Virus record (IMG/VR): IMGVR_UViG_3300007960_000165
Span: 1 to 25,343 of that record
Length of the DNA stretch: 25,343 bases
Direction: 5' to 3' (one strand)
Source: a virus
Part shown: positions 1 through 25,343 of the stretch, in pieces
Layout: each line of letters starts with the position of its first letter
Position numbering within the stretch: the stretch's first letter is position 1
Program-made: the position numbers and the translations under genes
The notes under the pieces: model-generated
Databases searched by the model: none
Told to the model about the DNA's origin: nothing
What the model saw: only the letters and a program-made list of their open reading frames with translations

Positions 1-93
1 GACATCCTCGAGATCGTCGGCAAGGAGGAAATCGCCACCACCCTGCGTGACCTCGTCCTCGAGGAGCGCGACCAACCCAACAAGTACAGCTAA
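1..93 (+). CDS. C-terminal fragment of an unknown phage protein
   Basis: Frame 1 is open from the window edge to TAA at 91-93 and gives the last 30 residues of a protein whose start lies upstream. The fragment is charged (runs of Glu, Asp, Lys and Arg) and ends in PNKYS. The SSB start codon follows directly, with no gap, so the two genes are very probably in one operon and translationally coupled. Nothing in 30 residues identifies a family. In this position an early replication or recombination gene would be expected, but that is inference from the neighbour only. Confidence 0.6.
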   Translation, partial: DILEIVGKEEIATTLRDLVLEERDQPNKYS

Positions 94-495
94 GTGAGCG
101 CGATCAACAACATCACCCTCGTGGGCCGTCTGGTCCGACCCCCTGAGAGAAAGGGGGACTGGGGCGCGACCTTCACGCTTGCCGTCAACGCCCGAGAGAA
201 GGTGAACGGCGAGTGGCAGAAGGTCGGCCACTTCTTCGACTGCGTTGCCTTCGGCAAGCGTGCCGAGGCCCTCTGTCAGTACGCCGGCCAAGGCGACCTC
301 ATCTCCGTCTCCGGGTCCCTCCGCCAGCGCAAGTGGGAACAGAACGGCGAACGCCGTTCAGCCGTCTCCATCGCTGTTGATGACTGGGAGACCGTCGCGC
401 GGAAGGAGCGCGATGGCGCGGCCGGTGGCGGCCAAACCCCGGCTCCGTCCAACCAAGGTCGCGGCGACTACTCGCCGCAGGATGTTCCGTTCTGA
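94..495 (+). CDS. ssb: Single-stranded DNA-binding protein (bacterial OB-fold type)
   Basis: This 133-residue protein binds single-stranded DNA during replication and recombination. The N-terminus (INNITLVGRLVRPPE) is the classic first strand of bacterial-type SSB OB folds. It is followed by the conserved HFFDCVAFGKRAE segment near residues 46-58 and the strand with GDLISVSGSLRQRKWE near 67-82. A Gly/Gln/Pro-rich disordered linker follows from about residue 107, and the protein ends in the acidic-hydrophobic tip DVPF. That tip is the element through which SSBs recruit repair and replication partners. The GTG start abuts the upstream stop and its stop overlaps the next ATG (TGATG). T7 itself uses the unrelated gp2.5, so this phage's replication module differs from the T7 type. 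The family call is secure. Confidence 0.95.
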   Translation: MSAINNITLVGRLVRPPERKGDWGATFTLAVNAREKVNGEWQKVGHFFDCVAFGKRAEALCQYAGQGDLISVSGSLRQRKWEQNGERRSAVSIAVDDWETVARKERDGAAGGGQTPAPSNQGRGDYSPQDVPF

Positions 496-692
496 TGACC
501 CACTCCCCTCAGCTTCTCACCTTGCAGGAGGTCGCTGACCTCTGCCGGGTCCATGTCCAGACGATCCGGGCCGCCGTCAAGGCCGGCGAGATCCAGGTTG
601 TCCAGGCCCCCGGGACTCGCGGCGCGAAGGGCCGCCGGGTCCCCTACTCCGCCATGATCGAATGGCTCAACGCTCAGACCCCCAAGACCTGA
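495..692 (+). CDS. Excisionase-like small HTH protein
   Basis: This 65-residue protein has one winged-helix/HTH unit of the MerR-like excisionase (HTH_17) type. The pattern LLTLQEVADLCRVHVQTIRA spans residues 7-26, then comes a short wing with GRRVPYSAMIEWL near 47-59. The usual family signature is a helix-turn-helix followed by an Arg-rich wing and an 'AL..WL' closing helix, and this is what is seen. The ATG overlaps the SSB stop (TGATG), so translation is coupled. Because a tyrosine integrase and attP are within 2 kb, the best guess is a recombination directionality factor that bends attachment-site DNA and promotes excision. It sits on the strand opposite to the integrase, unlike the co-transcribed xis-int of lambda. 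A transcriptional regulator of the same fold is the alternative. Confidence 0.7.
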   Translation: MTHSPQLLTLQEVADLCRVHVQTIRAAVKAGEIQVVQAPGTRGAKGRRVPYSAMIEWLNAQTPKT

Positions 693-937
693 TGAACGAA
701 GAAACCCGCACCAAGCTGGCGGCCAAGCCGGCCCGAACCCAGCGTCCCTACACCATCCTCGGCGTTCTGCCTGACGGGAGCCTGATGCGCCTCGAGGAGT
801 ACGACACTCGCCAGAAGGCGGTGCAGGCCGTGAAGGCCCACCTCGCGGCCAACCCGGATGCCTCGATCTGCTTCGGGCGGATCCACGGCCCCGTGACCTC
901 GAAGACGGAGACGCGCACCCGGGTGGTCGGCCTGTAG
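692..937 (+). CDS. Small unknown protein after the excisionase-like gene
   Basis: This is an 81-residue protein of unknown function. I chose the ATG at 692 because it overlaps the upstream stop (TGATG), as elsewhere in this operon. An in-frame ATG at 662 would add ten residues and overlap the previous gene by 31 nt. The sequence begins with a Lys/Thr/Ala-rich stretch. It continues with a compact region, YTILGVLPDGSLMRLEEYDTR, and a helix, QKAVQAVKAHLAANPD, before ending with a Thr/Arg-rich tail. The alternation of short strands and one helix suggests a small folded domain. It is the last gene of the rightward early operon and faces the end of the convergent integrase gene 54 nt away. GC at third positions is high, as in its neighbours, which supports real coding. 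Confidence 0.7.
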   Translation: MNEETRTKLAAKPARTQRPYTILGVLPDGSLMRLEEYDTRQKAVQAVKAHLAANPDASICFGRIHGPVTSKTETRTRVVGL

Positions 938-991
938 GGCCGGAGGACAGGGAGAGTCCGCATCGGGGATCTGGGGGGGGCTGCCCCGTCA

Positions 992-2005
992 TCAACTAGC
1001 CCCCTCGACCACCTCCCGCACATCCTCGGCGGTGAGGTGGGTGTAGTGCCGGGTCATCGCCTCGGAGTGGTGGCCGACGAGGAAACTGGCCGCCTGGGCA
1101 TGCCCCGTGCGCGCGAGTCGCGTCACGAAGGCGTGGCGGAGGCTGTGGAGGCTGACCCCGGCCCACTCGGGGTTCTCGCGCTTCCACCTCGCCCACGCGA
1201 TGCGGAGGCCTGGGCCGAACGGGCCGCCATGCTGGTCCTCTCGCCGGCGGAGGATCTCGACCACCCTCGACGGGATCGGCCTCTCGGACACGCCCCCCTT
1301 GTTCTTGGGGGACCGGATCGTCCAGGTGGCCCGGTCGAGGTCGATGTCGGCCCACTCGAGGCGGATCAGCTCGACTGAGCGCAGCCCGGTGGCCCACAGG
1401 ACCTCGAGGGCCGCCCCGAGGCCTGCGAGGCTGCGCCGCTTTCGCCGGGACGGCGCAGAAGAGGCCTGGCCCTCGACCGCCGTCAGGAGCCGCGAGAATG
1501 CGTCTGAGGGCATGGCCTCGCCGCGCCGCTTCTCTTCCTTCGGCGACGGCACGGCGAGGGCCGGGTTCATCCTGATCTCGCCCTCGCGGTGAAGCTCCCC
1601 GAAGATCATCCTGATGTGCCGGAGCCACTTCGCGCGCGTCGGGAGGCTGAGTCCTTCGTCGCGGAGCTTGTCCAGCGCGCGGCGGATCTCGCGGGGGCGG
1701 ACCTCGCCGGCCTGTCGGCGGCCGAGGGCGCGGACCAGGCGGTCGACCGTGAGCCGGTACTCGGCGAAGGTGTGTCGGCTGACCGGGCGGAGTCCGTCCG
1801 GCTCCCTCTCGCGGAGCCATCGGGCTGCGGCTTCGGAGACGGTGAGGCTCTGGGTCCAGCCTTGGTCCTTCTGGCGGATGAACTCGCGGAGGGCGGCCTC
1901 GGCTTCGGCGCGCTTCTTCGTCCTGGTCGAGCGGCGGTGGGACCGGCCAGCCTCCTGCCAGGTGATGTAGAAGACCTGGTTGTCGGGGTGTCGGCGGAGC
2001 TTCAT
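992..2005 (-). CDS. int: Tyrosine recombinase, phage integrase
   Basis: This 337-residue integrase should recombine attP with the host tRNA gene. The N-terminal ~45 residues (MKLRRHPDNQVFYITWQEAG onward, rich in Arg/Lys) resemble an arm-type DNA-binding domain. A SAM-like core-binding domain follows at about 50-145 and the catalytic domain at 165-337. The catalytic set is visible: Arg209 in TGLRSVEL, a Lys in the KNKGGVSERPIP hairpin (234-236), His287 and Arg290 in HSLRHAF, His312 in LVGHH, and the nucleophile Tyr321 in TRHYTHL. I prefer the ATG at 2005; an in-frame TTG at 2035 would add ten residues and run through the direct repeat at 2016-2040. It is transcribed leftward, away from attP and against the early operon. 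The promoter must lie within attP, so Int binding to the repeat could repress its own gene. Confidence 0.96.
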   Translation of the reverse strand: MKLRRHPDNQVFYITWQEAGRSHRRSTRTKKRAEAEAALREFIRQKDQGWTQSLTVSEAAARWLREREPDGLRPVSRHTFAEYRLTVDRLVRALGRRQAGEVRPREIRRALDKLRDEGLSLPTRAKWLRHIRMIFGELHREGEIRMNPALAVPSPKEEKRRGEAMPSDAFSRLLTAVEGQASSAPSRRKRRSLAGLGAALEVLWATGLRSVELIRLEWADIDLDRATWTIRSPKNKGGVSERPIPSRVVEILRRREDQHGGPFGPGLRIAWARWKRENPEWAGVSLHSLRHAFVTRLARTGHAQAASFLVGHHSEAMTRHYTHLTAEDVREVVEGAS

Positions 2006-2015
2006 CCTGCGCAGA

Positions 2016-2040
2016 CTAGCGCAAAACTGACGCAAAATCC
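2016..2040 (+). repeat. Putative integrase arm site, left copy
   Basis: This copy matches 2301-2325 at 20 of 25 positions, in the same orientation. Inside it, GCGCAAAA (2019-2026) is followed 11 nt later by ACGCAAAA (2030-2037), so two subsites lie one helical turn apart on the same DNA face. Such paired short direct repeats flanking a core are typical arm-type sites for the integrase N-terminal domain. It lies just upstream of the preferred int ATG, where binding could block int transcription or translation. Confidence 0.6.
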
Positions 2041-2091
2041 AAAATGCACCGAATGGGGAATCCTAGCCCGATGCTCCTGAGAAAGAAGTAA

Positions 2092-2119
2092 CCCCCGCAG
2101 CCACGGGGACTTGCGGGGG
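2092..2119 (-). terminator. Terminator hairpin beyond the tRNA fragment
   Basis: CCCCCGCA at 2092-2099 pairs perfectly with TGCGGGGG at 2112-2119 across a 12-nt loop. Read on the minus strand, the hairpin lies 7 nt after the CCA end of the tRNA fragment and is followed by a pyrimidine-rich tail (GTTACTTCTTTCTC). This looks like the natural terminator of a host tRNA gene carried along in attP. After integration it would restore both the 3' half and the terminator of the tRNA gene. In the phage it lies between attP and int on int's own strand, so int transcription starting upstream of it would have to read through. Confidence 0.65.
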
Positions 2120-2126
2120 CCGCTTC

Positions 2127-2170
2127 TGGTAGCGGAGGAGGGACTCGAACCCACGACTCGCGGATTATGA
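2127..2170 (-). other. tRNA 3'-half fragment (CAU anticodon), attP core identity segment
   Basis: On the minus strand the segment reads from the anticodon loop (TCATAA, anticodon CAT at 2169-2167) through the 3' anticodon stem (TCCGC), variable loop, T arm with TTCGAGT and acceptor strand CTCCGCTA to an encoded CCA end. No matching acceptor 5' strand (AGCGGAG) or D arm occurs upstream, so this is not a functional tRNA gene. The anticodon indicates tRNA-Met or the lysidine-modified tRNA-Ile. The T stem contains one T-T mismatch (second pair), so the host copy may differ there. Confidence 0.82.
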
Positions 2171-2261
2171 TTCCAGAACAGAGCGAATCGTAAGCGCATT
2201 GCCGAAAAGGGGATATGACCGCAACACCTTCCTCTTTCGACGCTTGCGGCTAAACCAGGGG

Positions 2262-2281
2262 GAGGCATTCTGAGGCATTCT
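2262..2281 (+). repeat. 10-nt tandem repeat in the right arm of attP
   Basis: GAGGCATTCT occurs twice in immediate succession (2262-2271 and 2272-2281), and GAG of a third unit follows. The period is close to one helical turn. Its position between the tRNA core and the right 25-nt repeat makes it a candidate site for the excisionase or a bending protein. The link to a protein is inference. Confidence 0.5.
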
Positions 2282-2300
2282 GAGCGGCCGAATGGGCCAG

Positions 2301-2325
2301 CTAGCGCAAAATCAGCGCAAGATCC
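2301..2325 (+). repeat. Putative integrase arm site, right copy
   Basis: This is the second copy of the 25-nt direct repeat, 285 nt after the first and on the other side of the tRNA core. GCGCAAAA (2304-2311) and GCGCAAGA (2315-2322) repeat the same 11-nt subsite spacing. The first eleven bases, CTAGCGCAAAA, are identical in both copies. See the left copy at 2016-2040 for the interpretation. Confidence 0.6.
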
Positions 2326-2382
2326 CGCAGAACCGTGTGCCTCCGGACGAGCGGTCTGCGCGTCGGGGCCTAGCTTCCGAGC

Positions 2383-2586
2383 GTGAAGAACGACCACTTC
2401 GCTCCCGACAAGGTCCCGGTGGTTCCGGAGGCCCTCGTCGCCTGGCTCGAGCGCACCTTCCCCCCGCGCTGCCTCGAGCGAGACGAGGAGCCGCGCCATG
2501 CCCACCGGTACGCCGGCAAGGTTGAGCTGGTCGCCTTTCTTCGGCGCACCGCCAAGGCCCAGGTCGAGGGAGGCATTACGCGATGA
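2383..2586 (+). CDS. Small unknown protein opening the late gene block
   Basis: This 67-residue hydrophilic protein has the GTG at 2383 as its likely start. No clear Shine-Dalgarno sequence precedes it. The sequence looks like a folded helical domain: VPEALVAWLERTFPPRC near 12-28, then HAHRYAGKVELVAFLRR near 39-55. Third-position GC is high throughout, which supports coding. Its stop overlaps the ATG of the next gene by 4 nt (ATGA), so it belongs to the rightward structural operon. The promoter for this block should lie between attP and this gene, or within attP, but I could not identify it. No function can be assigned. The position before the portal gene suggests a morphogenesis or late-expression role, by context only. 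Confidence 0.65.
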   Translation: MKNDHFAPDKVPVVPEALVAWLERTFPPRCLERDEEPRHAHRYAGKVELVAFLRRTAKAQVEGGITR

Positions 2587-2933
2587 CGGGGTTCACTCCG
2601 GTCTCCCCGACCGCCGCTGTTGCCCAGCAAGACACCTTCGGCGAAGGGTGTATCGGCGAGTACACCATCGAGCTGGCGGCTGGCTCGCTCTCGAGTCCGA
2701 TCCAGATCAACGAGCGAACCACCCATGGGGTCTATGTCCTCGCGGACGGCCCTCTCGTCCTCGGCGTGGCCTCCGGCGACGGGACCGTCATGCGCCAGTT
2801 CCCCACCGGCGCGGGGGTCACCAACCCGACCGCGTCTCATGCCGGCTTCATCCCGGCCGGGTCTGTCCCCCGCTTCCTGGCGATGCAGGACACCAGCGGG
2901 GCCTCGAACACGGTGACCGTGCTGATCCTCTGA
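2583..2933 (+). CDS. Unknown small protein, possibly structural
   Basis: This 116-residue protein has no charged helices. It is rich in Gly, Thr, Val, Ser and Pro with alternating hydrophobic residues (YVLADGPLVLGVASGDGT near 50-67, then a C-terminal NTVTVLIL), which suggests an all-beta fold. There is no signal peptide or membrane segment. It overlaps its upstream neighbour by 4 nt and shares one base with its downstream one, so the three small genes and the portal gene are translationally coupled. A beta-rich small protein in the head operon could be a minor virion or decoration protein. That is inference from composition and position, and no family is recognised. Confidence 0.7.
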   Translation: MTGFTPVSPTAAVAQQDTFGEGCIGEYTIELAAGSLSSPIQINERTTHGVYVLADGPLVLGVASGDGTVMRQFPTGAGVTNPTASHAGFIPAGSVPRFLAMQDTSGASNTVTVLIL

Positions 2934-3103
2934 TGTGCCTCTCCTCCACGCCGAACATCCCGGAGCCGCCGCCGGCCCCGACCATTCCGAAGGATGACCC
3001 CATCGAGGTGGAAACCGACAAGCCGTCCGCCCTCGAGAACAAGGGAGGCCCCTTCGTTCTGCGTATTCCTCGGCCCAGCGGTAGCGCAGGACTCAAGGCA
3101 TGA
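2933..3103 (+). CDS. 56-residue proline-rich protein before the portal gene
   Basis: The ATG at 2933 overlaps the previous stop (TGATG), and the stop overlaps the portal ATG (ATGA). The product starts MCLSS and continues with a proline run (PEPPPAPTIPKDDP, residues 10-23). It ends with a short strand and Gly/Ser tail, FVLRIPRPSGSAGLKA. Short proteins with an 'MC' start, a Pro-rich middle and an 'L-R/K-I ... G-L' tail are common just before portal genes in T7-like phages, and T7 gp7.3 occupies this slot. A gp7.3-like tail-assembly or virion role is therefore possible but not demonstrated. No domain beyond this pattern is seen. High third-position GC and the two overlaps argue that it is real. 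Confidence 0.65.
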   Translation: MCLSSTPNIPEPPPAPTIPKDDPIEVETDKPSALENKGGPFVLRIPRPSGSAGLKA

Positions 3104-4653
3104 CCGACTCCATCGGCACGGCGGCCGCTATCTACCAGCGCGGCGTGACTGACCGCCTCTCCTTCGTGCGGCGCGCGGAGGACTGTGCCAAGCTCACGAT
3201 CCCCTCGCTGTTCCCGGAGACCGGCCACACCGCAACGAGCGAGCTGCCCACTCCTTACCAGGGGATCGGCGCGCGAGGAGTCAACTCCCTGTCGGCCAGC
3301 CTCCTGCTGGCCCTCCTGCCCCCGAACACCCCATTCTTCCGGCTCCAAGCCGACGCGCGGGTCTTCCAGCAGACGGAAGGCCTGGATGACATTCGGGGCG
3401 AGATCGAGGCCTCGCTCTCGATGATCGAGCAGCAGATCCTCGCCGAGATCGAACGAGGCAACTACCGGCCGGCCCTGGAGCAAGCTCTCCGCCAGCTCAT
3501 CGTCACCGGCAACTGCGTCTTCCGGCTCCAGCCCGAGGGCGGGGCGAAGGTCTACCGACTGAGCAACTTCGTCGCGCGCCGGCGACCGGACGGCCGGATG
3601 CAGGACCTGGTCATCCGGGAGTTCATTGACAGGGACGAGCTTCCGCCCGAACTCCGTGAGGAGCGGGTTGACGGCCACGATGCCGAGCATCAGACCGAGG
3701 ACCTCTACACCTGGGTCTGCTGGGAGGATGACCAAGTCCGGGTCCGGAAGGAGGCCTGCGGCCGAGAGATCGAGGAAGAGACCTTTGACCTCGCCGACAA
3801 CCCGTACCTCGTCCTCCGGTGGCATCGGGTCGACGGGGAGGACTACGGGCGGGGAATGATCGAGGAGTACCTCGGCGAGCTGGAGACCCTTGAGGGCCTT
3901 CAGCAGTCCGTGGTCGCGGCCAGCGCGGCCGCCTCGAAGGTCCTTTTCCTGGTCAACCCGGACGGGCGCACGGATGCAGACGAGATTGCCGAGGCCCCGA
4001 ACCTCGGGGTGCGCTACGGCAACGCCATGGATGTCGGGGTGCTTCAGGTCGGCAAGGCCCACGACCTGGCCACGGCCGGCCAGGTCATCAGCCAAATCAC
4101 GGAGCGTTTGTCGAGCGCGTTCATGCTGGCCGAGGGCAGCATCCGTCGCGCCGAGCGCGTGACGGCCACGGAGGTCCGCATGATGCTCGAGCAGCTCGAG
4201 CGTCAGCTCGGCGGGACCTACGCGCTCCTCTCGTCTGAGCTTCAGCTTCCCATGGTGAAGATGATCCACGCGAGGCTCGTCCGGGAACAGCGGGTAGACC
4301 CCCTGCCCGAGGGCTTCGTGGAGCCGATCATCGTCACCGGAGTCCAGGCCCTTGGCCGGAACTCCGACAACGCCAAGCTCGACGCGCTAGTCGGCGCGGC
4401 GATGCAGACCTTCGGCCCGGAGATCACCATGAAGTATCTCCACCTCGATGCGTGGTTTGCCCTCAAGGGGGCCGCCCTTGGCATCGAGACTCGTGGCCTC
4501 GTCAAGAGCAAGCAGGAGCTTGCCGAGGAGGAGCAGGCAGCGCGTCAAGCCGCGATGCAGGCCGCCGCCGGTCAGTCCCTGATCCAGGCCGGCGCGAATG
4601 CTGCGGGGCAACTTGCCACCCAGCCGCCGGCCCAAGAGAACCCCCAACAGTAG
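3100..4653 (+). CDS. Portal / head-to-tail connector protein (T7 gp8-like)
   Basis: This 517-residue protein is close in length to T7 gp8 (536). It would form the dodecameric ring at the unique capsid vertex through which DNA is packaged and ejected, and on which the tail is built. Typical traits of the family are visible. The N-terminal region reads RRAEDCAKLTIPSLFP, followed by the conserved GARGVNSLSASLLLALLPPNTPFFRL near residues 53-78. The central region contains RWHRVDGEDYGRGMIEEYLG near 245-264. The long helical stem carries SSAFMLAEGSIRRAERVTATEVRMMLEQLERQLGGTYALLSSELQLPMV near 338-386, and the C-terminus is Gln/Ala-rich. The start overlaps the upstream stop by 4 nt, and the scaffold gene follows after 3 nt. 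This is the secure anchor for the T7-like assignment. Confidence 0.95.
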   Translation: MTDSIGTAAAIYQRGVTDRLSFVRRAEDCAKLTIPSLFPETGHTATSELPTPYQGIGARGVNSLSASLLLALLPPNTPFFRLQADARVFQQTEGLDDIRGEIEASLSMIEQQILAEIERGNYRPALEQALRQLIVTGNCVFRLQPEGGAKVYRLSNFVARRRPDGRMQDLVIREFIDRDELPPELREERVDGHDAEHQTEDLYTWVCWEDDQVRVRKEACGREIEEETFDLADNPYLVLRWHRVDGEDYGRGMIEEYLGELETLEGLQQSVVAASAAASKVLFLVNPDGRTDADEIAEAPNLGVRYGNAMDVGVLQVGKAHDLATAGQVISQITERLSSAFMLAEGSIRRAERVTATEVRMMLEQLERQLGGTYALLSSELQLPMVKMIHARLVREQRVDPLPEGFVEPIIVTGVQALGRNSDNAKLDALVGAAMQTFGPEITMKYLHLDAWFALKGAALGIETRGLVKSKQELAEEEQAARQAAMQAAAGQSLIQAGANAAGQLATQPPAQENPQQ

Positions 4654-4656
4654 AGC

Positions 4657-5427
4657 ATGTCCCAGACCATCCTGAACTCCGAGAACACCAGCCCCTCTCT
4701 TGAGGATCAAGCAGAACAGATGCGCCAGGCCTCTGAAGGCGGCGAGGGCGGCGCGCCCGAGGGCGACCCCGGTGACGGCGAGCTGATTCTCGGCAAGTTC
4801 AAGACCACGGCCGACCTCGAGAAGGCCTACACGGACCTCGAGCGCGAGTTCCACGCGCGCCAGGCCGAGACCGAAGATGGCGGAGGGGAGGAGCATCCTC
4901 TCTCGTCTGCCGCCCTTGACGGCTACCTCGCGGACTACATCGCCAACGGCGGGAAGTTCTCCGAGTCCGTCGAGGCCAAGCTGAACGAGCTGGGCGCGGT
5001 CGAGGCCGCGACCCGCTTCGTTCAGGCCGAAGCCGCTGCCGCGCAGGCCCGTTCCCTGGGAGTTCTGACCCAGGCCGGCGTGACGGCGCAGGAGTTTGAA
5101 GGCATGACCGCCTGGGCCACCAAAGAGTGGTCCGAAGACCAGCAGAAGGCGTGGAACGACCTGGCTGGTTCTCCCAACCCGCTGGCGCAGACCCTGGCCG
5201 TCAAGCACCTCAAGGACGAGTTCGCTTCCTCCCGAGGGCGGAAGACTCGGGGCCTTGAGGGCCGACCGGCTCCGGGCAACCCTGCGCCGATCAACACGGT
5301 GGACCAGATGCGCCTCGCCATGTCGAAGCGCGATGAGCATGGGCGGCGCATGTACGACACCGACCCGAGCTATCGCGCCCAAGTGGACGCGCGTATCGCC
5401 GCCGGGCTGGGCGGGAAGCGAGGCTGA
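4657..5427 (+). CDS. Capsid assembly scaffolding protein (T7 gp9-like)
   Basis: This 256-residue protein probably acts as the internal scaffold that guides procapsid assembly and is then lost. It is highly acidic and low-complexity at the N-terminus (Glu/Gly/Asp-rich to about residue 42). It then shows LGKFKTTADLEKAYTDLEREF near 45-65, the 'GKFK...LEKAY..LE' signature shared by podovirus scaffold proteins. The rest is helical, with a positively charged C-terminus (about 190-256, RGRKTRG onward) as scaffolds use to contact the capsid protein. Its position between portal and major capsid genes is diagnostic. It is somewhat shorter than T7 gp9 (307). The stop is followed by a 76-nt gap before the capsid gene, which may hold a promoter, but I recognised no consensus. 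Confidence 0.9.
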   Translation: MSQTILNSENTSPSLEDQAEQMRQASEGGEGGAPEGDPGDGELILGKFKTTADLEKAYTDLEREFHARQAETEDGGGEEHPLSSAALDGYLADYIANGGKFSESVEAKLNELGAVEAATRFVQAEAAAAQARSLGVLTQAGVTAQEFEGMTAWATKEWSEDQQKAWNDLAGSPNPLAQTLAVKHLKDEFASSRGRKTRGLEGRPAPGNPAPINTVDQMRLAMSKRDEHGRRMYDTDPSYRAQVDARIAAGLGGKRG

Positions 5428-5503
5428 GGCCCGAAAGGACAACCGACGCAGAGCAAAGGGATCCCTCCAACCTGACCTCAAGTACCTCAGCAACTAGGAA
5501 ACA

Positions 5504-6583
5504 ATGGCTGCTAGCAACCTTCAGCAACTCGGCCTCGGCCGTTACGACACCGTCCCCGACAACCCCTCGACCGGCTTCGAGCTGTTCGAGACCGTCTTCA
5601 CCGGCATGGTCCTGCGGGAGTTCGAGGAGTCCCGCGTGGCGCGTGACCTCATCTCCATCAAGAAGCCCATCAAGGGCGCGATGTCGGCCAAGTTCCGGCT
5701 GATGGGCGCGGTCGGTGCGCAGCACCACACCCCGGGCGACAACATCCTGGCGGACGGGACCTACCTCCAAGAGGCGGCCCAGGCGGCCCTCACCATCGCT
5801 TGCGATGACCTCCTCCTGTCCGCCGTCCTGGTGGACAACATCGACGAGCTTCGCAACGAGTTCAGCTCGCGCGCTGACCTCGCGGCGGAGATGGGCCGCG
5901 CCCTCGCCAACCGGGATGACCAGATGGTCCTCCGCGCGGTGTACCAGGCCTCCCAACTCGCGTACACCGAGGACAACGCCACCAGCAACGCTCGCTCCCG
6001 CACCGGCGGCTCTTGGTCCGCCAACGGCCGCGACTACATCGGCCAGCCCAACTCGGGCGGCACTCATTGGCTGGACCTCACCGGGGCCACGGTTTCTACC
6101 AAGGCCGCGAAGATCTACGACATGCTGATGAAGACCAAGACGCAGATGAACAAGGACGGTGTCCCGAAGTTCGGCCGCGTCTTCGTCTGCAACGAGGATG
6201 TCCACGAGTGGCTGGCCCGTGAGACCGATCTGCTCAACAAGGACTGGGGCGGCAACGGCTCGCTGTCCGAGGGCGAGATCGGCAAGGTGGCCGGCTTCCA
6301 GATCATCACCACGAACAACTGGCCCACCTACGCCGAGTGGAACGCCTCCTACGGCGGCGACCGCAACTCGACCGCCGCTGGTCTCGCCGTGGATACCGAC
6401 CTCATCGGCCTGGCGTTCACCCCCGAGGCTGCCGGCATCGTGTCCCTGATGGACATGGCGACGGAGGCCGAGTGGAAGGCCGAGTACCAGGCCCACCTGA
6501 TGATCGCCAAGCAGGCTTGCGGCTACGGCCGGGTCCGCCCGGAGTGCGCCTACGCCTTCAAGACCTACACCTCGACCACCTGA
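5504..6583 (+). CDS. Major capsid protein (T7 gp10-like, HK97 fold)
   Basis: This 359-residue protein should form the icosahedral shell; T7 gp10A has 345 residues. It follows portal and scaffold in the canonical order and has its own good ribosome site (AGGAA at 5496-5500). The N-terminus is GRYDTVPDN, then LFETVFTGMVLREFEESRVARDLISIK near residues 28-54. The segments LLSAVLVDNIDELRNEFSSRADLAAEMGRALANRDDQMVLRAVY near 103-146 and RVFVCNEDVHEWLARE near 225-240 match the general layout of gp10-like capsid proteins. The gene stands alone, with a 76-nt leader and a strong hairpin 14 nt after the stop. That fits high expression of a stoichiometric structural protein. No slippery heptamer for a gp10B-like frameshift is visible near the end. 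Confidence 0.94.
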   Translation: MAASNLQQLGLGRYDTVPDNPSTGFELFETVFTGMVLREFEESRVARDLISIKKPIKGAMSAKFRLMGAVGAQHHTPGDNILADGTYLQEAAQAALTIACDDLLLSAVLVDNIDELRNEFSSRADLAAEMGRALANRDDQMVLRAVYQASQLAYTEDNATSNARSRTGGSWSANGRDYIGQPNSGGTHWLDLTGATVSTKAAKIYDMLMKTKTQMNKDGVPKFGRVFVCNEDVHEWLARETDLLNKDWGGNGSLSEGEIGKVAGFQIITTNNWPTYAEWNASYGGDRNSTAAGLAVDTDLIGLAFTPEAAGIVSLMDMATEAEWKAEYQAHLMIAKQACGYGRVRPECAYAFKTYTSTT

Positions 6584-6596
6584 TCGAGCTGACCTC

Positions 6597-6633
6597 AGAG
6601 GGGGCGGGTACTCCTGCCCCCTCTCCCCTCTTT
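6597..6633 (+). terminator. Terminator after the capsid gene (T-phi position)
   Basis: AGAGGGGGC at 6597-6605 pairs perfectly with GCCCCCTCT at 6616-6624 (9 bp, mostly G-C) across a 10-nt loop. It is followed by a pyrimidine tract ending in TCTTT (6625-6633). It lies 14 nt after the capsid stop, the place where T7 has its T-phi terminator. The tail is C-rich and not a pure U run, so partial read-through to the tail genes is likely and would set a high capsid-to-tail protein ratio. Confidence 0.75.
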
Positions 6634-6655
6634 CCCCAGCCGCCGCGAAAGAACC

Positions 6656-7240
6656 ATGCTCGACCTCACCAAACTCGAAGCCGTCAATGAGTGCCTCGCG
6701 GCCATCGGCGAAGCACCCGTCACCTCTCTAGCCGGCGACCTGCCCCTCGACGCGGAACTGGCGGAGAAGGAGGTCGACCGGTGCGACCGGGAGGTCCAGG
6801 CTCGCGGCTGGTCATTCAACTCCGACTTCGATGTCTCCCTCGAGCCGGACGGGAGCAACGAGATCGTCCTCGACGCGGCGGTCCTCCGCGTTGAGGCGGT
6901 CCTCCGGTCGGTGGACATCGCCATCCGTGGCGGCAAGCTCTATGACCTGGTCGAGCAGTCGTTCACTTTCACCTCTCCGGTCAGGGTGAACCAGGTCGTG
7001 GCCCTGTCGTTCGATGATCTGCCCCAGGTGGCCCGGGAGTACATCGCCAAGCGCGCCGCGCGCAAGTTCGCTGAGAAGGCTCTGGCCGGCCCCCAGCCGA
7101 CCCTGCGGGACGATGAGCGCGAGGCCAAGGCTGCCCTGCTTCGGAACGACGCGCGCACCCGGGACCTTCGGATCAGCGACACCGCCTCCGTTGGGCGGAT
7201 CACCCACCGGGTCAGTCCCTTCGACTGGAGGCACTTCTGA
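6656..7240 (+). CDS. Tail tubular protein A (T7 gp11-like)
   Basis: This 194-residue protein is almost the same length as T7 gp11 (196). It would form the dodecameric gatekeeper ring that joins the portal to the nozzle. The start LTKLEAVNECLAAIGEAPVTSL (residues 3-24) is the signature of the gp11/tail tubular A family. It is followed by the core around EKEVDRCDREVQARGWSFNSDFDVSL (near 40-65) and a helical C-terminus, YIAKRAARKFAEKALAG (near 129-145). It ends with ITHRVSPFDWRHF. The gene starts 32 nt after the capsid terminator, with a GAAAGA-like ribosome site. Its stop overlaps the ATG of tail tubular B by one base (TGATG), so the two tail components are translationally coupled. Confidence 0.92.
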   Translation: MLDLTKLEAVNECLAAIGEAPVTSLAGDLPLDAELAEKEVDRCDREVQARGWSFNSDFDVSLEPDGSNEIVLDAAVLRVEAVLRSVDIAIRGGKLYDLVEQSFTFTSPVRVNQVVALSFDDLPQVAREYIAKRAARKFAEKALAGPQPTLRDDEREAKAALLRNDARTRDLRISDTASVGRITHRVSPFDWRHF

Positions 7241-10200
7241 TGCCGCTGGTCAGCAAGGCCGTCGCCAACCTGATCGGTGGCGTAAGCCAGCAAGCCAGCA
7301 AGGCGCGCTTCCAGAACATGGCCGACGAGTCGGTCAACACTTGGCCGACCGTGCTTCGGGGCCTGGACAAGCGTCGACCGACCGAGCATCTCGGCAACCT
7401 TCTCTCGACCGCCGCCCCGTTCGCCAACGGGGTGCGCTTCCATGTGATCCGCCGAGACGCGGAGGAGCGGTACGCCCTGTTCATGTGGGACGCTGGTTCT
7501 GGCCAGACCGGCATCATGGCCTACGACCTGATCGCGGGAGAGGAGGTCAAGGTCTTCACGCGCTTCGACAACGGGGACGGAACCTTCACCTACACGAGCG
7601 TCGGCGGGGACTCCGGCGGCCTCTCGGACACTTACCTTCAGCCCTCGGCCGGCGCGACCGACTTCGCTTCGGACATCGAGTTCCTGACGGTGGCCGACTA
7701 CACCTTTGTGCTGAACAAGAAGGTGGTCCCGGAGATGTCGCCGGGCCTGACTCCGGACTACTCGAACGAGGCAGTCTTTGAGATCCGCGCGGCCAGCCCC
7801 GGCCTGGAGTACACGCTGTCCGTGGACGGCAAGAGCGCGCGGTACAAGCACCCGAACACCGGCAACTGGATCACCACGATGAACGCGGCGTGGGGTCTGG
7901 CCTACAAGGGGACCGGAGAAGTGGCGCAGTTCAAGTACGCCTCCTTCGCCAACTTGGAGGCCTTTGCGCAGTACCCCTGGTCGAGGCCGGCTTTCAAGGG
8001 ACAGCGGCCTGGCGCGGGGATGGACCGAGGCGGCGCGTGGATCCTCAACCCCATGATGGCCAGCACGGCCACCGTTGCCACCGGAGACGGGACCTCCACG
8101 GCCAATGGGATTGAGCCTGGGCCGATCTCCTCGAGCGGCTCGTCGATGTACATGCGCGGCCGGCTCCGTGGCCCGGACGGCCAGATTCACGACACCTATG
8201 CCACGACGGCGATCTCGCCGAGCGTCAACCACTCGTCCGGGTGGATCAGGTCGCGCGTCCTCGAGCTGTTCAGCCAAGCTGGGTGGAGCGGGACGGCGGG
8301 GGGCCAGAACGCGCTCGACCCGCCGGAGGTGACGGTCTATAGCTGCGTGGACAACGGGAACTCGGCGAACAAGTGGTACGACGGCGAGGGAAACTCTCAG
8401 CCCTCGAGCTACTACCTCGTTCAGGTGGAGCTGAATCCGAATCACGCCGGAACGAACGGCTACTACCCGATCCTGGACGATATCTATTGGGGGACCCTCA
8501 CCCTCGGCTCCAGCGACCAGAAGGGCGGCCCCGGGAAGCCGACCCATTGGTGGGCGCGGAAGAAGAACGCGATCTGGGTCCAGCGGTGGGACGGCTCCGA
8601 GATCCGGGCTTCCTCGAGCGACGGGCTGGGCGACACGGCCGTCCGGGGCGGCGGCGGCGAGGTGAGCCGGAAGGACGATCTCCCCTCTATCGCCGCGCAC
8701 GGGATGACCATGCGCGTCTCTGGCGGGAAGGCCTCGGAGCATGACGATTACTATGTGAAGTTCGAGCAGGACGATGCGAATAGCTGGGGGCCGTCCGGGA
8801 TGCGCCTCGGCAAGGGATCGTGGAAAGAGTGCCTCGCGCCGAACAGCGAGTACGCCATCAACCGCTTCACGATGCCGCACACGCTCCTGAACGCCGTCCA
8901 GGCCGGCGAGGCGGATCAGCCCGAGGTGGGTACTGGAGCGAACCAGGTGGAGTCGGGTAAGCCGTACTTCGTCTTTGAGAGCGCGACCTGGGAGGACCGG
9001 GGGGCGGGAGACGATACGACCAACCCGCTGCCGGCGTTCATCGGCCAGGCCATCCAGGGGATGACCTACCATCGGGGCCGGCTCGGCTTCCTGTCGGGCG
9101 AGAGCATCTCCCTGAGCGAAGCCGGCGATCCGTTCAACTTCTTCCGGCGGACGGTGGTCTCCAACCTGGACACCGACCGGATCGACCTCACCGCGCGCTC
9201 GACGGATGTCGCCCTGCTGAAGGGTGCGGTCGAGAGCCAGGAGCAGCTCCTGCTGTTCAGCGACAACGCCCAGTTCCGGCTCGACACGGGCGGCGAACTC
9301 CTGAGCGCGAACTCAGCGAGCCTCCTCCAGATCGGCCGGTACTCGACCCTGAGCGATGTCTCCCCGGTCGGCCTCGGCCCTGTGGTCTATTACCCGATCA
9401 CGCGCGGCGAGTGGGCTGGCGTGTCGCGGCTCTACAGCGAGGGCCAGGCCAACTCCCCCACCTGGCGCACCGACGAGGCGACCGCTCACATCCAGGCATA
9501 CATCCCGGCGGATATCGTCGAGATGGCCGGCTGCGACCTCGAGAACCTCCTGGTCTGCCTGACCACGAGCCGGGACACCCTCTACCTGTTCCGCTACCAC
9601 GATGCCGGCCAGGAGCGTCTCCAGGCGGCTTGGTTCAGGTGGGACCTCGGCGCGGCCAAGGTCCACGGGATGGCCTTCGTGAACTCGACGCTCTACCTGG
9701 CTGTCGAGCGCGAGGGGGTTGTCTGCCTCGAGCGCGTCCGCCTCGAAGACGGTCTCCTGGATGACCAGGCCTGGTACTTCGCCCGGATGGATCGCCGGAC
9801 GGACAACACCTCCTGCACGGTCATCGACAACGGCGACGGATCCTATCGGGTCCAGCTCCCCTACACGGTCCCGGCCGGCTCCACTCTGCGCCTCCTGGTG
9901 AAGCACACCGGCGGGGCGAACGACGGGGCCTGGCTCGACAGCAGCCCTTCGACCACGACGGCGGCGGACTTCACCACGGCGATCAACCTCGCCTCGGAGG
10001 ACTTCTTTGTCGGCCTGGCCTACGAGATGCGCCACACCATCGGGGAGCCGTACATGGAAGCCCCGGCCGGCCGGCAGACCATGGCCCTCCTCCCGGCGAG
10101 GTGGCAGATCAGGAAGGCCACCCTGCTGTTCTCCGAGTCCGGGCCGTTCACCGTAGAAGTGACCCCGGACAAGCGCGCGACGGACACGGTGACGATCTCG

Positions 10201-10365
10201 CCGGAGGCGGCGGGAGAGAGCCACGAGGGGCTGGCCACCGTCCCCGTCTGGTCCAGGAGCGACGGCTTCCAGTTCGACCTGGTGAACGACACGCCCTACC
10301 CCTCCCCCTTCATCAGCCTCGAGGTCGAGGGAGCGATGCACGGCAGGAGCCGCCGCATTGGCTAG
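7240..10365 (+). CDS. Tail tubular protein B / nozzle (T7 gp12-like)
   Basis: At 1,041 residues this is the presumed hexameric tail nozzle. It is larger than T7 gp12 (794), so it probably carries extra surface domains. The family start is evident: VSKAVANLIGGVSQQASKARFQN (residues 4-26) and the 'NTWPT...RRPTEHL' segment. The conserved central block is also present: GMTYHRGRLGFLSGESISLSEAGDPFNFF near 607-635, followed by LLLFSDNAQFRLDTGGELLSANSASLLQIGRYSTLSDVSPVGLG near 669-712. The extra length lies mainly between about residues 200 and 560 (Gly/Ser/Trp-rich). The C-terminus is beta-rich and ends SLEVEGAMHGRSRRIG. The gene is coupled to tail tubular A upstream and overlaps the next gene by 8 nt. 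Confidence 0.93.
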   Translation: MPLVSKAVANLIGGVSQQASKARFQNMADESVNTWPTVLRGLDKRRPTEHLGNLLSTAAPFANGVRFHVIRRDAEERYALFMWDAGSGQTGIMAYDLIAGEEVKVFTRFDNGDGTFTYTSVGGDSGGLSDTYLQPSAGATDFASDIEFLTVADYTFVLNKKVVPEMSPGLTPDYSNEAVFEIRAASPGLEYTLSVDGKSARYKHPNTGNWITTMNAAWGLAYKGTGEVAQFKYASFANLEAFAQYPWSRPAFKGQRPGAGMDRGGAWILNPMMASTATVATGDGTSTANGIEPGPISSSGSSMYMRGRLRGPDGQIHDTYATTAISPSVNHSSGWIRSRVLELFSQAGWSGTAGGQNALDPPEVTVYSCVDNGNSANKWYDGEGNSQPSSYYLVQVELNPNHAGTNGYYPILDDIYWGTLTLGSSDQKGGPGKPTHWWARKKNAIWVQRWDGSEIRASSSDGLGDTAVRGGGGEVSRKDDLPSIAAHGMTMRVSGGKASEHDDYYVKFEQDDANSWGPSGMRLGKGSWKECLAPNSEYAINRFTMPHTLLNAVQAGEADQPEVGTGANQVESGKPYFVFESATWEDRGAGDDTTNPLPAFIGQAIQGMTYHRGRLGFLSGESISLSEAGDPFNFFRRTVVSNLDTDRIDLTARSTDVALLKGAVESQEQLLLFSDNAQFRLDTGGELLSANSASLLQIGRYSTLSDVSPVGLGPVVYYPITRGEWAGVSRLYSEGQANSPTWRTDEATAHIQAYIPADIVEMAGCDLENLLVCLTTSRDTLYLFRYHDAGQERLQAAWFRWDLGAAKVHGMAFVNSTLYLAVEREGVVCLERVRLEDGLLDDQAWYFARMDRRTDNTSCTVIDNGDGSYRVQLPYTVPAGSTLRLLVKHTGGANDGAWLDSSPSTTTAADFTTAINLASEDFFVGLAYEMRHTIGEPYMEAPAGRQTMALLPARWQIRKATLLFSESGPFTVEVTPDKRATDTVTISPEAAGESHEGLATVPVWSRSDGFQFDLVNDTPYPSPFISLEVEGAMHGRSRRIG
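10345..10349 (+). promoter_or_regulatory. Shine-Dalgarno AGGAG that sets a TTG start
   Basis: AGGAG lies inside the end of the tail tubular B gene, 8 nt before TTG at 10358. No in-frame ATG is available until well inside the conserved part of the next protein. The motif therefore supports TTG as the start of the gp13-position gene. Confidence 0.6.
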
Positions 10366-10855
10366 AGGGTCCCTCCGCTTCGCCGGCCCGGCAGACTGCG
10401 ACTGGATCGGGCCGCGCCTCAGGCCAAACGACCTGGCCGAGATGGAGGCGTTCTACGGCCCCCACTTCGACCCGGCCGAGGTCCTCAAGGAGTACCTCGA
10501 GCCGAGGACGATGGTCGTGGACTTCGACGGGCGGCCGACTGCGATCTTCGGTTGCCCCGAGATCGAGCTGGCCGTGGGGTCCCCGTGGATGTTGGCCACG
10601 CGCGAGCTGAGTCGATATCCCCTGACGGTCCACGCCAACGCCCTCGACATGGTGAACACCTTTCGGGAGCGGTTCAACCACCTCACGAACATCGTCTGGG
10701 CAGGCTCGAGCAGCATCCCGTGGCTCCGCCGCCTCGGGTTCCAGATCACGCAAGACAGCGTCTATCAGGGGCCGACTGGGGAGGCTTTCCTGCGATTCTC
10801 CATGAACTGCCTGCACCCCCTCCCGGAATACACCTTCGCGGCGAAGCATGGGTAG
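10358..10855 (+). CDS. GNAT-fold-like virion protein at the gp13 position
   Basis: This 165-residue protein occupies the T7 gene 13 slot (internal virion protein A, 138 residues). Many T7-like phages have a small protein here with an acetyltransferase-like (GNAT) fold. The C-terminal part fits that layout: a strand with TMVVDFDGRPTAIFGCPE (near 51-68), then a helix DMVNTFRERFNHLTNIVWAGSS, then SIPWLRRLGFQI near 119-130. That last segment resembles the 'N..SIRWL..LGF' signature at the end of GNAT domains. A clear acetyl-CoA loop (Q/RxxGxG/A) is missing, so a structural role is more likely than enzymatic activity. The start is TTG with AGGAG 8 nt upstream. The gene overlaps both neighbours (8 nt each). 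Confidence 0.75.
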   Translation: MARGSLRFAGPADCDWIGPRLRPNDLAEMEAFYGPHFDPAEVLKEYLEPRTMVVDFDGRPTAIFGCPEIELAVGSPWMLATRELSRYPLTVHANALDMVNTFRERFNHLTNIVWAGSSSIPWLRRLGFQITQDSVYQGPTGEAFLRFSMNCLHPLPEYTFAAKHG

Positions 10856-11435
10856 CACCTCAAGCGCACAGGATCTCTCCTCGATTGCCGGCCTTGCCGG
10901 AATGGCGATCCCCGGTCTGGGGGCCGCCTCGGCCCTTCTTGGGCTTGGGGCGCAGATCATGCAGGGGCGCGCGCAGGCCAAGGCTGCCGAAAAGCAAGCC
11001 CAGTACGCCCTCGAGTCCTCGGCCTCCCAACAGAAGGCCACGATGGCGAGCGCGCTCCAGGCCGAGCTGGCCGTCTCGAACGAGATCGAGCGAACCATGC
11101 GCGCCGGCAAGGAGGCCGCCAGCACGGCTAGTCTCGCGGCCCTCGAGTCCGGCACGGGCGGGGCGGCGGTGGCCCAGGCCATCGGCGGGATCGAGGGGGC
11201 GACCTCGCAGGCCGTGGCCAACCAGCTCTTCAACCTCAAGCTCGGCAAGGCCGCTGCCCAGAACCAGGCGAACATCACGGCGATTGAGACCAAGAACCAA
11301 CTCGCCGGGCTGGACAAGGACTACGGCCCGGGCCTCATGGGCCTCCTCGGGGCCGGCCTCCAGATCGGCGGCAGCTTCCTGGACGGAGCGGTGACCGAGG
11401 CGACCCTCAATGCCCAGGCGGGGCGAGTGGGCTAG
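10848..11435 (+). CDS. Internal virion protein B-like (T7 gp14 position)
   Basis: This 195-residue protein has the length and composition of T7 gp14 (196), one of the core proteins ejected into the host to form the channel across the outer membrane. It starts with a Gly/Ala/Leu-rich hydrophobic segment (IAGLAGMAIPGLGAASALLGLGAQIM, near 13-38). A long Ala/Gln/Glu-rich helix follows (QGRAQAKAAEKQAQYALESSASQQKATMASALQAEL, near 39-74). Near the end is a second Gly/Leu-rich hydrophobic stretch (GLMGLLGAGLQIGGSFL). The middle helix contains RAGKEAASTASLAALESGTGGAAVAQAIG, a pattern common in gp14-like proteins. The ATG overlaps the upstream gene by 8 nt. The assignment rests on size, composition and gene order. 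Confidence 0.82.
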   Translation: MGSTSSAQDLSSIAGLAGMAIPGLGAASALLGLGAQIMQGRAQAKAAEKQAQYALESSASQQKATMASALQAELAVSNEIERTMRAGKEAASTASLAALESGTGGAAVAQAIGGIEGATSQAVANQLFNLKLGKAAAQNQANITAIETKNQLAGLDKDYGPGLMGLLGAGLQIGGSFLDGAVTEATLNAQAGRVG

Positions 11436-11438
11436 ACG

Positions 11439-14279
11439 ATGGCCGAGAACTTCCGCGCCAAGTCTTCCGCCCCCCGCGCGTCGGTCCCGGACTTCCAGCC
11501 GTTCGTTCCGATCCGGCCGGTGAGCTGGGGCGCGCTGCGCCAGCACCAGGCCACCGTCGACAACGGGCCGGCTCAGCAGCTCGCTCGCCTGGCCGAGTCG
11601 GTCGGCAACCTCAGCCCGACCCTCGCGCGCTACCTCCGAGTCCAGCGAGGCGAGGAGTTCGAGGCGAACAGAGAGGCCGTGGACGAGCGGATCCAGAACC
11701 TCACCGACGAGGACTGGGAGCTGATCCGAAGCGGCCAGGCCGAGGAAGTCGCCCGGGGCTACACCAGCGGCGGCTCGTCCGAGGCTCTCTACTGGAACGC
11801 CTCCCTCGGCCGGGAAGCAGCGAACCGGGTCATCACCTCGGCTGGTGCGGAAAAGCTCCTCCACGAGCTGACCACCGCCGACATGTATTCCACCTCCCTC
11901 GAGGAGAAGGAGGCCCGGCTCGAGGAGTACTGGTCCGCCGGCGGCGAGGGCCTGACCCCGATCCAGCGGCGGTTCTACAACGACACCGTCGACGCGCGCC
12001 GCGCGGAGTTCCGGCAGCGGCTCGTCCGCGACTCGAACGAGGCCAACCGCCAAGCGGCCCTCACCAGGCTCGAGTCCGACTATACCGAGGCCCTCCGGCG
12101 CGGCGAGAACCTCGGGGAGATCGAGGCCGAGCTGATGGCGGCCGGGGTGTCCCCGGATCACCTCCGCAAGCTCCACGCTATCGCCACGACCCAGGCTTAC
12201 CAGCACATGGTCACCGAGCTTGTCTCCAGCGGAGCGGACTGGCCGCAAATCCAGGAGCAGCTCGCCGAGTGGGAGGCGACCGTGGCGGAGCGCGTCCTCT
12301 CCAGCGGCGAGAAGTGGTCGACCCGAGGGGACATCCAGAAGGCCCTCCATGATGGAAGGCTCGCGGCGTATCAGAGCTGGGCCGCCGCTGACGGGATTGC
12401 TCGGGTAAACGAGCAGCGCGCCGAAAGGGTGTTCAAGGAAACCCGCAGCTCGGTTCTCGCGCGTCTCCGCACCTATCTGACGCAGGACCCGGCCCGGAGC
12501 GACCAGGACCTCATGGAGTTCGCTCGCCAGGTCGCCGTAGAAGAGGCCCTCGCCTTTGACGATTCCACCTCCGAAGAGGTCTACGCCCAATCCCTCAGTC
12601 AAGGCGACCTCAGCAGCCTTGTCTGGACCGCGAGGGACCTAACCAGCCAGAACACGGCCTTGGCGATCAGGGGTCTCCTCGAGCGGGTCGACCGTGGCGA
12701 GGTGGACTGGGACACGCTCCAGGTTTACATGGAGGTGTTCCCCCAGGCGGCGACCGCGCTCGAACAGGCGTGGGCGCGCCTGCCCTCGAATGTTGCGCTC
12801 GGGATCAACTGGGGCGAGAAGATCGACGGGATCGTCAGGCCGAACCAGCAGCGGCTAGCCAGCAACGACAGCCTCAGCTCCGAGTGGACCATCTTCCGGG
12901 AAGAGGCGGTCGACCGTCTGCGCGAAGCCTTCATTGCCAAGTACGGAGAGCTGCTCGAGAACGGGGAGTCGACCGGGCCGGCCCGGGCGAGTGCGCTGGA
13001 GTGGATCAGCGGGACGGAGGCAAGGAAGCTGGTCGCGGGAGACCAGGACTTGACCATGTTCTCGAAGGTCCCCGGAGTCGATGGGGCTGAGTCGCGCGCG
13101 CTGGTGAATGCAGCGACGGCTGCCCTCCGCGAGCTGGAAGCCGCCTTCTGGGCAGATGAAGGGACCGGGACCGACCCGCTCAACCCCTTCAATCTCGGCG
13201 ATGCGGCTATGGCCACCCTCGACGCGGCAGTAAAGGTCGAGGTCGAAGACTGGCTCGAAGGATACGACGGCGAGGTCGGGGACAGGGGGGAAGCCCTGGT
13301 CGAGGCCGTTGGCCAGGTGGGCGAAGGAAGCCTGAGCGAGAAGATCCGGGCCAGATTCCTGGCGACTTACCGAGAGGGCAAAGGCCGCCGCGCCGGGGAG
13401 GCCCGTCCCACCGGAGAAGCTCAGATCGGGCTTCGGGACGCGGTCGAAGCGGAAGAGCTGGGCGACCCGAAGGCGTGGAACCAGGTTCGCCAAATGCGCG
13501 CGGCGGACGCAAGCGAGAGCTACGCCGAACTCCACAAAATGACCTCCCGGCTTTTGGGTTGGTCGCTGTTCGATGCCCAGGTCAAGACCCAAAACGCCAA
13601 GGGAGAAGAAGCCGTCCTCGAGGGCGACGACGATGTCGTGGATCTCGTTGATGGCCGCTTCGTGGCAGAAAAGAGCGCGCCTTCGACCGAGGATCTCAGG
13701 TTCGCTGCGGCCGTGAACGCGGAGTTGCTGGACTTGGCCCTCAGCACGACGGTCGCTGTTCCTGTTGGAAAGGTAGATGACTTCGGCGACTTCGGCGACT
13801 TCAAATACAAAGGGAAATACGCCCCTCAATCGCCAGAAGGCTATACCGGTCTGGCCTTGCCGATGCTCGGCACGGTCCTGACCTACGGGCTTCCGCTCGT
13901 GGATGAAAAGACGCTTCGCCAGCGCAACCTGATGGCGTGGGCGGAGGGCGACTACGCGGTGGACCACGGCGCGCGGGGGGCCAAGGTGCATTACTGGGTT
14001 CCTTCCAAAGCGGAGTACGCCGAGTTCGCCCCGGACAAGCTGTTCCTCTTCCCCACCCCCGGCGACCTCCCCGAGGCCGATGACGAGGTGTGGGGCCACA
14101 TCCTCCGGGTTTACGAGTCGACGGCCGAGCGAACCGGCATCGACATCCGCGCGATGTGGCGCGCAGACCAGGGTGATCTTGTCGACACCGACCCGGCGGA
14201 AGACCCGAGCCGGGAAGACCTGTTGGACTACCTCTACGACCTCCAGGCCGACCTGGCCGACGCTCACCGCCTGAACTGA
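11439..14279 (+). CDS. Internal virion protein C-like (T7 gp15 position)
   Basis: This 946-residue, largely alpha-helical protein occupies the slot of T7 gp15 (747), an ejected core protein that forms the periplasmic tube for DNA entry. The N-terminus is Pro-rich and extended. Helical, Glu/Ala/Arg-rich sequence follows through most of the chain (for example TRLESDYTEALRRGENLGEIEAELMAAGVSPDHLRKLHAIA near 208-248). No catalytic motif is seen. In the last quarter (about 13520-13830) the DNA is less GC-rich than its surroundings and encodes an FGDFGDF repeat, so this part may be a recent insertion or a fast-evolving segment. The stop overlaps the start of the giant gene by one base. The call rests on gene order and helical composition. 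Confidence 0.78.
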   Translation: MAENFRAKSSAPRASVPDFQPFVPIRPVSWGALRQHQATVDNGPAQQLARLAESVGNLSPTLARYLRVQRGEEFEANREAVDERIQNLTDEDWELIRSGQAEEVARGYTSGGSSEALYWNASLGREAANRVITSAGAEKLLHELTTADMYSTSLEEKEARLEEYWSAGGEGLTPIQRRFYNDTVDARRAEFRQRLVRDSNEANRQAALTRLESDYTEALRRGENLGEIEAELMAAGVSPDHLRKLHAIATTQAYQHMVTELVSSGADWPQIQEQLAEWEATVAERVLSSGEKWSTRGDIQKALHDGRLAAYQSWAAADGIARVNEQRAERVFKETRSSVLARLRTYLTQDPARSDQDLMEFARQVAVEEALAFDDSTSEEVYAQSLSQGDLSSLVWTARDLTSQNTALAIRGLLERVDRGEVDWDTLQVYMEVFPQAATALEQAWARLPSNVALGINWGEKIDGIVRPNQQRLASNDSLSSEWTIFREEAVDRLREAFIAKYGELLENGESTGPARASALEWISGTEARKLVAGDQDLTMFSKVPGVDGAESRALVNAATAALRELEAAFWADEGTGTDPLNPFNLGDAAMATLDAAVKVEVEDWLEGYDGEVGDRGEALVEAVGQVGEGSLSEKIRARFLATYREGKGRRAGEARPTGEAQIGLRDAVEAEELGDPKAWNQVRQMRAADASESYAELHKMTSRLLGWSLFDAQVKTQNAKGEEAVLEGDDDVVDLVDGRFVAEKSAPSTEDLRFAAAVNAELLDLALSTTVAVPVGKVDDFGDFGDFKYKGKYAPQSPEGYTGLALPMLGTVLTYGLPLVDEKTLRQRNLMAWAEGDYAVDHGARGAKVHYWVPSKAEYAEFAPDKLFLFPTPGDLPEADDEVWGHILRVYESTAERTGIDIRAMWRADQGDLVDTDPAEDPSREDLLDYLYDLQADLADAHRLN

Positions 14280-17200
14280 TGATCAACCCGTACGGCTACC
14301 GTTTCAGCGACAATGTCACGAAGGGCGAGGAGAACTGGGCCTTCCAAATGGCTGCGGCTCCGTTCCGCGCCGCCGAGGGGCTGTTCTCGTCGGTCTATAA
14401 CCTGGCGGACTTCGTCAGCTTCGATGCTCTCCCCGACTACGGGGAGCGGAAGCTCGGGACCTCGGAGTTCTGGGCCGCCTCGCTCCTCGAGGGAGGCCTT
14501 CAGTTCCTCGTCCCCTTTGGGACCCTCACGAAGGGGGCGAAGGCCCTCACCTCTCTCAGCCGCTTCGGCGGACTTGCGACCCGTTACCGCAGAATGAGCA
14601 AGGTGGGCCAATGGGCCGTGCGCGACCTGGCCGGCGGCGCGCTGGTGGACATGGTGGCCTTCGAGGGGAACGAGGGTCGACTCGCGGATCTCCTGGTCCA
14701 GTTCCCCGAGCTTCAGAATCCGCTGACGGAGTACCTGGCCAGCGACGAGGATGACGGATTCCTCGAGGCCCGGCTCAAGAACGCCATCGAGGGCGGGATT
14801 CTTGGCTCGGGGGTGGACGGCCTCATGGCCGCGTTCTCTGGGGTCCGGCGCAAGATCCGGGGGTCCGGCCGCAGCCGCGTTGCGGCGAACGGGATGGAGG
14901 ATGTGCTGAGTGTCGCCGAGCGGCAGGCATTGAACTCCTCGACGGCCAAGTTCTTCCGGGAGGTGTATGGCTACGACCACGACGAGGTCCTTGCGACGGA
15001 GGCGGTGATTGACGCGCTCGGCCTCGACCGCTCCCGGATCATCCTGGACGAGGACGGCAGGCTGTTCCTCGACCACGCGGCGAACTCGCCGGAGATCCTG
15101 GCCAAGCTCGAGCGAGGCGAGATCAACGGGTACACGATTCGCGGCCAGGAGCTGGGAACGGTCATCATCGGCGGCTTCAAGAACGCCGACGCAAGCACCG
15201 GGCTTCACGAGATCCTCCACGCCACGCGGTCGATGCTGTTCGACATGCGGATCGACTCGTCCCTGCGGACCGGCGTAACGGACGAGATGATCCATGCGGC
15301 GGCCAAGTGGGCCGGCGCAGTCTGGGACGAGGCGACCGGGACCTACAAGTGGGGCCGCGAGGCAGAGGAGAAGTTTGCTCGCGCCGGCGAGCTGTACTTC
15401 CGCGACGGCAAGGCTCCCTCCCCTGAGCTGGAGTCGCTGTTCGAGAAGTTCACCGAGTTCCTGACGAAGATCTACCGCAAGGTCTCCGGCTCCGCCATTG
15501 ATGTCGACCTCTCGCCTGAGATGAAGGACATCTTCGACCGTCTGGTCCAGCGCGGGAAGGCCGTCCCCGACGAGGATCTCGTCGCGCGCCGACTTGAGGC
15601 GGTGGGCCGGCCGGACGAGTCGGCCGGCGAGGTCCTCCTCCAGCTCCAGCGGAGCTTCCTCGAGCCGATCTCCGACGAGCTTCGGGACGAGGCCCCCTAC
15701 AAGCTCCGGGCATCGGCGAACGAGGACACGATCCACCTGGCTCACGAGGAGCTGGACGCTATCGAGGCAGAGCGAGGCGAGATCACCTCTGGGGAGCAGT
15801 TCCACCGATTCCTCACCAAGCTGTGGAAGGGAAAGGCCTTCCTCGGGGAGGACGGGGAGATGATGCCGCGCCAAGGCCAGTTCATCGGCCGCCTTCTCGA
15901 TGACCCGGCGTACACCAAGGAGTTCTTCGGCAAAGCCAGCGACGAACAGATCGAGGCCGCACAGCATGGCCTGGAGACTGCCGCCGCTTTGGGCGAACTG
16001 TACGCGAAGGGCGATCCCGGGGCGGACACCACTTTGATGACGGCGTTCTGGGCGATCCTCTCTCGCTCCGCTGCTGTCGCGCCACAGGAGACTGCGTTCG
16101 TCGATTCGATCTATCGGGCTAACCGGCTGATGAGCCGGATCCTCGACCACGCCTCGAACCGAAAGGCCATCGACAACCTCGACGATGTCTTGACGGGCGA
16201 GATGCAATGGACTGCGGACATCCTGATGGGCAAGGGTCTCCTCGCGGAGGCGATGGAGCGGATCGCCTCAGGGAAAGACTTCGACGATGCGTTCTACTTG
16301 AAGTGGGACGCGGAGATGGACCCGAGTCGGACCAAGCGGGCCGGGCGGTTTGAGCGCGAGGCGGATCTGTCCGAGGACGGCGGCCTCGTCGCCCAGGTGA
16401 AGGAGATCATCTTCTCCGGGGCGAAGGTCCCGGATGATCTCCGCCGGCGGATCCAGGCGATCCGCCCCGACGATGAGGTCTTGAGCCAGCCCCGCTACAC
16501 CCACCCGGGTGTGTCGGTGGTATCGAATGTGAACTCGGCTGGTCTCGAGCTGTTCCGTGAGCTGTTCCGCCCCACGAAGGACGGGCGGACCAAGATCCAG
16601 GTCCTCCACGACATGCTCGTCGAGGGGAAGAGCGGGAGGGAGATCCGTCGCTGGTGGCACGGCGCGGTCCAGGGGGCCGGCATGGACAACAAGATCCTCA
16701 GCTTCATGCTCCTCGTTCTCGGAAAGGAGGATGTGATGGTCTGGGATCGCGTCCGGTACAGCATGGAGTTCGCCCTGGATTCGGACGAGAATGTCTACTC
16801 GAGCCTGACCGACGCGGCCTTCGGGAAACTTGAGAAGGAGGTCGGTTCAGAAGCAGCGCGGCTCCACGGTCGAGACGGCTTCGCCACCACGGGCAACGGC
16901 CTTTACGGGGTGGCGTTCAGCGAGGCAAGTGAGTCGGCAGTTCGCCACATCCTCCGGACGCAGAGGCCCATGCCGGAGGGGCTGAACCACATCGGCGGGT
17001 TCCATTGGCTCTCCTGGGTGATCCATTCCGGCCAGGTCACCAGCCACGCCAGCGTCGAGCGCATCCTCGACTATGCCCGGGCCACGCCCGAGCAGCGAGG
17101 GATGCTCCAGGAGATGTTCGACGGCACTCTCGTGACCGAGCAGCGGTACGAGCAGAAGACCTTTGGTCATGCCTTCGGCTACATCGACGGGCAGCCGGCG

Positions 17201-20200
17201 GTGGTGATCGCTGACCCTGTCACCGGAAGCCCGATCCGCGTCGAGGTCGATGACTGGGACACGATCAAGACGATCCTCCAGGGAGCGTCCGGCTACAAGG
17301 AGGCTCTCGCCGGGGAGGGCATGACCCCATCGGTGACTCGCGCGCTGACCGGCGCGGAGTTCGGGTGGGTCGAACATAAGAAGAAGAGCGCGAACTGGGC
17401 GTGGTACAATGACCCCGCCTTCGCGGACAACAAGCACCATGGCGAACTCCTCCGACGATTCTATTCCCACTTCGGCGCAGCTTTCCAAGGAGGCGAAGGC
17501 TCACTTGCGGAAGCTGCTCGAAATGCAGCTCCCCTTCGACCCGAGCAACGGGCAGCCTCCGCCGCAGCAGTCGAAACCCAAGCCCAGGCGGTCCTACTCG
17601 GAAGAGCTGGAGGGGTGGGCGAAGCTTTCGCCGGGCCGACTGCTCGGTCTGGGGGTGGTGGTCTCGCCACGCTCGGACAGCTCGGAGCCTCCGGCAAGCG
17701 AGTAGTCAAGGGATTCGTCGACGCGCTTCTCCCCGATGGGGCGAAGTGGCAGGACTACATCGAGACGGTCCACGCCGTCGACGGTGCTAGGGCGACGGGC
17801 TACAAGCACATCGGGATTCATGTCGCAGACCCGAGTGGCTCCGGCTCTGGATTCGCGGAGCTGAAGCCGGCCGGCGAGAGCATCTTCCGCGAGGCCGCCG
17901 AGCGCGCGCGCGCGGCGGACCCGGAGAACATCTCCGGAGCGATTCCGGACGATCTCCCCGAGGGGAGCCGCATGCTCATCTCCCCCACGGGAGAAGGGGG
18001 CCTCCTCATCAACGGGGACGAGGTCCTCGCTGTGTTCGATATCCCCCGCCACGGCAGCACGGTGCAGCTTGCCGACCTGGCCATCAGCAACGGGATCAAC
18101 AAGGTCACCGTGGAGGGGCCGTTGGCCACGGGCTTCTCGGTGGTCGGCATGCGGCCCATCTCTGTGGACGGCAACCGGGTGACCCTGGTCCGCGACCCGG
18201 AGTTCGGCGTGGTGGTCACTCGTGACAACGCGGCCGACTTCGTCCGGGACGGCGACAATCTCCTCCTCCAGGAGTCCGCGAAGCCGGCGATCCGCGAGGA
18301 TCTGTGGGACCTGGGCAAGATCAACGAGAAGCAGGAGATCGGCTCCGCCAAGACCAGCCGCAGCCAGATCCCTGGCGGGATGCGCGTCGCCATCGAGAAG
18401 GGCTACCTCAAGGCCGGGATGCGGAATGTCGACATCGGCGGTGGCAAGTTCGACAAGGGGACCCAGTTCCTCCGCGAGAGCGGCGTGGACTCTGAGGTCT
18501 TTGACCCCTTTACTCGTGATGCCGGCCACAATCGGCGAGTGCGGGACAGCAGGGCTGGAGGCCAGTCGGATTCCGCGACGGTCCTCAATGTCCTGAATGT
18601 GATCCGCGAGCCGGAGGCCCGTGCGATGGTCCTCGAGCGCGCGCTCGACGCTCTGCGGCCTGGCGGCCGGCTCGTGGTCCAGGTCTACGAGGGAGCGGGC
18701 GACGGAGCCGGCAAGGCCACCCGCGACGGCTGGCAGGAGAACCGCAAGCTCTCGTCCTACCTTGACGAGGTGCGCCAGGTCTTCCCCAACGCCGAGCGGG
18801 AGGGGGGCCTGATCGTGGCAACGAAGGATGTTCCCGGGACCAGCCGGGTCGAGGCCGCTCGGGCCGAGCTGGAAGCCGCCAAGGCCCACCAGCTTGAGGT
18901 CCTCAAAGCGACTCGAGACCGCAGCCCCTACGACAATGTCCCCTCCAGGGCATCGGCGCAGGAGCGCGTCTATGCTGCCCAGCAGCGCGTCTACGAGGCA
19001 CAGCAGGCCGCCTACCGGGAGGGGGACCTGCTCCTCCAGGAGGCGGACACGACGAACGCCCGGCGTGGCGACCGGGACGAGTTCCCGGACGATCCGGTGA
19101 ACCTCGACCGGATCCACTCGAACGAGGACATTGCCCGGGGCCTTGCGAGGGCCTTCGACGAGGTCGAGATGCCGGATCTCGGGGAGATGAGCCTCGAGGA
19201 GGCCGCCGAGGATGCCCTGGCGGAGGCCCGTGGCCTCATGGAGGAGATGGGCGAGGGGTCGGCAGATGACCACCAGCTCATCAAGGCCCTCCTCGGCACG
19301 ACCCACCAGGCCATCGCCACTTTTAGCCGCAAGACCCAGGCTGCTCGGGCGTTCCTGGCCAGGGTGTCTGGCCAGTACGCCGACTACCTCACGGGCAAGG
19401 TGGATCTCGATACGGGCGAGTGGCTCGGCACGGACGAGGAGCTGGCCGAGGCCCTCCGCCGCCGCGCCATCCTCATCAACTCGGCCGTCGAGGTGCGGCG
19501 CGTCCAGCGCGCCATGGCCCAAGCCCTGGGTGCGAACCGCATCCGGTTCTCGGGCCGCTTCCAGGAGGGCGTGGCGATCCCGCGTCCCCCGATTGACCCG
19601 TCTGCCGGCGAGGCGGCCGCTGGGGCTGCTGCGCGCGGCCGTCAGGCCTCTCCCCGGGCTGGTGGGCCGTTCCCCCGGGAAGCGGCCGACGCTGCTCAGG
19701 CGGCGCGAGAGGCGGCTTCCAGCGGCGGTGGCGGGGCGGCCGGCAGCACGGCCGGCGGCGCGACCGGCGGCCGAGGCCTGTCCACCCCGACCGGCCGGGT
19801 CCCGAACCCCACCCTCCCGGGCGGCGGCGGCGGCGGTGGCCAGGGGCAGGCGGCGGCTGGCGGCGGCGGCGGCCGGCGGCCGGCGGCCCCGGTCGAAGAG
19901 GCCGAGGGCGGCCGCAGGAAGAAGCGTCGACAGAAGAAGCAGCGCGGCGGCCCGAAGAAGACCGCGCTCCCGGGGACCTCGGCCACGCCGGGTGGAGAGG
20001 TCGCCCCGTCCTCGGCGGCCAAGCCCACGCCCTCGCGGGACGGCGCGGCCAAGAAGGTCCCGATCCCGAAGCCGGCAAGCGACAGCAAGGCCCTCGAGGC
20101 CCTGATCGACAAGCACGGCGGCCGGCGGAAGGTCATCAAGATGCTCTCGCAGGACCTGGTGTATCGGGAAGCGAACCCCGGCGCGTCCGTCGTGGTCAAG

Positions 20201-22279
20201 CCCAGGAACTTCTGGTCCATGCTCCCCGAGTACTGGATGAACAACCTCCTGAGCGGCCCGATCACCTTCGCCGTCAACCTCGCCAGCAACTCCATTCGGA
20301 TGCTGGCCGACCCGATTGAGCGCGGCCTGGGCAACCTCCTCACCGGCCAAGCCGGCCAGGCCCGGCGGGAGCTTTCCGAGCTGGTGGCGATGGCCCAGGA
20401 GCTGCGCGAGGCGGTCAAGCTCTCGGCGGTTGCCCTGAAGGAGGACACGAGCAAGCTCGTCCCGGGCGGCGGCGGCGGCCTGGACGAGTTCGGCCGCTCC
20501 ACCCGGGCCATCTCGGCGGATGGCCAGGGTGTTGGGCGCGAAACCGTGACCGGCAAGGCCCTCGACTGGCTCGGCAAGTTCGTCAACATCCCGAGCCGGC
20601 TGCTGATGGGCAGCGACGAGTTCTATAAGCAATGGACCTACCGGAGCCGGATGCTGCGGCGGACCCACGAGATCGCGTTCTCTCGCTACACGGACGCGAC
20701 CGAGCGCGCCGAGTTCATCCACCGGATGATGCGCGCCTCGGGGGCCGAGGGCCAGGTCTACACGAGGGACGCGCTGCGCCGAGAGGCCAGCAAGCAAGCA
20801 GCCCAGGCCGGCCTGACGGGGAACGAGGCTGACAAGTTCATCCTCCAGTACATGGACCAGCATTGGGACTCCGAGGTCGGGCGCGAAGCGGCGAAAGCCC
20901 TCCAGTCCGCGCGCGAGTCCACCTTCACGCAGGACCTCGAGAAGACGGCCAGCGACCGGGGCATTCTCAGCATGATGACCGGCGGCCGGGACGAGAACGG
21001 CGCGCGCGTGGCCGGCCCCGGCCTGCGCGGCACGATCAACCTGGCCTCGGCCACCCTCGCCGATGCGGTGGGCAAGGTCCCGGCTCTCCGGTTCATCTTC
21101 CCCTTCATCCGCACCCCCACGAACATCATGCAGTACTTCCTCGACCGCTCGGTCGGGGTGGTGAGCGAGGCCGCGCGGCTGCTCGTGGACGGCGAACTGC
21201 GGCGCGCCTCGACCAAGGCAGACCTGGCGGATCTGGCCGGCCGTGCTTCGACCGGCGCGGTCCTGTTCGGCTCGGCCGTCATGCTGGCGATGCAGAAGGA
21301 TGACCGCGACCTCCCGATGCTGACGGGGGCCGGCCCGGACAACCCGGACGAGCGGAAGATGTGGCAGGCCAGCGGGTGGCAGCCCTACTCGATTCGAGTC
21401 GGGGACCGCTACATCAGCTACCGCCGCCTCGACCCCTCGGCCCTCTTCTTCGGGATGGTCGCCGACCTGGTCCAGAACAAGGCTCACGCCGAGATGCTGA
21501 ACCAGCAGCCCGAGTACGGCAAGGCGGTCTTCGTTGCCCTGGTGAACAACCTGGCCAGCAAGAGCTACCTGACGGGCGCGCTCAACCTCGCCCGTCTGTT
21601 CAACTCGCCGGCGCAGGAGTTCCAGTATGTCTACAACGGGTGGGTCACGGGCTTCGCCCCCCACTCGAGCTTCGTCCACCAGGCCCTCAACCCGGCCCTC
21701 AAGGGCGACGAGGTCTTCCACGAGCTGCGGACGGCGGCCGATGCGTTCGCCAGCCGGAGCTTCTGGAAGGACCCGGCCGGCAACCCGACCAAGTACGACT
21801 TCCTCGGCCGGCCCGTGAAGCGGGACGCTGGCATCGGGCCTGACTGGGGCAGTCCTCTCCGCACGACCGAGGCCTCGGACGATGCGCTGTTCTCGGAGCT
21901 GATCGCTTCGGGCGCGTCCTTCGGGCCGCCGCGCGAAACGGACGGGAATGTCGACCTCACCTCCTTCCGTGGTCCGGACGGCGTACAGACCGCGTATGAC
22001 CGATGGCTCCAGCTCCATGGCGAGGTCAAGCTGGGCAAGCGCGGCCTCGAGGCGGCCCTGCGAAGGGTGACGCAAAGCAAGGGGTACAAGCAGATGAGTC
22101 CGGTGGGCTTCGACCAGGTGGACTCGCCCCGAGTCTCGCTTCTCCGCCGGGTTTACTCGGCCTACCGCACGAAGGCGAAGATCGAGATGCTCAAGGAGTT
22201 CCCCGAGTTGCGGAAGGCCCTGGACAAGCAGCGTCGTGATGCCCTCCTCCTGGCGCGCGGCGAGAACCGAAACCGATGA
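14279..22279 (+). CDS. Giant multidomain internal virion protein (gp16 position, polyvalent type)
   Basis: At 2,666 residues this is almost twice T7 gp16 (1,318), which is ejected with the DNA. Visible parts are as follows. The N-terminal ~120 residues are helical. A zinc-metalloprotease motif HEILH lies at 310-314, with a downstream EEKFARAGELYF (363-374) that could supply the third ligand. A region at about 740-825 is Lys/Asp-rich and weakly resembles helix-hairpin-helix glycosylases. A beta/alpha region at about 1175-1325 may be GNAT-like. A SAM-methyltransferase-like domain spans about 1365-1518 (VDIGGGKFDKG at 1384-1394, LRPGGRLVV near 1460). A Gly/Ala/Lys linker covers about 1777-1937. 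The C-terminal domain (1941-2666) contains FPFIRTPTNIMQYF. No lytic transglycosylase motif is seen. Residues 1054-1143 overlap a second ORF. The organisation fits phage 'polyvalent' proteins; individual domain roles are inferred. Confidence 0.88.
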   Translation: MINPYGYRFSDNVTKGEENWAFQMAAAPFRAAEGLFSSVYNLADFVSFDALPDYGERKLGTSEFWAASLLEGGLQFLVPFGTLTKGAKALTSLSRFGGLATRYRRMSKVGQWAVRDLAGGALVDMVAFEGNEGRLADLLVQFPELQNPLTEYLASDEDDGFLEARLKNAIEGGILGSGVDGLMAAFSGVRRKIRGSGRSRVAANGMEDVLSVAERQALNSSTAKFFREVYGYDHDEVLATEAVIDALGLDRSRIILDEDGRLFLDHAANSPEILAKLERGEINGYTIRGQELGTVIIGGFKNADASTGLHEILHATRSMLFDMRIDSSLRTGVTDEMIHAAAKWAGAVWDEATGTYKWGREAEEKFARAGELYFRDGKAPSPELESLFEKFTEFLTKIYRKVSGSAIDVDLSPEMKDIFDRLVQRGKAVPDEDLVARRLEAVGRPDESAGEVLLQLQRSFLEPISDELRDEAPYKLRASANEDTIHLAHEELDAIEAERGEITSGEQFHRFLTKLWKGKAFLGEDGEMMPRQGQFIGRLLDDPAYTKEFFGKASDEQIEAAQHGLETAAALGELYAKGDPGADTTLMTAFWAILSRSAAVAPQETAFVDSIYRANRLMSRILDHASNRKAIDNLDDVLTGEMQWTADILMGKGLLAEAMERIASGKDFDDAFYLKWDAEMDPSRTKRAGRFEREADLSEDGGLVAQVKEIIFSGAKVPDDLRRRIQAIRPDDEVLSQPRYTHPGVSVVSNVNSAGLELFRELFRPTKDGRTKIQVLHDMLVEGKSGREIRRWWHGAVQGAGMDNKILSFMLLVLGKEDVMVWDRVRYSMEFALDSDENVYSSLTDAAFGKLEKEVGSEAARLHGRDGFATTGNGLYGVAFSEASESAVRHILRTQRPMPEGLNHIGGFHWLSWVIHSGQVTSHASVERILDYARATPEQRGMLQEMFDGTLVTEQRYEQKTFGHAFGYIDGQPAVVIADPVTGSPIRVEVDDWDTIKTILQGASGYKEALAGEGMTPSVTRALTGAEFGWVEHKKKSANWAWYNDPAFADNKHHGELLRRFYSHFGAAFQGGEGSLAEAARNAAPLRPEQRAASAAAVETQAQAVLLGRAGGVGEAFAGPTARSGGGGLATLGQLGASGKRVVKGFVDALLPDGAKWQDYIETVHAVDGARATGYKHIGIHVADPSGSGSGFAELKPAGESIFREAAERARAADPENISGAIPDDLPEGSRMLISPTGEGGLLINGDEVLAVFDIPRHGSTVQLADLAISNGINKVTVEGPLATGFSVVGMRPISVDGNRVTLVRDPEFGVVVTRDNAADFVRDGDNLLLQESAKPAIREDLWDLGKINEKQEIGSAKTSRSQIPGGMRVAIEKGYLKAGMRNVDIGGGKFDKGTQFLRESGVDSEVFDPFTRDAGHNRRVRDSRAGGQSDSATVLNVLNVIREPEARAMVLERALDALRPGGRLVVQVYEGAGDGAGKATRDGWQENRKLSSYLDEVRQVFPNAEREGGLIVATKDVPGTSRVEAARAELEAAKAHQLEVLKATRDRSPYDNVPSRASAQERVYAAQQRVYEAQQAAYREGDLLLQEADTTNARRGDRDEFPDDPVNLDRIHSNEDIARGLARAFDEVEMPDLGEMSLEEAAEDALAEARGLMEEMGEGSADDHQLIKALLGTTHQAIATFSRKTQAARAFLARVSGQYADYLTGKVDLDTGEWLGTDEELAEALRRRAILINSAVEVRRVQRAMAQALGANRIRFSGRFQEGVAIPRPPIDPSAGEAAAGAAARGRQASPRAGGPFPREAADAAQAAREAASSGGGGAAGSTAGGATGGRGLSTPTGRVPNPTLPGGGGGGGQGQAAAGGGGGRRPAAPVEEAEGGRRKKRRQKKQRGGPKKTALPGTSATPGGEVAPSSAAKPTPSRDGAAKKVPIPKPASDSKALEALIDKHGGRRKVIKMLSQDLVYREANPGASVVVKPRNFWSMLPEYWMNNLLSGPITFAVNLASNSIRMLADPIERGLGNLLTGQAGQARRELSELVAMAQELREAVKLSAVALKEDTSKLVPGGGGGLDEFGRSTRAISADGQGVGRETVTGKALDWLGKFVNIPSRLLMGSDEFYKQWTYRSRMLRRTHEIAFSRYTDATERAEFIHRMMRASGAEGQVYTRDALRREASKQAAQAGLTGNEADKFILQYMDQHWDSEVGREAAKALQSARESTFTQDLEKTASDRGILSMMTGGRDENGARVAGPGLRGTINLASATLADAVGKVPALRFIFPFIRTPTNIMQYFLDRSVGVVSEAARLLVDGELRRASTKADLADLAGRASTGAVLFGSAVMLAMQKDDRDLPMLTGAGPDNPDERKMWQASGWQPYSIRVGDRYISYRRLDPSALFFGMVADLVQNKAHAEMLNQQPEYGKAVFVALVNNLASKSYLTGALNLARLFNSPAQEFQYVYNGWVTGFAPHSSFVHQALNPALKGDEVFHELRTAADAFASRSFWKDPAGNPTKYDFLGRPVKRDAGIGPDWGSPLRTTEASDDALFSELIASGASFGPPRETDGNVDLTSFRGPDGVQTAYDRWLQLHGEVKLGKRGLEAALRRVTQSKGYKQMSPVGFDQVDSPRVSLLRRVYSAYRTKAKIEMLKEFPELRKALDKQRRDALLLARGENRNR
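17439..17705 (+). CDS. Candidate overprinted 88-codon ORF inside the giant gene
   Basis: In the +1 frame relative to the giant gene, an ORF runs from ATG 17439 (MANSSDDSIPTSAQ) to TAG 17703-17705. Counting codons by hand, about 82% end in G or C, which is the genomic pattern. The giant gene's own frame drops to roughly 50% over the same stretch and returns to normal on both sides. The product looks natural. It has a helix, SKEAKAHLRKLLEMQLPFD (16-34), a Pro/Lys-rich segment and SYSEELEGWAKLSPGRLLG (53-71). The same DNA in the giant frame gives Ala/Gly/Arg-rich, linker-like sequence. No Shine-Dalgarno is evident before the ATG, so expression is uncertain. No function is known. Confidence 0.5.
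   Translation: MANSSDDSIPTSAQLSKEAKAHLRKLLEMQLPFDPSNGQPPPQQSKPKPRRSYSEELEGWAKLSPGRLLGLGVVVSPRSDSSEPPASE
19819..19890 (+). repeat. GGC-rich low-complexity tract encoding a polyglycine linker
   Basis: Runs of GGC/CGG units encode two poly-Gly stretches separated by Gln/Ala in the giant virion protein. Just after the tract, a basic cluster (RRKKRRQKKQ) follows near residue 1880. The tract is part of a roughly 160-residue disordered linker between the methyltransferase-containing half and the ejection-protein-like C-terminus. Slipped-strand length variation would be expected here. Confidence 0.6.
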
Positions 22280-22458
22280 TCCCTGACCCCGACAAGACCC
22301 CGAACACGATCCTGGAGCGCGGCCTTCTCGCCTCGACCAGCGCGCTGCTCGCCCTCGCCCTCTGGGTAGCACTCCAGGCCCTCGAACAGGTCGAGCGAAA
22401 CCGTGAGGTGATCTGGGACCACGACACCAGGATCGCCTTGCTGGAGGCGGAGAAGTGA
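22276..22458 (+). CDS. Small single-span membrane protein, holin candidate
   Basis: This 60-residue protein has a short hydrophilic N-terminus and one strong transmembrane segment (GLLASTSALLALALWVALQAL, residues 16-36). A charged helix follows (EQVERNREVIWDHDTRIALLEAEK, 37-60) with heptad-like hydrophobic spacing. The size and single span resemble T7 gp17.5, the class II-type holin found between genes 17 and 18, and the gene lies in the equivalent region before terL. The start overlaps the giant gene's stop by 4 nt (ATGA), and its stop overlaps the next gene's GTG by 4 nt. A membrane-anchored spanin partner or other lysis regulator is an alternative. No signal-peptidase site is seen. Confidence 0.65.
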   Translation: MIPDPDKTPNTILERGLLASTSALLALALWVALQALEQVERNREVIWDHDTRIALLEAEK

Positions 22459-22910
22459 GAGGCTCGGCGAGGCGCGCGTTCGCGGCCCTCAGGGAGGCGT
22501 TCGGCCGGAAGGCCGCCCTGGCGGTCATGGTCGGCCTCGCGGCTCTGTGGCTCCTCGCAGGCTGCTCCCAGGCCCAGGTGGTCGAGGGGACGCATACGGC
22601 CGGAACCGTTGCCGCAGCCGGGGCGGCCGCCGCCGGGGCGGTCGGGCTGGGCCTCGGCTGGCCGGCGGCCCTCGGCCTGGCTGTCGCCGCCACCGCCGCC
22701 GCCGAGGCGGCTCTCCCGAAGGGCCTCGAGCAGGCTCCGCCGGCGGATCCGGCGGCCGTCCAGACGGGCTGGGGCTACCTGGCCTTCGTGACCGGCGAGT
22801 ACCTCCCCTGGCTTATCGGGTGCGCCGCTCTCCTGTGGCTGCTCCCGCCGCCGGGGACGGTGGTCCGGAACATCCTGGCCTACCTCCGCCGGGAGGTCCT
22901 CGGCCGCTGA
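22455..22910 (+). CDS. Predicted lipoprotein with further hydrophobic spans, lysis-associated candidate
   Basis: This 151-residue protein starts at GTG 22455, overlapping the previous stop. A basic N-region (RGSARRAFAALREAFGRK, 2-19) is followed by a hydrophobic core and a lipobox, LAGC, with Cys37. This predicts lipid modification. Ser at +2 does not signal inner-membrane retention, so sorting to the outer membrane is expected. Residues about 50-86 are Ala/Gly-rich and hydrophobic, and a strong second span lies near the C-terminus (YLPWLIGCAALLWLL, about 117-131), followed by a basic tail. A lipid anchor plus C-terminal membrane span is the topology of unimolecular spanins such as phage T1 gp11. 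A multi-span holin with a chance lipobox is the alternative. The position between the holin candidate and terL supports a lysis role. Confidence 0.6.
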   Translation: MRGSARRAFAALREAFGRKAALAVMVGLAALWLLAGCSQAQVVEGTHTAGTVAAAGAAAAGAVGLGLGWPAALGLAVAATAAAEAALPKGLEQAPPADPAAVQTGWGYLAFVTGEYLPWLIGCAALLWLLPPPGTVVRNILAYLRREVLGR

Positions 22911-22912
22911 CG

Positions 22913-24664
22913 GTGGCTGGCAGGGTTCCCGCCGAGGCGAAGCTCCTTCGAGAGGCCTTCGCCGAGTTCGTTGACTTCGCCGACACGGTCTGGGCGGCCA
23001 TCGGGCTGCCGCCCCTGACCCCCCGGCAGCGGGAGTCGGCTCACTTCCTCCAGCACGGCCCCAGCCGGCGGTTCGTTGCCGCGTACCGGGGCCACGGGAA
23101 GAGCTACCTCGCCGGGGCCTACGCGCTGTGGCGGCTGTTCCTGGATCCCTCGGAGCAGATCCTGATTCTGTCCGGCTCGAACCAGAAGGCGGTGGACACC
23201 TCCGTCTGGGTTCGCAACCTGATCGAGAACCCCCGCCTCCCCTTCCTGAAACACCTCGCCCCCCGGGAAGGCCAGCGCGACTCGAAGCTCTCGTGGGATG
23301 TCGGCCCCTCGCCGGCGCAGCAGTCGGCCAGCTTCACCGCCATGTCAGTCGGCGCGTCACTCCAGGGACGGCGATGCACCCTGGCCATCCTCGACGATGC
23401 CGAGCAGAAGAACAACTCGGCCTCGCAGCTCCAGCGGGACAACCTCCTCCGGAGCATCATGGATGTCGAGGCCATGCTCACCACGACGGACTCGGCGGGG
23501 GTCCTCGTCCTCGGGACCTACCAGTCTCTCTCGAGCATCTACCTCACGATGGTGAACGAGCGGGGATACGAGGCCATGGTTATCCCCTGCCGTGTGCCGA
23601 AGGACGCAAAGGAGTACGCCGGGAGGCTCTCGCCCGAGATCCAGAGGATGTACGAGGAGGGCCGCCACGGCGAGCCGACCGACCCCGACCGTTTCTCGGA
23701 GCAGGTCCTTACCGTCCGGGAGGTGGGCCTCGGGCCGCTCGAGTGGCAGATCCAGATGATGCTGTCTGTGGCGGTGAGCGACAGGTTCGCCCACCCGCTC
23801 AACCTCTCGGACCTCGTGGTCTGGGACGGGGTCAACCCGTTCGGGTCGCCGAAGCGGATCATCCCCGGCCGCACCGGCGACTGCCGGCTCGACGATCTCC
23901 CCTGTGCCGGCCTCCCGGGCGATGCGTTCTATGCGCCCTCGGTTGTCGACCAGGACGAGGTCCTCCCCTACTCGAGGGTGGTGATGGCCATCGACCCCGC
24001 CGGCAACAGCGGCCAGGACGAGACGGCCTACGCCGTGGTCGGGGCGATCCCCGGAACTCTCACCCTCCTGGCCTCGGGCGGCTTCCTCGAGGGCAGCTCG
24101 ACCAAGACGATGAACACCCTCGCCGCTATCGCCAAGAGGTGGCGGGTGACCCAGTTTGTGGTCGAGTCGAACCTCGTGAGCTGGCCGATCCTGTTCCGCC
24201 AGGCCGTCGCCACGGCCTATCCCGCCGAGGTGGTCGAGGTTCGGGCGACCAAGAACAAGGTCGAGCGGATGGCCGGCGCGCTCGAGCCGGTGCTGACCGC
24301 CGGCCAGCTCGTCGTGGCGCGCTCAATCCTCGAGGAGGAACACAAGAGCGCACTCCGCTCGAAGGAAGGCCCGAAGGGCCGGAGCCGGATGCTGGCCTAC
24401 CAGATGGCCATGCTGCGTCGGAACGAGAAGGACGGGGGCATCCCCCACGATGACCGCCTCGACGCGCTGGCCTGGGCTGTGAGCCACCTCGCCCCGGAGT
24501 ACCTCCACACCAACTCCGCCCTGGCCGTCGAGCGGATGGTCGCTCGCCGGCGAGAGCAGGCCGTGCGCGACTTCATCCGGGGCTGCCAGGATCCCTTCGG
24601 GAAGGCGAAAGAGCAGCAGCCGACCTGGGTACAGCTCCGGGGTGGGGAGCGATGGCATCGGTAG
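22913..24664 (+). CDS. terL: Terminase large subunit, DNA-packaging ATPase/nuclease (T7 gp19-like)
   Basis: I place the start at GTG 22913, two bases after the upstream stop. This gives 583 residues, against 586 for T7 gp19. The open frame extends further upstream, but only as a shadow of the preceding gene. The N-terminal ATPase domain has a Walker A variant RGHGKS (59-64) and Walker B LAILDDAE (157-164). The C-terminal RNase H-like nuclease domain has Asp361 in VMAIDPAG, Glu418 in FVVESN and HDDRLDAL (512-519), the acidic metal-binding set. The enzyme would drive ATP-powered DNA translocation through the portal and cut concatemers. The stop lies inside the start of the next gene (13-nt overlap). 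A small terminase subunit is not evident upstream, where T7 has gp18. Confidence 0.95.
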   Translation: MAGRVPAEAKLLREAFAEFVDFADTVWAAIGLPPLTPRQRESAHFLQHGPSRRFVAAYRGHGKSYLAGAYALWRLFLDPSEQILILSGSNQKAVDTSVWVRNLIENPRLPFLKHLAPREGQRDSKLSWDVGPSPAQQSASFTAMSVGASLQGRRCTLAILDDAEQKNNSASQLQRDNLLRSIMDVEAMLTTTDSAGVLVLGTYQSLSSIYLTMVNERGYEAMVIPCRVPKDAKEYAGRLSPEIQRMYEEGRHGEPTDPDRFSEQVLTVREVGLGPLEWQIQMMLSVAVSDRFAHPLNLSDLVVWDGVNPFGSPKRIIPGRTGDCRLDDLPCAGLPGDAFYAPSVVDQDEVLPYSRVVMAIDPAGNSGQDETAYAVVGAIPGTLTLLASGGFLEGSSTKTMNTLAAIAKRWRVTQFVVESNLVSWPILFRQAVATAYPAEVVEVRATKNKVERMAGALEPVLTAGQLVVARSILEEEHKSALRSKEGPKGRSRMLAYQMAMLRRNEKDGGIPHDDRLDALAWAVSHLAPEYLHTNSALAVERMVARRREQAVRDFIRGCQDPFGKAKEQQPTWVQLRGGERWHR

Positions 24665-25343
24665 TCCACCCGTTCTGCGACTTCTGCGGAGCGGACACCT
24701 CTCACTTCCAGCACCGCCCGGTGGGCGGCTTCTGCGGAGACTGCCGCTTCCGCGACAAGGTCTACGGCCACCCGGCCGCCGACTGGTTCCTCCAGCAGGG
24801 CGACATCCCCGAGAGGTGGACGGACAACCTCGAGCGGTGGCGCAAGCGGGACAGGGGGAAGGAGGTCTACAGCTTCGGCTGGCAGCTGTGGCGCGCTCGG
24901 GCGACCGCCCTCCTGGCCGAGGAGCTGTCTCGGCCCAAGCGGCGTTACGCAACCCGCCGGATCCTGGTGACCCTCTCGGATGACCGGGGCCTGTTCCGGA
25001 TCTACCTCCGCCACCTCCGCATGTGGGCCTGGCTCCATGGAGAGAAGGAGCCGCTCCGTCAGGACTGCCGCGCGCTCCAGACGCTAGGGTGTGTCGAGGC
25101 CTCCGTCGCCCGGACTCTCTGCGAACAGGCCGGCTGCCTGTACATGCCCCGGGGCCACCGGAAGCACCGGGAAGCATCCCACCGCACCATCGCGGCCGCC
25201 TTCCGAGGGGTCGTGCGCGCGCTCCGGGAGGCCGCCTCACCCGCCTTCGACGAGGTGGTGATCCGGGCGACCACCAAGCGGAGGATCTACCGCCTCCCGA
25301 CCACCGTCCCGGGGAGCCGGAGCAAAAAAGAAAAGCCCCCCGC
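24652..25343 (+). CDS. Zinc-ribbon protein of unknown function, cut by the window end
   Basis: From ATG 24652, inside the terL end, frame 1 stays open for at least 230 codons to the window edge, with high third-position GC. The N-terminus carries two CxxC pairs, Cys9/Cys12 (FCDFCG) and Cys28/Cys31 (FCGDC), a zinc-ribbon arrangement. The next part is Arg/Trp-rich. Around residues 135-195 are four more cysteines and a basic helix-turn-helix-like stretch (REASHRTIAAAFRGVVRALREA), followed by RIYRLPTTVPGSRS. This suggests nucleic-acid binding. T7 has only small genes after 19, so this is an accessory gene. The last bases (AGCAAAAAAGAAAAG then a C run) look like the A-tract and first half-stem of a terminator, so the gene probably ends very near the window edge. 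Confidence 0.75.
   Translation, partial: MASVVHPFCDFCGADTSHFQHRPVGGFCGDCRFRDKVYGHPAADWFLQQGDIPERWTDNLERWRKRDRGKEVYSFGWQLWRARATALLAEELSRPKRRYATRRILVTLSDDRGLFRIYLRHLRMWAWLHGEKEPLRQDCRALQTLGCVEASVARTLCEQAGCLYMPRGHRKHREASHRTIAAAFRGVVRALREAASPAFDEVVIRATTKRRIYRLPTTVPGSRSKKEKPP

Follow-up and report, generated by a model that had tools for sequence, protein, structure and literature searches.

What is the role of the short stretch at positions 2016–2325, which lies between the start of an integrase gene and a rightward gene at 2383? It belongs to the left part of the window, as we call the whole stretch of DNA that was analysed, a linear IMG/VR fragment of 25.3 kb with genes for a T7-type portal, capsid and nozzle (PF12236, PF21703 and PF25675) and a T7-type terminase (PF22530). 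At its left end the gene order is ssb, encoding a single-strand binding protein (94–495, plus strand; PF00436), a gene for a 65-aa HTH protein, a small gene, and a minus-strand gene for a 337-aa tyrosine integrase. From the sequence we propose, with a probability of roughly 0.88, that 2016–2325 is the attP of the adjacent integrase, which would recombine with a tRNA-Met(CAT) gene of the host, inside its anticodon loop, in such a way that the tRNA is kept. The phage almost certainly carries the back half of the tRNA in order to insert itself without breaking the host tRNA gene; this reuse of a tRNA 3′ end is a well-known trick, seen here in a little-known phage group.

The core of the putative site is the 3′ part of a tRNA on the minus strand. 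The minus strand reads from CAT to CCA over 43 nucleotides (2169–2127); once GGAAT, the 5′ strand of the anticodon stem, is included, the match is 48 nucleotides long (2174–2127) and identical at 47 of 48 positions to an alphaproteobacterial elongator tRNA-Met(CAT) gene (genome G309, locus L126). The existence of a minus-strand tRNA half running from the anticodon loop to CCA, as put forward in the original prediction, was thus confirmed against a real tRNA-Met gene; the claimed lack of a 5′ half was confirmed as well, since ARAGORN found no complete tRNA in the window. The resemblance goes beyond generic tRNA conservation, given the 47/48 identity and an unusual T50·T64 mismatch that the phage half and the G309 tRNA-Met have in common, and a pattern made of T-arm, acceptor stem and CCA is expected only 0.045 times per shuffled window. 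When the phage 3′ half was placed in silico behind the 5′ half from G309, ARAGORN recognised a 77-nucleotide tRNA-Met(cat); neither attP alone nor the opposite junction was recognised as a tRNA. The crossover is presumed to fall within the 7-nucleotide anticodon loop (2171–2165), because identity to the matching tRNA begins 3 nucleotides ahead of the loop.

At least 118 stretches of the sequence collection contained the 3′ portion of elongator tRNA-Met(CAT) in a scan that allowed four free positions. Among the matches listed, these came mostly from Alphaproteobacteria, as judged by their titles; 110 of 119 had one and the same sequence, with 2 differences from the phage in 43 positions, and the phage sequence itself was not among the 119. 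The 385 alphaproteobacterial genomes contained no exact host copy and a single-difference match in one genome, G309, and no match with one mismatch or fewer was present in further sets of 17, 200 and 317 genomes. Likewise, BLAST searches of 44 genomes of a small phylum gave no exact copy, the matches listed reaching 94–96%, the exact 28-nucleotide tRNA end did not occur in viral contigs, and Rfam yielded sub-threshold chance matches only. The host group is probably alphaproteobacterial, because it is a tRNA-Met of that class that matches so closely. As a separate observation, the T50·T64 mismatch of the T-stem is also present in the tRNA-Met genes L126, L030, L033 and L047, the first from a small alphaproteobacterial order and the other three from rumen genomes, L030 belonging to another small phylum.

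The gene next to this core (992–2005, minus strand; alternative TTG start at 2035) encodes an intact tyrosine integrase, which matched PF00589 (1.3e-16), SAM_1 (2e-5) and phrog_1 (5e-54), and in which both PF00589 and the core-binding domain PF02899 scored over their cut-offs. Residues R209, H287 and R290 were invariant in an alignment of 14 integrases, and the catalytic tyrosine was located by inspection in the motif RHYTH at 319–323. In the structural model (mean pLDDT 83.6), residues 2–48, before the core-binding domain, form three strands followed by one helix, and this predicted β3-α block reached pLDDT values of 73–93. A β3-α fold is the known arrangement of arm-binding domains. The Pfam family Arm-DNA-bind_4 matched below its cut-off (E 0.13), and Foldseek matches to solved structures, which included Tn1549 Int, lambda Int and Xer proteins, covered mostly residues 51–323. 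Core match and adjacent integrase together agree with the proposal that the locus is an attP at which a tyrosine integrase makes use of the 3′ half of tRNA-Met(CAT). Relatives of the integrase were tried as a guide to the host and discarded, none of them being close in 376 alphaproteobacterial genomes (E ≤ 1e-20) and those of phages being too distant (less than 30% identity in the best 20 of 45 phage records). The 65-aa HTH protein (495–692, plus strand), whose start overlaps the ssb stop and whose gene lies 1.3 kb from the att stretch, matched HTH_17 (PF12728, 3e-10), phrog_66 and phrog_2907 as well as TIGR01764 ‘excise’ with 29.6 bits (cut-off, 28.8), which suggests that it is the excisionase.

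The same locus was compared in related phages. Relatives of the terminase at 57–60% identity were present in three contigs, G002 (L158/L159), G396 (L165/L166) and G395 (L167/L168), and a terminase scan with four sequences revealed no sister phages beyond these three. Gene 2383, a small conserved gene (2383–2586, plus strand), has homologues of 44–49% identity in all of them, and the gap between ssb and this homologue amounts to 217–334 nucleotides in the sisters vs 1.9 kb in the window. The block with the HTH gene, int and attP, whose left and right edges are ssb and gene 2383, is therefore extra in the window and missing at the same place in the three sisters. Since sisters without the block keep ssb and gene 2383 adjacent, the site is best read as an attP inside phage DNA and not as the end of a prophage. 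In the three sister contigs none of 36 local tRNAs found a match, and a tRNA-half pattern without the CCA requirement gave chance-like hits, none of them ending in CCA. The sisters do possess a different, short tyrosine recombinase of about 260–267 aa behind the terminase (G002:33148–33948, G395:12657–13436 and G396:5265–6059), in which no arm domain was recognised; the window ends too early to reach that place.

This shorter recombinase located elsewhere in the sisters, and the fact that genome searches turned up neither the host nor an integrated copy of this phage or its attL/attR junctions, would suit a dead remnant, that is, a tRNA part and a hairpin left over from an old integration or from tRNA capture and having no role in recombination. 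Indeed, tRNA sequences upstream of int have been proposed as leftovers in LUZ100 (PMC10134795). We nevertheless consider a remnant highly improbable here, because the integrase is intact with its catalytic residues, an excisionase-like gene is present, paired repeats stand on both sides of the core, and the tRNA part is conserved at 47 of 48 positions while shared phage proteins are at most 60% identical to those of the sisters.

The repeats in question are two 25-nucleotide direct repeats, identical at 20 of 25 positions, which flank the core at 2016–2040 and 2301–2325 (plus strand) about 140 and 145 nucleotides from the anticodon loop. Both their presence and their construction from two subsites each had been predicted and were found as described, the 9-nucleotide motif RRCGCAARA occurring at 2018–2026 and 2029–2037 in the first repeat and at 2303–2311 and 2314–2322 in the second, with one further copy in the whole 25 kb on both strands. 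An equally good 25-nucleotide direct repeat appeared in 4 of 300 shuffles of 1800–2600 and in 1 of 500 shuffles of 2006–2382 (about 0.2–1.3%), so that, judged by sequence alone, the repeat is unlikely yet possible by chance. The paired motif was not detected in viral contigs, a set that may not include the window's own record. We regard the 25-nucleotide repeats as plausible arm sites of Int. A different function, in which the core would still be a working attP and the repeats would be repressor operators for the divergent int and gene-2383 units, could draw on the location of the repeats, each of which shortly precedes the gene that comes first in its direction (11–35 nucleotides upstream of the int ATG and 58 nucleotides from gene 2383), on the HTH protein encoded nearby and on the only moderate excess of the repeats over chance. 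However, the copies are direct, so that their orientation towards one gene is the reverse of that towards the other, each of them consists of two short subsites that are not palindromic, and they are roughly equidistant from the anticodon loop; moreover, in mycobacteriophage Omega the tRNA core is likewise flanked by paired direct repeats of 10 bp (PMC3706429). Operators are for these reasons an unlikely explanation, and we keep to arm sites in what follows.

Between the core and arm repeat 2, a tandem of two 10-nucleotide GAGGCATTCT units (2262–2281, plus strand), perfect copies of which occur nowhere else in the window, is a candidate excisionase site. No IHF-like sites with up to 2 mismatches were found in 1981–2400, and no promoter consensus in 1900–2600, where the consensus used may not be that of the host. 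We also noticed a perfect 8-bp inverted pair, GCGCAGAC/GTCTGCGC, at 2009–2016 and 2354–2361, just outside both arm repeats, which encloses the whole att region and may be due to chance.

Past the CCA, the minus strand contains a terminator-like hairpin (2084–2126), identified by folding and by a terminator scan, that consists of an inner stem and an extended imperfect one. The inner stem, CCCCCGCA/TGCGGGGG (2119–2112/2099–2092), has 8 perfect base pairs with a loop of 12 nucleotides and begins 7 nucleotides past the CCA, exactly as anticipated. The folding z-score of 2080–2190 was −3.1, a simple scan placed a terminator-like site at the hairpin on the minus strand, and the T tract behind it is imperfect (TTACTTCTTTCT). 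Perfect stems with 7 or more base pairs, no further than 10 nucleotides from the CCA, followed 14 of 110 complete tRNA-Met genes, the number kept after leaving out duplicates, cut rows and IMG/VR tRNA loci, vs 4 of 550 shuffled downstream stretches; they mostly begin 5–6 nucleotides past the CCA, near the 7 nucleotides of the phage. The position of the phage hairpin is by this comparison host-like. We quote the stricter stem rule because a looser terminator rule gave a weak contrast (36/98 vs 65/294 shuffles) in a count that left out matches with less than 60 nucleotides downstream, N runs and duplicate flanks and retained, from genomes, 98 full copies and 9 halves.

We infer that the hairpin acts as a terminator of the tRNA. 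Another fold, such as an int mRNA leader or an accessory structure in the recombination complex, would also be compatible with the imperfect T tract and with a stem so nearly symmetrical that it could work on either strand, but the excess of stems close to the CCA of tRNA-Met genes over shuffled stretches speaks against it, and we hold such a role to be rather doubtful. As a terminator, the hairpin would finish the tRNA and shield int, because the phage half ends a working tRNA gene and int comes next on the same strand. Its sequence is another matter, as none of the 110 complete tRNA-Met genes had a convincingly similar downstream sequence. Accordingly, the idea that integration recreates both the tRNA 3′ half and the host terminator is upheld for the tRNA, by the in-silico hybrid, but not for the host terminator, and the genome searches returned a full tRNA-Met gene that was close and not exact. 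One locus, L129, was considered as a host copy of the hairpin on account of its likeness by BLAST, and was rejected when its score was equalled by 11 of 200 shuffles. Independently, a motif near TCAATGACTTAG recurs in numerous tRNA genes as well as att halves, a few nucleotides past their CCA (L126, L054, L175, L182, L184, L200, L138 and L141); it is absent from the window.

Integration would then proceed as follows. Int would contact the paired subsites of the two arms through its N-terminal domain and the core through its catalytic part, and strand exchange would occur in the anticodon loop of the host tRNA-Met(CAT) gene (attB). Fusion of the phage 3′ half onto the 5′ half of the host gene would give a complete tRNA-Met, followed by the phage hairpin and then by int in the same direction, and the displaced host 3′ half would come to lie at the opposite prophage end. 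Transcription of the tRNA would end at the hairpin, ahead of int. The HTH protein, made together with ssb, would serve as excisionase, and Int would probably repress its own gene via arm repeat 1, since this repeat sits at the int start.

Use of the same tRNA by other elements was also analysed. With three free positions, the tRNA-Met 3′ part was found in 38 IMG/VR contigs, and of the 39 matches in them 13 represented the complete tRNA, 18 were halves that lacked the 5′ part and 8 were cut near a contig end. In L200, a complete copy and a half are 9.2 kb apart, a layout that fits an integrated element, as expected. Within 700 nucleotides, 30 integrase/tRNA-Met pairs were counted (L049 being entered twice, as two pieces of one broken frame), with the tRNA followed by int on the same strand in 17, int followed by the tRNA in 5, a convergent arrangement in 7 and a divergent one in 1; by its coordinates the window would have the order of the 17. 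tRNA-Met(CAT) is thus a common target in Alphaproteobacteria. Three of the tRNA-Met halves, L016, L096 and L115, have an upstream TACGTAGACGCGTCTAC and a TTCCGTTGGAAT junction in common, which suggests an element family using one site. The sublocations within tRNAs are reportedly the topic of Williams 2002. In a published count, the order tRNA then int accounted for 736 of 1273 integrase-tRNA pairs, and genes so arranged are predicted to be self-repressed, as shown in the tested cases (PMC2951348). The KplE1 intS gene (‘STI’) represents this order, with the tRNA and int on one strand and the int promoter inside the att region (PMC2951348); it uses argW of E. coli, unlike the window with its tRNA-Met, where autoregulation is putative.

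Overall, the att site follows a known published plan, in which its core and integrase are well supported and its arms, terminator and regulation are candidate parts. The closest layout is that reported for Omega, a cluster J mycobacteriophage, with a 44-bp common core from the anticodon loop of tRNA-Leu, a pair of direct-repeat arm sites of about 10 bp on each side and additional arm-like sites where int starts, at its start codon; an HTH protein is its suggested directionality factor, and integration was shown with a plasmid (PMC3706429). Omega is, however, a siphovirus of Mycobacterium that uses tRNA-Leu and has its attP downstream of int (PMC3706429), whereas that of the window is upstream and has a hairpin after the CCA.

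The expectation that temperate T7-like phages with such detail would be few was not borne out, as 11 of 13 integrase-bearing T7-like cyanophage genomes are reported to have an attP that corresponds to a tRNA gene (PMC8776855). P-SSP7 and S-TIP37 resemble the window in their T7-like virion, their integrase and an attP that is part of a host tRNA gene, but differ in using tRNA-Leu and in having attP downstream of int; their integration needs both int and attP, and the report describes it without stable lysogens, which is a warning for the window too (PMC8776855). LUZ100, Pasto and T7-like pelagiphages are also temperate or temperate-looking, with an early-region integrase and a tRNA gene or part of one nearby, but Pasto and LUZ100 have a T7-type RNA polymerase and use tRNA-Leu (PMC10134795). 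The Roseobacter phage CRP-3, a podovirus of an alphaproteobacterium as the window's phage appears to be, was found by sequencing and PCR to integrate at the 3′ end of the same target, tRNA-Met(CAT) (PMC6918029). Our scan of CRP-3 (MK613345) detected a tRNA 3′ half and, by eye, a hairpin-like stretch downstream, but this is an HMO-2011-type phage whose site lies about 1.7 kb from int. In our reading, the CRP-3 half resembles an initiator tRNA-fMet more than an elongator tRNA-Met. Because the att site follows a published pattern, the general gain is modest; it consists in a concrete attP for an uncultured phage, which points through tRNA-Met to an alphaproteobacterial host, and in the indication that a phage with a T7-type virion can hold a complete integration cassette mid-genome.

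More unusual than the att site appears to be the phage group itself, since in the sisters virion genes of T7 type stand together with replication genes of DnaB/RecET type. The designation as a T7-like phage is hence appropriate for the virion genes but not beyond them. In a scan covering part of each contig's genes, O-like or DnaD-like initiators and a DnaB helicase were seen in all three sisters, a RecE-type exonuclease in G002 and G395, and RecT plus a RuvC-like protein in G002 and G396. The T7-type RNA polymerase of Pasto had no match (E ≤ 0.01) in the three sister contigs or in the window, a fragment whose own early region is missing, and the comparison of the sisters with the T7-type RNA and DNA polymerases of Pasto gave no match either. 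A tentative scenario, which we advance as a possibility, is that of a small lineage with a T7-type virion and DnaB/RecET-type replication that swapped or added integration systems: the sisters would have the short recombinase behind the terminase, and the window's lineage would have gained, between ssb and the portal region, a complete excisionase-integrase-attP cassette equipped with a tRNA terminator of its own, and might possess both recombinases at once. Elsewhere in the window, a reading frame of 2666 aa at 14279–22279 probably encodes a giant internal virion protein, residues 1376–1482 of which form a methyltransferase-like stretch with a sub-threshold score.

Follow-up and report, generated by a model that had tools for sequence, protein, structure and literature searches.

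The question raised by this locus is whether a small gene is genuinely encoded in the +1 frame inside a giant virion-protein gene, or whether the change of coding frame seen there has another origin. The window analysed in this study is the whole 25,343-base virus record IMGVR_UViG_3300007960_000165, which represents a T7-like phage with genes for the head-tail adaptor, scaffold, capsid, tail, nozzle and internal virion proteins, followed by TerL. A first-pass annotation had claimed that, at 17439-17705, the codon signature passes from the frame of the giant ORF (14279..22279, plus strand, 2666 aa) into the +1 frame. Three readings were offered: a genuine gene embedded in DNA that codes for a linker, three genes merged into one by the loss of stop codons with the small gene's DNA kept as linker, or a pair of compensating indels.

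The switch of codon signature into the +1 frame proved to be real by GC3, by a codon model and by synonymous re-drawing. Within 17429-17698, GC3 is 0.53 in the giant frame, 0.81 in the +1 frame and 0.62 in the +2 frame, while the giant frame reaches 0.82-0.93 in the flanks. A codon model fitted to the remaining genes of the window favoured the +1 frame by up to 20.7 nats per 50 codons from ~17430 to ~17700, and the giant frame elsewhere around it. The null for the codon test consisted of 5000 synonymous re-drawings of the giant-frame peptide, which gave a giant-frame GC3 of 0.858 ± 0.035 (minimum 0.717) in 17409-17702, compared with 0.545 observed. The +1-minus-giant log-likelihood was +10.1 for the 98 codons from 17409 and +23.8 for the 88 codons from 17439, compared with -62 ± 7.6 (maximum -35.7) simulated for 98 codons. 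The codon shift of the nested ORF towards the +1 frame thus amounts to about 10 standard deviations (z = 10.0), in agreement with a second codon table, and z ranged from -1.9 to 2.4 for the eight remaining +1 ORFs of the giant gene that begin with ATG and have at least 45 codons. As 85% of the re-drawings stay open in the +1 frame, the length of the +1 ORF is uninformative by itself. These data indicate a second-frame coding signature beyond what the first frame explains, as expected of an overlapping gene.

The nested gene occupies 17409..17705 on the plus strand (98 codons, TAG stop at 17703-17705), with an alternative ATG at 17439 that would give 88 codons. The first-pass annotation had chosen 17439, to which the codon signature by itself also points. 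In the relatives, many ATG starts are found directly behind a conserved Trp-Tyr of the big frame, and the counterpart of this position in the window is 17409. The start of the small gene is thus placed at either 17409 or 17439, of which the former fits the Trp-Tyr context. The Shine-Dalgarno match at the window's small start is weak (3 nt).

Concerning the products of the two frames, the AlphaFold model of the small protein is mostly disordered apart from a predicted helix at residues 27-38 (KEAKAHLRKLLE; 17487..17522, plus strand) with a conserved L-x-x-L core, in which Leu36 is nearly invariant among 42 sequences. The small proteins of relatives are 9-26% identical to that of the window, which matched no family in Pfam, PHROGs or NCBIfam. 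The Ala/Gly/Arg-rich giant-frame product beneath the nested gene (17438..17704, plus strand) had been described as linker-like, and its low codon adaptation, its mostly low model confidence and the absence of BLAST homology to L008 and L153 are in accord with that description. A local alignment of the linker with L008 over 36 aa was judged to be due to chance.

When pieces of the window were used directly as queries, no close relative was identified in the collections. L008 was found via alignments; it is 43% identical in the C-terminal part of the giant protein and has a +1 ORF at the corresponding position. The homology of the small protein to that of L008 alone reached a z of ~2 only and was hence given no weight. 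A profile search with the domain that immediately precedes the nested gene identified 76 other viral contigs that share it. A fixed rule, under which an ORF of at least 45 codons had to start 200-470 nt past the FHW motif of the domain, was applied to 54 distinct loci; it identified a +1 ORF in 52 of them, compared with a +2 ORF in 5 of the 54, mostly the next gene. The two exceptions, L195 and L211, have the +1 ORF slightly further downstream.

These +1 ORFs are also related in sequence. With an HMM whose training ORFs were chosen by position and from which the window was left out, the window's +1 ORF ranked top of 397 segments (E = 2e-4; next, 0.56). When 57,136 segments from all loci were searched, each listed match with E < 5 was a +1 ORF beside the upstream domain, and the reversed-sequence control gave no matches. 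The small-gene HMM matched in 79 of the 82 ORFs bearing the upstream domain, and in the other three (L156, the duplicate L259 and the MAG contig L285) the +1 ORF was seen by inspection. The codon z of the small ORFs had a median of 4.05 and was positive in all cases, the window's copy being among the strongest, whereas 190 other +1 ORFs of the same big ORFs, used as a null set, had a mean z of 1.26 (sd 1.52).

Several further nested ORFs were observed outside this family or at other positions. L153 and L162 were left out of the family because, in spite of strong +1 signatures, they do not carry the upstream domain. In L153, the nested +1 ORF (3980-4225, z = 7.5) lies behind a DUF7178 module and not an Ogg-like domain, in a giant protein whose ends are 35-41% identical to those of the window's giant. 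The 131-codon +1 ORF of L162 (10983-11378, codon z = 5.1) lies within a 4707-aa ORF of a different phage type. L238 (7358-7519) and L237 (2782-2937) each carry a second nested +1 ORF farther 3' in the giant gene; its products in these two contigs clearly resemble each other (ESxNSKK...QSDTxExLxKLV), with a codon z of 4.0 in L238.

Selection on the overlap was estimated in relatives with a fused ORF, from the third positions of the big frame that differ within five closely related pairs. Changes were found at 13 of 226 third positions (6%) in the overlap, compared with 291 of 1360 (21%) upstream (Fisher p = 1.5e-9) and 66 of 396 downstream (Fisher p = 5e-5). In these relatives, therefore, the conserved ORF is accompanied by suppressed synonymous change, the combination expected of overlapping genes; the suppression is demonstrated in relatives only, since the collections contain no close relative of the window. 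Such an alignment and synonymous-rate comparison had been proposed in the first-pass annotation, according to which relatives that keep the giant-frame residues and break the +1 ORF with stops would speak against a gene. The outcome was the reverse: the +1 ORF is kept in relatives, and the giant-frame peptide beneath it is unconserved among distant ones. The reading of a real gene in a linker region is supported by the homologous +1 ORFs, the synonymous suppression, the enrichment of Shine-Dalgarno-like sequences described below and the leave-one-out profile.

The cassette occurs in different gene states. In ~14 loci, the stop of the domain gene falls inside the small gene or shortly after it, and virion protein D is encoded by an ORF of its own that follows. 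A single ORF holds the domain, the small gene and the virion-protein part in the window, L008, L156, L191 and L260, and in the remaining loci the domain and the small gene lie inside long ORFs of different content. The C-terminal internal-virion-protein-D part of the window's giant (20063..22258, plus strand), which is a separate gene in the split relatives, is homologous to stand-alone genes of L206 (E = 2e-16) and L242 (E = 2e-5). In an unrooted tree of the domain, all split loci but one fall into a single clade, and the window's branch is very long. As for the proposed merging of three genes into one, the gene state itself is borne out by the ~14 relatives with three separate genes in the same order. 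With this tree unrooted and the split loci confined to one clade and one locus, the change could have been either fusion in the window's line or splitting in the relatives.

Explanations other than a translated nested gene were weighed against these data. As the window is a metagenomic contig, a pair of indels near 17440 and 17705, from sequencing or assembly, might mimic a frame switch; this reading is refuted by L008 and dozens of contigs assembled independently from other metagenomes, all with the same +1 switch at the homologous position, and the +1 frame has its own stop. Programmed +1 frameshifting, which phages use in other genes, would give the domain an alternative C-terminal tail ending at 17705 and no separate small protein, and it would suit the location of the +1 sequence close behind the domain end in all loci. 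The start signals argue against it: the start codon of the small gene is ATG in 50 of 54 loci, an SD-like match of 5 or more precedes 37% of the small starts compared with 6.8% of control ATGs, and in 52 of 54 loci the small start is preceded by an in-frame +1 stop at a distance of no more than 72 nt. Frameshifting is thus unlikely.

Two further readings accept the small gene and deny its product a present role. In one, the formerly real gene is now a silent relic of fusion, mere linker DNA without translation in the window's phage. The weak SD match, the reading-through of the giant ORF and the high divergence of the small proteins would agree with this, but it appears very unlikely, since the window's codon signature would decay in the absence of selection, its small ORF is unbroken, and fused ORFs are common among relatives with a conserved overlap. 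In the other, the small ORF acts only as a translational coupler from the domain gene to the virion-protein gene; it does bridge both genes in the split loci, with a ~10-nt overlap with the next start in L206 and L228. We regard this as highly improbable, because the small ORF persists in fused ORFs, in which coupling would serve no purpose, and its L-x-x-L/Pro core is conserved from one context to another. Both the passive relic and the mere coupler are disfavoured by the retention of the small gene in fused ORFs with suppressed synonymous change.

The conserved domain directly 5' of the nested gene corresponds to giant aa 538-1053 (15890..17437, plus strand; FHW motif at 17000). Its putative catalytic Lys (giant aa 805, 16691..16693, plus strand) and Asp (giant aa 823, 16745..16747, plus strand) are both invariant in 42 aligned relatives. 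A profile of the relatives aligned, via the HhH motif, with the Ogg of Methanocaldococcus jannaschii at E-values below usual significance (3fhf, E = 0.23; 3knt, E = 1.6). In this alignment, Lys805 corresponds to the Lys of 3fhf (Gln in 3knt) and Asp823 to the Asp in AIIDRH of Ogg2, and the Lys-Asp spacing is 18 residues in both. The catalytic Lys and Asp in an HhH motif that define the Ogg2 HhH-GPD type are thus indicated by the alignment and by invariance in the 42 members. The domain model had a pTM of 0.71, with a core that folds confidently, and its best fold matches were uncharacterised proteins of uncultured phages. Foldseek independently ranked 3knt second and also listed 3n0u, both weakly, the best glycosylase having E = 1.4; the glycosylase matches had probabilities of 0.47 and 0.20 and a target TM of about 0.38. 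Searches against Pfam models gave no match. Taken with the Ogg2-family 8-oxoguanine N-glycosylase/DNA lyase (3fhf/3knt), the phage domain shares the HhH-like motif and the Lys/Asp spacing, with weak fold matches, but it is much larger, mostly helical and located within phage proteins, and the E-values are not significant alone. The profile and Foldseek results, both weak, suggest with moderate confidence that the domain is of the Ogg2-like DNA glycosylase/lyase type.

Regarding the enclosing gene, aa ~60-200 and aa ~1943-2666 of the giant protein are homologous to the ~1300-aa internal virion protein D of Roseobacter and Pelagibacter phages; the ORF matches PHROG 6651 'internal virion protein' (E = 2.8e-42) and is placed in the structural operon, with the nozzle gene before it and TerL after it. 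These N- and C-terminal homologies and this position identify it as an internal virion protein D of the T7 gp16 type into which further modules have been inserted. Compared with the Autographiviridae protein of about 1300 aa, it has 2666 aa, and its insert contains a nested gene. The giant-gene protein is probably injected by the phages together with their DNA. The extra middle of ~1500 residues includes a metallopeptidase-like HExxH site (giant aa ~310-314) and a methyltransferase-like module (PF13489; 18404..18724, plus strand; hmmscan E = 3.9e-6 on the piece), and the methyltransferase region, aa 1328-1516, is about 52% identical to L009. This module was found 3' of the nested gene in the window and 5' of the Ogg-like domain in L285, a case of module shuffling.

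The methyltransferase, the HExxH site and the shuffled modules in relatives place the giant among the polyvalent proteins, the giant multidomain proteins of phages and conjugative elements (Iyer et al. 2017, PMC5512222), which have a metallopeptidase-like HExxH and a methyltransferase module alike. Relatives of the window's giant carry ART-PolyVal, LPD22 and LPD23. As differences from the polyvalent set of PMC5512222, the text of that survey contains neither 'glycosylase' nor 'overlapping', and the Ogg-like domain of the window is matched by no Pfam model.

Other features were observed in the window. The nozzle protein (7240-10365) has 1041 aa compared with a 794-position model, which suggests an insert of ~250 aa. 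Before TerL, at 22276-22910, a small one-TM-like ORF and an ORF with a lipobox (LLAGC) resemble lysis genes; a family search with the latter gave no match. A 1699-aa antisense ORF on the minus strand (17594-22693) is probably a high-GC by-product.

Based on this evidence, the best explanation, which we hold with high confidence as a whole, is that the nested gene is functional, translated by itself and part of a two-gene cassette in the ejection protein, with shared linker DNA. In this explanation, ribosomes would initiate at an internal start and translate 17409-17705 as a product of its own, in the +1 frame relative to the giant virion-protein ORF, and the window's copy of the small gene would be expressed. 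The cassette would pair an Ogg2-like DNA glycosylase/lyase-type domain with a small protein that is mostly disordered and has a single short conserved helix; the gene of this protein overlaps the sequence coding for the domain at its 3' end. The cassette would sit inside the gp16-type ejection protein of the window's phage. There, the three genes would be one ORF, and the small gene's DNA would serve also as linker. The domain may be a DNA glycosylase injected with the genome.

A functional pair is suggested by the linkage, which is strict through module shuffling and in both fused and split states. On this linkage, the chances that the small protein is a partner of the domain appear about even. 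The small protein may bind and act on the neighbouring domain, restraining, folding, escorting or targeting it up to the packaging or injection of the ejection protein, and any one of these forms is less probable than the partnership itself. More tentatively, and with the balance somewhat against it, the cassette could be a widespread two-protein unit, in which a virion-delivered glycosylase/lyase-like effector and an inhibitor, chaperone or delivery factor nested in the +1 frame of the effector's own gene travel as one DNA unit through the module shuffling of ejection proteins.

Overlapping genes in phages are a known kind, and Rz1 of lambda is nested in the +1 frame within Rz, both being functional. 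The window's nested gene is likewise a small +1 gene in a larger gene, but, unlike Rz1, it carries no lipoprotein signal, and both its product and the gene around it are different. Searches of the cultivated phages in the collection with three representatives each of the domain and the small proteins gave no match, and a literature search found no description of the small-protein family or the cassette; both appear to be undescribed within the searched sources. Nested genes are easily overlooked by gene callers. The one described here is shared by dozens of uncultivated phages, in linkage with a single domain. If real, it would represent a new small-protein family together with a likely virion-delivered DNA-acting domain. 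It would also be a clear natural case of separate genes and a single ORF alternating around a conserved overlapped gene, through which the origin and upkeep of overlaps would therefore become testable.
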